Of a stretch of DNA of 54,951 bases, positions 1 through 54,951 are shown piece after piece. A program made the translations under genes and the position numbers. Each line of letters opens with the position of its first letter. Position 1 is the stretch's first letter. Origin of the DNA: Candidatus Gastranaerophilales bacterium (GTDB lineage Bacteria; Cyanobacteriota; Vampirovibrionia; Gastranaerophilales; Gastranaerophilaceae); the NCBI GenBank assembly GCA_944323685.1, contig CALUTJ010000019.1, positions 1 to 54,951 of the forward strand. Direction: 5' to 3'. A model generated the notes under the pieces. The model searched no databases, was not told the origin of the DNA, and was given only the letters and a program-made list of their open reading frames with translations.

Positions 1-77
1 CAGTTCAGCCGAAAAAGAAGGCAAAGGTGAGCAGTGACGGCTCGAAGGCTCGAGGCGGCAACTGCGACACTAGATTA
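1..77 (-). repeat. interspersed palindromic repeat, copy A (long form, cut by window edge)
   Basis: Reverse complement of the repeat family found at 11499, 21644, 37606 and 49443. Its inner end carries the extra module seen only in the 178-nt copy at 49443, so this is a second long-form copy, truncated by the window start. It differs from the 49443 copy at about one base over the shared stretch. On the plus strand one frame reads through the visible part up to a stop at about 76-78. It lies about 95 bases upstream of the rubredoxin gene. Confidence 0.9.
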
Positions 78-173
78 TAACATTTACAAAGTTTAACCTA
101 ATCTGTACGGCAATTTATTTTTGTCGCATAATAATTTATACTGCTCAGGTAAAATTAAAAAGGAGCATTTTTG

Positions 174-311
174 ATGGACGAATACATTTGTAACGTATGC
201 GGTTATGTTTATGACCCCGCCGAACATGATAATATACCTTTTGAAGATTTGCCTGCTGATTGGGTTTGCCCGCTTTGCGGTGTCGGAAAAGACGAATTTT
301 CCAGAGCTTAA
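174..311 (+). CDS. rubredoxin
   Basis: A 45-residue small iron-sulfur electron carrier. Two CxxC-type knuckles are visible: C6-N-V-C9-G-Y near the N-terminus and C32-P-L-C35-G near the C-terminus, which is the rubredoxin pattern for one Fe(SCys)4 centre. It is slightly shorter than the usual 52-54 residues. The ATG at 174 follows an AGGAG at 161-165 with 8 bases of spacing. It is 67 bases upstream of a flavodiiron protein on the same strand. Rubredoxin is the usual electron donor to flavodiiron oxygen reductases, so the two probably form an oxygen-scavenging operon. Confidence 0.93.
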
Positions 312-378
312 CCCGCAGAAATTTAGTTGACAGGATTTTTGGCAGTGAAATCCCCTTATCAAATAAGGAGATAGCATT

Positions 379-1560
379 ATGGATTTAAAAATCAAACCTA
401 TAAAAAACAATGTCTTTTTCATCGGTTCAAAAGACGGAAACAGAAAGCTCTTTGACCAGCTTATACCGCTCCCGCAGGGTACTACGTACAACTCTTACCT
501 TGTTAAAGGCAGCGAAAAGACTGCGATTGTCGATACCGATTATCCTAAAAAACTTGATGAATACAAAAAAAGACTCGAAGAAAACAACATAACAAAAGTT
601 GATTACATCATCTCTAACCACGCAGAACAGGATCACTCCGGCGGAATCCCCATGCTTTTGGAAATGTTCCCGGAGGCTAAAGTTGTCACAAACGCAAAGG
701 TTAAAGAAAACGTTATCAACATGCTCCACGTTGACGAATCCAGATTCATTGTAATAAATGACGGCGATGAACTTTCCTTAGGCGACAAAACTTTCCAATT
801 CATTATTGCGCCTTTTGTTCACTGGCCTGACACAATGTTTTCTTATTTAAAAGAAGACAAAATGCTATTTACATGTGACTTTTTAGGCTCACATTACACA
901 AAACACGAGCTCTTTGCAGATTATACAGACGAGCTTAAAGAAGCTGCAAAAAGATATTATGCTGAAATTATCATGCCGTTTAGAAACTTTGCTAAAAAAT
1001 ATACAGACAAAGTTAAATCAATGGATGTAGAAATTATTCTGCCAAGCCACGGTCCTGTTTATGACAAACCCGAATGGATTTTGGATTTGTACGCTGACTG
1101 GACATCAGACAGGGTAGAAAACAAAGTTGTTATACCTTATGTATCAATGTATGATAGCACAACAATGCTCGTTGACAGATTGAGCGAAAAACTTACAAAC
1201 GCAGGTATCGAAGTGAAACTCTTTGACCTTGTCCACTGTGACGAGGGGGCGCTTTCAATGGAGCTTGTTGATTGTGCTACTGTTGTTTTAGGCTCTTCAA
1301 TGGTTCTGGCAGGCCCGCATCCCGCTGCTGTTACCGCAGCATATCTTGTTAACGCTTTAAGACCGAAATTAAGATACTATTCAATAATCGGTTCTTACGG
1401 CTGGGGCGGAAACCTTGAAGGTACAATCGAAAAAATGTTTACAATAATTAAGCCTGAAAAACTGGACTACGTTATAGTTAAAGGTCAGCCGAGAAAAGAA
1501 GATTTTGACAAAATTGATGTTCTGGCTAACCAGATTATTGAAAAACATAAATCGCTTTAA
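379..1560 (+). CDS. fprA: A-type flavodiiron protein (rubredoxin:oxygen oxidoreductase)
   Basis: A 393-residue cytoplasmic flavodiiron protein that reduces O2 (or NO) to water (or N2O) with electrons from rubredoxin. The N-terminal metallo-beta-lactamase-like half carries the diiron ligands: H81-x-E83-x-D85-H86, then H148, D167 and H224. The C-terminal half from about residue 250 is a flavodoxin-like FMN domain (VSMYDSTTM at its start, GSSMVLAGPHP further on). Length is normal for the family. AAGGAG at 365-370 supports the ATG at 379. The rubredoxin gene lies just upstream, and a strong terminator follows. The pair suggests an anaerobe that tolerates brief oxygen exposure. Confidence 0.95.
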   Translation: MDLKIKPIKNNVFFIGSKDGNRKLFDQLIPLPQGTTYNSYLVKGSEKTAIVDTDYPKKLDEYKKRLEENNITKVDYIISNHAEQDHSGGIPMLLEMFPEAKVVTNAKVKENVINMLHVDESRFIVINDGDELSLGDKTFQFIIAPFVHWPDTMFSYLKEDKMLFTCDFLGSHYTKHELFADYTDELKEAAKRYYAEIIMPFRNFAKKYTDKVKSMDVEIILPSHGPVYDKPEWILDLYADWTSDRVENKVVIPYVSMYDSTTMLVDRLSEKLTNAGIEVKLFDLVHCDEGALSMELVDCATVVLGSSMVLAGPHPAAVTAAYLVNALRPKLRYYSIIGSYGWGGNLEGTIEKMFTIIKPEKLDYVIVKGQPRKEDFDKIDVLANQIIEKHKSL

Positions 1561-1579
1561 TTTTGAATCTTTTAATATC

Positions 1580-1613
1580 AAAAAGCCCCGTATATATTAA
1601 TACGGGGCTTTTT
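1580..1613. terminator. bidirectional Rho-independent terminator
   Basis: A 14-bp perfect stem (1580-1593 with 1600-1613) around a 6-base loop. It has a GC core (GCCCCG) flanked by A and T runs, so it can work in both directions. It lies between the 3' ends of fprA (+) and the unknown gene at 1615-2055 (-). Confidence 0.92.
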
Positions 1614-1614
1614 A

Positions 1615-2055
1615 TCAGTTTTCAATATCTCTGTGAGTTTTGTTAAACAAATCAATTATTCTGCAAAACTGGAAAGATATATCCATTGCATCCATATCGT
1701 TTATATTTTCGGTTTTATCAACAACATACGGGTCTTCTTTTCCCCAGAGTTCGTCATGGGCTGATTTATAAGAGATTACAAGGTTAATCAATTCAGCAAG
1801 CTGGATTGTTGTCATACCCATCATTGCAGCTATTTCTTGATCCAAAAGCAAACGCAAAGGATTTGCTTTGTGTACTCTCATGTACAATTCGCCCGTATTG
1901 TCAGAAGCAAGAAATATATCGTTCTGAGGAAAAGCCTGTTTTGCAACTTTGGCAAAAGCTCCGGCCTTTGCTTTATTTTCATCGCTCATATTATTGATAT
2001 TCGGGAAGAAATATACACCTTTAAAAGATATATTGTTATTTACTTTATTCAACAT
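1615..2055 (-). CDS. hypothetical protein, all-helical, possible lineage-specific
   Basis: A 146-residue protein of no family I recognise. The first residues contain the short motif NISFKG (residues 8-13). A related VSFK-type start occurs in the murein hydrolase at 34317, so this may be a shared N-terminal tag. The rest is polar and probably helical, with no signal peptide or membrane segment. Its start codon is the end of an 11-bp hairpin arm (2054-2092) whose loop carries the ribosome binding site AAAGGTG, which suggests translational control. It is downstream of the PBP gene on the same strand, with a 100-base gap. Function unknown. Confidence 0.75.
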   Translation of the reverse strand: MLNKVNNNISFKGVYFFPNINNMSDENKAKAGAFAKVAKQAFPQNDIFLASDNTGELYMRVHKANPLRLLLDQEIAAMMGMTTIQLAELINLVISYKSAHDELWGKEDPYVVDKTENINDMDAMDISFQFCRIIDLFNKTHRDIEN

Positions 2056-2092
2056 AGCCGTGTTACACCTTTTGTAGCATAAACACGGCTAT
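2054..2092 (-). promoter_or_regulatory. 5' UTR hairpin enclosing the ribosome binding site
   Basis: A perfect 11-bp inverted repeat: ATAGCCGTGTT at 2054-2064 and AACACGGCTAT at 2082-2092, with a 17-base loop. On the minus strand the loop contains the Shine-Dalgarno sequence AAAGGTGT, and the last two bases of the stem are the A and U of the start codon of the 1615-2055 gene. No T-run follows, so it is not a normal terminator. It could act as a translational switch or RNA thermometer (inference). Confidence 0.7.
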
Positions 2093-2155
2093 ATAAAAAT
2101 TTTTGCTAGTTTCAAAATTATATTTAAACAAATGTTAATTTATTTTTTAATTTTG

Positions 2156-4261
2156 TTAATTACCCATTCTCGGTAACGGCGGAACAGGCGGATTCAGCGG
2201 TTCAACAGGTTTTAATACCGGTTTTTGAACCTGTTGTTTGACAGGCTGCTGTTTGGGTTCTAAAAACGTATTATTAAAAGATACGGGATTAGGCGCTGTC
2301 TGTTGTGCCTGTTCTTTTTCAAGAACATCTCCGACAATATCGGGAACGTTTTGTTCGTTTTTCTTTTCTGCTTCAAGGGCTTCCTCATCGGTAATTGTTT
2401 TTACATCAACAGCACCGTAGCGTTTAAGTTCAATTTCCGGATAATCGAAATCGGATTTGCCGAATTTTTCAACGAGAATCTTCATTGTTGCCTTCCATAC
2501 AGAAGCAGGGATGGTGCTTCCGTAAACGCTGCCCATTTTTGAGTTATCATCGTTCCCTACCCATACACCTGTTACAACGTCAGGTGTATATCCATAGAAT
2601 GAAGCGTCTTTACTGTCATCGGTTGTACCTGTTTTACCTGCCGAGGGAACACCTATATTTGCCGCACGCGCCGTACCTCTTTCGATAACAGTTTTCAACA
2701 TTGCTGTAACAACTGCTGCGGTGTTAAGATTAAGTACCTTCATAACCCTTGTTTTTGGAGCCTGATAAATAACTTTGCCGCGGGAAGTTTCTACCCTTTC
2801 AACGGCATAAGGTTTTACCTTGAAACCGCCGTTAGCCAGTGCCCCGTAGGCTACTGTCATCTCGTACAGTTTTACGCCGTTAGAACCGAGCGCAATTGTC
2901 ATATCGTATTCAAGAGGGGTTGTTATGCCTAATGAACGTGCAACCCCGATTACCGAACGTACCCCGACATCTTTTATAAGTCTTGCTGCCATTACGTTTG
3001 AAGACAGTGTCAAGCCCATATACAAAGGTAATTTACCTCTGTATTTGTTGTTGTAGTTGTGCGGACGCCAGCCGTTGATATTAACGGGGGTGTCTTCGAG
3101 CATATCGTTAGGTCCCCAGCCTTTTTCTATAGCTGCGGCATAAACAAACGGTTTAAAAGCAGACCCCGGAGGTCTTATGGATTGAGTTACACGGTCGTAC
3201 TGGCTTTTGTAATAGTTCTTTCCGCCTACATAAACGTATATTTCACCGGTAATAGGAGAGAAAGAGAACACTGCTGCCTGACGGTTTCCGCCCGAGCCTA
3301 ATGCTCTTACGACTGCATCTTCGGCAGCTTGTTGTGCTTTATAATTAAGAGTGGTAACTATTTTATAACCGCCCTGAGAAATTTCGGTTTCGTCAAATCC
3401 GAGTTCTTCAAGCTCATTCATTGCATAATCAACAAAATACGGGGCGCGGTTAAGCGAGTATACACTCGGGTTAGGGTTCAAATGTAATTTTTCGTTTTTA
3501 GCCGCTTCGTATTGTTCTGGTGTGATATAGCGCATTTTTAGCATTCTGCCGAGAACCTGATCTCTTCTTTGCAGAGCAAGCTTTTTATTGTTATATGGCG
3601 AATATACAGACGGAGCCTGCGGCAAACCTGCAATAAGCGCGCATTCTGCAAGGGTTAAATCTTTTAACGGTTTGTTAAAATAAATTTGGGCAGCTCCGGC
3701 AACGCCGTATGCACCTGAGCCTAAATATACGTTATTGAGATACATTTCAAGTATCTGGTCTTTTGAAATTGTTTTTTCTATCCTTGCAGCAACAATAAAT
3801 TCTTTTATTTTTCTGTCAAAAGTTTTTTCGTTGCTCAAGAAAAGGATTCTTGCGAGCTGCTGGGTGATTGTGCTGGCGCCCTGTTTAAGGTCACCAGTCA
3901 TAATGTTTACCACCATGGAACGAGCAACACCTATAGGGTCATATCCGTGGTGATGATAAAAGTTTTTGTCCTCGGTTGCTATAATTGCGTTTTTAATATT
4001 ATCCGGAACATTTTCTATATCTACTTTTTCAAACTTATATGCGGTGAAAGTTTTGATAACTTCATCATCAGCGGAATAAATTTTTGTTACAACATTTGGC
4101 TTGAAATCTTCAAGATGTTGAATCGGCGGCTGTGAAGCAAGGTACATATTTACTCCGATAAACCCTGCCAGCATAAATGAAAATAACATTATAAACAGCT
4201 GTTTAAAAGGGCCGTTTTTTTTAGGATTTTTAAATTTTTTAGGCATTTCAAACTCTGACAT
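2156..4261 (-). CDS. class A penicillin-binding protein (PBP1A-type, transglycosylase/transpeptidase)
   Basis: A 701-residue bifunctional peptidoglycan synthase. It has a short basic cytoplasmic tail, one membrane anchor at about residues 20-43, then a GT51 glycosyltransferase domain with the EDKNF motif (97-101) and GASTITQQLARIL (128-140). The penicillin-binding transpeptidase domain has S367-x-x-K370, S420-S421-N422 and K543-T544-G545. The C-terminus is a Pro/Gln-rich tail of about 60 residues, ending in PPVPPLPRMGN. All catalytic motifs are present and length is typical. It is monocistronic or read on into the small gene at 1615-2055. A mrcA/ponA-type name fits, but the exact orthologue is not certain. 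Confidence 0.95.
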   Translation of the reverse strand: MSEFEMPKKFKNPKKNGPFKQLFIMLFSFMLAGFIGVNMYLASQPPIQHLEDFKPNVVTKIYSADDEVIKTFTAYKFEKVDIENVPDNIKNAIIATEDKNFYHHHGYDPIGVARSMVVNIMTGDLKQGASTITQQLARILFLSNEKTFDRKIKEFIVAARIEKTISKDQILEMYLNNVYLGSGAYGVAGAAQIYFNKPLKDLTLAECALIAGLPQAPSVYSPYNNKKLALQRRDQVLGRMLKMRYITPEQYEAAKNEKLHLNPNPSVYSLNRAPYFVDYAMNELEELGFDETEISQGGYKIVTTLNYKAQQAAEDAVVRALGSGGNRQAAVFSFSPITGEIYVYVGGKNYYKSQYDRVTQSIRPPGSAFKPFVYAAAIEKGWGPNDMLEDTPVNINGWRPHNYNNKYRGKLPLYMGLTLSSNVMAARLIKDVGVRSVIGVARSLGITTPLEYDMTIALGSNGVKLYEMTVAYGALANGGFKVKPYAVERVETSRGKVIYQAPKTRVMKVLNLNTAAVVTAMLKTVIERGTARAANIGVPSAGKTGTTDDSKDASFYGYTPDVVTGVWVGNDDNSKMGSVYGSTIPASVWKATMKILVEKFGKSDFDYPEIELKRYGAVDVKTITDEEALEAEKKNEQNVPDIVGDVLEKEQAQQTAPNPVSFNNTFLEPKQQPVKQQVQKPVLKPVEPLNPPVPPLPRMGN

Positions 4262-4375
4262 TTCTACTAATCCGTTAAATCAAACATATAGCTGTATTCT
4301 AACAAATAAAATATATAAATACAAATTTTAGGCTTATTTCTGGACTATAAAAATCTGTTTTGATAAAATTTTGCT

Positions 4376-4891
4376 ATGAACATAACAATCAGACAAATGC
4401 AAAAATCCGATGTTGAAGAAGTTGTAAGGCTGGAAGCTCTTTCTTACGGTGAGCATCACTGGTCTAAAGAATCATTTTATAATGAACTGGAAAACAACCT
4501 TGCACACTATTACTGCGCCTTAAATGACGACAATACACTTATGGGCTATGCCGGCTGCTGGCATATATTTGAAGAAGCCCATATAACAACCCTTTCGGTT
4601 AATCCTGATTTCAGAAAGCAAGGTGTTGCACAGCATTTGTTGTTTGCGATAATCGATGACTGTTACAAAAATATGATAAAATACATAACGCTTGAAGTCA
4701 GAGAATCAAATATTCCCGCCATTTCTTTATATGAAAAAAACGGCTTTAAATCAATCGGTACGCGCAAAGGCTACTATCAGGATAACAACGAGAACGCTTT
4801 AATAATGTTTACGGAAAACATATGGCACGAAAAGTTCAAAACGTTGTATAATAACTTGAAAGCACCTAAGGAGCCTCTAAAACAAAAATGA
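4376..4891 (+). CDS. rimI: GNAT acetyltransferase, RimI-like (ribosomal protein S18 alanine N-acetyltransferase)
   Basis: A 171-residue GNAT-fold acetyltransferase. It shows the expected blocks: an N-terminal IRQM start, a beta strand ending in TTLSVNP, the acetyl-CoA loop FRKQGVAQHLL (about residues 80-90), LEVRESN, and the C-terminal AISLYEKNGF motif typical of RimI. It is slightly longer than the usual 145-160 residues because of a basic tail. RimI acetylates the N-terminal alanine of S18, but RimI-like enzymes have other targets, so the substrate is inferred. The stop overlaps the ATG of bioY (ATGA at 4888-4891), indicating translational coupling. Confidence 0.8.
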   Translation: MNITIRQMQKSDVEEVVRLEALSYGEHHWSKESFYNELENNLAHYYCALNDDNTLMGYAGCWHIFEEAHITTLSVNPDFRKQGVAQHLLFAIIDDCYKNMIKYITLEVRESNIPAISLYEKNGFKSIGTRKGYYQDNNENALIMFTENIWHEKFKTLYNNLKAPKEPLKQK

Positions 4892-5544
4892 ACACAAAAC
4901 GCCTGAAAGACGAACTTGATACCTTTAACGCAGAGAATAAAAAGCTCCGCATAACAATGGGGACTCTCGTTGTTATGGGCTGGTGCGTGTTTTTAATTAT
5001 TATTTCCACATTTACTCAGCTTGACTTTAATCATTATATTTTTGGCTCGTGGAATCCGGCAGACCCGGCATTTTTAAAGCTTAAACACTGTATTTATATA
5101 CCCCAGATACCGACAATTCTTTTTATTGCGGCATTAATCGGATGCAGATTCGGTATAACCTCCGTTATCATATATATTTTACTCGGTCTGACCTGCTGTC
5201 CGATTTTTGCGCTGGGCGGGGGGATAGAGTACTTATTTCAAAACAATTTCGGCTACATTCTGGCATTTATACCGGCTGTGTTTATCGTATCATTTATGCT
5301 GAAAGACAAATTCAGCTTTGTAAATACTGCTAAAGCCACAATATTAGGTGTTTTGACAATACACATTATCGGCGTTTTTTATCTGATACTTATGGCTATA
5401 ATTCATCGTGATCCGTTTTCCGAAGTTTCAAACTGGATTGTAATGCAAAGCACCACAAAGATGGTTTATGATTTTGTTTTCGGATATCTTGCTATACTTC
5501 TTGCCAAACCGGTAAGACAGATACTCTGGGTTTCTATGGGTTAA
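4888..5544 (+). CDS. bioY: BioY-family biotin transporter substrate-binding subunit
   Basis: A 218-residue membrane protein with about six hydrophobic segments. The stretch around residues 75-130 fits the BioY core: a helix with GCRFGITSVIIYILLGL, then a PIFALGGG loop, then a FGYILAF helix. BioY is the S component of ECF-type biotin uptake and can work with or without an energising module; none is encoded here. It overlaps rimI by 4 bases. The 3' end overlaps the convergent DUF721 gene by 4 bases. Biotin import would fit an organism lacking biotin synthesis, but this is not shown by the window. Confidence 0.85.
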   Translation: MNTKRLKDELDTFNAENKKLRITMGTLVVMGWCVFLIIISTFTQLDFNHYIFGSWNPADPAFLKLKHCIYIPQIPTILFIAALIGCRFGITSVIIYILLGLTCCPIFALGGGIEYLFQNNFGYILAFIPAVFIVSFMLKDKFSFVNTAKATILGVLTIHIIGVFYLILMAIIHRDPFSEVSNWIVMQSTTKMVYDFVFGYLAILLAKPVRQILWVSMG

Positions 5545-6107
5545 GAATTTTTTCTTTGTTTGTCAAACTTTTGAATCTTTAAATCAAGAATTATCGCATC
5601 AAACATTTTTTTACGCTGTTCAGGCGTAGCAAAAGTGTTATTGTTGACGCTCCTTTTTATTGCTTCTACTTCATCGGGGTCAAGCGCTATATCATCAGGA
5701 TTAAAGCCTGTTAAATCTTTTTTATACGGATTTTCGGGTTCTTTATATTCGTTAATTTCTTCTTTTTCTTGAGATTTCCATATTTTATGCGAAAAATTTA
5801 TGTCCTCGATTTCTATTCCCAGTGCGTCCGCATAAGTCTTTGTCTTTTTTAATATTGTTTGTTTAAACATTGTCAATTCAGAGCATACGGCAGCATTTGC
5901 ACAGGCAATAACAAGTACATTTGAAGGTGTTATGGAATCGGGTTTGGAGTATTTTTCAAACTTTTTTCCAACAATTTTTCCCCAGAACTTAAACAAAGAT
6001 GCTCTCTTTATTCCCTGCTGAAGTTTTTTATCTTTTAAAACATCTGACACAACATTGCCAAGACTTGTAAAATCAGTGTATAAAATTTCTTTATTTTGGT
6101 TTTCCAT
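5541..6107 (-). CDS. DUF721/DciA-like protein
   Basis: About 188 residues. The N-terminal half matches the DUF721 (DciA) pattern: a helix with LQQGIKRASLFKFWGKIVG, the Y-S-K-P step, a strand with VLVIACANAAVCSELTMFK, and a final I-E-D-I-N-F strand. DciA is the ancestral helicase loader or operator that helps place DnaB at replication origins; small DUF721 proteins elsewhere are uncharacterised. The C-terminal half is charged and probably disordered. The open frame extends to 6164, but ATG at 6105-6107 is preferred because it follows the upstream gene's stop at once instead of overlapping it. Third gene of the RHH-CMP-sugar operon. Confidence 0.75.
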   Translation of the reverse strand: MENQNKEILYTDFTSLGNVVSDVLKDKKLQQGIKRASLFKFWGKIVGKKFEKYSKPDSITPSNVLVIACANAAVCSELTMFKQTILKKTKTYADALGIEIEDINFSHKIWKSQEKEEINEYKEPENPYKKDLTGFNPDDIALDPDEVEAIKRSVNNNTFATPEQRKKMFDAIILDLKIQKFDKQRKNS

Positions 6108-6108
6108 T

Positions 6109-6825
6109 TTATACGGTACCCTGTTGCGCGCGTCTTTGTTCAATGATTCTGGCTGCATTTTCAAAATCTTCGACCGTATCTATATCCACACATGTTCCGC
6201 CGAAATAGACCCGTGGATTTTTGCCTATAAAGTCTTTGACTTCTTTCATAACGGAGGTTTTTACAATATAGGTGGCGCCTGTTTCTCTCAACATCGGGAA
6301 ATGTCTGTCTTTGTCCTGACGTCTTGGTCGGTTTCTGTAGTCATAAAGACATTCATATTCGCCGCTGTCAGGATTTTGACGCCATTTTGCATGGGTAGTG
6401 CCCAGAATTTTTCCGGCAAAGACAGAGTCACAACCGTCTTTTTCGCACTCAAAAAACAACTCAAATGCTTCATCAAGCTCTTTGGAATCTCTCAACGGGC
6501 ATGTAGCCTGTAGTAAAACAACAATATCGGGTTCGTAATCCTCGTTTTGTTTTAAATAATCCAAAACTTGAAGCAGAACGGGTGCGGTTTTTGTTTCGTC
6601 CTGAGCCAGTTCAAGGGGTCTGTCAATAACTTCCGCTCCGAGGTCTTGTGCAACCTGTTTGATTTTTGCACTTTCCGTTGAAACGACTGTCCTTGTGACA
6701 TATTTTGAGTTTTTGGCTGCGTCTATTGAGTAAGCCACAAGCGGACGATTGGCAAGAGGTTTTATGTTTTTACCGGGAATACCCTTTGAACCCCCTCTTA
6801 CCGGTATAATTGCAAGTATTTCCAT
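6109..6825 (-). CDS. acylneuraminate cytidylyltransferase family protein (CMP-sugar synthetase)
   Basis: A 238-residue nucleotidyltransferase that would join CMP to a nonulosonic acid (sialic, pseudaminic or legionaminic acid) for surface glycans. The signature IPVRGGSKGIPGKN (7-20) is the CTP-binding loop. The LLQATCPLR block at about residues 105-113 and the D-x-D-T near the C-terminus (about 214-217) are also family-typical. NeuA, PseF and LegF cannot be separated from sequence alone, because no synthase or epimerase gene is nearby. It starts 2 bases after the stop of a ribbon-helix-helix gene and is followed directly by the DUF721 gene. Two glycosyltransferases lie just upstream on the same strand. 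Confidence 0.87.
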   Translation of the reverse strand: MEILAIIPVRGGSKGIPGKNIKPLANRPLVAYSIDAAKNSKYVTRTVVSTESAKIKQVAQDLGAEVIDRPLELAQDETKTAPVLLQVLDYLKQNEDYEPDIVVLLQATCPLRDSKELDEAFELFFECEKDGCDSVFAGKILGTTHAKWRQNPDSGEYECLYDYRNRPRRQDKDRHFPMLRETGATYIVKTSVMKEVKDFIGKNPRVYFGGTCVDIDTVEDFENAARIIEQRRAQQGTV

Positions 6826-6827
6826 GT

Positions 6828-7016
6828 TTAGTCTAAAATTTCTTCAAGAATTTTTGCATTGCTCAAAGCTTTTTGAGGGCTGGGCAGTTTTGTACGTTTT
6901 ATATAACTTCTTAAAGCTTCTCTTACGAGTTCGCTTCTTGTTCTTTGTTCGCTGTCTGCAACCTGGTCAATTTTATTCAAAAATTCATCAGGCATTGATA
7001 CCAGAATTCTTGCCAT
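6828..7016 (-). CDS. ribbon-helix-helix (CopG/NikR-type) DNA-binding protein
   Basis: A 62-residue protein with the RHH fold pattern: a short beta strand ARILVSMP for DNA contact, then helix A (EFLNKIDQVAD), a turn, and helix B beginning TRSELVREALRSYI. This is the Arc/MetJ/CopG arrangement seen in antitoxins and small autoregulators. No toxin gene is next to it. Instead it heads the operon with the CMP-sugar synthetase and DUF721 genes. AAAGGAG lies just before the ATG. A perfect 10-bp inverted repeat flanks its promoter (7024-7085) and is a good candidate for its own operator. Confidence 0.88.
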   Translation of the reverse strand: MARILVSMPDEFLNKIDQVADSEQRTRSELVREALRSYIKRTKLPSPQKALSNAKILEEILD

Positions 7017-7023
7017 ATTTTCT

Positions 7024-7085
7024 CCTTTTGATGATTTCCCTATCTGAGTGTAGCAACATTCACCCTAATATTATACATCAAAAGG
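7024..7085 (-). promoter_or_regulatory. promoter and probable operator of the RHH gene
   Basis: On the minus strand TATAAT lies at 7075-7070, preceded by TG (extended -10). CCTTTTGATG at 7024-7033 and its exact reverse complement CATCAAAAGG at 7076-7085 flank the start region. One half-site covers the Shine-Dalgarno of the RHH gene; the other sits against the -10. RHH proteins normally bind inverted repeats at their own promoters, so autoregulation is likely (inference). Confidence 0.6.
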
Positions 7086-7136
7086 TTATATTTTCTATAT
7101 CATTTTGTACAAACTTTATAATAATGTTACATATAA

Positions 7137-8132
7137 CTAGATTCTTTTGTCTTTATATTTTTTGTAAAATTCTTTGTGGTTGAGCTTTAATATGTCCTCA
7201 AAAACATCATAGCCTACCAGTTTTTTGCATATATCTTTGTTAAAATTTTCTTCTTTTGTCATCAACAGTCGGGCTTTCATCCAGTCATAAAATTTTTCTC
7301 TTTTAAAAAACGGAGTTTCGAAAAATAAAAAAGAATACTGGGTGTATTTATGCTGAAAAAACGCATATTTATAATCTTCATAATTGTTTGTTTTTTTCAA
7401 AAATGTTTCCATCTTATTGATTACTTTAAAGATATCAAACACTTTATCTCCGAGAGAATTCATTGTGGACGAAGTATTGTGTCTTCTGTAAAAATACATC
7501 ATACTGTCATCGATAAGGATTTTATCGGCTAAAATAAATGTTTCGAGATAAAAGAGCTGGTCTTCAAATATCAAACCTGTTGTAAATTGCAGATTATTTT
7601 TATCCAAAAACTTTTTGTTATATATCTTGTTTACGGCAGACATATTTCCGCTGAAAGGGTTCATACAGTCATCAAAAGTATGTATGTAATCTTTTTGTTG
7701 AAAGTTTTTCCAAACAGGCATTTCAAAGAATTTAGACAGATAGATTGAATTTGGTTTATCAAACCAGCTGCACGCATTAAACAAAAAGATATCAATATCT
7801 GTGCCGGTTTTTTTTATTTTTTCAACAAATTTTTTATATAAGGACAAAGATACCCAGTCATCAGCGTCAATGAAAGAGATATAATCACCGGTCGCCTGTT
7901 TCAAGCCCGTATTTCTTGCAGCACTCTGGCCTTGATTTTTTTGTGTTATTACTTTTATTCTGCAATCTTTTTGTTCATATTTTTTTAAAATTTTAAGGGA
8001 ATTATCATTTGAACCGTCGTCTACACAGATTATTTCAAGATTGTTGTATGTCTGTAAAACAACAGAATCCAAACAAACCGACAGGTATTTTTCGCAGTTA
8101 TAAACGGGAATAATTACGGAAATTTTAGGCAT
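7137..8132 (-). CDS. family 2 glycosyltransferase
   Basis: A 331-residue GT-A fold sugar transferase. It opens with ISVIIPVYNCEKYL, then has V-D-D-G at 37-40, the acceptor/donor block GQSAARNTG (68-76), and the D89-A-D91-D92 metal-binding motif. The C-terminal third is helix- and aromatic-rich, as in capsule and LPS-type GT2 enzymes. It overlaps the next upstream gene, a paralogue, by 8 bases. The pair is probably co-transcribed and likely arose by tandem duplication. Substrate unknown; the CMP-sugar synthetase immediately downstream suggests surface glycan assembly. Confidence 0.92.
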   Translation of the reverse strand: MPKISVIIPVYNCEKYLSVCLDSVVLQTYNNLEIICVDDGSNDNSLKILKKYEQKDCRIKVITQKNQGQSAARNTGLKQATGDYISFIDADDWVSLSLYKKFVEKIKKTGTDIDIFLFNACSWFDKPNSIYLSKFFEMPVWKNFQQKDYIHTFDDCMNPFSGNMSAVNKIYNKKFLDKNNLQFTTGLIFEDQLFYLETFILADKILIDDSMMYFYRRHNTSSTMNSLGDKVFDIFKVINKMETFLKKTNNYEDYKYAFFQHKYTQYSFLFFETPFFKREKFYDWMKARLLMTKEENFNKDICKKLVGYDVFEDILKLNHKEFYKKYKDKRI

Positions 8133-9132
8133 TGTTATTCCCTCCGTTTTTTATCAGAGATTCAAACATTGTATTAAATTCATCGTATTCCATTGTTAAA
8201 ATTGTTCTTAAAAAATGGTATGATTTCTCTTTTTCTAAAATACCGGAATCAAATTCCGTATAATCAATATCCCCGTAGTATTCTTTGAGATTGTTAAACA
8301 TTAGTTGCCGCACTTGGCCTTTTGTGGAGGCAAGTTTTTGTATTAAATCTTTAATCTGGGTTATTAAAATAATATTTTTATATTTGTCGTATTTGCCGGA
8401 CTGTTTGAATATATCTCGTCTTAATCGTTGCGTTTTAAAGATATCAACAAACCGTTTATCTGCGGATTGAATAATAGAACCCTCTCTCAAAACTCTGTAA
8501 AAATAGTAAGGATTAAAATCAAAAGATATTCTTTTTGCATTTAAATAACACTGTGCAAAATAAGGCATATCTTCAAAAATTAAGCCCTGCGGAAATTTAA
8601 AATCTTTTATAAAATCATGCCGGTACAGTTTTGCATATGCGCAAACGTGAAAATTAAAATAAAGCTCCGGCGGCATATCTTCTTCACAAAAATATGTACC
8701 GTGAACATTTGCAAAAAATTTTTCCTTATCCAGAAAGTCCCATACTTCCGTTTGAAAAGTATCGCTTCTTACAATGCAAAGGTTACAAAAAACAAAATCA
8801 CTTTTGTTTTGTTTTACATTTTTATACAAATTTTCGAGCATTAAGGGCGAAATATAATCATCGGAATCCACAAACATAATATATTCGCCGTTTGCTGCTT
8901 CAACACCTGTATTTCTTGCGCCGGAGAGGCCTTTGTTTTCTTGATGTATTACTTTTATTCTTTTATCGAATAACGCATACTTATCAAGAATTTCTCCGCT
9001 GGAGTCCTGTGTACCGTCGTCAACACATATCACCTCAAAATCCTTGAAAGTTTGCATAATAATTGTATCCAAGCAAACATCAAGGTACTCTTCAACATTA
9101 TAAACCGGTACAATAACTGAAATCTTAGGCAT
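8125..9132 (-). CDS. family 2 glycosyltransferase (paralogue)
   Basis: A 335-residue GT2 enzyme built like its neighbour: ISVIVPVYNVEEYLDVC at the start, V-D-D-G at 37-40, GLSGARNTG (68-76) and D89-S-D91-D92. The two proteins align from end to end in motif spacing, so they are tandem paralogues that may transfer different sugars. It is the first gene of this minus-strand group. The 207-base gap to the divergent 9340 gene should hold its promoter, but I see no strong consensus there. Confidence 0.92.
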   Translation of the reverse strand: MPKISVIVPVYNVEEYLDVCLDTIIMQTFKDFEVICVDDGTQDSSGEILDKYALFDKRIKVIHQENKGLSGARNTGVEAANGEYIMFVDSDDYISPLMLENLYKNVKQNKSDFVFCNLCIVRSDTFQTEVWDFLDKEKFFANVHGTYFCEEDMPPELYFNFHVCAYAKLYRHDFIKDFKFPQGLIFEDMPYFAQCYLNAKRISFDFNPYYFYRVLREGSIIQSADKRFVDIFKTQRLRRDIFKQSGKYDKYKNIILITQIKDLIQKLASTKGQVRQLMFNNLKEYYGDIDYTEFDSGILEKEKSYHFLRTILTMEYDEFNTMFESLIKNGGNNNA

Positions 9133-9339
9133 AATTTATATTATTGCAGATTATACATAATTTTGACGCTTTAAACAGATGATTTTTTGAAAAATTATGC
9201 TGTTGTTTGATGTTTGTAACATTTCTTAATATACTTCCAGATTTTATCAATTTTCAAACTAAAAAAAACTTTATTTAAATAAGGGAAATTTAGAGATTAT
9301 ATATACACGGGAATTTATTTATTTAGAGAAAGGTATTAT

Positions 9340-11238
9340 ATGGGATACGGAATGAGTTTTGGCGCAGGCTTGCCATCAAATTATCAAAATAATTTGTACT
9401 GGATGTATCTGATGCAATCAATGCAGCAGGCACAACAAGCCCAGCAGGCATTATATGAACAAAGAATGCAGCAGATGCAGCAGCAACAAGAACTGCAAAT
9501 GCAGCAGCAACAATTACAGCAGCAGCAATTGCAGCAACAGCAAATTATGCAGCAACAGGCTCTTGCTCAAACACAAGCTCAAGCTCCCGTTGATACAATG
9601 ACAACAACTCAGCAGCAAACAGTCACCGTGCCGGCTCAAGTCGATGGCGACGGAAAAGACGATGGTAAAATAAGTTTTGGTAAAAAATGTAAAAACTTCT
9701 TTAAAGGCGTAGGCAATTTCTTTAAAGGAATGGTTTGCGATGAAAACGGCAAATTCAGCCTGAAACGTACGCTTACTACAGTCGGTGTTGCAGCAGGTGC
9801 TGTTGCTCTGACAGTAGCAACCGGCGGTGCAGCTACTCCGTTTTTGGTTGCAGCAGGTGCTACAATGGCGGCAGTACAAACAGGTAAAGGTGTTTACAGA
9901 GCAGCTACCGCGAAAACGGATGCAGAGGCCGAAGCAGCCTGGCAAGAAATCGGTTCCGGCACAACAGCTTTAGTCGGTTCCGTAGCAGGTGCAAAAGGTG
10001 CGCTAAAAGCAGCAGGAGCTCCAATACCAAAAGGCAACGCCATAACAAGTTCGCTGAGAGCAACCCGCGATTGCTTCAAGATTGCCGGTTCAGGCATAGC
10101 CAAAGGTTCAAAAGCAGCAATTCTACATCCGATGCAGTCGGCAAGAGCAGTAAAATCATATTACCAGAATACTGTAAAACCGAATATGCAGCAGGCCTTC
10201 TCTTACAAAAACGGTCACAAAAATTACACCGAAGCAATGGAACAAAAATTCAACAAAAATATCAAGGATATTGATGCAAAAATTCAAAAATTGAATGATG
10301 AACTGACCGCAGGTGCTGACGCCAAAAGAACAGTTGAAATCAACAAAGAAATTGCCAAACTAAATAACGAAAAACTAATCAATGAAACAAGATTAAACGT
10401 TAATGACGGCAAAAACAAGGCTCTTAACACAATTGAAAAAGAAATAGTCGATGTAGAAGCTAAACTTGCTGACCCTGCAACTTCCGCAGCTGACAAAGTA
10501 AGATTAAATGCTCAAAGAGAACAACTGTATCAGATGGCAGATGTAATTGACTCAAAATACAAAATCGGCTTTAACAAATCAATAGAAAGCAAACAACAGT
10601 ACATAAAATCATTGCAGGAACGTTTAAAAACAGCAACCGCAGATGAAAAACCGGCTATAGAAGCTGAATTGAAATTAAACGAACAACTGTTAAAAGGTAT
10701 TAAAAAACAACAGCAGGTTGAAGTTGCTCAACACAACGTACAAAAAGCAGAAGCTGATATTGTAAGACTCAACGACCAGTTAAGAACAGCTACAACTGAT
10801 GCACAAAAACAAAATATCACAGCAAGAATTGAAAAAATTGAAAAATTAATAGCAAAAGACAAACAAATCTTGAGAAATGCAAACTACAGAGTTGCTGCAC
10901 AAGCTCACCTGCCAAATGTAGGCCTTGCTTACGGCACATACTATCTGGCTAATCCTGCACCTCAAGTAGCAGGTCAGGAATTGAGCGAAGCTGATTTGAT
11001 AGCACAACAATACGGTTTTGAGTCAGCACAGGCAATGCAGGATTACATAAATGCAATGAACAGCAGTCAGCAGGCTTTGAGCAACGCAGATGAATTTCTT
11101 TCATCACAACAAACACAACAATATGCAACAAACCCCTATAATACCGGGATGTACGCATCAACATTACCCCAGCCTCCAATGGGGTCAGGCTTAGGATTCG
11201 AAGACCTGTATGTTTCTCCGTATCCTCCGATGTACTAA
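9340..11238 (+). CDS. Q-rich, coiled-coil protein with hydrophobic Gly/Ala segment
   Basis: A 632-residue protein of no recognised family. Residues about 25-90 are a Gln/Met/Ala-rich tract made of CAG/CAA repeats. Residues 100-130 are basic (two FFKG blocks). A glycine/alanine-rich hydrophobic region follows at about 148-185 and 205-230, which could insert in membrane or form a glycine zipper. Residues 295-520 are strongly coiled-coil, and the tail is Pro/Tyr/Gln-rich. No signal peptide is seen. AGAAAGG precedes the ATG. It resembles other signal-less low-complexity proteins here (16747, 44529, 48091, 49787). Function unknown. Confidence 0.8.
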   Translation: MGYGMSFGAGLPSNYQNNLYWMYLMQSMQQAQQAQQALYEQRMQQMQQQQELQMQQQQLQQQQLQQQQIMQQQALAQTQAQAPVDTMTTTQQQTVTVPAQVDGDGKDDGKISFGKKCKNFFKGVGNFFKGMVCDENGKFSLKRTLTTVGVAAGAVALTVATGGAATPFLVAAGATMAAVQTGKGVYRAATAKTDAEAEAAWQEIGSGTTALVGSVAGAKGALKAAGAPIPKGNAITSSLRATRDCFKIAGSGIAKGSKAAILHPMQSARAVKSYYQNTVKPNMQQAFSYKNGHKNYTEAMEQKFNKNIKDIDAKIQKLNDELTAGADAKRTVEINKEIAKLNNEKLINETRLNVNDGKNKALNTIEKEIVDVEAKLADPATSAADKVRLNAQREQLYQMADVIDSKYKIGFNKSIESKQQYIKSLQERLKTATADEKPAIEAELKLNEQLLKGIKKQQQVEVAQHNVQKAEADIVRLNDQLRTATTDAQKQNITARIEKIEKLIAKDKQILRNANYRVAAQAHLPNVGLAYGTYYLANPAPQVAGQELSEADLIAQQYGFESAQAMQDYINAMNSSQQALSNADEFLSSQQTQQYATNPYNTGMYASTLPQPPMGSGLGFEDLYVSPYPPMY

Positions 11239-11285
11239 TAAAAACAATCTACAAAACTTAACTATATACATCATCTATTAATTAC

Positions 11286-11314
11286 AAAAGACAAGACTAA
11301 GAATCTTGTCTTTT
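11286..11314. terminator. bidirectional terminator overlapping the end of lgt
   Basis: An 11-bp perfect stem, AAAAGACAAGA at 11286-11296 with TCTTGTCTTTT at 11304-11314. It lies between the convergent 9340 gene (+) and lgt (-). The minus-side arm is part of the last codons of lgt. Confidence 0.85.
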
Positions 11315-12217
11315 CTTTTGGCAAATTACCAGTAGACCGATAATACCAATTAGAATCATTACAGCAGAAGCAATATGTGCAACTTCTAACCCATAAAAAT
11401 TACGTACGCTGTCTAAACGGCAGGTTTCTATAAAAATTCGTCCCGCAGAGTACAAAATCAGATAAGCGAAAAAAATTACGCCGTCTTTTGTGTTTTTTTC
11501 TAATCTAGTGTCGCCGTTGTAGCCTCGAGTCTTCGAGCCGTCACTGCTCACCTTTTCAATGGGACACTCCAAAAATTCGTTCACGTCGCTTTGCTCCTTA
11601 TCGCGAATTTTTCCCGGACAAATTTTTCTGATTACAAAAAGAAGTACGAAAAATACCAGTATGTCCCATATAGATTCATACAAAAATGTCGGGTGAAAAT
11701 ACTCAAAATTTTCATATCCGCAGGGTCTGTACGCAGCAGGTATAAATAATTTTATAAAGGGGATTGAACAGGGTTTGCCGAAGGCTTCACAGTTAAAATA
11801 ATTGCCGAACCTGCCTATTGCCTGTCCTACGCAAAGACCGTAAGCAAAAATATCGGAATATTTTAAAAAATTTATATTTTTAATTTTGGAATAAATTAAT
11901 CCGCTTATTACACCGCCTAATATTCCGCCGTGTATAGACATTCCTCCATGCCAGAGTGCCAAAATTTCCGGGGCATGCCGGCTGAAATAAGGCCAATCCA
12001 TAAACACGTAATAAAGCCTGGCTCCGAGTATTGAGCATAAAATTATAACGGGCAGAATGTCTACAATAATTTCCGTATCAATATCTTTGTAGAATTTTTT
12101 TGCTATCGCATGCATAACGAAAATTCCTGCTGCGATAGCGCAGAACATTATCAAACCGTAATAATGAATATCAAAACCGTTAATGCTTACAAGAACAGAT
12201 GACGGCGGGGATTGCAT
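11297..12217 (-). CDS. lgt: prolipoprotein diacylglyceryl transferase with in-frame repeat insertion
   Basis: A 306-residue integral membrane enzyme that transfers diacylglycerol from phosphatidylglycerol to the lipobox cysteine of prolipoproteins. Typical motifs are the H-G-G-M-S-I-H96-G-G block, the Lgt signature GRFGNYFN (135-142) and HPTFLYES (175-182). About 41 residues (about 200-240) are encoded by a copy of the interspersed palindromic repeat (11499-11621). They fall in the loop between two membrane segments, at FVIRKI and before the GVIFFAYLILYS helix. Outside the insert the protein has normal length and motifs, so it is probably functional. It is translationally coupled to the upstream TPR lipoprotein gene (TAATG overlap). 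Confidence 0.95.
   Translation of the reverse strand: MQSPPSSVLVSINGFDIHYYGLIMFCAIAAGIFVMHAIAKKFYKDIDTEIIVDILPVIILCSILGARLYYVFMDWPYFSRHAPEILALWHGGMSIHGGILGGVISGLIYSKIKNINFLKYSDIFAYGLCVGQAIGRFGNYFNCEAFGKPCSIPFIKLFIPAAYRPCGYENFEYFHPTFLYESIWDILVFFVLLFVIRKICPGKIRDKEQSDVNEFLECPIEKVSSDGSKTRGYNGDTRLEKNTKDGVIFFAYLILYSAGRIFIETCRLDSVRNFYGLEVAHIASAVMILIGIIGLLVICQKKRQDS
11499..11621. repeat. interspersed palindromic repeat, copy B, inside lgt
   Basis: A 123-nt copy, exactly 41 codons. It is read in frame on the minus strand as part of lgt, with no stop codon. Hairpins: CTCGA/TCGAG at the centre of the left half, closed by GTGTC/GACAC; and AAAAATTCGT with GCGAATTTTT in the right half (one wobble pair). 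It differs from copy D by about 10 bases. On the coding strand it is followed by A7-CAC, a tail shared with copy D, which has A10-CAC. Confidence 0.93.
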
Positions 12218-12858
12218 TATTCTTCATCACCCAATTCGTTTTGATTGCTTGAGGATGGTGCCATCTGTCTTAAATCTTCAATACCTGTTGTTTTTAGTCC
12301 GTTATATTCCTGTATTTGATGATTAAGGTATGTAACCTGAGATTCTATTTTTTCTTTATCGGGATCTTCCGGTTTTTTAGTAAGATAAGTGTTGTAATTA
12401 TCTATTGCAGAGTTAAAAAGTTCAACGATTTGAGATTTTTGTGCGTCAGACAGCTCTCTTTTTTGGGCGGGGTCAATGTTTTCTGCATCATCATTGTCTT
12501 TTAGTTCTTCATTACCCGCATTAATGATTGCAAATCCTTCTTCTTCATAAGCCATTGCAAGAGAGTAATAAGCGTCCGCATAATCAGGTTTGAGTTTAAG
12601 CGCATTTTGAAGAGCTTCTTGAGCTTCTTTATATTCCTGTGCGGCAATAAGTGCCACACCAAGGTTGTAGTGTGTTTCAAATATACTGGAGTCAAGGTCT
12701 ATGCTGGAACGCAGGCGGCTGATTGCTTTATCGGTTTCGCCGTTAGCCATATACTCTTGCGCTTTGTTATTCAACTCCTGCACTGCAAGGTTGTTTATGC
12801 AGGCTGTGGAGATAACAGAAACAAATAATACAGTAATTAATAGAACAATTTTTTTCAT
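12217..12858 (-). CDS. TPR-repeat lipoprotein
   Basis: A 213-residue lipoprotein. It starts with MKKIVLLITVLFVSVISTAC, a lipoprotein signal peptide with the lipobox I-S-T-A-C. Two to three TPR units follow, one with the classic spacing around FETHYNLGVALIA and the next around ADAYYSLAMAYEEEG. The C-terminus is acidic. The open frame continues upstream to 13038, but the signal peptide and a good promoter inside that extension (12892-12920) favour the ATG at 12858. Its stop overlaps the lgt start. A lipoprotein gene coupled to lgt, the enzyme that lipidates it, is a sensible pairing. Confidence 0.83.
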   Translation of the reverse strand: MKKIVLLITVLFVSVISTACINNLAVQELNNKAQEYMANGETDKAISRLRSSIDLDSSIFETHYNLGVALIAAQEYKEAQEALQNALKLKPDYADAYYSLAMAYEEEGFAIINAGNEELKDNDDAENIDPAQKRELSDAQKSQIVELFNSAIDNYNTYLTKKPEDPDKEKIESQVTYLNHQIQEYNGLKTTGIEDLRQMAPSSSNQNELGDEE

Positions 12859-12891
12859 AAACGGTTTATTAACTCTATAATACTTTTCCAC

Positions 12892-12920
12892 ATAATAATC
12901 AAAATAAAAATATTTGGCAA
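12892..12920 (-). promoter_or_regulatory. promoter of the TPR lipoprotein-lgt operon
   Basis: On the minus strand, TTGCCA (12920-12915), a 17-base spacer, then TATTAT (12897-12892). Both boxes are close to the sigma-70 consensus, and the site is about 35 bases upstream of the chosen ATG. Confidence 0.6.
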
Positions 12921-13064
12921 CAGCGCCAAAATAAGATACAATAAACAGTGTACGTCCGAATAATTTTTGTATAACTTTGGTTTTCATAAAATTGCCCGGC
13001 CTCCTCAAAACATCAATCAGTTGCTTGTTAACAGGCAAAAGCGTTACATAAGGATTTTAATAAT

Positions 13065-13337
13065 ATGTCAAATGATGAAAAAGTTGTATCCCTCAGCAAA
13101 GCTAAGCACGATAGTCAGTCAAAACATGAAGAAAACAATGCCAAAGGCTTTGAACCTGTATATTGCAGCTTTTGCGGCAGACCAAATACACAGGTTGTCA
13201 AAATGGTAAAAGGCCCTGGTGTCAACATTTGCTCGGAATGTACTATGATTGCCGTGCAATATTTGATTTTAGAAGACAAAATGCCTTCGGGCGAAGCTCA
13301 AAAAATTCTCGATGCCTTCTGGACAAAACTGGAGTAA
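13065..13337 (+). CDS. stand-alone ClpX-type C4 zinc-finger protein
   Basis: A 90-residue protein whose core (residues 31-66) matches the N-terminal zinc-binding domain of ClpX: C34-S-F-C37-G-R, a G-P-G-V-N-I segment, and C56-S-E-C59. In ClpX this domain dimerises and binds adaptors and substrates. Here there is no AAA+ ATPase after it. The first 30 residues are charged and probably disordered. It may act as a decoy or adaptor that pairs with the ClpX zinc domain, or as a small DNA- or protein-binding protein (inference). It is 9 bases upstream of the 13347 gene, so the two are probably co-transcribed. Confidence 0.85.
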   Translation: MSNDEKVVSLSKAKHDSQSKHEENNAKGFEPVYCSFCGRPNTQVVKMVKGPGVNICSECTMIAVQYLILEDKMPSGEAQKILDAFWTKLE

Positions 13338-13346
13338 TAAATCCCC

Positions 13347-14981
13347 ATGCCTGAAAATAGAAAAACCGAAAATAAATTACAAATCAGAGCCAGACTTTTA
13401 TCTGCAATCATTAATTTGCAAAATAACACATCTGATTTGTCTTTTGTAGGCAATACGATTGATGACTTAAACACTATACCTGATAAAGATGCGGTGTTAG
13501 AGATTTTGCATAAAGAACTTCTCAAAGAAAACTCCGAAATGAGAGATTATACAATCTCTTTTTTAATTAACGAGCTTGTGGATAAGGAAAAAACCGAAAA
13601 ACTGTTTTTTGAAACACTTGCAAACCCCAAAATTAAAGACTCAATCAAAGCCAAAATTGTGTCTTTTTTACGGGAAATCGGCAAACACGTAAACTATGAA
13701 CAGTATCTTACCTATTTTGAAAATCCTGACGAAATAATAGATATTGATACGGTAAAACTTTTAGAAAACGCGAAAATTAATCCTGAGGCACAAATCGATT
13801 TTCTTGATTTTATAAATGCGCTGGCCGAACCCGAAAAAGAAATGCTTATAGAGTCTTTGACAAATGATTATGACGGCGATAACCTTGCCAATATACTTAT
13901 ACCGCTGGTGTTGACAAACCCTTATAACAAAATTTCTCAGCTTGCAATAAAATCACTGGGTGAAAGCAAATCAAATCTTGCGTATCCGGTATTGGCCTCG
14001 CTGCTTGAAAATATTGACGACCTCGGAGTTAAAGCTAATGCGCAAAAAAGCATGAGCCTTTTAAAACTTTCAGGCGTAAAAGAAGACGTTACCGGTGACT
14101 ATTACAAAAAGCTGCTTGCGGATACTCCCGTATACAAATGCTTTGTGAATTTTCCAGACGGGCATGGTAATGTCGGTATAATTTTTTCCAGAAAAAATCA
14201 GGCTTCTTTTATACAGATGTTTACACTGGTTACAAACGACATCGACGGCATAGTAGACTGCTTTGGATTTAACGAAATTACGGAAGAGGAATTTGACCGC
14301 ATTGTTAACAAATTCTATCAAAATGATAATGTTGTTGAAACAGATGAAATTTTTTGCAAATACCTTATGCAAAATGCCGAAAAAATCTCACGTTTAAAAT
14401 ATCAGGAAATCCCCTACGAATACGCTGCATGGTCAATGATTACCAAAGATATCGACTATGAGGAAATCGATTTAAAACAGGGGCTTTCTTCTGTTGAATT
14501 GAACAGCGAGCTTTTAAAACAACTGTATAACAAAGGGTATTTTAATAAATGGTTCTTTGATACGGCTCATAACGAAAATTTTGCAACAATAGTCGATAAA
14601 ATAGCAGATAATAAACTTTGCGGCATCTCTGATATTGAAAAAATACTTGAAGAAGAAAAAAATACAGTATTTTGCAACGGCTTTATGAAAATTTTTGACC
14701 ACAGGCTGCTTTTAAGCGCATATCTGGCAAAACTGTCCGATGAACAAACATTTGCCGATTTGTTATACTCGTTGATTGCACCTTCAAAAACAAAAGACGA
14801 GTTTACCTCTGATATTTTAAAACGCAGCGTGTATGAGTACTTTCTTACACAAAAAGAAAGATACGAAAATCTAAAAAATGCTACATCAATATTTACAAGA
14901 AGAGCCAATAAAGACTTGCAAAATGTTGATATTAAATATATTGAAAACTGCATAAAAGAAATAGAACAAAACTGGATGTAA
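13347..14981 (+). CDS. HEAT-repeat-like hypothetical protein
   Basis: A 544-residue acidic, helical protein with no signal peptide. The first half has helical pairs of HEAT/armadillo type, for instance around NPYNKISQLAIKSLGE and the following LAYPVLASLLENIDDLGVK. The second half is not recognised. No catalytic motif was found. It sits between the ClpX-type zinc finger (9 bases upstream) and ruvX (4 bases downstream) in one apparent operon with the DUF1292 gene. It may be a scaffold protein. Function unknown. Confidence 0.75.
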   Translation: MPENRKTENKLQIRARLLSAIINLQNNTSDLSFVGNTIDDLNTIPDKDAVLEILHKELLKENSEMRDYTISFLINELVDKEKTEKLFFETLANPKIKDSIKAKIVSFLREIGKHVNYEQYLTYFENPDEIIDIDTVKLLENAKINPEAQIDFLDFINALAEPEKEMLIESLTNDYDGDNLANILIPLVLTNPYNKISQLAIKSLGESKSNLAYPVLASLLENIDDLGVKANAQKSMSLLKLSGVKEDVTGDYYKKLLADTPVYKCFVNFPDGHGNVGIIFSRKNQASFIQMFTLVTNDIDGIVDCFGFNEITEEEFDRIVNKFYQNDNVVETDEIFCKYLMQNAEKISRLKYQEIPYEYAAWSMITKDIDYEEIDLKQGLSSVELNSELLKQLYNKGYFNKWFFDTAHNENFATIVDKIADNKLCGISDIEKILEEEKNTVFCNGFMKIFDHRLLLSAYLAKLSDEQTFADLLYSLIAPSKTKDEFTSDILKRSVYEYFLTQKERYENLKNATSIFTRRANKDLQNVDIKYIENCIKEIEQNWM

Positions 14982-14985
14982 ATAA

Positions 14986-15402
14986 ATGCATAAGGTAATG
15001 GGTTTGGACATAGGTACAAAAAGAATCGGAATTGCGCTGAGTGATTTTTTGCTTTTGACAGCCCAGCCGTGCGAAACAATAAACCGTGAGCCGGAAGATA
15101 AAGCAATAGAAAAAATTACTGACATTTGCACTCAAAATAATGTACAAAAAATAGTGGTAGGTCTGCCTAAAAATATGAACGGTACTATCGGGGAACAGGC
15201 GCATGATTGCGAAAATTTTGCAAATCTGATAAAACTGAATATACCCGACTGTGAAATAATATTCGAAGATGAACGTCTGACAAGCAGACAGGCGGAAAAT
15301 ATTCTGGCTATGCAGGGTAAAAAGTATACAAAGAATAAAGGACTCGTTGACTTAAAAAGTGCCTGCATAATACTACAGCAGTATTTGGACAGAAATAATT
15401 AA
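14986..15402 (+). CDS. ruvX: RuvX/YqgF-family nuclease (putative Holliday junction resolvase)
   Basis: A 138-residue RNase H-like protein. The opening strand MGLDIGTKRIGIALSD carries the first catalytic Asp. The VGLPKNMNGT motif (residues 59-68) and FEDERLTSRQAE (about 90-101, second acidic cluster) are family hallmarks, and a C-terminal D-L-K-S-A strand follows. YqgF proteins are implicated in pre-16S rRNA 5' end maturation and in Holliday junction resolution. It is followed by a DUF1292 gene, an order also known in Firmicutes (yrrK-yrzB). Confidence 0.93.
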   Translation: MHKVMGLDIGTKRIGIALSDFLLLTAQPCETINREPEDKAIEKITDICTQNNVQKIVVGLPKNMNGTIGEQAHDCENFANLIKLNIPDCEIIFEDERLTSRQAENILAMQGKKYTKNKGLVDLKSACIILQQYLDRNN

Positions 15403-15428
15403 AATTACATAACAAAAAGGAAAAAACA

Positions 15429-15737
15429 ATGACAAAACACAATCCAGAACTTGAAGATTTAGAAGATCAAATGATAGAAACAGTTGATGAAGAAGGCAAC
15501 ATCATTAACTTTCAAGTCATTGATTTTATTGAAACAGACGGGAAAGAATATGCCCTTTTGCTTCCGCAAGAAAATGACGACTCCGAAGAAGATAAAGAAG
15601 TCGTCCTTATGCGTTTAACAAAAGAAGGCGAAGAATATTCTTTTGAAATGATTGAAGATGATGATGAATTTAACAGAGTTTTAGATTATATCAATACTCT
15701 TGATGACATTGACGAAGTAGAAATCGTTGAAGAATAG
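15429..15737 (+). CDS. DUF1292 (YrzB-like) acidic protein
   Basis: A 102-residue, very acidic protein. The pattern of a D-E-E-G-N start, a central E-Y-A-L-L-L-P strand, a V-V-L-M-R-L strand and an acidic tail with E-F-N-R-V fits DUF1292. No function is established for this family, but it is often found directly after ruvX/yqgF, as here. AAAGGAA precedes the ATG. Codon use is like its neighbours. Confidence 0.85.
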   Translation: MTKHNPELEDLEDQMIETVDEEGNIINFQVIDFIETDGKEYALLLPQENDDSEEDKEVVLMRLTKEGEEYSFEMIEDDDEFNRVLDYINTLDDIDEVEIVEE

Positions 15738-15865
15738 TTCTTAATATTTCTTAATAATGTACTCCTTGTATGGCAATTATATTTCTTGTCTATACTTTAT
15801 ATATATACGAGGATAAAAATTAGAGACGAGAAAATCTACCACACACGAGGAATCACACAATGTTT

Positions 15866-15888
15866 AAGACCGAAAGGTCTTTTTTTTT
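15866..15888 (+). terminator. Rho-independent terminator
   Basis: AAGACC-GAAA-GGTCTT stem with a GNRA-type loop (15866-15881) followed by a long T-run. It ends either the ruvX-DUF1292 operon or a short transcript starting near 15800, where TATACT and TATATA boxes lie. Confidence 0.88.
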
Positions 15889-15921
15889 GTTTTTCATAAG
15901 TCAACTGACTCCGACAATTTA

Positions 15922-15949
15922 TTGAACCGGTGCAATAAACAAGTACAAT
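15922..15949 (+). promoter_or_regulatory. promoter of a possible small RNA
   Basis: TTGAAC (15922-15927), a 16-base spacer, TACAAT (15944-15949). It lies after one terminator and before another on the same strand, so a transcript from it would be short and self-contained. Confidence 0.45.
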
Positions 15950-15955
15950 ATTGGC

Positions 15956-16063
15956 TATATAACTTGGACACCGGCAACAAGTGCATGGGGTCACTCTGTA
16001 AAATATAAATCATTCCTGTTTAGACCGCCTAACCAAGTCTAGCAGCCGATTATTCGGCTTTTT
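15956..16063 (+). ncRNA. candidate small RNA
   Basis: About 108 bases between the 15922-15949 promoter and the terminator at 16044-16063. No open frame of note. A hairpin, TAGAC/GTCTA, lies just before the terminator, and CCGG and CAAGT blocks upstream could form alternative pairings with the promoter region. I do not recognise it as 6S, SRP, tmRNA or RNase P RNA. The whole 324-base stretch 15738-16061 otherwise contains no gene that I can see. Confidence 0.4.
16044..16063 (+). terminator. Rho-independent terminator of the candidate small RNA
   Basis: AGCCGA-TTAT-TCGGCT stem (16044-16059) followed by TTTT. The T-run is on the plus strand only, and no plus-strand gene ends here, which supports a separate plus-strand transcript. 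Confidence 0.7.
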
Positions 16064-16505
16064 ATACCATAAAGCTTGATGTAATCATATCAATCACAGA
16101 ATCTTGATTTGCACGATATGCGCTTTCTGCCTGTTTTGTTTGAAATTCTTCAATACCGGCTGTTTGCTGCTGATTAGCCTGCTGTCCCATCTCAAAAGCT
16201 CCGTCTTCGGAACTCATTTGCTCGGACATTTTATCAAGCATTTGCATCTGCATGTAGCGGATAACCTCGTCCGATGTAACCTGCCCGTCGTTGTTCAAGT
16301 CCATCTCGCTGTTTGAACTGCTCGAGGAAGATGAGCCGCCAGCTGCAGAAACTGAAGCAGATGAGCTTTCTGCCGAGGGATTTTCTACTTTCCCGTTGGA
16401 TACAAGCTCTTCAAAACTTGATGCCTGTGATGTTTGGGTTACATCAGGCATTGTAAGCTGGTATTGATAGATACTGCTTGATATCGAACCTATTGCTCCT
16501 ACCAT
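16062..16505 (-). CDS. Ser-rich hypothetical protein with one EF-hand-like loop
   Basis: A 147-residue protein without a signal peptide. Residues about 40-66 are a Ser/Ala/Gly-rich linker. They are followed by one calcium-loop-like motif, D-L-N-N-D-G-Q-V-T-S-D-E (about 69-80), which matches the spacing of an EF-hand or dockerin-type loop. The rest is Met/Gln-rich and helical. A single EF-hand suggests dimerisation or a structural calcium site (inference). Not a family I recognise; its style matches the other signal-less proteins in the window. Confidence 0.75.
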   Translation of the reverse strand: MVGAIGSISSSIYQYQLTMPDVTQTSQASSFEELVSNGKVENPSAESSSASVSAAGGSSSSSSSNSEMDLNNDGQVTSDEVIRYMQMQMLDKMSEQMSSEDGAFEMGQQANQQQTAGIEEFQTKQAESAYRANQDSVIDMITSSFMV

Positions 16506-16746
16506 TTTTAACCTCTCCCGACTTTTTAAGTCTTATTAAGTAATTATATTTTGCAAAAAATTTTGCCGTTTTACATCGTATAAAGAGAGGATTTTGTTAA
16601 GAAATGTAAACCAACGTAGCGGCTTATTATTACTAAATAAACACGGTTAACAGGTAAGAAGGATACCCTCAATTTTCCAATTATTAGCAAAATATTTCGA
16701 AAAAATGACTTTATTAAAAAAGTAGGTGTAACAGCTAGGAGGTTTT

Positions 16747-17517
16747 ATGTCCCAATATTTATGGCAGGCAATCCCGAATCAGGGATACAACAAGTATGGT
16801 AACGGTGTAATCGGTCCGGGCAGTAAAGAGGCTCTGGATAAAGCGGTTAATTTTCATGCCGGTGACGGCAAAACAACGACTTTAATAGAGGTTTTGGACA
16901 AACCGACAACTATCCCTAACCGTTGGGGCGGAGCAGGTACGGATTATAAAATGCAGCCCGGTGAGCTTAGAATGACCTATGGACAGCAGCCTATAGATTA
17001 TATGGACAAAAGATGGCAGGATGCCGCAAAGAAAATGGGAAGAACAACCCTGCTTGACCAGGCGGGAAGCGTTGATGTTGCCCTAATGGAAAGCACTCAC
17101 AGAGATGCAAAAACAGGAGAATACCTTATAGGCAAATTAAGAAAACCGGGAGCAAAATATACCGCAATCAAAGATGCAAATATTGGTGTAACAATCCCGA
17201 CAAAAGGTATGACACACGTGCTGACCTCAGAAGCTGCAAAAGCAGGAACGGCTCCGATAAAACTTAAACCCGGCATGGTTATAGCACAGGATGCGCTCGG
17301 TACTTACACTCCGCCTTTAAAAACACTGTTAAAGAAAAACAAACCCGTAGATGCTGCGGGAAAAGCGGTATTTGATAAACTGTCCAAATTTTCCAAAATT
17401 CAGGATCTTGCAACAAAATATGCAAAAAGCGGAGAAATTCCACTTGCAACAGCAGAAAAGAATATTCAAAGAGCCTGGAATTTTGTACAAAAATGGGCCT
17501 CAAAAATCAGAGTATAA
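16747..17517 (+). CDS. hypothetical protein, no recognised family
   Basis: A 256-residue, basic, soluble-looking protein. GGAGG just before the ATG gives a strong start. The centre has Gly/Pro-rich stretches with Y-G-Q-Q-P-I-D-Y-M and G-M-T-H-V-L-T-S-E; the C-terminal 60 residues are helical and basic. No signal peptide, membrane segment or catalytic motif was found. It stands alone, with a long 241-base upstream region and a strong terminator after it, so it is probably a well-expressed single gene. Function unknown. Confidence 0.75.
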   Translation: MSQYLWQAIPNQGYNKYGNGVIGPGSKEALDKAVNFHAGDGKTTTLIEVLDKPTTIPNRWGGAGTDYKMQPGELRMTYGQQPIDYMDKRWQDAAKKMGRTTLLDQAGSVDVALMESTHRDAKTGEYLIGKLRKPGAKYTAIKDANIGVTIPTKGMTHVLTSEAAKAGTAPIKLKPGMVIAQDALGTYTPPLKTLLKKNKPVDAAGKAVFDKLSKFSKIQDLATKYAKSGEIPLATAEKNIQRAWNFVQKWASKIRV

Positions 17518-17540
17518 TAAATTAAAAAACTTGAATTTTC

Positions 17541-17568
17541 AAAAAGCCGAAAATAATTTCGGCTTTTT
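17541..17568. terminator. bidirectional terminator
   Basis: AAAAAGCCGAAA paired with TTTCGGCTTTTT around ATAA. It separates the convergent 16747 gene (+) and uppP (-). Confidence 0.92.
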
Positions 17569-17580
17569 GTTTTGTATTAT

Positions 17581-18426
17581 TTACACAAAAAACTTGAAAA
17601 ATACAAACATAAACAAACCTGCTGCCCAGCAGTAGTATGCAAAAATTTTCATCGAGTGTTTACCCAGAAATTTCAGAAAATATTTTATACAAAAATAACC
17701 TGAAATAAATGAGATAACAAAACCTACACCAAAAGCAAGCCAGTTAAAATTCATCATCTGATGTAAATCAAGCTCCAATACAGGATAAAAAATTGATGCC
17801 CCGACAATAATCGGCAAACTTAACAGAAAAGAGTATCTTGCACAAGCAACTCTGTCCAACCCTAAAAATATGCCGGTAGAAATTGTTGAACCGGAACGGG
17901 AGATTCCTGGTATTGAGGCAATACCCTGAGCAAGACCGATGATTATCGCAGTTTTTAAATCGACTTTATCAATTTTGGTTTTCTTTTTTTCTGCAGCCCA
18001 CTCGCCAAGGAACAGAATCCAGCCCGTTAAGAAAATAAATATACCAACTATATAAGGCAGACTGATAAGGCTTTCTGACACAATTTTTAACGGATATGCC
18101 ACAATGACGGTAAATACTGTGCCTAAGAGTATAAATGCCGCCAGTTTTGCATCAGGGTCGGAAAAATCTTTTTTAAAGCAAGCTATAAAAAAAGCCTTTG
18201 TAATTTTTATAATGTCGTCTTTAAAAAACAAACAAACAGCGAGTAAAGTGCCGAGGTGCAAAACTATATCAAATACTACCTCTTCGCTGCTGCCCGTTAC
18301 AAAATCCTTGTGAGTAAAAAATTTGTACAAACTTGAGGTTAAAACAAGGTGCCCTGAGCTTGAAACCGGTAAAAATTCCGTCAAACCCTGTATAAATCCC
18401 ATAATTATTGCCTGTATTAAATTCAT
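17581..18426 (-). CDS. uppP: undecaprenyl-diphosphatase (UppP/BacA)
   Basis: A 281-residue polytopic membrane enzyme that dephosphorylates undecaprenyl pyrophosphate to recycle the lipid carrier for peptidoglycan and surface glycans. The N-terminal signature FIQGLTEFLPVSSSGHLVL (about residues 11-29) and the second motif GISRSGSTIS (about 171-180) are both intact. Length is typical (about 270). It lies 28 bases downstream of queD on the same strand and is probably the last gene of the TPR-queD-uppP unit. It works with the PBP, Lgt and polyprenyl synthase genes in this window on envelope synthesis. Confidence 0.95.
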   Translation of the reverse strand: MNLIQAIIMGFIQGLTEFLPVSSSGHLVLTSSLYKFFTHKDFVTGSSEEVVFDIVLHLGTLLAVCLFFKDDIIKITKAFFIACFKKDFSDPDAKLAAFILLGTVFTVIVAYPLKIVSESLISLPYIVGIFIFLTGWILFLGEWAAEKKKTKIDKVDLKTAIIIGLAQGIASIPGISRSGSTISTGIFLGLDRVACARYSFLLSLPIIVGASIFYPVLELDLHQMMNFNWLAFGVGFVISFISGYFCIKYFLKFLGKHSMKIFAYYCWAAGLFMFVFFKFFV

Positions 18427-18454
18427 TATCCTATCTCGCCTTTATATTTTAGTT

Positions 18455-18820
18455 CTAATTCCAATTTTCATAATACATTGAGCAGGAGTTTTCGTTTTCC
18501 CAAACACCAACCTTTGATACCTGAGGGAATGTTTTGTTCATCTGTTCATAAATAAATTTTGCCAGAATTTCGCTGCTCGGGCTTATATTTTTAAACTCCT
18601 CAAGTTCATTTATATCTTTATGATCAAGTCTGTCGAGTACTTTTTTAAGTTCGCGTTTTAAGACTTTAAAATCAACAAGAATATTTGATTTATCAAGGTT
18701 TTCGCCTTTTATAAAAACTTCAACTTTCCAGTTATGTCCGTGCTGGTTTTCGCATTCGCCTTCGTAGTTTAAAAGGTGGTGTGCTGCTGAAAACGAGCCT
18801 ATTACTTTTAGTTCGTACAT
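18455..18820 (-). CDS. queD: 6-carboxy-5,6,7,8-tetrahydropterin synthase (QueD)
   Basis: A 121-residue enzyme of the queuosine/7-deazaguanine pathway, converting dihydroneopterin triphosphate to 6-carboxytetrahydropterin. Zinc ligands are visible as the SAAH14 histidine and H27-G-H29. The catalytic Cys23 sits four residues before the HGH, the QueD-type spacing. The C-terminal GVWEN strand carries the substrate glutamate. It overlaps the upstream TPR gene by one base (TAATG). No other queuosine genes are in the window. Confidence 0.92.
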   Translation of the reverse strand: MYELKVIGSFSAAHHLLNYEGECENQHGHNWKVEVFIKGENLDKSNILVDFKVLKRELKKVLDRLDHKDINELEEFKNISPSSEILAKFIYEQMNKTFPQVSKVGVWENENSCSMYYENWN

Positions 18821-20604
18821 TATTTATTTACTCCCTCAATTTTTGCGTACAATTCTTTTGCTTCCGGCTGTTCGGGGAAGATTTTTAAGACTTTTTCAAG
18901 ATATTCAACCGAATTTTTGGCATCGCCTGTTTCAATATATATTTTTGCAAGCAAAAGCAATATGTTTATGTTTTCAGGATACATTTGCTCAAGCTTAAGA
19001 GCCAGATTGCGTGCGTTGTCGTATTCTTTAAGTTCAAAGAAGGTCAGAGCAAGAACGTTCATAATCTCAGGGTCCTGATACAGGCTGTAGGCGTCCGACA
19101 AAAACTCCTTAGCCGCGTCATAATTCCCTTTGCCGTAATAGATTAAGCCGATATTGAACAAAATCAAATACTGTGAGGGGAATTTTTTCATTGCCTCTAA
19201 AAATAATTTTAATGCCTTATCCGTGTCATTCATTTTAAGGTAATTTAAGGCTCTGAATATACTGATATCCATCGAATTTTCATCGAGCTTGTAAGCCTGT
19301 TCGTAGTATTGTGCGGCAGTCTTGTAGTCATTCATCACCTGATAAAAATTTGCCAGCTCAAATACAACAGACGGGTTTTCCTGCTCAAGAGAATAGGCGG
19401 TTTCGAACTCGTCTTTGGCGTAATCAAATAATCTTTGTGACAGATAAACAACGCCTAAATCTTTATGTGCCGCCGCATTTTTAGGGTCTAGCTGGATGAC
19501 TTTTTTAAATATATTTTCAGCTTTGTCTTTGTCACCTGTTTTCATACATAAAAGCGCGTATCTGTAATAAACCTCGGGCGGGATTTTACCGAGTCTTATC
19601 ATATTTGTGTAGACTTTTTTCGCAAGTTCGTTGTTGCCTGTTTTTTCATAACAGTCAGCGAGCATTTTGCCCATTGATATAGATTTTGGATTTAATGTAA
19701 CAAGCTGAGCCAGCAGTCTTATTGCTTCGTTGTATTTTCCAAGCGAATGGTATGCACAGGCCAGATTGTATTGAAAATTTTGTTTTTCCGGATGCAGCAC
19801 TATAAGTTTTTGATAGTACGTAACTGCCTTTTCCCATTCGTCAGCGTTAATTGCTGCAACAGCAACGGCAGAAAGATTGAATTCTTTCGGCTCGAGATTA
19901 TAAGCTTTTTCAAAAATTTCAAAGGCTTCTTTGTGCTGCTGCTGAAGCTGTAGTGTTGTGGCCAGATTGTAGTAGCTTGTAGAATTTTTAGGGTCTAATT
20001 CTATTGCCTTTTCAAAAGTTTTTTGTGCATCTTTTATCTTTTTTAAAGCTAAATAACATGAGCCGAGATTGTTGTACATTAACGGATGTTCGGGTCTTAA
20101 GGCAATACCTTTTTTTAAATATTCAACGGCTTTTTCGTATTCCTTTTTAGAAGTATAGGCTGTACCGATTATGTAATAAACCTGATAATCTTCATCATCA
20201 AAGGTAAGTGTTTTTTGCGCAAATTCAATCGCCGTATCGTTATTTTTAAGTTTTAAATGCAGTACGGCAAGGTTTTTGTAAGCGTCTTTATAGTCTTCTC
20301 TTAAGATTACAACCCTTTCGTATGCGTCTTGTGCTTTTTCCAGCTCGTTAAAGTCCTCATAAATCATGCCGAGATAAAACCACGAGGTGGCATCGTCATT
20401 GTTTTGCTCCACAACTTTTTCGAAGTTTTCTCTGGCTTCTTTGTTGATTCCGAGATTAACGTTACAAAGTCCGAGAGTTTTTTCAACTTCTACTGATGTA
20501 TCGCTTGTATCTTTTATGTATGTTTCAATAACTTCTTTAGCTTCTTTAAAATTTTTTTCGCCTATAAGTTCATTAGCTTTATTTAAAATGTCTTCTCTGT
20601 CCAA
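18820..20604 (-). CDS. large TPR-repeat protein
   Basis: About 594 residues made almost wholly of tetratricopeptide repeats (roughly 15 units) such as TSYYNLATTLQLQQQHKEA and PLMYNNLGSCYLALKKIKDA. No signal peptide, so cytoplasmic. The frame is open to 20640, but TTG at 20604 is preceded by GAGGTGG at the right distance and is the better start. TPR arrays are protein-binding scaffolds; no enzyme domain is attached. It is coupled to queD by a one-base overlap. The partner is unknown. Confidence 0.88.
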   Translation of the reverse strand: MDREDILNKANELIGEKNFKEAKEVIETYIKDTSDTSVEVEKTLGLCNVNLGINKEARENFEKVVEQNNDDATSWFYLGMIYEDFNELEKAQDAYERVVILREDYKDAYKNLAVLHLKLKNNDTAIEFAQKTLTFDDEDYQVYYIIGTAYTSKKEYEKAVEYLKKGIALRPEHPLMYNNLGSCYLALKKIKDAQKTFEKAIELDPKNSTSYYNLATTLQLQQQHKEAFEIFEKAYNLEPKEFNLSAVAVAAINADEWEKAVTYYQKLIVLHPEKQNFQYNLACAYHSLGKYNEAIRLLAQLVTLNPKSISMGKMLADCYEKTGNNELAKKVYTNMIRLGKIPPEVYYRYALLCMKTGDKDKAENIFKKVIQLDPKNAAAHKDLGVVYLSQRLFDYAKDEFETAYSLEQENPSVVFELANFYQVMNDYKTAAQYYEQAYKLDENSMDISIFRALNYLKMNDTDKALKLFLEAMKKFPSQYLILFNIGLIYYGKGNYDAAKEFLSDAYSLYQDPEIMNVLALTFFELKEYDNARNLALKLEQMYPENINILLLLAKIYIETGDAKNSVEYLEKVLKIFPEQPEAKELYAKIEGVNK

Positions 20605-20751
20605 AATTACCACCTCGTTATGTTCTTTCTTATTGTACAATAAGCAGGATTTTTTTGTTTGCTAAAAATATTATGTTTTTTTGAGAAAATCAGGCAATTT
20701 TTCTTCAGAAAATGTTTTTATTTATATATAGGATATTTATAAGGGAATATT

Positions 20752-21603
20752 ATGTCGGAATACAAAATAGGTTTAAACAGTTTGAATCTGAATTACCTTC
20801 CTGATTACAACTCGGGAGGATTGTATTCGTTTGACACAGGTACAAACCTTTTTAGCCCTGCATCGGCTTCTTCATATGGTTTCCCTAATTTCTTTAACTC
20901 TGCCAATGCGTTATTTCCGATGGATATAACGAGTTTTTCGATGCCGCAATTAGGCTCCGTTGGCGGTTTTGATCCTTTCGGGTTTTCAACACCCGGATTT
21001 AACTACATGCAAGAATTTTTTGAAGCGCAGCAGCAGCAAAATATGATATCTCAAATGTGGGGCAGTTTCATGGAACTTGTAAAAAATTACAAAATGCCTC
21101 AATTTAACTTTAATTTTAACTTGAATCAAGCAGGCTCGGGTGGCGGAGGCTACGGAAATTACAACCAGAAGGCTACAGACCTGTATCAGGGTACTGCTGC
21201 TGACCTGAATAAACACTTGAAAGGTGTTCTGGCAGGGAAAGGTGCCAAGCTTCTTGAATTACAAAATAAATACGGTATAAGCGCGGCTTTCTTAGCGGCT
21301 GTTGTAAACAATGAAAGCGGGCACGGAACAAGCAATGCGGCTCGAACGAAAAACAATGTCGCAGGTATTATGAGTAAATCCAGCGGTTTTACAAAACTTG
21401 CAACATTTAACAGTGTTGACGAATGTCTTGAAGCCTTAGCTAAAAATATCAAAAAGAACTATGTGGACAAAGGGCTTGTCACCGTATCACAAATCCACGC
21501 TAAATACTGTCCTATAGGTGCATCTAATGACCCGACGGGAATGAACGGGGGCTGGGGTAAAAATGTCGCCAGCATGATGGACAAATACAACAGTCTGGCT
21601 TAA
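20752..21603 (+). CDS. GH73-like glucosaminidase without signal peptide
   Basis: A 283-residue protein. The first 130 residues are low-complexity (Ser/Phe/Gly/Asn/Gln) with a GSGGGGYG linker at about 126-133. The C-terminal 150 residues have a lysozyme-like fold of the N-acetylglucosaminidase (GH73) type: AAFLAAVVNNESGHGTSN with catalytic Glu188, then K-N-N-V-A-G-I-M and the late W-G-K-N-V block. It should cut peptidoglycan glycan strands. There is no Sec signal peptide, which is odd for a murein hydrolase; export by another route, as for flagellar FlgJ, or action after lysis is possible. Strong ribosome site AAGGGA. Confidence 0.85.
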   Translation: MSEYKIGLNSLNLNYLPDYNSGGLYSFDTGTNLFSPASASSYGFPNFFNSANALFPMDITSFSMPQLGSVGGFDPFGFSTPGFNYMQEFFEAQQQQNMISQMWGSFMELVKNYKMPQFNFNFNLNQAGSGGGGYGNYNQKATDLYQGTAADLNKHLKGVLAGKGAKLLELQNKYGISAAFLAAVVNNESGHGTSNAARTKNNVAGIMSKSSGFTKLATFNSVDECLEALAKNIKKNYVDKGLVTVSQIHAKYCPIGASNDPTGMNGGWGKNVASMMDKYNSLA

Positions 21604-21627
21604 ATCCAGTTGTTATAACAAGTTGAT

Positions 21628-21784
21628 AAAAACTCTTTTATTATCTAATATAGTGTCGCAGTTGCCGCCTCGAGCCTTCGAGCCGTCACTGCTCACCTTT
21701 TAAATGTGACACTCCAAAAATTCGTTCACGTCGCTTTGCTACTTATCACGAATTTTTCTCGGACACATTAATAAAAGAGTTTTT
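21628..21784 (+). terminator. terminator split by a repeat insertion
   Basis: AAAAACTCTTTTATTA (21628-21643) and its exact 16-base complement TAATAAAAGAGTTTTT (21769-21784), followed by more T. The 125 bases between them are repeat copy C. The arms are not part of the repeat, because other copies lack them. The element therefore seems to have inserted into the loop of the GH73 gene's terminator. Confidence 0.8.
21644..21766. repeat. interspersed palindromic repeat, copy C (intergenic)
   Basis: A 123-nt copy like B and D. In the frame that is open in lgt and the GIY-YIG gene it has two stops (GAG to TAG, GAA to TAA), as expected without coding constraint. The right-hand hairpin AAAAATTCGT/ACGAATTTTT is perfect. 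Confidence 0.93.
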
Positions 21785-21818
21785 TTGTTATAATTTTTTT
21801 AGATTAGAGGGGTCTGTT

Positions 21819-22784
21819 TTGACAAATTCTGCTTTTAATACAAAATATAAAAAGATTTTAGAAGTTATACAATCTGATTTTGATAATTTTCAAAATTTAT
21901 TAGCTGAATTTATAGACAATGATACAGATAAAGATTTACAAATTGTTCCGATAATAAAGGATTTTCTCTGCTGCTGCGGCAAAAGAATCCGCCCTGCATT
22001 GATATTCCTTTTTGCCGGAGCAATATCGCAAAACAACAAAGAGTTTATTAACAAAATTGCACTTGCTAACGAGCTTTTGCACAACGCAACACTTATCCAC
22101 GACGACATAATAGATTGTTCTCTTCTGAGGCGGGGGAAAAAGACTTTAAATTTTGACTACGACAATAAACTGGCCGTGCTTGCGGGTGATTTTTTGATTG
22201 CTAAAGTTTTAAAACTGCTTTTTGATATAGAAGATTCTTCGATAAGAAAAATTCACTCGCAGGCTGTATCAAAGCTTATAGCCGGAGAATTGCACCAGTA
22301 TTTCAGCAGATACAAGCTGCTGAGTATGGATAAATATCTGGAAAAATCAAAAAACAAAACTGCAAGATTGTTTGAGGCAGGTATTGTATCTGTGTATCTG
22401 TTCAACAACAATAATCCAGGGTATCTTGAAGAAGTTAAAAATTTTGCGCTAAATTTTGGTACTGCGTTTCAGATTATTAATGATATAGATAACTTCAACG
22501 ATACAAAAAGGCTGGATGAAGATATAAAAAACGGAGATTATTCTGCACCGTTTATTTTTTATGTACATGAAAAATACGGCGGTGATATTTCAAAAATTCA
22601 AAATACGGGGTTGGTTTTCAAGCAGATTAAAAACTCCGATGCCATTGACAAGACACGCAAACTTGCAAAACACTACATTAATTTGGCTATTGAAAATATA
22701 TCATTTCTTGAGGATAATCAATATAAAAGAGCAATTATAAGCCTTTGTAATTTAATATCAGGTGAAGAAGAGCAAAATGGATAG
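21819..22784 (+). CDS. polyprenyl (isoprenyl) diphosphate synthase family protein with degenerate second Asp motif
   Basis: A 321-residue trans-prenyltransferase fold protein. G-K-R-I-R-P at 54-59 and the first Asp-rich motif H-D95-D96-I-I-D99 followed by RRGKK are normal. The second motif, usually DDxxD after FQ, reads N221-D222-I-D-N225, so two Asp are Asn. It may have reduced activity or act as the large partner of a two-part synthase. Such enzymes make the C40-C55 chains for quinones or the lipid carrier. The start is TTG at 21819 with GAGGGG upstream. It overlaps lepB by a few bases. Confidence 0.88.
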   Translation: MTNSAFNTKYKKILEVIQSDFDNFQNLLAEFIDNDTDKDLQIVPIIKDFLCCCGKRIRPALIFLFAGAISQNNKEFINKIALANELLHNATLIHDDIIDCSLLRRGKKTLNFDYDNKLAVLAGDFLIAKVLKLLFDIEDSSIRKIHSQAVSKLIAGELHQYFSRYKLLSMDKYLEKSKNKTARLFEAGIVSVYLFNNNNPGYLEEVKNFALNFGTAFQIINDIDNFNDTKRLDEDIKNGDYSAPFIFYVHEKYGGDISKIQNTGLVFKQIKNSDAIDKTRKLAKHYINLAIENISFLEDNQYKRAIISLCNLISGEEEQNG

Positions 22785-23463
22785 AGAAGAACAAAACCAG
22801 ACACAGGAGTCCAAACATAATTTAACGGCTAAAGAAAAAATAGTTGCCGGTTTGCAAGACCTCGTTGAAACCGTTGTTTTTGTTGTGGTAATGGTTATTA
22901 TAATAAGATTTTTTATAGGTGAAATTCGCTGGATTCCTTCAGCCTCAATGCGTCCTACGCTTATTGAAGGCGACAGAATTTTTGTTGAAAGATTTTCCCG
23001 CTTTTACTCGGAACCAAAACGAGGCGATATAATGGTATTTTATCCGCCTGAAGAAGAAATCAAAACCGATCCGATTTCAATTATGGCAAGGTTAACGGGT
23101 TTTTGGTGCAAAGATATTGCATACATAAAAAGAGTCGTCGGGGTTCCTGGAGATAAGCTTGAAGTAAAAGAATTTGCTGACGGAACGTTTAAAGTTTATA
23201 TAAACGACAAACCGTTAAATGAGCCATACATAATGAGTCCTGATGATTATATTCCGTGTTCGAATGATATGTTTTGCGGACCTATGCAAATACCGGCAGG
23301 CAATTATTTTATGATGGGTGACAACAGAGGTAACTCTCAAGATTCCCGTTTTTGGGGATTTTTACCAAAAGAAAGATTTATAGGCAAAGCTATATTTATT
23401 TTCTGGCCGCTTAACAGATGGCATGCTTTTACACGCCCGACGTATGAAAACACCGGCAAATAG
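22777..23463 (+). CDS. lepB: signal peptidase I
   Basis: A 228-residue S26 serine protease that removes Sec signal peptides outside the membrane. It has one N-terminal membrane segment at about residues 32-47. The catalytic Ser57 lies in P-S-A-S-M-R-P-T, the general-base Lys118 in Y-I-K-R-V-V-G, and the late GDNRGNSQDSR box is present. ATG at 22777 is chosen over an in-frame GTG at 22762, since it better fits the overlap with the upstream stop and a GAAGAGC ribosome site. It serves the exported proteins of this window. Confidence 0.95.
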   Translation: MDREEQNQTQESKHNLTAKEKIVAGLQDLVETVVFVVVMVIIIRFFIGEIRWIPSASMRPTLIEGDRIFVERFSRFYSEPKRGDIMVFYPPEEEIKTDPISIMARLTGFWCKDIAYIKRVVGVPGDKLEVKEFADGTFKVYINDKPLNEPYIMSPDDYIPCSNDMFCGPMQIPAGNYFMMGDNRGNSQDSRFWGFLPKERFIGKAIFIFWPLNRWHAFTRPTYENTGK

Positions 23464-23531
23464 ACATCAAAAGGTTCTTGCGGCTGCCGGTATAAAATAA
23501 GCAGATTTTGCCGATAATAAGCAAAGTTAAA

Positions 23532-24530
23532 TTATTTCAGATGTCTTATAATTTCCTGCGTAAATTCTGTTGTTGTAGCGTTACCGCCAAGGTCGCAGGT
23601 TAGAACTTTACCCTGTTCAATTACAGAATACAGAGCTTGTTCTATATTCTGGGCTTTTTCATCTTCACCGATGTATTTAAGCATATTTATTGCACAAAGC
23701 AAAAGCGCGGCAGGGTTAGCTTTGTTCTGCCCTTTTATATCAGGTGCAGAGCCGTGGACAGGTTCAAAAACAGCACAACCGTCACCGATATTTGCCCCCT
23801 GTGCAACACCAAGCCCGCCGATTAATCCGGCAGTAAGATCGGACACTATATCTCCGTACAAATTAGGCAGCAATAACATATCAAACTGCTGAGGCTTTTG
23901 TACAAGCTGCATACAAAGGTTATCAACGAGAATTTCCTTGTATTTTATCTCAGGATAATTCTGAGCAATATTTCTTGCTGCTTCAAGAAATAAACCGTCA
24001 GAAAGTTTGCAGATATTTGCTTTTGTTACAGCGTGGATTTGTTTTCTGTTATTTTTTGTTGCATATTCAAATGCATATTTTGCTATTCTTTCAGAGGCAG
24101 CTCTTGTAATAATTTTTATTGACTCAGCCGTGTCGTTGTCTATTTTTCTTTCTATGCCGGCATAGAGATCTTCGGTATTTTCTCTTACAACAACAATATC
24201 TACCCCTTCAAACGGAGTTTTTATGCCCTTTATGTTTTTGCAGGGTCTTAAATTTGCATAAAGATCTAGTTCTTTTCTCAAAGCTACGTTTACGCTGCGA
24301 AAGCCTTTGCCTATCGGAGTTGTAACAGGGGCTTTAAGCGCCACTTTGTTGAGTTTTATGGATTCTATAACTCTTTGTGGCAGAACACAGCCTTCCGTTG
24401 CAACAACATCAGCACCTGCTGTTTGAATATCCCAGTCTATTTTTGCACCGGCTTCTTCCAGTATACAAACTACCGCGTCTGAAATTTCAGGCCCTATTCC
24501 GTCACCGGGGATAAGAGTAATTCTTCTCAT
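23532..24530 (-). CDS. NAD-type isocitrate dehydrogenase
   Basis: A 332-residue beta-decarboxylating dehydrogenase. It starts with ITLIPGDGIGPEI. The segment F-R-S-V-N-V-A-L-R-K holds the Ser/Asn pair that binds isocitrate, and RENTEDLYAGIE is typical of NAD-dependent isocitrate dehydrogenases rather than isopropylmalate dehydrogenases. The catalytic Lys lies in HAVTKANI, and the metal-binding Asp is in LYGDIVSD. A homoisocitrate or other acid substrate cannot be excluded. It is joined directly to pncC: that stop and this ATG are adjacent. Confidence 0.85.
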   Translation of the reverse strand: MRRITLIPGDGIGPEISDAVVCILEEAGAKIDWDIQTAGADVVATEGCVLPQRVIESIKLNKVALKAPVTTPIGKGFRSVNVALRKELDLYANLRPCKNIKGIKTPFEGVDIVVVRENTEDLYAGIERKIDNDTAESIKIITRAASERIAKYAFEYATKNNRKQIHAVTKANICKLSDGLFLEAARNIAQNYPEIKYKEILVDNLCMQLVQKPQQFDMLLLPNLYGDIVSDLTAGLIGGLGVAQGANIGDGCAVFEPVHGSAPDIKGQNKANPAALLLCAINMLKYIGEDEKAQNIEQALYSVIEQGKVLTCDLGGNATTTEFTQEIIRHLK

Positions 24531-25067
24531 TTAATTTTCCTTTTCTTTTAGAACATCGATTAACAGTTTTATTGCCTGTCTGGCAAACAAATATTTTATA
24601 ATAACCCTCGGTAGTTTGGGATTAACATTATATTTATGCACATGCATTTCGTCTTTTGTTCCTACACCGATGTATACAAGCCCCACGGGTTTTTCTTCGG
24701 TTCCTCCTGTCGGGCCTGCTATGCCTGTTGTTGCAAGGGCATAGTCGCTGCCCGTGACTTCAAGCAGCCCTTTTATCATCTCATCAGCCGTTTGAACGCT
24801 CACAGCACCGTAGTGTTCAAGTGTTTCTTTTTTAACGTGCAGGTATTGTTCTTTTGCTTCGTTTGCATAAGTTACAAAATTTGAGTGAATATAAGCAGAG
24901 CTGCCTGAAACATCTGTCATTAAAGAACTTACAAGCCCGCCTGTACAGGATTCTGCAATTGATAACGTTTTTTGTTTTTCTAAAAGCAATTTGCCTGCCG
25001 TATATTGCTCATTAAAACTGGAGAGAAGATTAAACAACTTTAAATGTGTAAAAATATTTTCGTTCAT
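24531..25067 (-). CDS. pncC: CinA C-terminal domain protein, nicotinamide-nucleotide amidase (PncC)
   Basis: About 178 residues, a single CinA C-terminal domain that hydrolyses NMN to NaMN and ammonia in pyridine nucleotide salvage. The motif LSIAESCTGGLVSSL (about 34-48) has the nucleophilic Ser. YALATTGIAGPTGG (about 107-120) and the following PVGLVYIGV strand are characteristic. The N-terminal MoCF-like half of full CinA is absent. ATG at 25067 is preferred to an upstream TTG at 25112 without ribosome site. It shares a transcript with idh. Confidence 0.9.
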   Translation of the reverse strand: MNENIFTHLKLFNLLSSFNEQYTAGKLLLEKQKTLSIAESCTGGLVSSLMTDVSGSSAYIHSNFVTYANEAKEQYLHVKKETLEHYGAVSVQTADEMIKGLLEVTGSDYALATTGIAGPTGGTEEKPVGLVYIGVGTKDEMHVHKYNVNPKLPRVIIKYLFARQAIKLLIDVLKEKEN

Positions 25068-25124
25068 AAATCTTTCATCTCCACTTACGTTTTCAATTTT
25101 TAATATATTCAACCAAATTCCAAA

Positions 25125-25808
25125 TTAATGCAAAGGAATATCAAGCTGTCTTGTTAACAGAATCTGGATTTCAGTTCCCTGCGGAAGGTTAACCTCGTTG
25201 CCTTTTTTGAACAGGTCAACAATATCTGCTCCGACATAATATATTGCGCCGCCGAAGACACCGCCTACAGCACCGATAGGTACACAAACATACTGCATAT
25301 TTTCGCCTGTACCTTTACCCCAGTTAATTGCTTTGCCAAGGATATTTTTTGCGTTAGACCAGTTTTCTTTAATTGCATAGCCGTAATTTCCGCCTGAATA
25401 TATACCTGCATCAAGTGTCATTTCGCTGTATCCGTACAAGCCTGCTGATATGGGAACCTGTTTTCCGTTAGGTGTAACTATGTGATCAAAACTGAAATAA
25501 ACAACAGCACTGCGGGAAAGTCTTTTTGAGGGGACAATTTTATTTATTGTTCCTCTCACAACCGAGCCTGCCGGCAATGCAATTTGTCCGTCAACAATTT
25601 TGTCTTCTTTAAGCATTGCAGAAAATTCATCACCCATATCGCACATTCTTGAAGAAACTGAATCAAGCAATTCAAGCTTCATTACCGTGCCGGCCGGAAG
25701 ACTGACTGTTTGAGCTTTTCCGTACATTGCTTTATCGGCAAAAGCCGCGGAACTAAAACCTATAAAAAGTCCTGCAAACAACAGGAAATATGAGATATAT
25801 TTTTTCAT
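25125..25808 (-). CDS. secreted beta-rich protein
   Basis: A 227-residue protein with a clear signal peptide (MKKYISYFLLFAGLFIGF, cleaved after A-A-F-A). The mature part is rich in beta strands with G-T-V-M-K-L-E-L, L-P-A-G-S-V-V-R-G and a closing Q-G-T-E-I-Q-I-L-L. This is loosely like the VirB10/TrbI-type beta domain seen in some envelope proteins, but the match is weak. Two glycine-rich hydrophobic stretches near residues 175-195 could contact a membrane. It probably acts in the periplasm; role unknown. Confidence 0.75.
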   Translation of the reverse strand: MKKYISYFLLFAGLFIGFSSAAFADKAMYGKAQTVSLPAGTVMKLELLDSVSSRMCDMGDEFSAMLKEDKIVDGQIALPAGSVVRGTINKIVPSKRLSRSAVVYFSFDHIVTPNGKQVPISAGLYGYSEMTLDAGIYSGGNYGYAIKENWSNAKNILGKAINWGKGTGENMQYVCVPIGAVGGVFGGAIYYVGADIVDLFKKGNEVNLPQGTEIQILLTRQLDIPLH

Positions 25809-25873
25809 TGTAAACCTCTCCTATAATGTATCCGCTAAGTATATTGTAAGTATTTGTTAAAATAAATGCAAGA

Positions 25874-26119
25874 CTATTTGACTTCTTCATAAAGTGCAGA
25901 AGCTTCCTGAACAGACACATTGCCGGTAGGAATTTTTACCACTTTAACGCTTACACTTTTGTTGAAGTGCACTATTGTTATTATATCGCCTTCTTTAAGC
26001 TGTTTGGAAGGTTTTGCAGGAGTATCGTTAACAAGTACACGCCCTTGATCGGAAACATCATTAGCAACCGTTCTCCTTTTAATAAGCCTTGAAACTTTTA
26101 AAAATTTATCTAATCTCAT
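25874..26119 (-). CDS. rqcP: S4-domain RNA-binding protein, RqcP-like
   Basis: An 81-residue S4 RNA-binding protein. MRLDKFLKVSRLIKRRTVA opens the S4 motif, followed by V-L-V-N-D-T-P-A-K-P-S-K-Q-L-K-E-G-D-I-I. It has the size and pattern of RqcP (YabO), which helps RqcH add alanine tails to stalled nascent chains; the Hsp15 family is similar. Telling these apart needs a tree. It is a small single gene with its own short flanks. Confidence 0.85.
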   Translation of the reverse strand: MRLDKFLKVSRLIKRRTVANDVSDQGRVLVNDTPAKPSKQLKEGDIITIVHFNKSVSVKVVKIPTGNVSVQEASALYEEVK

Positions 26120-26154
26120 AGTTTTATTATTTTAGCAAAAATTCAACCAATAAA

Positions 26155-26180
26155 AAAGAGATGTTTATACATCTCTTTTG
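26155..26180 (-). terminator. terminator after the HExxH protein gene
   Basis: AAAAGAGATGT (26155-26165), TTAT loop, ACATCTCTTTT (26170-26180). On the minus strand it ends in a T-run toward rqcP. Confidence 0.85.
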
Positions 26181-26184
26181 GGAT

Positions 26185-27066
26185 TTACAAGTTGTCATCT
26201 TCAAACCCCGGTGAACGGGATGGCAGATTAGAATATCCGGGATTTGCAAAGACGGTTTTTCTTATATATTTACTTGTATAATTCCCTTTAATAAACAATT
26301 TTTTTAGTGTATTTTCTCTTACAACAAGCGGGTGCATACTGTTATTGTATTCAGGATATTTCTCAGACAACTGAGTCCATACGGCAGCTTCCATTGTCCA
26401 GGCATAAGTTTCTTCATTTAAAGAATTGAAATCGTCCTGATGCAATGCTTCGTGAGCGAGAATAGCTGCAAGAGCAGGCCTGGGGGCATCTTGATGCTTT
26501 TTATTTATATAGATATACAATCTGTCTTTTTTCTTCCACCCCAGAGCGTCAAAATTCATATATGCCTGCCCGAATTTGCTTAAATCTTCAAAGTTAACCT
26601 GCATAGGTTTTTCGGAAAGATTGTTCCCTAGAATCGCACGTCTGGAAAATTCGCCGAGTCCGCCTTTCAACAGCTCAAGAGCTTCCATGATATGTTCGTC
26701 TTTTGTAACTTTTTTGTAGGTCTTTTTTAAATTTTTAGAGCGTTCCTTTTGTTGTTCGGAAATCGGGTTGCCTTCGCTGTCTTTGTATATTTTTGGTTCT
26801 TTTGCCGTAGTTTTGGTTTCTGTTTTTACGGTTTTGTTTGAAGAAACAGAATTTGTTTTTGTCGGAATATTAGTATTTTGTTGTTGTTGTCTTTTTGTTG
26901 TTTGTTGTTGAACAGCTGATCTGGCAGCAGGTTTGTAATTTCCTGCGCTTTCAATACGTACTTTGGGTTTTAGCTGCGGGGCAGTAGCAGCAGATGTTTC
27001 TGCCTGCATTGAAAAAACAAACATACCGCCAGCTAACAAAATTGCCGAAATCTTTTTCTTATCCAA
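26185..27066 (-). CDS. secreted protein with HExxH metallopeptidase-like motif
   Basis: A 293-residue protein with a signal peptide (about 1-26, ending S-A-A-T-A). A Thr/Gln/Lys-rich disordered linker follows (about 30-95), then a helical domain. H205-E-A-L-H209 is a zinc-protease HExxH motif, in A-I-L-A-H-E-A-L-H-Q, and E218/E219 ten residues later could be the third ligand. This is gluzincin-like but not a family I can name. The start is TTG with AAGG just upstream. It may be an envelope protease; the zinc motif alone does not prove activity. Confidence 0.75.
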   Translation of the reverse strand: MDKKKISAILLAGGMFVFSMQAETSAATAPQLKPKVRIESAGNYKPAARSAVQQQTTKRQQQQNTNIPTKTNSVSSNKTVKTETKTTAKEPKIYKDSEGNPISEQQKERSKNLKKTYKKVTKDEHIMEALELLKGGLGEFSRRAILGNNLSEKPMQVNFEDLSKFGQAYMNFDALGWKKKDRLYIYINKKHQDAPRPALAAILAHEALHQDDFNSLNEETYAWTMEAAVWTQLSEKYPEYNNSMHPLVVRENTLKKLFIKGNYTSKYIRKTVFANPGYSNLPSRSPGFEDDNL

Positions 27067-27196
27067 TAATCCTTACCTGTCTTTGAGTGTACCAGTTAAT
27101 ATTATTAATTATTATTTTTATGATATCAAATATCTTGCACTTTGTGAAAAGATTTGTAAAGAGTAAATTGTTTTTGAAGTTGTAATTTTCATAAAT

Positions 27197-27234
27197 AAAA
27201 AGCCTCCGGCATCTGCTTTAGCCGGAGGCTTTTT
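27197..27234 (-). terminator. terminator of the rpsB-tsf operon
   Basis: A 14-bp perfect stem, AAAAAGCCTCCGGC with GCCGGAGGCTTTTT, around a 10-base loop. On the minus strand it follows the end of tsf. Confidence 0.95.
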
Positions 27235-27250
27235 GAAAAGTTAATTTGAA

Positions 27251-28123
27251 TTAGTTGCCTGCCATCTGGCTTGCTACTTCTTCAGCAAAGTTATCCTGTC
27301 TTTTTTCAAGACCTTCACCCAGTACGTAACGTACAAATGATTTGATTTGCAATTTACCTTCAATCAACTGAGCAACTGTTTCATCCGGATTTTTAACAAA
27401 CGGTTGTTCTAATAAGCATTTAGAAGCCATTAATTTGTTAATTCTACCTTCAACGATTTTTGCTCTGATGTTTTCAGGTTTTTTAGCAAGATCTTCTTTA
27501 CCCATTTCGATTCTTGTTTCTTCATCGATTACCGATTGAGGAATTTCTTCTCTTGAAACAAATTCCGGAGCGTTAGAAGCAATATGCAAGCAAATATCTT
27601 TTTCTAAAGTTTCATCAGCTTTGTCAGTGTTTAAGAGTACACCGATTTTGCCGTTGTGGATGTATGTTGCAGGATTGCCTTCAACAAGAACAAATCTTCT
27701 TACAGTGATTTTTTCACCGATTGTTGCAACTTTTTCTTTAATGATGTCTTCTATTTTTCTGCCGCAGCCGCAAACAGTACAAGTAGAAGCAAGTAATTCG
27801 TCTACGTTTGCAGGTTTTGTTGCAACAATTTGTTTTGCAAGATGATTAACAAGTTCTTTAAATTCGTCATTTTTTGCAACGAAGTCAGTTTCGCAGTTAA
27901 CTTCAATCATCGCACCTACATTGCCTTCAATATAAGAACCGACTAAACCTTCAGCAGCGATTCTGCCCATTTTCTTTTCAGCAGATGCAATACCTTTCTG
28001 GCGGAGAAATTCTGTAGCTTTTTCCATATCGCCGTCGCTTTCAACAAGCGCTTTTTTTGCATCAAGAATACCTGCACCGGTTTTTTCTCTGAGTTCTTTT
28101 ACCATAGCAGCGGTTATTGTCAT
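27251..28123 (-). CDS. tsf: elongation factor Ts
   Basis: A 290-residue guanine-nucleotide exchange factor for EF-Tu. The N-terminal UBA-like domain (MVKELREKTGAGILDAKKAL), the core motif E-V-N-C-E-T-D-F-V-A-K-N and the G-E-K-I-T-V-R-R block are intact. An unusual cysteine cluster, C-T-V-C-G-C-G, lies at about 112-118 in the middle of the dimerisation region, where most EF-Ts have none. It follows rpsB, as in most bacteria, but no pyrH or frr follows. A partial terminator sits between the two genes. Confidence 0.96.
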   Translation of the reverse strand: MTITAAMVKELREKTGAGILDAKKALVESDGDMEKATEFLRQKGIASAEKKMGRIAAEGLVGSYIEGNVGAMIEVNCETDFVAKNDEFKELVNHLAKQIVATKPANVDELLASTCTVCGCGRKIEDIIKEKVATIGEKITVRRFVLVEGNPATYIHNGKIGVLLNTDKADETLEKDICLHIASNAPEFVSREEIPQSVIDEETRIEMGKEDLAKKPENIRAKIVEGRINKLMASKCLLEQPFVKNPDETVAQLIEGKLQIKSFVRYVLGEGLEKRQDNFAEEVASQMAGN

Positions 28124-28170
28124 AATGTAATCCTCTCTGTTTGTATTAACCTTAAGTTTCGGTATTAAAA

Positions 28171-28202
28171 AAAGCAGGCAGGATGTTTTCCGACCTGCTT
28201 TT
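28171..28202 (-). terminator. attenuator-like hairpin between rpsB and tsf
   Basis: AAAGCAGG (28171-28178) pairs with CCTGCTTT (28194-28201). On the minus strand it is followed by seven T. It probably lowers read-through from rpsB into tsf, a known feature of this operon in some bacteria. Confidence 0.75.
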
Positions 28203-28212
28203 AAAAGTTTAA

Positions 28213-28998
28213 TTAAGCTTCAGCCGGAGTTTCTTCAGCTTTTACTTCTTCAGCGCTGACGCCTGCGTCTTCTGCTTTGATAGTTTCTGCTTTAGCGCCT
28301 ACGGCTTTGTTCTCTCTTAACTGTTTGCCTTCTAAAACAGCATCAGCCAATTTAGCGGCAATTAATCTGATTGAACGGATTGCATCATCATTACCGGGGA
28401 TGATGTAGTCAATTCCGTCAGGGTTTGCATTTGTATCAGCAAGACAAATTACGGGTATGTGCAATTTGTTAGCTTCTGCAATAGCAATGTCTTCTTTCTT
28501 CTGGTCAACAACAAAGATAATGTCGGGCATACCGCGCATTTCTTTGATACCGCCTAAAGTTTTAGACAATTTTTCGAGTTTTTTAGTCATTTGAACAACT
28601 TCTTTTTTCGGAAGTTTGTCGATATGACCTGAATTTACGAAGTCTTCGAGTTCTCTTAACTTGTTAACTCTGCCTCTGATAGTTTCAAAGTTAGTTAACA
28701 AACCGCCGAGCCATCTTCTGTTGATGTAATACATTCCGCATCTTTGAGCTTCCTGTGCAACAACTTCAGTAGCCTGTTTTTTTGTACCTACGAAAAGTAC
28801 GTTTTTGCCTCTTGCAGCAAATTCTTTAACAATTTCGTAAGCTTCGTCTAACTTATCGGATGTTTTTCTTAAATCTATTACATAGATTCCGTTTCTTGCA
28901 CCGTAAATATACGGTTTCATTTTGGGGTTCCATCTTTGTGTCTGGTGTCCGAAGTGAACTCCGGCTTCAAGTAAATCAATCATTGATGCTACCGGCAT
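28213..28998 (-). CDS. rpsB: 30S ribosomal protein S2
   Basis: A 261-residue S2 protein. [20 protein letters not shown], the G-T-K-K-Q-A strand, [11 protein letters not shown] and the Zn-free coiled-coil part are all present. The acidic Ala/Glu-rich C-terminal tail (about 30 residues) is longer than in E. coli. TTTTCTCCTTTTC before the ATG on the plus strand gives a good AAGGAG on the coding strand. Two TATAAT hexamers (29115-29120 and 29131-29136, minus strand) in the 245-base leader are candidate promoters. Confidence 0.97.
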
Positions 28999-29243
28999 CT
29001 TTTTCTCCTTTTCTTGCGGGCTTTAACATACTAGGAAGGGTATTGTGCTTTGAAAAATTATTTCTCGGCCCCGACTGGTTCCGTTTAAAGTCCAATTACT
29101 GTACTACAATAAAAATTATAACCTAAACAAATTATAAGAAAACATGGCACGTTTATATTGCTTAATAATTCCGCACTAAAAATTTTTCTTTAATATATAA
29201 TTAGTAAGAATACTGAATATTTTAGACAAGGGTCAGGAGAAGT

Positions 29244-30383
29244 ATGGCAGACAAAAAAGTAAAGAAAAAAATTAAAGTTGCGTTCCCTCATATGGGGAAT
29301 ATTTATATAGCCTGGGCAGCAGCCTTGAAAAGGCTGGGCGTTGAACCTTTTATCCCGCCTTATTCAAGTAAAAGAACACTTTCTCTCGGTACAAAAAACA
29401 GCCCCGAGTCTATATGTTTGCCGTATAAGTTGATTTTGGGCAACTTTATCGAAGCTATCGAAGGCGGTGCAGATTACGTTGCAATGATATCTTCTCCGGG
29501 TATTTGCCGTCTCGGTGAATACGGTGCGGGTATTCAAAACACTCTTGAAGATATGGGCTATCATGCTAACTATATCGAATTGCAGCTCTATGACGGTATT
29601 AAGGGTATGTTCAGATTTTTGACCCAATTAACCGGCGTAAAAAACCCTATAACTATCATCAGAGCAATAGTTTTTGCATTCAGAAAGGTTTTTGCCACAG
29701 ACAGACTGGAAAATTTGCTTTCTTATTACAGAGCAAGAGAAATCCACCCCGGAGATGCGGAAAAAGCCTTTAAAAAAGGTATGAAGCTTATTTACGAAGC
29801 AAATCATTATAAAGACCTTAAAAAGGCAGAAAAACAGACTACGGCGGAAATAAAAAAAGTACAAATCGACCCCAAACGCGATGTTTTGCATGTTGATTTG
29901 ACCGGTGAGATTTATCTTGTACAGGACCCTTTCTCTAACCAGAATATAGAAAGAGAACTCGGGAAAATGGGTGTCCAAACAAGAAGAACACTCACTGTAT
30001 CAAGCTTTTTAAAAGACGCTATTATACCTAAAATGTTTGTTAAGGGAGAAACTCACCTTGAAAGAGCTTTTAGACTGGCAAAACCGTATCTTGCAAGAGA
30101 TATAGGCGGTGACTCGTTAGAGTGTGTTTCTGATATTATTTATGCGAACGAAAAAGGCAAAGACGGTATTATTCACGTAAGTCCGTTTACCTGTATGCCC
30201 GAAATTATGTCACAAAATTTCTTTCCGGCTATCAGAGAAAATTGCGAGATACCTATTTTGCCGCTGATTCTTGACGAACAAACAGGAAAAGCCGGATATA
30301 TAACCCGTCTTGAGGCATTTGTAGACCTTATGAGAAGACGTAAAAGAAAAAAAGAAATGGAGCTTGCTCAGGCAGCAAAATAA
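29244..30383 (+). CDS. 2-hydroxyacyl-CoA dehydratase-like protein (DUF2229-type)
   Basis: A 379-residue protein resembling the DUF2229/COG3580-type relatives of the 2-hydroxyacyl-CoA dehydratase subunits and activators. N-terminal I-K-V-A-F-P-H-M-G and G-V-E-P-F-I-P-P are typical, and conserved Cys at 58 (E-S-I-C-L-P-Y-K) and 88 (P-G-I-C-R-L-G-E), with a third in F-T-C-M-P-E near the C-terminus, would hold an iron-sulfur cluster. Its partner ATPase domain is not in the window. In anaerobes these systems drive radical dehydrations; the substrate here is unknown. It is 57 bases upstream of gatB. Confidence 0.82.
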   Translation: MADKKVKKKIKVAFPHMGNIYIAWAAALKRLGVEPFIPPYSSKRTLSLGTKNSPESICLPYKLILGNFIEAIEGGADYVAMISSPGICRLGEYGAGIQNTLEDMGYHANYIELQLYDGIKGMFRFLTQLTGVKNPITIIRAIVFAFRKVFATDRLENLLSYYRAREIHPGDAEKAFKKGMKLIYEANHYKDLKKAEKQTTAEIKKVQIDPKRDVLHVDLTGEIYLVQDPFSNQNIERELGKMGVQTRRTLTVSSFLKDAIIPKMFVKGETHLERAFRLAKPYLARDIGGDSLECVSDIIYANEKGKDGIIHVSPFTCMPEIMSQNFFPAIRENCEIPILPLILDEQTGKAGYITRLEAFVDLMRRRKRKKEMELAQAAK

Positions 30384-30440
30384 TCTGAGCAGGTTTGTGT
30401 TAAAATTTTAGACGGAAAACAGTATTAAGGAAGTTGAAAT

Positions 30441-31892
30441 ATGGTTTCACAAGCAATAAGAGATAAATACGAGGTAGTTATCGGGCTGGAGGTACATGCC
30501 CAGCTGAAAACAAAGTCAAAAATATTTGCACCCGACTCTACAGAGTTCGGCGCAGAGCCTAACACTCATACAAGTACTATTACACTTGGTATGCCGGGTG
30601 TTTTGCCGGTTCTAAATAAAGAATGCGTTAACATGGGTATTCTTCTCGGGCTGGCTCTTAACTGTGAAATACCTGCAAGATGCAAATTTGACAGAAAACA
30701 GTATTTTTATCCTGATTTGCCGAAAGGGTATCAGATTTCACAATACGACCAGCCGATTTGTGTAAACGGTTACATAAATATTAACGGCAAAAAAATCGGT
30801 ATTACCCGTGCTCACCTTGAAGAAGATGCCGGAAAGTTAGTTCACGCAGGTGCTGACGGGCTTGCCGGTTCGTTGTATTCTTTAGTTGACCTGAACAGAG
30901 CAGGTACTCCGCTTTTGGAAATTGTTTCCGAACCTGATATGAGATCTTCGGAAGAAGCAAGAGCTTATATGGAAGAACTCAGAAACATAGTCCGCTACAT
31001 CGGGGTTTGTGACGGAAACCTTGAAGAAGGTTCAATGAGATGTGACGCAAACGTTTCAGTTATGCCAAAAGGTTCGGACAAATTCGGTACACGTGCCGAA
31101 ATTAAAAACATTAACAGTTTTTCGGCTTTGCAAAGAGCTATTGAATATGAAATAGACAGACAGATTGAAATAGTTGAGGAAGGCGGAGAAGTCGATCAGG
31201 AAACAAGACTCTGGGATGATAACCAGAAAGTCACAAAAACTATGAGAAGCAAGGAAGATGCAAATGATTATCGTTACTTCCCCGAGCCTGATTTAATGCC
31301 TGTTGAAATTTCAAGAGAATGGGTCGAAGAAATCAGACAAAAAATGCCGGAACTGCCGGAAGCTAAACGTAAAAGATATGAAAGTCTCGGTTTGAGTGCA
31401 TACGATGCCAATGTTATGGTTGAACAAATGGAAACAGCTTTGTTTTACGACAAAACATTAGAGCTGGGTGCTGATTACAGAATAGCCAACAATCTTCTTG
31501 TTGGTGATATCACTGCTTATTTAAAAGAACACAATATAAATATAAATCAGACTAAACTTACGCCGGAGCACCTTGCACAGCTAGTTAACTTAATTAGCAA
31601 AGGTACAATTTCAAATAATATTGCTAAGAAAATTCTTCCGCAAATGCTTGAAAAAGGAACCAACCCTCAAGAAATTATTGAAAAAGAAGGTTTGAGCGTA
31701 ATTTCTGACGAAAGTGCAATAAAGGCTCTTGTTGATAAAGTTATTGAAGCAAATCCTGCACAGGTTCAGGCTTATAAAAACGGAAAAACAAACCTTATGG
31801 GCTTTTTCGTTGGTCAAATTATGAAAGAAACTAAAGGCAGAGCAAACCCGCAGGTTATTAACAAATTGCTCGGCGAAGCCTTAAACAAATAA
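30441..31892 (+). CDS. gatB: Asp/Glu-tRNA amidotransferase subunit B
   Basis: A 483-residue GatB of the GatCAB complex, which converts misacylated Glu-tRNAGln and Asp-tRNAAsn to the correct amide forms. VIGLEVHAQLKTKSKIF, the L-P-V-L-N segment, Y-F-Y-P-D-L-P-K-G-Y-Q-I-S and E-E-G-S-M-R-C-D-A-N-V are all GatB signatures, and the C-terminal YqeY-like tail is complete. gatA and gatC are not adjacent. AAGGAAG precedes the ATG. Confidence 0.97.
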   Translation: MVSQAIRDKYEVVIGLEVHAQLKTKSKIFAPDSTEFGAEPNTHTSTITLGMPGVLPVLNKECVNMGILLGLALNCEIPARCKFDRKQYFYPDLPKGYQISQYDQPICVNGYININGKKIGITRAHLEEDAGKLVHAGADGLAGSLYSLVDLNRAGTPLLEIVSEPDMRSSEEARAYMEELRNIVRYIGVCDGNLEEGSMRCDANVSVMPKGSDKFGTRAEIKNINSFSALQRAIEYEIDRQIEIVEEGGEVDQETRLWDDNQKVTKTMRSKEDANDYRYFPEPDLMPVEISREWVEEIRQKMPELPEAKRKRYESLGLSAYDANVMVEQMETALFYDKTLELGADYRIANNLLVGDITAYLKEHNININQTKLTPEHLAQLVNLISKGTISNNIAKKILPQMLEKGTNPQEIIEKEGLSVISDESAIKALVDKVIEANPAQVQAYKNGKTNLMGFFVGQIMKETKGRANPQVINKLLGEALNK

Positions 31893-31902
31893 AAAGATTC
31901 AT

Positions 31903-31957
31903 ACAATAATAAACAGGAAAGAGCTTTTTAACAAGGCTCTTTTCTGTTTATTATTGT
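31903..31957. terminator. strong bidirectional terminator after gatB
   Basis: A long stem of about 22 bp with one or two mismatches: ACAATAATAAACAG continuing into AAAGAGC (31903-31924), paired with GCTCTTTT continuing into TGTTTATTATTGT (31936-31957). It separates convergent gatB (+) and tuf (-). Confidence 0.88.
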
Positions 31958-31964
31958 ATAAATT

Positions 31965-31996
31965 AAACAGCTTCGGGTTTTCACTCGAAGCTGTTT
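31965..31996 (-). terminator. second hairpin, tuf side
   Basis: AAACAGCTTCG (31965-31975) pairs with CGAAGCTGTTT (31985-31995), 11 bp. On the minus strand it is downstream of tuf and followed by a T-rich stretch. Confidence 0.7.
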
Positions 31997-32007
31997 TAAG
32001 TTTATTT

Positions 32008-32070
32008 GCGTTCAAATGGCTGTTCGCTCATCTGTTTCACAGACTCGACTCCACAGCCTCCAAAATCCGC
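32008..32070 (-). repeat. nested palindrome with open frame, right after the tuf stop
   Basis: GGCTGT (32018-32023) pairs with ACAGCC (32053-32058), with TCTGT/ACAGA (32031-32035 with 32039-32043) nested inside. GCG bases flank the structure. On the minus strand a frame different from tuf reads about 24 codons through it without stop and ends at TAA (32003-32005). It may be a second small coding-compatible palindromic element, but only one copy is seen here. Confidence 0.45.
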
Positions 32071-33278
32071 TATGCGATGATTTTGTCTACAACGCCGGCG
32101 CCAACTGTACGTCCGCCTTCTCTGATAGCGAATCTCATACCTTGTTCGATAGCTACAGGAGCAATCAATTCAACGTCCATAACAACGTTGTCACCAGGCA
32201 TAACCATTTCGCCGTCAAATTTGATAGAACCGGTAACGTCAGTAGTTCTGATATAGAACTGAGGTCTGTAACCGGGGAAGAACGGAGTATGACGTCCGCC
32301 TTCTTCTTTTGTCAAAACGTAAACGTTAGCTGTGAATTTAGTGTGAGGTGTGATAGAACCGGGAGCAGCCAATACTTGACCTCTCTGAACTTCAGTTTTA
32401 TCGATACCACGGAGCAATGCACCGATGTTATCACCTGCAAGACCTTCGTCTAACAGTTTTCTGAACATTTCAACACCTGTAACTGTTGTTTTCTTAGTTT
32501 CGCCGAAACCAACGATTTCAACTTCCTGACCAACTTTAACTCTACCTCTTTCAACACGGCCTGTAGCAACTGTACCACGACCTGTGATAGAGAATACGTC
32601 TTCAATCGGCATAAGGAACGGTTTGTCTAAGTCACGTTCAGGAGTCGGGATGTAAGAGTCAACTGCATCCATAAGTTCCCAAATTTTGTCAACCCATTTA
32701 TCTTCGCCTCTTTTGATTGAAGGATTAGCTTGAACAGCTTCTAATGCTTTCAATGCAGAACCTTTGATAACAGGGATGCCGTCACCATCGAATTCGTAAG
32801 ATGTTAACAATTCTCTTGTTTCCATTTCAACGAGTTCGAGAAGTTCTTCATCGTCAACCATATCGCATTTGTTCAAGAATACAACCAATCTAGGTACACC
32901 AACCTGTCTTGCTAACAAGATGTGTTCACGAGTTTGAGGCATCGGACCATCTGTAGCAGCGATAACGAGGATACCGCCATCCATCTGTGCAGCACCTGTA
33001 ATCATGTTTTTAACATAGTCAGCGTGGCCGGGGCAGTCAACGTGTGCATAGTGTCTTGTTTCTGTTTCGTATTCTACGTGAGCAGTAGAGATAGTAATAC
33101 CTCTTGCTTTTTCTTCCGGAGCAGCATCGATTTCATCGAATTTTTTAGCTTGAGCTTGACCTGCTGCTGCCAAAACTGAAGTGATAGCTGCTGTCAATGT
33201 AGTTTTACCGTGGTCAACGTGGCCTACTGTACCAATGTTAACGTGCGGTTTCGTACGTTCATACTTTTCGCGTGCCAT
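32070..33278 (-). CDS. tuf: elongation factor Tu
   Basis: A 402-residue EF-Tu that delivers aminoacyl-tRNA to the ribosome. G1 motif GHVDHGKT (19-26), D-C-P-G-H-A-D-Y (G3) and N-K-C-D (G4) are intact, and length is normal. The frame extends upstream to 33380, but the ATG at 33278 behind AAAGGAG is the true start. It stands alone, without rpsL, rpsG or fusA. A consensus promoter lies about 110 bases upstream. It is the highest-expression gene expected in the window. Confidence 0.98.
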
Positions 33279-33386
33279 GAGAGTAATCTCCTTTTTGTTT
33301 AAATAATATCTACTACGTCTATTATATTTCAAATAGGTGGAGCCTAAGTCGGCATTTAGGGCAAAGATATGCCCATCCATTATACA

Positions 33387-33414
33387 ATCTTATATGCTCA
33401 TTCTGATTTGTCAA
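33387..33414 (-). promoter_or_regulatory. tuf promoter
   Basis: On the minus strand, TTGACA (33414-33409), a 16-base spacer, TAAGAT (33392-33387). A perfect -35 box fits a highly expressed gene. A GGGCA/TGCCC hairpin lies in the leader after it. Confidence 0.7.
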
Positions 33415-33470
33415 GCTAATACCATGCCTGAAGTATTTATAATATTTATAAAAAGCAGTAACAAAATTTT

Positions 33471-34133
33471 TTAAGTCAGGTTGTTTTTTTCGAGTTCTTT
33501 TCTTATTTTATTTAAACCTGCCTGAATAATTCTTGATATACGTGACGGAGAAATATTGAAATCTTCTGAGAGTTCTCTCAATTTTTTATCTTGAAAGAAT
33601 TTAGCTTCTATAAGGTCACGTTCTCTTTGCGGAAGTTTTTTCATAGCTTCCTTAATTGCAGCGCTCATCTCATGAAAATCAGCGAGTTCAGCAGGTGTTT
33701 TGGCTGTATCTTTAATTTGGGTCGGGTTTTCTGCTTCCGCCATTTCATCTATGGAAAGTATAGTTTTGTATACAGCCTCTCTTATGTCATCGTGGATTGC
33801 CTCTTCTTCATCATGTTCAACTTGAACAGAGGTTTCTTTCAGTGTTTTTTGAGAGTACCATTTGTATCTTCTTCTAACTTCGTTTCTTATTGCCCATTTT
33901 ATGGCAGTTGAAATATATGAGTTGTTGTAATTTGTAATATCAGAAGTTGAACACAGATGATGTACAACCTGTGTACCTATATTAACGAGTTCCGAAAAAT
34001 CTATAAGATAAGATGAAGAGAGCTTTTTAAACTCAATTTTGGCGATGGTTTCTATAAGTTCGTTGTACTCTAACAAACTTTTTCTTATAGCAGCCCTGGT
34101 ACTAATGTCCATTTCTTCTCGCTTTTCGGTCAT
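33471..34133 (-). CDS. sigma-70 family RNA polymerase sigma factor (FliA/SigB-like)
   Basis: A 220-residue alternative sigma factor. Region 2 is visible around L-V-N-I-G-T-Q-V-V-H-H and W-A-I-R-N-E-V-R-R-R. Region 4 is clear: L-P-Q-R-E-R-D-L-I-E-A-K-F-F, then a helix-turn-helix L-R-E-L-S-E-D-F-N-I-S-P-S-R-I-S-R-I. Region 1.1 is absent, as in group 3 sigmas (FliA, SigF, WhiG). Spacing between regions 2 and 4 holds a variable acidic segment. No anti-sigma gene is beside it. It may serve motility, envelope stress or development; the target is unknown. Confidence 0.88.
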   Translation of the reverse strand: MTEKREEMDISTRAAIRKSLLEYNELIETIAKIEFKKLSSSYLIDFSELVNIGTQVVHHLCSTSDITNYNNSYISTAIKWAIRNEVRRRYKWYSQKTLKETSVQVEHDEEEAIHDDIREAVYKTILSIDEMAEAENPTQIKDTAKTPAELADFHEMSAAIKEAMKKLPQRERDLIEAKFFQDKKLRELSEDFNISPSRISRIIQAGLNKIRKELEKNNLT

Positions 34134-34316
34134 AGAATTTAGTCAAACATTCGCTAACTATATTCTAAATTAAAAATAAAAAACTGTAAAATATTTATAA
34201 ACTTTTGTAATTAATTAATAGAAAACTAGCAATATTTTTTTTTATATTTTTTTGTTTTTAACAGGTGCAAGTGTTAAAGATTAAAAATAACTTGTTGACA
34301 ATGGAAAGGTCCAATA

Positions 34317-36335
34317 ATGAAGGTTTCATTTAAAAGTATAGATTTTAAATCTCAGAAATCCGGTAAAAATAATAAACAAAACTCTGATAAAAATGTGGTT
34401 CAAACTCCGGCCCAAAAAGCACTGACAAAAGCAAAAACAGGTGCTATTGTCGGGCTGTTTTTACTTCCTACATTAGGTATAGTAAAACATTGTTCAACGG
34501 ATAACGACCCTAATAAAATTGTCATCGTGGATGAACCTGTAGACACAACAAATCGTGCAAAATATGTTAAAACAACTCCTGCATCAATGTATGTAATAAA
34601 AAGCGGTGACTCTCCCGCCAGAATAGCTAAAGAACATGGTGTTTCCACAAGAAGACTTCTTGCGCTAAACGACATGGATTCAAAATCCGTAATTTATCCT
34701 AATGATACTATTTTGATTCCTGAGTCTTACGAGGCAATAAATATCAAAACCCTCAAAGATATTGTTAAAATGTCGGGTATCAGCAAAGAGTATTTAGAAA
34801 CCCTTATTGACTTTGAACAATTCCACAATAAAACATACAAAGACCGTAACGGTAATGAAACAATAGGGGTAGGGCACCTTGTAAAACCTGAAGAAAGAGC
34901 ACTTTACAGAGGCAGAACTCTCAGTGATGAAGAGGTTTATACTTTACTGGCACAGGATATACTTGATATTGAAGCGGATTTAAAAACTGTTATAAACAAA
35001 GACGCTTACGACAACATGCCCGCACACCTTAAAGAATCAGTCTTTGACCTTGCATTCAATAAAGGTATCGGGGCAATAAGCGATAATGAAAAATTGTTAT
35101 CAGCCTTGAATAATGAAGATTATGTCAATGCCGTAGCCAATTTAACCCAGGATTATTCGGTTGTGACAAACGCAAAAGGTGAAAAAGTACACAGACCTGC
35201 CGCAGGACTCAGTAAACGCCGTATATACAATATTGCAAATGCGTCTGAAATCTTCAAAAACGGAATGCCCGATGTTGTAGCAGACTCTGCTCAGGCGGTT
35301 TATCAAAGAGGGTTAAATTATCTTGAGGCCGAAAAAAATAAAGGTGATATTTCCGCAGACGCTTATGAAAATGTTGTTAAAGAATATCAAGCACTTGCCC
35401 ACGAATGGACAGACGGACGTATAGGTAAAGAAGGCAAAGTACAAACAGCTAAATCAAAAGCTAATGTCACAGCTCCTTCTGCGGCAACAGTTACCGATAA
35501 AAGCGCAATTTATGTCAACGGCCAAAAAACAAACTGGAATGTAAGTTCCCTTTATGCAGACTGGCAAAAAACAGCCAAAAGACAGTTAAGATACGTAAAA
35601 CGTCCTCTTCCTGAAATTGATAAAAACGGCAATATTACTGCTTACGTAAAAACTTTTGCACCTTCAGGCAAAGGTAAACTCTCAGGCAAAACAATTATCA
35701 TAAACCCGGGTCATGGCGGAGCTATGAACTATATCGATAAAAACGGCAAAGTAAATCTAAACTTTGACCCCGGCACAAGCAATGCCGTTATGAGCAAAAA
35801 GAACCCTAATGTAGAAACAAATCAATTTATCGGCAATGGCGGTAAATCTCTTGAAGAATGGGTTGTAAATCAGAGAATTGCTGATGAACTTGTCAAAAAA
35901 ATCAATAAAGAAGGCGGCAAAGTCATTTACGTCCAAGGCTCTGTCTACAGTGCAATGGATGCAATAAGAAAGATTCAGAAACAGAATAAAATAGATATGA
36001 TTGTCAGCCTGCACAGCAACTCCAGCGGCGGCAAAAGAGGCATACACGTTTATGCAAACAACAGAGGCGGTATTGATGAAAAAGACAAAGCTCTGGCTGA
36101 AGCAATCGTTAATAAACTCAATCAACACAGCTGGTTCAGAGGCATAACCGAGCAAAAATCAAAATCATTAGGCGTGCTTTCTGCAAGCAGATATGCCACA
36201 TCTCCTGTTCCCGGTGTTTTAATAGAAACAGGCGACCTTAAACATAAATCTGATGTTGCAAATCTGAATTCAAGAGATTTTAAAAATCTTTTGATTGACG
36301 GAATATTTGAAAGTATCAAAAATTACAGAAATTAA
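34317..36335 (+). CDS. LysM-GH24 lysozyme-amidase_3 fusion murein hydrolase
   Basis: A 672-residue multidomain cell-wall enzyme. It has a short polar N-terminus with VSFK, a likely membrane anchor at about 41-57, and a LysM domain at 92-136. A GH24 lysozyme domain follows at about 150-310, with E167, D176 and T182 spaced exactly as Glu11, Asp20 and Thr26 of T4 lysozyme. The C-terminal N-acetylmuramoyl-L-alanine amidase (amidase_3) domain has Zn ligand H466 (N-P-G-H-G-G), H566 (S-L-H-S-N) and catalytic E637 (L-I-E-T-G). Two different bond-cutting activities in one anchored protein is unusual. Possible roles are septum splitting or engulfment-like wall remodelling. Confidence 0.9.
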   Translation: MKVSFKSIDFKSQKSGKNNKQNSDKNVVQTPAQKALTKAKTGAIVGLFLLPTLGIVKHCSTDNDPNKIVIVDEPVDTTNRAKYVKTTPASMYVIKSGDSPARIAKEHGVSTRRLLALNDMDSKSVIYPNDTILIPESYEAINIKTLKDIVKMSGISKEYLETLIDFEQFHNKTYKDRNGNETIGVGHLVKPEERALYRGRTLSDEEVYTLLAQDILDIEADLKTVINKDAYDNMPAHLKESVFDLAFNKGIGAISDNEKLLSALNNEDYVNAVANLTQDYSVVTNAKGEKVHRPAAGLSKRRIYNIANASEIFKNGMPDVVADSAQAVYQRGLNYLEAEKNKGDISADAYENVVKEYQALAHEWTDGRIGKEGKVQTAKSKANVTAPSAATVTDKSAIYVNGQKTNWNVSSLYADWQKTAKRQLRYVKRPLPEIDKNGNITAYVKTFAPSGKGKLSGKTIIINPGHGGAMNYIDKNGKVNLNFDPGTSNAVMSKKNPNVETNQFIGNGGKSLEEWVVNQRIADELVKKINKEGGKVIYVQGSVYSAMDAIRKIQKQNKIDMIVSLHSNSSGGKRGIHVYANNRGGIDEKDKALAEAIVNKLNQHSWFRGITEQKSKSLGVLSASRYATSPVPGVLIETGDLKHKSDVANLNSRDFKNLLIDGIFESIKNYRN

Positions 36336-37189
36336 ATTGTTTCATAAGTTTCAAAAGCTTTGTAAGAACTTCTTACAAGCCCTGATGCAACGACCTGTTT
36401 TATTCCCGCCTTGTGCGCAAGGTTTTCCACTTTTTTAAATTCATCCGGCGTGTAGTATTTTTCTACCTCAAGATGTTTTTTAGAGGGCTGCATGTACTGC
36501 CCGACAGTTACAATATCGCAATCTACAGCTTTTAAATCTTTGAAAGTTGTTTCAAGTTCTTCAAAAGTTTCGCCAAGACCAACCATTAGCCCTGATTTTG
36601 TAATCATTTTGGGATTGCGTTCTTTTATATGCTTTAAAAAGTTTAAAGAACGTTCGTAATTCGCCAGCGGACGTGCTTTCGGGTAAATTCTTTTTACGGT
36701 TTCAATGTTATGATTGAATACGTCGGGTTTTGCATCAACTACAATATCAATGAGGTCTTCAACCCCTTCAAAATCCGGGGTTAAAACTTCAATTTTTATA
36801 TCCGGCACAAGTTTTTTTGTTTCGGTTATTACTGAAGAAAACATATCAGCCCCTTGCAGCGGCAGGTCATCGCGGGTGACCGAGGTTATAACCGCATATT
36901 TTAACCCTAATTCCTTTATTGCCTGTGCGACTTTAAACGGCTCATTTCTGTCTAACGGTTCGGGCTTGCCGCCTGAAATATTGCAAAAGCGGCAGTTTCG
37001 TGTGCAGATGCTGCCTAAAATCAAAAAAGTAGCGGTATTTTTGGCGTAACATTCAGCCTTGTTCGGACATCGTGCAGCTTCGCAAACAGTGTTAAGGCAT
37101 TTGTTTTTCAAAATAGTGCGCACGAGTTTGGTTTTTTCCGTGTCTACTATGCCTCGCTTTAAATATTCAGGTAGTCGTTTTCTTTCCAT
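36332..37189 (-). CDS. lipA: lipoyl synthase
   Basis: A 285-residue radical SAM enzyme that inserts two sulfurs into octanoyl groups on 2-oxoacid dehydrogenase or glycine cleavage proteins. The auxiliary-cluster cysteines C36-x4-C41-x5-C47 and the radical SAM motif C62-x3-C66-x2-C69 are all present. Length is typical. It overlaps the convergent murein hydrolase by 4 bases. lpdA, which also belongs to lipoate-dependent complexes, is 8 kb away. Confidence 0.97.
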   Translation of the reverse strand: MERKRLPEYLKRGIVDTEKTKLVRTILKNKCLNTVCEAARCPNKAECYAKNTATFLILGSICTRNCRFCNISGGKPEPLDRNEPFKVAQAIKELGLKYAVITSVTRDDLPLQGADMFSSVITETKKLVPDIKIEVLTPDFEGVEDLIDIVVDAKPDVFNHNIETVKRIYPKARPLANYERSLNFLKHIKERNPKMITKSGLMVGLGETFEELETTFKDLKAVDCDIVTVGQYMQPSKKHLEVEKYYTPDEFKKVENLAHKAGIKQVVASGLVRSSYKAFETYETI

Positions 37190-37244
37190 TACTTAAGTTT
37201 ATCGTATAAAAAGAATTTTTTAAAGTTTTATATTAACTCCAAGA

Positions 37245-37526
37245 TTAATTTTGGCAGGTCATATAGCCTAAAATGCTAAAGGCAATCACTTTTTCTTCAT
37301 TTATATTAAGCCATTCGTATTTAGGGCTTTCGATATTGCAGCTGCATTCGTCAAAATGGTGGCAGATTGTTGCGTTTTTCAGTGTGAGTATGTCTTTAAG
37401 ATTTTCTCTGTCGTCTTTTACAACGCTGCCGTATGCTTTAAAGCTTTCGGTAAAAATCACAATATCCGTGACTCCGCCTGCCATATCAATTGCTTTATAA
37501 ATCCGGTTAAGAACATTTACACTCAT
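37245..37526 (-). CDS. small hypothetical protein
   Basis: A 93-residue protein with a strong start (GGAG 8 bases before the ATG). The central C-H-H-F-D-E-C-S-C cluster could bind a metal. No known family and no signal peptide. It lies between the GIY-YIG gene and lipA on the same strand. Function unknown. Confidence 0.75.
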   Translation of the reverse strand: MSVNVLNRIYKAIDMAGGVTDIVIFTESFKAYGSVVKDDRENLKDILTLKNATICHHFDECSCNIESPKYEWLNINEEKVIAFSILGYMTCQN

Positions 37527-37577
37527 TGTTTTCTCCTTTCCGTGTTAAGGAGATTATTAACCATGTTAAAAATATTT

Positions 37578-37985
37578 TCATTGCCCGTTCAGGGTGTTTT
37601 TTTTTTCTAATCTAGTGTCGCAGTTGCCGCCTCGAGCCTTATAGCCGTCACTGCTCACCTTTTCAATGTGACACTCCAAAAATTCGTTTACGTCGCTTTG
37701 CTCCTTATCACGAATTTTTCTCGGACAATTTAGACAACACAACTCTTCTTTTTGTTTTCGGGTTAAGGTTTTTATGCGGCATTCTTCTTTCATTGCTTCT
37801 GATTTTGTATCAAATTCTTTTATATAAACCATTTTTAAAGGTTTGTGCGTTCGTGTGTATTTTGCGGCAAGTCCTGCCTTGTGTTTTTCAAAACGTTTTT
37901 CGGGGTCATCTGTATAACCGCAGTACAGCTTGTTGTCTACGGTTAAAATAAGGTATGTGTAAAATTTTTTGTCAGCGTTTTTCAT
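37578..37985 (-). CDS. GIY-YIG domain protein with a repeat-encoded C-terminal tail
   Basis: A 135-residue protein. Residues 8-83 are a small GIY-YIG nuclease-type domain (UPF0213/YhbQ-like): Y-T-Y-L-I-L, L-Y-C-G-Y-T-D, then K-R-F-E-K-H-K and A-M-K-E-E-C-R-I-K. About residues 86-127 come from a copy of the interspersed palindromic repeat read in frame, with N-T-L-N-G-Q as a short end. A normal YhbQ-type protein would stop near residue 85. The tail is therefore new and the domain itself looks intact. The dus gene is one base upstream on the same strand. Confidence 0.9.
   Translation of the reverse strand: MKNADKKFYTYLILTVDNKLYCGYTDDPEKRFEKHKAGLAAKYTRTHKPLKMVYIKEFDTKSEAMKEECRIKTLTRKQKEELCCLNCPRKIRDKEQSDVNEFLECHIEKVSSDGYKARGGNCDTRLEKKNTLNGQ
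37606..37728. repeat. interspersed palindromic repeat, copy D, inside the GIY-YIG gene
   Basis: A 123-nt copy read in frame on the minus strand without stops. On the coding strand it is followed by A10-CAC; copy B has A7-CAC, a 3-base difference. One hairpin arm (TCGAG) is changed to TATAG here, while the long right-hand stem is perfect. Confidence 0.93.
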
Positions 37986-37986
37986 T

Positions 37987-39051
37987 TTACAAAACCTGTG
38001 CTGCGTCCAATATTTTATTTAATTCTTCGACAATAACACTGTAATCCGTTGCACTCATGAGCTTGCCTCTTGAGGCGGCAGCATTTTGAATTCCCTTTAT
38101 GTAATACGGATAGAATTTTCGCATAAAAGGAACAGCGTTTTTTTCACCCCTTAGTTTTACTTCTGCATCGAGATGCTGTTTTGCCCATTTTATTTTGGTT
38201 GATATTCCTGCTTCTTCCGGAATTTCACCCGTAGCTAGAAAGTGTTCTGTCCTGTGTATTAAATCCGGAGCGCCCAGGGTTCCTCTCCCTATTGCAACAC
38301 CGTCCACCCCTGTGGTTTCAAGACATTCTTTTGCGCTTTGCGGTGAAGTTATGTCACCGTTAGCGAAAACAGGAACGGTTATTTCTTTTTTTATACCGGC
38401 TATTTTGCTCCAGTCTGCATTGCCTGAGTACATTTGCGAGCGGGTTCTGCAATGGATTGTCATGGCGTCGGCTCCTGAATCCTGCATAAGTCGTGCAAAT
38501 TCCAAAAAATTCATCTCTGCTGCGGTGTATCCGAGCCGGAATTTTACACTTAACGGAATTTCTTGCAGCACATCTTTTAGCGCTTTAACTATGTCGGAAG
38601 CAAGCTCAGGAGTGCGCATAAGCGCGGAACCGTCACCGCCGCATACTACCTTGCGCACGGGACAGCCCATATTAATATCTATAACCGAAGGTTTTCTTTC
38701 CAATTTTAAAAGTTTTTTAGCGGCATCTGCCATCATTTTAGGCTTGTGCCCCGAAAGCTGATAAGCAAGCGGAAATTCGTTTTCTTTGTTTTCAAGAATT
38801 ATATTCCCGTCTTTTCTGTTTTGCATAAGCATTTCAGAGCTTATCATTTCTGTAGTGAGCAGGCTGTTTGAAGAAAACATTCTTATCATTTGCCTGTAGG
38901 GCAAATCTGTAATGCCTGCCATCGGAGCCAGTGTTATCCTGCTTTTAAGCTCAACATTGCCGATTTTTATAAGTATATCATTGCTATTTTTTTGTTGAAG
39001 CAGCTGCTGCGGCGGATTTGTTTGCTGCCGGTTTGACTGCGGGTTTGTCAT
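37987..39051 (-). CDS. dusB: tRNA-dihydrouridine synthase
   Basis: A 354-residue flavoenzyme that reduces uridine to dihydrouridine in tRNA. After a Gln-rich leader of about 30 residues come A-P-M-A-G-I-T-D-L-P-Y-R, the catalytic Cys motif D-I-N-M-G-C-P-V-R-K, and the FMN-binding H-C-R-T-R-S-Q-M-Y-S-G and F-A-N-G-D-I blocks. A DusB-like subtype fits best. The start lies inside the upstream TPR gene (68-base overlap); no later ATG before the catalytic part exists. Confidence 0.93.
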   Translation of the reverse strand: MTNPQSNRQQTNPPQQLLQQKNSNDILIKIGNVELKSRITLAPMAGITDLPYRQMIRMFSSNSLLTTEMISSEMLMQNRKDGNIILENKENEFPLAYQLSGHKPKMMADAAKKLLKLERKPSVIDINMGCPVRKVVCGGDGSALMRTPELASDIVKALKDVLQEIPLSVKFRLGYTAAEMNFLEFARLMQDSGADAMTIHCRTRSQMYSGNADWSKIAGIKKEITVPVFANGDITSPQSAKECLETTGVDGVAIGRGTLGAPDLIHRTEHFLATGEIPEEAGISTKIKWAKQHLDAEVKLRGEKNAVPFMRKFYPYYIKGIQNAAASRGKLMSATDYSVIVEELNKILDAAQVL

Positions 39052-41233
39052 AGGCTTTCAGTTCCTGTATTCTTTTTGCGGAATACCTTGTGTAGTCGTT
39101 TGTTTCGCCTACTTTTTTTGTTTCGGCAAGGTATTTTTTATAATAATTTAACGCATTTGTATATTGTGCAAGATAATCATAGTCTATTGCAATTGAATAG
39201 TTTGTGATTGTAAGTTTTGGATTGTATTGCAAAGCTTTTTTATAATCGTTGATTGCAAGCTGGTATTTTTTTTGCGCATCGTATACTGTTGCTCTGTAAT
39301 AATATGCGTCAGCGTTTTGCTGGTCGGATTTGATTACGTTATTTAATACATTCATTGCTTCCGTGTATTGCTGCTTGTCAATCATAGAAAGAGCTTTATC
39401 CATAAGAGCAGTTGATTCCTGCTCTGTAACATAAGCTATCAAATCTTTTGTTGATTTGTGATCCGGATTTAGTGCAAGAGCTTTTTTGGCATAAGTTTTG
39501 GCGTTCTCATAGTCATTCGCGTTTGCATAAGCAAGAGCCGTAAAATAGGCTGTTTCCACATTTTTAGGGTCAAGTTGCAATGATTTTGCATAAGACTGTG
39601 CGGCCATTTTGTTGTTATTCATTGCCTGATAGCAGGCGCCTATGCCTAAGAGTGCTTCTGGTGTTATAGGAACGATTTTGTTATAAATATTTATTGCTTC
39701 CTGATATTTTTTTTCCGCATAAAGCTTTGATGCGTCATTGTATAAAAGCGACACCGTTTCCGCATCTATTGAGGCAAGCTGTTTTTTTATTGTTTTATTT
39801 TCCGGAAAAAGACCCTGTGCGTCATTGAGTACGGAACGGGCTTTGTCATAGCTGCTTTGTTGAGTATACGCCTGAGCAAGGTTTATGTAAGCGTTTTCGT
39901 TTTTAGGGGTAAGTTTTATTACCTGATTGTAATAAGGAATTGCTTCTGCTATCCGGTTTGCTTTATGAAGTTCATAAGCATAATTGTATAAAAGCCCCGC
40001 ATTATTAGGCTCTTCTTCTGTCTGTTTTTTCAGGTAAGCCAGTTTTTCTTCCGGAGTCATACTGGTTTCATACATATTGTACAGCTCGTTTTTAATATCC
40101 TGATTGGAAGGATCAAGATTGAGCGCCAGTTTATAGTTTTCTATAGCGGCATCTTTTTTGCCAAGCGCCTTGTAACATTGGGCTTTGTACAGGTAAGCAA
40201 GCATAAAATTAGGGTTGAAATTTGTTATTGTGTCGTATGCTTCAATAGCAGTTTCGTAATCTTTCTGCTCTTGATACAAGGTGCCCATATTCAAACGTGT
40301 ATTGGTATTTGAAGGATTTATTGATTCCGCTTTATGGTACTGGGCAAGCGCGCCTTCGTAATCTTTTTTCTTTTGTAAAACAGCACCGAGGTTTGCGTGT
40401 GCTTCTGCGTCCTGCGGGTTGTCATTGACTTTTTGGCGCCATATGTTTTCTAAAGACATTAAAATCTCATCATTGCTGCCGGTTTTAGACAGCGCAAGAT
40501 TGTATTCTTCCGCAGCGAGGTCAATTTTGCCCAGTCTTTCATATGCACCGGCCAGTTTTAAATGCAGGTCGCTGTTTTTAGAATCAAGAGCAATTGCTTC
40601 TTTCAGATTATCAACAGCCTGTGTATTTAAATTTAAAATGTAATAAATGGAGCCGATATTTGCCAGCGCATCTTTTCTGCATTCAGTGTCATTGACGGCT
40701 TTTTGAAATTCCGTCATAGCCGCGGCAAATTCTCCCTGAGCCCTTAAAGACTTACCCATTGTGAGGTGTCCTTTAGGTGTCTGGTCGGCATTTATTGCGT
40801 ATAAAATCGTTTCAAGATTTTCTTCCATTGTATTTATATCGGCAATGTATTTGGCCTCGGCAGGTTCGTTATTGTAATATTTCATATAAAAGATTGCCGA
40901 GCGAATATCATTTGCCGCTTTGTTATAATCCATTGCTTTGTTGTTGTAATACTGCGCTCTTTCAAGGTAAGTATTAACAAGCTGGATTCTGGCGGATTTG
41001 TCCGTGGGGTTTTCTCTTAAAGCTTTTCTGAATTCAGTAATTGCTTCGGGGTATTTTTTTGCTTTTAAAAACTCCACTCCCTGATTGTAATAAACAGAGC
41101 CCTGTGCGGAATAATTTGTATCATCATAACTGACATTTACAGTGGTTTCTTGAGCAAAAACAGTTGAAACGTTCATCATTGCCAATAAAAAAAACAAAGT
41201 AAAAATTCTTTTAGCCATGGCTTTTTTTTGCAT
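38984..41233 (-). CDS. exported large TPR-repeat protein
   Basis: A 749-residue protein with a signal peptide (K-R-I-F-T-L-F-F-L-L-A-M-M ending V-F-A-Q). The rest is about 17 TPR units, such as AEAHANLGAVLQKKKDYEGA and ENAYINLAQAYTQQSSYDKA. The Ala/Lys-rich tail overlaps dus. It is probably periplasmic and would bind protein partners in the envelope. A second TPR giant in the window, at 18820-20604, is cytoplasmic. No enzyme domain. Clear sigma-70 promoter upstream. Confidence 0.92.
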   Translation of the reverse strand: MQKKAMAKRIFTLFFLLAMMNVSTVFAQETTVNVSYDDTNYSAQGSVYYNQGVEFLKAKKYPEAITEFRKALRENPTDKSARIQLVNTYLERAQYYNNKAMDYNKAANDIRSAIFYMKYYNNEPAEAKYIADINTMEENLETILYAINADQTPKGHLTMGKSLRAQGEFAAAMTEFQKAVNDTECRKDALANIGSIYYILNLNTQAVDNLKEAIALDSKNSDLHLKLAGAYERLGKIDLAAEEYNLALSKTGSNDEILMSLENIWRQKVNDNPQDAEAHANLGAVLQKKKDYEGALAQYHKAESINPSNTNTRLNMGTLYQEQKDYETAIEAYDTITNFNPNFMLAYLYKAQCYKALGKKDAAIENYKLALNLDPSNQDIKNELYNMYETSMTPEEKLAYLKKQTEEEPNNAGLLYNYAYELHKANRIAEAIPYYNQVIKLTPKNENAYINLAQAYTQQSSYDKARSVLNDAQGLFPENKTIKKQLASIDAETVSLLYNDASKLYAEKKYQEAINIYNKIVPITPEALLGIGACYQAMNNNKMAAQSYAKSLQLDPKNVETAYFTALAYANANDYENAKTYAKKALALNPDHKSTKDLIAYVTEQESTALMDKALSMIDKQQYTEAMNVLNNVIKSDQQNADAYYYRATVYDAQKKYQLAINDYKKALQYNPKLTITNYSIAIDYDYLAQYTNALNYYKKYLAETKKVGETNDYTRYSAKRIQELKAYDKPAVKPAANKSAAAAASTKK

Positions 41234-41274
41234 ATTGCCGCCTTTCCGTTTTTGCGAAACAAAATCTTGTATAT

Positions 41275-41304
41275 ATTATAAGTCAAATTTAAAAATTGGG
41301 ACAA
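41275..41304 (-). promoter_or_regulatory. promoter of the exported TPR gene
   Basis: On the minus strand, TTGTCC (41304-41299), an 18-base spacer, TATAAT (41280-41275). Confidence 0.6.
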
Positions 41305-41341
41305 AATAGAGGTTTTACGTTACAAAATATTACCGTTTGTA

Positions 41342-41369
41342 TTGCATAAAAAAAATTACCATGTATGAT
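41342..41369 (+). promoter_or_regulatory. promoter of the rpsE-secY operon
   Basis: TTGCAT (41342-41347), a 16-base spacer, TATGAT (41364-41369) with a TG just upstream. It supports independent transcription of rpsE, cut off from the rest of the spc operon. An ATTGTC/GACAAT hairpin follows in the leader. Confidence 0.5.
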
Positions 41370-41511
41370 AAATATTGTCAGAAAAGTTACCCGACAATTT
41401 AATAGACTTCCGGCGGATATGTTTCTGCCTTATTTTTGTTGTTAAATTGTCTTAATATTGCTAAAACATTTACCCAGAGGTTAATTAATTACACTAAAGA
41501 AAGGTAATAAA

Positions 41512-42183
41512 GTGGAAGAAAAAGAAATTCAAGAAGTTGAAACAGTTGAAACAGAACAAACAACTGAAACAGCAGAAGCTGTTGAAACTGTAGAAGCAAC
41601 TGAACAACCTGCGGAAGAAAAACCGGCTCCGGCCAAAAAAGGTAGAGGTCAGGCTAAAGGCAAAGGCAGAAAAAAAGTAGAAACAGTTGAAAACGCTCCT
41701 CAATCCGAATGGAAAGAAAGAGTTGTTCAAATCAGCCGTGTAACAAAAGTAGTTAAGGGCGGTAAAAAATTAAGTTTCAGAGCTATCGTTATTGTAGGTA
41801 ACGGCAAAGGTCAAGTCGGCGTTGGCTGTGCTAAAGCTTCTGAAGTTATCATTGCTATTCAAAAAGCTATTGCAGAAGGCAGAAAAAATCTTATTACCGT
41901 ACCTATTTTCAAAACAACAATTCCTCACCCGATTACAGGCCGTTCAGGTGCGGGTGCTGTTATGTTGAAACCTGCTTCTCAAGGTACAGGTGTTATCGCA
42001 GGCGGTGCTGTTCGTGCAGTATTAGAGCTTGCAGGTATCGAAAACATTTTGAGCAAATCTTTAGGTTCAAAATCTCCGCTTAATGCAGCTAACGCTACAA
42101 TGGAAGCTTTAAAAGAATTGAGAACCTTCAATGACGTTGCTAAGGTAAGAGGTTTGACACTTAAACAAATGCTTAATGCATAA
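41512..42183 (+). CDS. rpsE: 30S ribosomal protein S5
   Basis: A 223-residue S5. The conserved core starts at about residue 63 (W-K-E-R-V-V-Q-I) with [11 protein letters not shown] and [10 protein letters not shown]. Ahead of it is an acidic-then-basic extension of about 60 residues (E/T/V-rich, then [14 protein letters not shown]), not seen in E. coli S5. The start codon is GTG after AAAGG. It is the first gene of this unit; rplR, normally before it, is absent. Confidence 0.96.
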
Positions 42184-42230
42184 TAATCGTAAGTTTTAAT
42201 CAGAACAAATAAGAAAAGGAAATAATTGAA

Positions 42231-42422
42231 ATGGCAAAAGATAAAATGGAAAAAGTTTCGATTAAGCTTACAAGAAGTTTAATCGGTTCAACAAAAGACC
42301 AGATAAAAGTTGTAAGAGCTCTCGGTCTTAAAAAAACTAACGATGTTGTTGAACACGTTGCCAGCCCTACAATTATGGGTATGGTAAACAAAGTTCCGCA
42401 CCTCGTTACGGTAATTAAGTAG
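42231..42422 (+). CDS. rpmD: 50S ribosomal protein L30
   Basis: A 63-residue L30. V-S-I-K-L-T-R-S-L-I-G-S-T and V-R-A-L-G-L-K-K-T-N-D-V-V are the two halves of the small ferredoxin-like fold. It lies 47 bases after rpsE and 39 before rplO, the usual order. Confidence 0.97.
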   Translation: MAKDKMEKVSIKLTRSLIGSTKDQIKVVRALGLKKTNDVVEHVASPTIMGMVNKVPHLVTVIK

Positions 42423-42461
42423 TCACATACAAGTACATAATTATAATAAGGACAATATAAA

Positions 42462-42914
42462 ATGGCAGAAAGAATAACATTAGAAGATTTAAGACCTGCT
42501 GAAGGAGCTACCCGTAAGACTAAAAGAGTAGGCAGAGGCAGATCATCAGGTCACGGCAAAACTTCTTGCCGCGGTCATAACGGTGAAGGTCAACGTTCAG
42601 GCAGCTCTCAAAAGAGAGGTTTTGAAGGCGGACAGATGCCGTCTTACAGACAAATGCCTAAATTAAAAGGCTTTACAAATTTTGCTGCTCTTAACTGTGC
42701 AGAAATCAACGTTAAAGACCTCGAAAAATTCGACACTAAAGAAGTTGATTTAACTTGGTTAATCGAAAACGGCAAAGCTCACCCGAGCTCAGAAATCTTG
42801 AGAGTACTCGGTAACGGTGAAATATCTAAAGCTGTAACTGTTAAGGCAAGATACTTCACTCCGTCGGCTAAAGAAAAAATTGAAAAAGCAGGCGGCAAAG
42901 CTGAATTAGTTTAA
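42462..42914 (+). CDS. rplO: 50S ribosomal protein L15
   Basis: A 150-residue L15. The basic Gly/Arg-rich N-terminus (R-V-G-R-G-R-S-S-G-H-G-K-T, then F-E-G-G-Q-M-P-S-Y-R) and the V-K-A-R-Y-F-T-P-S-A-K-E-K-I-E-K-A-G-G C-terminus are standard. It is followed by secY after a hairpin. Confidence 0.97.
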   Translation: MAERITLEDLRPAEGATRKTKRVGRGRSSGHGKTSCRGHNGEGQRSGSSQKRGFEGGQMPSYRQMPKLKGFTNFAALNCAEINVKDLEKFDTKEVDLTWLIENGKAHPSSEILRVLGNGEISKAVTVKARYFTPSAKEKIEKAGGKAELV

Positions 42915-42924
42915 AAATGTTGTT

Positions 42925-42953
42925 ACTGCAAGCCGAAAATTACGGCTTGCAGT
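42925..42953 (+). other. hairpin between rplO and secY
   Basis: ACTGCAAGCCG (42925-42935) pairs perfectly with CGGCTTGCAGT (42943-42953), 11 bp with a 7-base loop. No T-run follows. It is likely an RNA processing or stability element that lets ribosomal protein and secY levels differ. Confidence 0.7.
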
Positions 42954-43008
42954 TAACTTATACTTACCGCACAATGTTTTGGGGCGGATTAATATGGAGA
43001 GAAAATAA

Positions 43009-44361
43009 ATGCAAAATGCAAAAATGAAACCGCCGTCAATGGACGATGTGGTCTCTATGTTTCAGGCTTCGGGCTTGAAATCTAAATTAATATTTACTTT
43101 TGCAATGATTGTGATATTCAGACTCGGGGTTGCACTGCCTTTATACGGTATCAACAACGAAGTTTTTTCTAAACTTGCACAGGGCAACAACATAATCGGT
43201 TTTATCGATTTGTTCTCCGGCGGTGCGCTCGCTAACGTATCAATACTTGCGTTAGGTATCGGGCCTTACATTACCGCGTCAATTATCATGCAGCTTTTAA
43301 CGGTTATAATACCGCATCTTGAACAATTGCAAAAAGAAGAAGGCGAAGCCGGCAGAAGAAAGATTTCTCAATACACAAGATATTTTACGGTATTTATATC
43401 TTTCTTTCAGGCATGTATATTTCTTTTGTATTTGCTTCATCAGGCTCCGGCTGCGATTTTGCCGGGTGTATCGCATGTTGCTTTCTTTATAGGTTCGGCT
43501 ATTATACTTACTGCGGGCTCAGTATTTGTAATGTGGCTGGCTGAATTGATGACAGAAAGAGGCATAGGCAACGGCGGTTCTATGTTGATTTTTGTCGGTA
43601 TTATTTCAAGAATTCCGTTCTATTGCGAGAAGACCGGTCAGCTTGTTGCAAATGATTCTTCTTTGCAGCTCGGTTTGCTCGTATTGCTGGCAATATTCTT
43701 TGCAACAATGGTTTTGATTGTTGTAATGCAGGAAGCAATAAGAAAAGTGCTTATCGTTAACCCGAAACGTCAGGTTGGTAATAAGATATATGGCGGTGTA
43801 AATACTTACATTCCGTTTAAGATGAACCCGGGCGGGGTTATGCCTATCATCTTTGCGATTGCAATTTTACTGTTCCCGACAACGGTTATAAGCATTATCG
43901 GTCAGGCAAATTTGCCGCCGGGGGCGTTGAAAGACACAATCACATGGCTGGCTAATTTCTTGAATCCGTCAGGCTGGGTACATTATGTATTGTACTTTTT
44001 GTTGATTGTATTTTTAACTTTCTTTTACGCTTCAATTATGCCTAATATGCAGCCGAAAGAAATTGCAAACAACCTTAAAAAGTACGGTTCGTCTATCCCC
44101 GGTATAAAACCCGGTAAACCGACGGCTGAAGCTCTTGATAAGATAATTTCCAGACTCACTTTGCTCGGTGCGCTTTGTTTGGGTGTAGTTGCTCTGATTC
44201 CGTCAGGTGCATCATTTATTACAAACATCACAACCCTGCAAGGTATCGGGGCTACGTCTTTAATCATCATGGTCGGTGTTGCTCTTGACTTTATCAACCA
44301 GATTAAGACCCAGCTTCTTGCCAGAAATTATGAAAGCTTCTTAAAAGAACCGAATAAATAA
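43009..44361 (+). CDS. secY: Sec translocase subunit SecY
   Basis: A 450-residue, ten-helix protein channel of the general secretory pathway. Signatures present: F-R-L-G-V-A-L-P near helix 1, D-L-F-S-G-G-A-L plus L-G-I-G-P-Y-I-T-A-S-I in the plug and helix 2 region, and the cytoplasmic loop with G-E-A-G-R-R-K-I-S-Q-Y-T-R. Strong ribosome site GGAGAG. No adk, map or infA follows; a terminator does. Confidence 0.98.
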   Translation: MQNAKMKPPSMDDVVSMFQASGLKSKLIFTFAMIVIFRLGVALPLYGINNEVFSKLAQGNNIIGFIDLFSGGALANVSILALGIGPYITASIIMQLLTVIIPHLEQLQKEEGEAGRRKISQYTRYFTVFISFFQACIFLLYLLHQAPAAILPGVSHVAFFIGSAIILTAGSVFVMWLAELMTERGIGNGGSMLIFVGIISRIPFYCEKTGQLVANDSSLQLGLLVLLAIFFATMVLIVVMQEAIRKVLIVNPKRQVGNKIYGGVNTYIPFKMNPGGVMPIIFAIAILLFPTTVISIIGQANLPPGALKDTITWLANFLNPSGWVHYVLYFLLIVFLTFFYASIMPNMQPKEIANNLKKYGSSIPGIKPGKPTAEALDKIISRLTLLGALCLGVVALIPSGASFITNITTLQGIGATSLIIMVGVALDFINQIKTQLLARNYESFLKEPNK

Positions 44362-44382
44362 AAACAATTTATTCATAAAATA

Positions 44383-44418
44383 AAAAGACTCTTTGGTTAG
44401 ATTCAAAGGGTCTTTTTT
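44383..44418 (+). terminator. terminator of the rpsE-secY operon
   Basis: AAAAGAC-T-CTTTG (44383-44395) pairs with CAAAG-G-GTCTTTT (44404-44416), one wobble pair, followed by T. Confidence 0.93.
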
Positions 44419-44528
44419 TACTTTGTTTACATTTCTTTATTTTTATTAAGATAAAGTCAATTTTAAAGTTTGAGTTGTTTTCTTAGGGGTAATACGGAAG
44501 TGTAACAATTCAGGAGTGTGACAACGCT

Positions 44529-45038
44529 ATGGTTAACGGTTATAATTCAAGATTTCGTTCAAGTTATATGCAATACGGCAATGCAATGCCTATGCCGCCT
44601 GCTGCACCGAATATCGGATTTTATCCGCAGCCGCCTCAGATGAATATTTCTCATCAATCATACAATACTTCAGTACGCAACACTTTAGCGCAGCAGCCTC
44701 AAACACAGCCTGTACCGCCGGTTCAGCAACCGCAACAGCCTAAGCCTCAAACACCTACAGAACCTAAAAAACATGGTAATTCTCTGTGGGATATTATAAA
44801 AAGTGACAGGGCTGCAATTATTACGGGTACTGTTGTTTCACTTGCCGCAATTTTGATTATGCTTCTTTCTCCTAAAAAATCAGCAACAGTTGCAAAGTCT
44901 AAAAGCGGAAAAAACGTTTTTTCGCGAATGATGGATAATATAAAAACAAAATGGACAAATTACAGGGCTGACTATAAGGCACGTATGGCAGCAAAAGCGC
45001 CTGAACATTGTATGTTTACACCATATATAATCAGATAG
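44529..45038 (+). CDS. Pro/Gln-rich single-pass membrane protein
   Basis: A 169-residue protein. Residues 1-80 are rich in Pro, Gln, Asn and Tyr without a signal peptide. Residues about 96-118 are a membrane helix (A-A-I-I-T-G-T-V-V-S-L-A-A-I-L-I-M-L-L), then a short basic tail. Its shape (low-complexity, membrane, basic) resembles the 51414 protein. Unknown function. Confidence 0.75.
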   Translation: MVNGYNSRFRSSYMQYGNAMPMPPAAPNIGFYPQPPQMNISHQSYNTSVRNTLAQQPQTQPVPPVQQPQQPKPQTPTEPKKHGNSLWDIIKSDRAAIITGTVVSLAAILIMLLSPKKSATVAKSKSGKNVFSRMMDNIKTKWTNYRADYKARMAAKAPEHCMFTPYIIR

Positions 45039-45131
45039 TCAAGTAAAAAACTTTCTATTTTACATAATGTCCTAAAAACGGGTGCCGTAATATAATAAAA
45101 AGAAGATGAGATATGTTTTTAAGGATTATTT

Positions 45132-46481
45132 ATGGAAAATTGTTTTGACCTCGGGATAATCGGCGGTGGCCCTGCGGGCTATAGTGCTGCTATACGTGCA
45201 GCCCAAAAAGGCTTAAAGGTAGTTTTGTTTGAAAAAACGGCAATGGGCGGAGTTTGCCTTAATTGCGGCTGTATTCCAACAAAAACGATTCTTCACTGTA
45301 CTGATTTATACAAAAATTTGAAAAAGGCAGATAAATTCGGAATAAGTGCCGCGGAAATATCTATTGATTACACAAAAATTCTTAACCGCAAGGATGAACT
45401 CGTTCAAAAGCTTCAAAAATCCCTGACCAAGCTGGTTCAAAGTTACGGGGTAAACATTGTTAATGCAGAAGCAAAAATTTTAGACAAAGGCAAAATTGAA
45501 GCACAGGATAACACGTATTTATGTAAAAATATAATTATATCTACAGGTTCAAAACCAGCATCACTTAGAGGTATTGAAACAGACGGGAGGTTTGTTTTAA
45601 ATTCTGACCACATATTAAACCTCTCTGAAATTCCGCAAAATATTTTAATTGTCGGCTCCGGTGCTATCGGCGTTGAATGGGCAAGGATATTTTCATCTCT
45701 GGATAAAAATGTTACGGTTATTGAATTTGCACCAAGGCTTTTGCCGCTGGCTGATATGGATGTATCTAAAAGACTTGAAAGACTGTTTAAGAAAAACAGA
45801 ATAAAATTTTTTACGGGAACCAAAATAGAAAGTATTAAAGAAAAATACGTTACGCTTTCTGACGGACAGGTGATAATGCCTGACATTGTCCTTTTGGCTG
45901 TCGGAAGAGAGCCTGTATTGCCTCAAACATCAGTAAAATTAGTGATGGACGGCAAATTTATTAAAGTTAATGAAAATTTTCAAACAAATGAACCCGACAT
46001 TTTTGCGCTCGGTGATGTTAACGGTAAAGTTCAGCTCGCTCATAGTGCGCTGCATCAGGCTATCGGGGTTGTTGATTATATAGCTGAGGGGAAAAATGTA
46101 CATTTTTGTGCGCAGAAAGTGCCTTCCGTAATTTACGGAAACCCAGAGATTGCCTGGGTAGGGAAAACTGAAAAAATGCTTGAGGGGCAAAATTATAAAG
46201 TGTCAAACTTTCCTGTGTCGGCACTTGGTAAAGCTATTGCCGATGACGAAATTGACGGATTTATAAAAGTTTTGTCGGTTAATGAAAAAATAGCCGGTGC
46301 ACATATTGTCTGCCCCGAGGCTTCATCTCTGATACATCAGTTTGCATTGATGATTGGTAACGGTCTAAAAGTCGAAGATGTTTTAAATACCGTTTTTGCG
46401 CACCCTACATATTCAGAAGGTGTTTTTGAATCAGTTTTGGGACTTGATAAAATGAGCTTGAGTTTGCCTCAAAATGTTTGA
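45132..46481 (+). CDS. lpdA: dihydrolipoyl dehydrogenase
   Basis: A 449-residue flavoprotein, the E3 subunit of 2-oxoacid dehydrogenases and glycine cleavage. It has the FAD motif G-I-I-G-G-G-P-A-G, redox-active C42-x4-C47 (with an extra C45), the NAD motif I-V-G-S-G-A-I-G-V-E-W, A-L-G-D-V for FAD, and the C-terminal F-A-H-P-T-Y-S-E dyad. lipA is in the same window, but no E1 or E2 gene is nearby. Confidence 0.93.
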   Translation: MENCFDLGIIGGGPAGYSAAIRAAQKGLKVVLFEKTAMGGVCLNCGCIPTKTILHCTDLYKNLKKADKFGISAAEISIDYTKILNRKDELVQKLQKSLTKLVQSYGVNIVNAEAKILDKGKIEAQDNTYLCKNIIISTGSKPASLRGIETDGRFVLNSDHILNLSEIPQNILIVGSGAIGVEWARIFSSLDKNVTVIEFAPRLLPLADMDVSKRLERLFKKNRIKFFTGTKIESIKEKYVTLSDGQVIMPDIVLLAVGREPVLPQTSVKLVMDGKFIKVNENFQTNEPDIFALGDVNGKVQLAHSALHQAIGVVDYIAEGKNVHFCAQKVPSVIYGNPEIAWVGKTEKMLEGQNYKVSNFPVSALGKAIADDEIDGFIKVLSVNEKIAGAHIVCPEASSLIHQFALMIGNGLKVEDVLNTVFAHPTYSEGVFESVLGLDKMSLSLPQNV

Positions 46482-46567
46482 TTTGCAACAAAAACAATAT
46501 ATCGTACAGTTTTATTGATTTTTTGATAAAATTGTAAATGAGATTTGTTTACAGGGGATAAAAATTT

Positions 46568-47188
46568 ATGTTGGATGTAATTTTAGGGCATTTAATAGCT
46601 TTTATTGAAGGAGTTATTTCAAAAACAGGGGCATGGGGAATAATGTTTCTTATGGCAGTAGAATCTTGTAATATTCCTCTGCCAAGTGAAGCAATATTAC
46701 CGTTTGCAGGATATATGGTTACAAAAGGGGTGTTCAGTATTCATGTTGCTGCTTTTGCCGGTGCACTGGGCTGTGTGCTTGGTTCAATTCCTTCGTATTA
46801 TCTTGGCTATTTTGGCGGACGTCCGTTTGTGGAAAAATATGGCAAGTGGTTTTTAATAAGCAAAAAAGATTTGGAAGATGCGGACAAATGGGTGCAAAAA
46901 TACGGGGATTGGGCTTTCTTTATATGCAGAATGCTGCCCGTTGTGAGAACTTTTATTTCTTTCCCAGCAGGAATATTGAGAGCTAAAAAACGTATATTTT
47001 TTACACTCACGTTTTTAGGTTCTCTTGTATGGAGCTATTTGCTTGTGTTTGTCGGGGTGAAAATGGGGCAGAATATGGAAGCCTTTAAACATATATGGCA
47101 TAAATTTGATATAGCAATTGTTTCCGTTTGTTTTGTACTCGGGGTTGCTTATCTTTATAAACACTTTAAACATTTAAAAGAAAGTTAA
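46568..47188 (+). CDS. DedA-family membrane protein
   Basis: A 206-residue membrane protein with the DedA pattern: A-V-E-S-C-N-I-P-L-P-S-E at about 33-44, Y-Y-L-G-Y-F-G-G-R-P-F, and R-M-L-P-V-V-R-T-F-I-S-F-P-A-G. DedA proteins act in membrane homeostasis and are now linked to lipid flipping of undecaprenyl phosphate and phospholipids. That role fits the lipid-carrier genes nearby. It converges on the 47194 gene with a 5-base gap. Confidence 0.92.
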   Translation: MLDVILGHLIAFIEGVISKTGAWGIMFLMAVESCNIPLPSEAILPFAGYMVTKGVFSIHVAAFAGALGCVLGSIPSYYLGYFGGRPFVEKYGKWFLISKKDLEDADKWVQKYGDWAFFICRMLPVVRTFISFPAGILRAKKRIFFTLTFLGSLVWSYLLVFVGVKMGQNMEAFKHIWHKFDIAIVSVCFVLGVAYLYKHFKHLKES

Positions 47189-47193
47189 TTTTA

Positions 47194-47895
47194 TTACCAT
47201 TGAATAATAACTGCTCCCGCGTGTCCGTTTTGGGCTTTTGCGCTTGTTTTTGCCGTCTTGTCGTCATATTGTCCGCCAAGACCGTATTTTGTGCTTTTTG
47301 AAATATTGTACAGATAGTAATATTTTTCCGGAATATGATATTCATCAGTTTTTTGTTTTGTGCCGAGAGGGGTCATCCTTGTCGATTTTGAACCGCCTGA
47401 GGCTATTATTTTTAAATCTTTTATTATTGTAGGTTCACCGTTTTTTGCATCTATAAAGTTGCCGTTTTCGTCAATATGTGTTCCTTCTCCTCCTTTACCA
47501 ACTTTTATTACAAGTACTGGAGTTGTTATTTGTCTGTGTTTTGATATAATTTGACCGTTTTGCCCGCTTTCAAAAGGTGTTGCTCCGCCACCCCCGCCGG
47601 AGGCAAACACAAAGAAGCCCGCATTTACTTTAGGACGTGAAAATATACAGCTGTTACCTGTTGCGGTATGTATAAGTTTTTCTTCTTTCCCGCTGATTTT
47701 GTACAGCCTGCCTACATGTTCTCCGTTTTTATTTATAGTGCAGACAAACCTGCCTCTTGTATATTTTTTAGCAAAATTGATTGCTTTTGCGCTGATATAG
47801 GGTTTGAACACTACAAGGATAAGCTGGCTTATGAGTATTAGCGTCAGAACGAATACAGAAACAGTTTTTATCAACACAGGTTTGTTAGCAATCAT
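47194..47895 (-). CDS. membrane-anchored glycine-rich protein
   Basis: A 233-residue protein. One membrane segment sits at about 9-31, then a short basic region, a Cys pair (about 52 and 83), and a glycine-rich part with F-A-S-G-G-G-G-G-A-T-P at about 98-108 and a G-H-A-G-A-V-I-I-Q-W end. The N-terminal helix and C-terminal glycine-rich fold look like a pseudopilin-related or surface-fibre protein, but no prepilin cleavage motif is clear. AAGG precedes the ATG. Function unknown. Confidence 0.75.
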   Translation of the reverse strand: MIANKPVLIKTVSVFVLTLILISQLILVVFKPYISAKAINFAKKYTRGRFVCTINKNGEHVGRLYKISGKEEKLIHTATGNSCIFSRPKVNAGFFVFASGGGGGATPFESGQNGQIISKHRQITTPVLVIKVGKGGEGTHIDENGNFIDAKNGEPTIIKDLKIIASGGSKSTRMTPLGTKQKTDEYHIPEKYYYLYNISKSTKYGLGGQYDDKTAKTSAKAQNGHAGAVIIQW

Positions 47896-48090
47896 GTTTA
47901 ACCTTAACGATAAAGTGATAAATTATTCTAGTATTTTTTAATTTTGTTTGCAAGTAAAAGAACCCTGTACGTCCTGAGTGTTTAGTTTAAGATGAATTGT
48001 AAAGAATTGTAACAGATATAACAAATATTGAAATCGTATATAAAAAAATGTTTTTATATATATGTGTGTATTATAAAAAAGGTGTAAGCA

Positions 48091-49323
48091 ATGACAATTA
48101 CTGGTATCAATGGTGTAAATAACCCTCAAGGAGCTCCGAGAACAAACGGTTCTACTGCTCCTGCTGAAGATACAACAGGTTTGTTCGGTGCAGAAGAGAC
48201 TACCGAAACTAAAGGCAGCAAAGATACATCTATGTTAGAAGCTGAATTGGCAAGTTTAAATGCTGAACTTGAGGCTCTTGAAGCTCAAAAAGCTGAAAAA
48301 GAAGCTTATAAAAGAGAATTAGAAGCTCAAAAAAGAGCATTGCAAGTTCAAAAACAAAATCTTGAAGCTCAAATTAAAGCTAACGAAGATGCAATGAAAG
48401 CTAACGAAGAAGATATTACTAAAAACGAAGAAAATATCGAAAAAGAACAAGAACAAATCGAAAAATTACAAGAAGAATATGACAAAAAGAACAAAGAAGC
48501 TGAAGAATTAAACAGACAAATCAGCGAAAAAATTGCCAAAATTCTTGAAAATTCTGCTAAAAATGTTGATGAAGAAAGCAAGAAAATTCGTGAAGCAACT
48601 GAAGAAGCTAATGCTAAAGTTGAATCAGGCGAATTAGAAGAAGACGAAGTTGCTCAATATGTTGCAGACAAAGTCGGCAATCCCTCTATTGCAACTTGCA
48701 ATCAGGAATTTGAAGCAATCAGCGCATTGATGACACAAGTTAAATCATTGATTCAAGAAGCTAACAACTGTGTTGCTGAAATGAATTCAAGAAAAAGCAA
48801 TATCACTTCTTATCAGGCAAATATTTCTGCATCATGTTCTGCAAATGAACAATTACAAGCTAAAAATGCTCCGTTGCAAAAACAATTGAATTCTGTTGAC
48901 AAGCAAATAGCTGATGTTAATAATGAAATTGCAACAACTGACAGTGATATTGCAAAGATTGATCAACAAATCAGCGCAAAACAATCAAGCATTCAATCCG
49001 TAGAAAATCAACTTAACGGTACAAACAACACAGATGTATACGATGATTACGGTATTATTGATTACAAAAACTGTGGTTCTAAAGATAATAGTATAACGAA
49101 CTATACACCTGTTGCGGTAGAATGCGAGGCTGCTCAAACACAACCTCAAAAAATAACAAATCCGTTCCTTGCAATTTCTTATGACTTAGGTAATTATTCA
49201 AATATGACTGAAGCATTAGAAGCAATTGCTACTGGTAACGAACAATCTGTTTCCGAAGCAAGAACAGTAACAAATAATAACAAACAAGAAATCAGAAATA
49301 TGTTTCAGGATCTCATTGCATAA
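48091..49323 (+). CDS. long coiled-coil protein without signal peptide
   Basis: A 410-residue protein. After a polar start (T-I-T-G-I-N-G-V-N), residues about 48-170 are a nearly unbroken coiled coil (heptads with E, K, Q, L), then more helices at 215-310 and a Cys-containing tail. Codon use is typical for the window. It may be a fibrous or cell-shape protein. It is followed by a strong terminator and then by repeat copy E. Function unknown. Confidence 0.78.
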   Translation: MTITGINGVNNPQGAPRTNGSTAPAEDTTGLFGAEETTETKGSKDTSMLEAELASLNAELEALEAQKAEKEAYKRELEAQKRALQVQKQNLEAQIKANEDAMKANEEDITKNEENIEKEQEQIEKLQEEYDKKNKEAEELNRQISEKIAKILENSAKNVDEESKKIREATEEANAKVESGELEEDEVAQYVADKVGNPSIATCNQEFEAISALMTQVKSLIQEANNCVAEMNSRKSNITSYQANISASCSANEQLQAKNAPLQKQLNSVDKQIADVNNEIATTDSDIAKIDQQISAKQSSIQSVENQLNGTNNTDVYDDYGIIDYKNCGSKDNSITNYTPVAVECEAAQTQPQKITNPFLAISYDLGNYSNMTEALEAIATGNEQSVSEARTVTNNNKQEIRNMFQDLIA

Positions 49324-49344
49324 TAATCAAGCAGACTATATAAA

Positions 49345-49384
49345 AAAATAGAACCCGATATTTTAGTCGGGTTCTATTTTTTTT
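49345..49384 (+). terminator. terminator after the 48091 gene
   Basis: A 14-bp perfect stem, AAAATAGAACCCGA (49345-49358) with TCGGGTTCTATTTT (49367-49380), followed by T. Confidence 0.95.
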
Positions 49385-49442
49385 AGCTGTATCAAATAGC
49401 AATTATAACTTTTTATAAAGATTCTTTTTAGTTAACAGTTAA

Positions 49443-49620
49443 TCTAATCTAGTGTCGCAGTTGCCGTCTCGAGCCTTCGAGCCGTCACTGCTCACCTTTG
49501 CCTTCTTTTTCGGCTGAACTGTGGTGAAACCTGAAAAATGGCTTCACTATGTGAACAATGTGACACTACCAAAATTCGTTCACGTCGCTTTGCTCCTTAT
49601 CACGAATTTTTCTCGGACAA
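49443..49620. repeat. interspersed palindromic repeat, copy E (long form)
   Basis: A 178-nt copy. It matches the 123-nt form at both ends but has 55 extra bases in the centre with its own hairpin, GTGAA-A-CC with GG-C-TTCAC. 55 is not a multiple of three, so this form could not sit in a gene in the same way. It lies between two coiled-coil genes. The remainder of the 463-base gap (49621-49786) shows nothing that I can name. Confidence 0.93.
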
Positions 49621-49786
49621 TCTAAGCAGAAGTTATTTTTGTCGGTGTCTGTTTAAGTCTGACACTAATGCCCAATAAATCTTCTCTTTGTTTGTACTAT
49701 TTTGTCAGTAACGTGCCCGATTAGTTTTAGCTTAATGCCGTCAGCTCAGCTGCTTACATTTGATTTTGCAGCTTTGTTGCATCAAC

Positions 49787-51202
49787 TTATACCTGTTCCT
49801 CTACTTTTTTCAGGTTAGAAAAAGGATTTGTTGTAGAAGTAGTGTTTGTTGTATTGTTGTTCAAGGAAGAAAGCATTTGACCGTTGTAGTTAATCTGCCC
49901 GAAACCGTTGTTTAAAGACTGTTCAAGGTTTGCTGTGAAGGCATATATTCTTGCTTTTTCTTCTGCGGTCATAGGACGTTTAGAAGAGCCTTCTTCTTCC
50001 TGAGCAGCTGCATTGCCCTGAGTCAAACTGTTAAGAGCGTTTGCACCCTGATTGAAGAGATTAAAGCCGGCTTGAGCTTTTTGTAAACCATTTGCAGAAC
50101 CTTTATCTCCGAGTTCTTTTAATTTTTCTTCCAACTTTTTGCTTAATTCGGACGCCTGTGATTGAACATTCTGTTTTCCTGCTTCATAAGCTGCCTGTTT
50201 TTCACTTGCAGTTGCTCTTGCTGTTTCTAACTCGCTTTTTGCTTTCTCAAGATTTTCATTAGCTGTATTAAGTTTGTTCTCAGCTTCTTTAAAGTTTTTT
50301 TCTGCTGATTCAAGTTCCTTTTTATATTCATTAAGCTTTTGTTCAGATTTATCACGTTCTGTTTGAGCTTTCTCTTTTTCAGCGGTTGCTTTTGTCAATT
50401 CATTTTTAGCTGTCTGTAGCTCAGTTTTTGCTGCTTGCAGTTCCGCTTGTGCCTGAGCAAGCTGAGCCTGTGCTGCTGCAAGCTGAGCCTCTGCTGCAGC
50501 CAGAGCTGCGGCTGTATAAGGAAGTCCTGCTTGTGCAGAAGAAACTGCTGCTTGAGCAGACTGAACACTGGCTTGTGCACTTGAAACATTAGCCTGTGCT
50601 GTGGAAACTCTTGTTTCTGCCGTACTTACCCTGTTTTTTGCTTGTGTTTCATTATCTTTTGCAGTAGTCAAGGCTTGTTCTTTATTGTTCAAATCCTCTG
50701 TTTGGTTATCAACATTTTTCTGAGCAGCATCTCTGCTTTCACTGGCTTGATCATAAGTTCCTTGAGCAGCTTCTTGTTCTTCGGTGGCTGCTTCCGTATT
50801 TGCTTCTTTTTCTGTTACTGTTTGTGCAGCAGCATCAGATTCAGCTTTTAATGCCTGAACGGAAGCTGAGCTATCCGGTGATGAAACAATTGAATCAACA
50901 CCAGACTTTGCGGTTCGTACTACGTTAATATCAGTGCTGCTTAAAGCAGAATTACCTTCTTGTATTTCTGTATCTGTTTCTGTTTTTGTTTGTGTTGTAG
51001 AAACAGCAGGTACATCAGTAGCAGGTGGGGTATTGCCATTATTTTGAACAGAATGTTCAAAACCGTCACCAATTTTACCCCAGTTGCCCTCACCTTCCAT
51101 TTTGATTTCAGGAGTTGTGGGTTTGCTTGTGGGGATTGTAAAAGTTGGGTTTATATCCAGTTTTGGTATATCTCTTTTTTGTTGAACTTTAAATTCACCC
51201 AT
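49787..51202 (-). CDS. coiled-coil protein with Ala/Gln/Ser heptad repeats
   Basis: A 471-residue protein. A Pro/Thr-rich N-terminus (about 1-60) is followed by a long coiled coil from about 110 to 360. This has short internal repeats, such as V-S-T-A-E-T-R, V-S-T-A-Q-A-N, V-S-S-A-Q-A-S, and later A-Q-A-Q-L-A-Q-A-Q-A-E-L-Q. The C-terminus is polar. No signal peptide. It resembles fibre or spacer proteins; function unknown. Confidence 0.78.
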   Translation of the reverse strand: MGEFKVQQKRDIPKLDINPTFTIPTSKPTTPEIKMEGEGNWGKIGDGFEHSVQNNGNTPPATDVPAVSTTQTKTETDTEIQEGNSALSSTDINVVRTAKSGVDSIVSSPDSSASVQALKAESDAAAQTVTEKEANTEAATEEQEAAQGTYDQASESRDAAQKNVDNQTEDLNNKEQALTTAKDNETQAKNRVSTAETRVSTAQANVSSAQASVQSAQAAVSSAQAGLPYTAAALAAAEAQLAAAQAQLAQAQAELQAAKTELQTAKNELTKATAEKEKAQTERDKSEQKLNEYKKELESAEKNFKEAENKLNTANENLEKAKSELETARATASEKQAAYEAGKQNVQSQASELSKKLEEKLKELGDKGSANGLQKAQAGFNLFNQGANALNSLTQGNAAAQEEEGSSKRPMTAEEKARIYAFTANLEQSLNNGFGQINYNGQMLSSLNNNTTNTTSTTNPFSNLKKVEEQV

Positions 51203-51274
51203 TTTAATGCTCTCTTTCTTACTTTACTTAAATTTACTCTCTATATATAAATAAAAACCTTGCAGCACAATTAA

Positions 51275-51303
51275 TTGACAAAACAGTATATACTTTTTAT
51301 ATA
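51275..51303 (+). promoter_or_regulatory. promoter of the 51414 gene
   Basis: TTGACA (51275-51280), a 17-base spacer, TATATA (51298-51303). It leaves a leader of about 105 bases before the ATG at 51414. Confidence 0.65.
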
Positions 51304-51413
51304 TTATTTACATAAGTTTACAATTGTGTAATTTTGTAAATATCTTTTGAAAAATTAGCAACAATTTATGTTTTACGTACTTTATAGTATTGTAACTATA
51401 GTGAGGTGTGAAA

Positions 51414-51845
51414 ATGAAATTATCTGCTATTGCAAATAATATTTCTGACAAAGCAAAAAAATACACAAAAGATGTACATGCAACTTATGACAACACTGTA
51501 AAACCTTTTGTAAAAGAACAGTATAAATATGCAAAAAAAATGTCTAAAGATACTGTTAACTTTGTTAAAAGGAATCCTAAAAAAATCGGAAAATACGCTG
51601 CGATTGCTACCGCTATTGTTGCTGCCGGTGTTGGCATAGTTAAAGGCATAAAAGATTATATTGAAACTAAAAAAGTAAACAAAATCCTTGCAAAATTTGT
51701 TGCTACGGAAAAACAAAATAATAAAGAATTAAAAGACTTTATTGGTATACAAAGAGAGATTATTGACTCAAGAGATACAATCATCGATGCCCAGAGAAAG
51801 GTTATTGAAGAACAAAAAGCAAAACTTGGGGAAAATAATAACTAA
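51414..51845 (+). CDS. small membrane protein with C-terminal coiled coil
   Basis: A 143-residue protein. The first 60 residues are basic and amphipathic. A glycine/alanine helix of membrane type lies at about 58-80 (Y-A-A-I-A-T-A-I-V-A-A-G-V-G-I-V), and a coiled coil closes the protein. ATG at 51414 is preferred over GTG at 51408, because GAGGTG sits 5 bases before it. No family recognised. Confidence 0.75.
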   Translation: MKLSAIANNISDKAKKYTKDVHATYDNTVKPFVKEQYKYAKKMSKDTVNFVKRNPKKIGKYAAIATAIVAAGVGIVKGIKDYIETKKVNKILAKFVATEKQNNKELKDFIGIQREIIDSRDTIIDAQRKVIEEQKAKLGENNN

Positions 51846-51885
51846 CCGAAACTTATAATTGAAAATAAATATAATTGTTATACAG

Positions 51886-51932
51886 GCCCTTCATAAAAGA
51901 ATCATAAAAGATTTTAATTGAAGGGCTTTTTA
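51886..51932 (+). terminator. terminator before comEC
   Basis: GCCCTTCA (51886-51893) pairs with TGAAGGGC (51919-51926), followed by TTTTTAT. The loop is 25 bases and AT-rich. Confidence 0.8.
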
Positions 51933-51946
51933 TATATGATTAGAGA

Positions 51947-54391
51947 ATGGAAAAGGATGAGAGTGCTATAAGAGCTGATTTAAATAAAATTGCTATTTTT
52001 TCTTCGTTTTATATACTCGGTGTTGTCGGATTTTTTACGGGCTGCACGGCGTATATTGCGATAGGTTTGTTTTTGCTTGCCGTATTTGCACTGTTAAAAA
52101 ACTTTGTATCAAATAAAGCGGCGATAATTTATTATCTTGCATTTGCTCTGGCTATTTTAAACTGTAGTATACAGATTAAAAATCATGATGACTTCTCAAA
52201 GTTTATCCCGTCTAAAGCAAGTATAACCGGTACGGTTACTTCTATACCTACAACAAATAATCCTGATAAAACAAAGTTTTACTTAAAAGTTGACTCCGGA
52301 ATTTTCGATGGGGTTAAAGCGGATAAATTAAGAGGCAATACAATTGTCACTCTTTATGATACGCCTGAAAATATATCTAAAATAAAAATTGCGGATAAAC
52401 TAGAATTAAAAGGAAAATTAAGAAGTCCAATAAAAGCCAAAAATCCTTCACAGTTTGATTATTCAAACTATCTAAAAAACAAAAAGATTTTTTCTGTTTT
52501 TTATGTTCAAAGCGGGGATTGGAAAATTATTTGTAAACCTGAAAAATTGAGCGGGAGGTTTTTGCAAAACCTCAATGACACGAGAAACAGCATACTTAAT
52601 CATCACAAAAAGTACATAAAAAGCCCTAATATTGAAGTTTTAGGCGGAATTGTTTTTGGTGATGATGCTATAAATCCGCCGGATGAAATCAAAAATTCTT
52701 TTATAAATTCAGGGCTGCTTCATATTCTGGCGGCATCAGGCATGAATGTGTCGATTATCTTTGGAATCTGGTATTTTATCGGATGCCGGCTGAGAATAAA
52801 CCATCGTGTCGTTATTATTTTGGGCGCATTACTTGTTGCTTTTTATACACTTATGACAGGGATGGGTGCGTCTGTTTTACGTGCTGCGATTATGATTGAG
52901 TTTATAATTTTGGGCAAACTCATTGACCGCAGTGCAAACAGTGTATCGTTAATATTTCTTGTAGCCTTTTTGATGCTTTTATATAACCCTGCAATGATTA
53001 ATGATGTCGGATTTCAACTTTCTTTTGTAGTAACGTTTGCTCTTATATTTTATGCCCAGCCTGTGTTGGAAAAAGTGAAAAACAGAATTGCGGAAGTTGT
53101 GCTCGGTGCGATATTTATTCCTGTTGTTGCACAGCTGTGGGCTGCGCCGATACAGATGTTTTATTTCAACACTTTTGCAACGTATTCAATACTTGCTAAT
53201 TTTTTGATTGCGCCTTTTATTTCAGTGTTGAGTTTTTTGGGGTTTGTGTCTTCAATTTTGGCGATGATACCTTTTGAGGTTTTTGCGGATAAAGTTTGTA
53301 TGATTTTTGCAGTAATTTTGAATCCTGTTGTAACAATATTAATCAAAATATCCGATTATTTTGCGAACCTGCCTGATGCATTACTGACAACAACTCATCC
53401 TGATATATTCAAAATAATAGTTTATTATTCAATGCTTGTTATATTAGGTTTCGCACTACGAACGCGGTTTAACAACCGTAAAACGTGGAGTTTTCTTTTA
53501 ATTTTGCTTATGCTTTTTGTTGTATCTTTCAAAAAAGTTGATAAAAAGTATCTGGAAATTATTGCATTTGATGTCGGTAATGCGGACAGCTTTTTGATAA
53601 AAACACCCGGGAATAAATACATTATGATTGATACTGCGCACGGAACTTATGAGGGTTCTTCCTCAAGTTTTTCTCAAGCCGATTCAATAATGAACAAGTA
53701 TCTGAAAGACCATGGAATAAAAACTCTCGATATTTTACTGCTTACACATTTTGATTCTGACCATTCAGGCGGGGCAGTTGATGTAATGAGGGCTGTAAAG
53801 GTCAAAAAGCTTGTGCTTAATAAGAACAAAGATGATTCCAAAACTACAAAAGCTATCTTTAAATACATTCAAAGTAACCGGATTAACAATACGATTGCTA
53901 AAAATAATACAGTGGTATTTGAAGAAAACAATCTTAAAATTAAGACATATACTCCAAATGTTCAAAATAAAAATGATAATGATACATCTATAATTACACT
54001 GTTGTCATACAAAAATTTTGATATGTTGTTTATGGCAGACGCGGGAGTAAAAAGTTTTGAAAATATAAAAAATAATTTAGATAATAACGATATAGAAATT
54101 TTAAAATCAGGTCATCACGGTGCAAACAACACTGTTTCAAGAGGTATGATTAAAACAATAAATCCTGATGCTGCAATCCTTTCCACAGGACTTAACCCCT
54201 ACGGACATCCGACCAAGCAAACGCTGAAAACCTTTGAGCGAAACGATGTAAAAGTATACAGAACCGATATCGATAACGCAATAAAAATAACAAGTAACGG
54301 GGATTCTTATTTTATATACAGATACAATACGAACTCTAAAAAGTTTGAGAAAGATTTGCAGAACAGCTGTCTACAGCCCGCATTAAATTGA
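51947..54391 (+). CDS. comEC: ComEC/Rec2-family DNA uptake channel
   Basis: An 814-residue membrane protein. N-terminal membrane helices and an OB-like DUF4131 domain come first. The competence core follows: N-S-G-L-L-H-I-L-A-A-S-G-M-N at about 257-270, and N-P-A-M-I-N-D-V-G-F-Q-L-S-F at about 347-360. A C-terminal metallo-beta-lactamase domain begins near residue 540, with the metal motif T-H-F-D-S-D-H-S-G-G at about 600-609. All three parts are present, so it is probably a full-length channel that takes one DNA strand into the cytoplasm. No other competence gene is in view. Confidence 0.93.
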   Translation: MEKDESAIRADLNKIAIFSSFYILGVVGFFTGCTAYIAIGLFLLAVFALLKNFVSNKAAIIYYLAFALAILNCSIQIKNHDDFSKFIPSKASITGTVTSIPTTNNPDKTKFYLKVDSGIFDGVKADKLRGNTIVTLYDTPENISKIKIADKLELKGKLRSPIKAKNPSQFDYSNYLKNKKIFSVFYVQSGDWKIICKPEKLSGRFLQNLNDTRNSILNHHKKYIKSPNIEVLGGIVFGDDAINPPDEIKNSFINSGLLHILAASGMNVSIIFGIWYFIGCRLRINHRVVIILGALLVAFYTLMTGMGASVLRAAIMIEFIILGKLIDRSANSVSLIFLVAFLMLLYNPAMINDVGFQLSFVVTFALIFYAQPVLEKVKNRIAEVVLGAIFIPVVAQLWAAPIQMFYFNTFATYSILANFLIAPFISVLSFLGFVSSILAMIPFEVFADKVCMIFAVILNPVVTILIKISDYFANLPDALLTTTHPDIFKIIVYYSMLVILGFALRTRFNNRKTWSFLLILLMLFVVSFKKVDKKYLEIIAFDVGNADSFLIKTPGNKYIMIDTAHGTYEGSSSSFSQADSIMNKYLKDHGIKTLDILLLTHFDSDHSGGAVDVMRAVKVKKLVLNKNKDDSKTTKAIFKYIQSNRINNTIAKNNTVVFEENNLKIKTYTPNVQNKNDNDTSIITLLSYKNFDMLFMADAGVKSFENIKNNLDNNDIEILKSGHHGANNTVSRGMIKTINPDAAILSTGLNPYGHPTKQTLKTFERNDVKVYRTDIDNAIKITSNGDSYFIYRYNTNSKKFEKDLQNSCLQPALN

Positions 54392-54632
54392 CAGCAGTAT
54401 GCTGCAAACAAATCCCTGTCATTCTTGTATATGTTACGTAATTCGATGACACAGAATCTTCCCTCTCTTTGGGAGCGAAATTGGACGGGCACGCCGTGTC
54501 GAAGACCCAGTGCCCACGTGTAGGCAAACCACGCTTTGCCGAAACGTCCAATTTCAAGACAGAGGGTAGGGTGAGGGTTGGCAAAAAGTAGGGTGGGCAA
54601 AGCACTAAGGCGTGCCCACCATCATAAAGAAC

Positions 54633-54655
54633 GTAGGTTGGGCTTTCAGCCCAAC
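54633..54655. repeat. 23-bp palindromic unit, first copy
   Basis: GTA followed by GTTGGGCT-TTC-AGCCCAAC-like stem, identical to 54839-54861. Confidence 0.9.
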
Positions 54656-54838
54656 TGTCATTCTGAAGCACCCGTCTTTGAAGGTTTGCGTTGATTGTGT
54701 ATGTTCAGAATCTTACCGGCTGGGTGTGTAATTCAAAGGCTGGTAAGATCCTGAAATAAATTCAGGATGACAGCAAATTTATTCACCCTCTCCGACGGGA
54801 GAGGGATGGGGTGAGGGTTGATAAGATTAAAAGAGCAG

Positions 54839-54861
54839 GTAGGTTGGGCTTTCAGCCCAAC
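54839..54861. repeat. 23-bp palindromic unit, second copy
   Basis: Identical to 54633-54655, same orientation, 206 bases downstream. Confidence 0.9.
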
Positions 54862-54951
54862 GCTACATAATTCTTTATTCTCTGCCGATTTTCCAGCGAA
54901 GGCCTGCGGATAATGACACACCGTTACGTCCGCCGTTGTGTATCATCGCCT

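Follow-up and report, generated by a model that had tools for sequence, protein, structure and literature searches.

The segment of about 41 residues found within the prolipoprotein diacylglyceryl transferase (Lgt) of this Gastranaerophilales bacterium is very probably the translation of a selfish, non-autonomous palindromic element belonging to the family Gastranaerophilaceae, and the enzyme that carries it is most likely active, with the insert being neutral to mildly harmful. The gene lies in the stretch analysed here, the 54,951 nucleotides of contig CALUTJ010000019.1 (the window). An initial annotation, made from the letters of the window, had described an in-frame mobile repeat in a loop of Lgt at about residues 200-240. 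Copies across the genome and alignment with relatives bear out this description, and the coordinates given were within one base of those in Table 1. Besides the copy in lgt, the window has four further copies of the element, one of them partial.

Table 1. Copies of the palindromic element in the window and the lgt gene that contains one of them
Feature	Position	Strand	Evidence
Partial element copy at contig start	1..80	+	repeat match
lgt, prolipoprotein diacylglyceryl transferase, 306 aa, repeat in frame	11297..12217	-	profile matches; ORF
Short form (122 bp) of the palindromic element within lgt, residues 200-240	11499..11620	-	genome consensus match
Short element copy, intergenic, between arms of terminator-like inverted repeat	21644..21765	-	repeat match
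Short element copy, in frame with 3' end of GIY-YIG ORF (37578-37985), C-terminal tail	37606..37727	-	repeat match
Long (177-bp) element copy, third hairpin of 55 bp, intergenic	49443..49619	-	repeat match

The lgt ORF is matched by Pfam LGT and by NCBIfam TIGR00544, each in two stretches, as would be expected of an interrupted domain, and the TIGR00544 score is 192 bits against a cut-off of 118.9. Residues 200-240, which read CPGKIRDKEQSDVNEFLECPIEKVSSDGSKTRGYNGDTRLE, are preceded by FVIRKI and followed by KNTKDGVIFFAYLILYS. The underlying DNA matches the 122-bp genome consensus of the element at 94% identity (E 3.6e-49). Compared with relatives, the net gain of the gene is 123 bp (41 codons), with 122 bp plus 10 nt in the window and 9 nt in the relatives between the same flanks. 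None of the 29 aligned Lgt proteins from relatives carries the insert, and at most three residues fall in its columns; the objection that the segment might be an ancient feature of Lgt therefore fails. A frameshift, which could have inactivated this copy, is not present in lgt, and the flanking motifs are as intact as the initial annotation had stated: HGGMS at 90, GRFGN at 135, and GRIFIE at 259, which correspond to the catalytic HGG, GRxGN, and the Arg of TM6.

In the genome of this bacterium (2.31 Mb, 44 contigs) the left end of the element occurs 143 times and the right end 140 times. Reversed-pattern controls gave 0-2 matches, which excludes chance. Forty-nine copies out of about 140 were aligned and studied in detail, and they occur chiefly in two forms: a short form of 122 bp, beginning with TGTCCGAG and ending with CTAGATTAGA, and a long form of 177 bp with an extra 55 bp that has its own hairpin. 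Of the six reading frames, the short-form consensus leaves one open and the long-form consensus none. Two genomes of sister species, G006 and G016, have a further form of 164 bp, in which a 42-bp module sits in the tip of hairpin 1 and the frame is open, as well as forms of 176, 195, and 237 bp with other modules, which are not open. Since there are several forms with different modules, the element consists of a constant frame and exchangeable hairpin modules. Stops interrupt the frame used in Lgt in many intergenic copies and in entire subfamilies. Copies from genome G018 (e.g. L084:1501-1622) belong to a subfamily whose consensus has a TGA in an otherwise open frame, and some species have similar ones; in such subfamilies the coding-compatible form has its natural control.

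The hairpins were assessed on 21 diverged copies, from the genus and the family, down to about 70% identity to the consensus. Across these copies, 96.8% of cells in the two helices are paired, and there are 49 two-sided changes, where shuffles give 14.9 and slid controls 0-8. These compensatory changes show that the hairpins are under selection as structures, either in DNA or in RNA. Near the ends of the element there is only a short imperfect inverted match (TGTC/GACA). A search of Rfam was negative both for the window and, at E <= 0.5, for the element itself.

Of the 23 genomes of the genus, 20 contain the element. In an order-wide sample of 192 genomes it was confined to the family Gastranaerophilaceae and occurs in 5 of 45 genera, in a diverged form in the four further ones. 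No match to it was found among IMG/VR viral contigs (searched with an exact 24-base pattern), in a phage collection, or in a plasmid collection, and none of the literature searched describes elements of this kind in Gastranaerophilales.

Filled and empty sites could be compared at four loci in G006 and G016 and at one site in multicopy sequence. At these five sites the net change equals the length of the element within about 1 bp, with no duplicated target; likewise, a search for target-site duplications in the flanks of 81 copies gave nothing convincing, with two 7-bp matches only, against 0.17 expected. In G016, one copy (L139, on C28) lies inside a sequence of which G006 has two copies and G016 another, all lacking the element (L158, L159, and L162). 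In the left flank (e.g. window positions 11621-11624), 76 of 81 copies have an A at position -4, which may be the target rule of some enzyme, and the flanks are AT-rich on both sides. Insertion into hairpin loops was considered as a general rule and rejected, with 4 of 96 copies in a strong flanking hairpin and an average of 0.3 in shuffles. The copies in such terminator-like loops (window 21644-21765, L049, L048, and L124) exceed the shuffles without being the rule.

No transposase in this genome could be tied to the element. Y1 transposases gave three matches, two of which have an interrupting stop, and none was seen to be flanked by the element on both sides; the intact one is at a contig start, its left flank being outside the DNA read. 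Position relative to the element thus gives no support to a Y1 transposase as the mover. No larger, autonomous element with the same ends was found among the matches listed, and the counts of the two ends are about equal (143 and 140). The element would be one that spreads selfishly, mobilised by an enzyme supplied in trans.

Most copies studied fall outside genes. All clear insertions that span a gene position are in sense orientation and in frame 0. In addition to lgt, the genome has a second genic insertion in a membrane protein (C12:65724), whose orthologues lack the insert, and two less certain ones in a protein without a Pfam match and in a kinase-like ORF. DUF2142 proteins have two insertions in G006, and in G007 a UbiA protein and a large membrane protein have one each. 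Within the window, the GIY-YIG ORF has its domain at residues 7-80 of 135 and gains about 49 additional residues by running through the element copy. Three candidate ORFs (C3:81635, C12:40206, and a gene in L129), whose apparent starts are within the element or shortly before it, were left out of the count since they more likely start just downstream of the element. Genic insertions would be expected to persist only if the open form lands in sense orientation, in frame 0, and in a tolerant loop.

The dihydrolipoamide dehydrogenase gene (lpd) has an insert at the same junction, within Pfam Pyr_redox_2, in both G006 and G016. It is the 122-bp form in G006 (L108:3027-3148) and the 164-bp form in G016 (L138:701-864), both in frame, and the flanks of the two sites are identical at 587 of 600 and 572 of 600 positions. 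The 42-bp inner module preserves the frame while extending the peptide from 41 to 55 residues. The presence of two forms between the same junctions suggests that inner modules may be exchanged in place, for example by gene conversion. With the insert present, lpd has a dN/dS of 0.11 at a dS of 0.13 between the two species. By this measure the gene is still under purifying selection, and this parallel case is the strongest evidence that a protein keeps its function with an insert.

A broader proposal is that this modular hairpin family of Gastranaerophilaceae moves by an undescribed route, marked by the A at -4, by cassettes swapped in place, and by targets left unduplicated, and that its short form, having become coding-compatible, is a regular source of new loops in conserved enzymes of this lineage. 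As a whole this proposal is speculative and rather improbable.

In lgt, the insertion site maps between K221 and M225 of E. coli Lgt, i.e. between TM5 and TM6. In the E. coli enzyme, TM5 has E202 and TM6 has Y235 and R239, and their catalytic network reaches the periplasmic head domain (PMC4728403). Since the network extends in that direction, the TM5-TM6 turn is probably cytoplasmic, and the insert would lie in this loop, away from the catalytic residues, which agrees with the cytoplasmic side proposed initially. This turn would be the tolerant loop of lgt, and with the insert placed there the single copy most likely still gives an active enzyme. The tolerance claimed for the insert is likewise supported, albeit by inference.

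The main rival is that lgt is a young pseudogene, inactivated by the insertion. A charged insert of 41 residues adjoining a membrane helix could upset folding, the segment being hydrophilic (GRAVY -1.2) with 9 acidic and 7 basic residues, and this Lgt has a terminal branch of 0.124, somewhat above the 0.064-0.079 of its neighbours. However, the frame is intact across 306 codons, the catalytic motifs are kept, and the insert is at a loop position. The dN/dS is also low, at 0.07-0.12 against the five nearest relatives, although this value averages mostly over the time before the insertion and is no proof of activity after it. No other full-length Lgt match was found in the genome, and deletion of lgt is lethal in most Gram-negatives (PMC4728403). 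Together with the parallel insertion in lpd, which has been kept under selection in two species, these points make inactivation improbable.

It is also quite improbable that the element peptide is a selected module, a donor of domains or linkers that benefits host proteins. The same frame is used repeatedly in several proteins, and the inner module in lpd retains it, as such a role would suggest. Only one frame is open, however, and selection against stops accounts for the common frame, which is largely forced and reflects a filter rather than a preference. In the Lgt copy, five residues depart from the consensus and one further codon is changed silently; therefore its frame is conserved and its sequence is not. 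These substitutions look like drift and not conservation, and they could also mean slow decay. The peptide has no match in Pfam, the majority of copies lie outside genes, and stops occur in intergenic copies and throughout subfamilies. Since the peptide drifts without constraint, the earlier suggestion of a 'domain donor' is unsupported; 'linker' is apt as a description of the result and not as a selected role. An assembly artefact, in which the repeat was misjoined into lgt, can practically be set aside: the element is repeated and the window contig begins in a partial copy, but both flanks share one frame and are orthologous to a single intact gene in relatives, any longer reads would span the whole 122 bp, and the copy has private substitutions and a net gain of exactly 41 codons.

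The reading of the Lgt segment as a selfish palindromic element has parallels in other bacteria. By description, and not by sequence, the element behaves like the Rickettsia palindromic elements (RPE), which, together with those of Wolbachia, are likewise 100-150 bp long, form hairpins, are dispersed, and have a frame fused into conserved protein genes (PMC2229807, PMC10969869). Here, correspondingly, the short form is 122 bp long, copies of all forms number about 140, stem-loops are formed, and in-frame genic insertions are absent from orthologues. The present element differs from RPE in its phylum, in the single open frame of its short form, and in its modular inner hairpins. RPEs of R. conorii terminate in a CGTC tag (PMC3733652), whereas this tag is absent from the ends of the element given above. 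A guanylate kinase of Rickettsia that carries an RPE is reported to be translated and to remain active, its affinity for the substrate being altered (PMC2229807).

Correia/NEMIS elements of Neisseria come in a short form of 107 bp, whose open frames are fused to ORFs, and a long form of 155 bp, which has stops and lies almost only between genes (PMC2229807). The split between the 122-bp and 177-bp forms resembles this short-open and long-closed division; however, Correia elements duplicate their target and carry terminal inverted repeats of 24 bp, and neither feature was found here. QMITE1/2 of Coxiella burnetii are small dispersed elements that overlap ORFs, sometimes in frame (PMC5896051), but in genes of known function they are at 3' ends, whereas the insertions here are in internal loops of conserved enzymes. 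As in REP/RAYT systems, short dispersed palindromes and Y1-type transposases are present in one genome; unlike them, the element has no GTAG/CGTC tag, is much longer, and was not seen to flank a Y1 gene. The BOX elements of pneumococcus are modular, with hairpin units in varying combinations, and the present element has a similar modular hairpin build, although the host differs and the likeness is one of description.

It is in Rickettsiales that palindromic repeats which code for protein are best known, and the same behaviour is now seen in gut relatives of cyanobacteria. Since close species differ by single insertions, the element offers a comparative system for following how selfish DNA enters essential proteins and for asking if the peptide gained in this way ever becomes useful.
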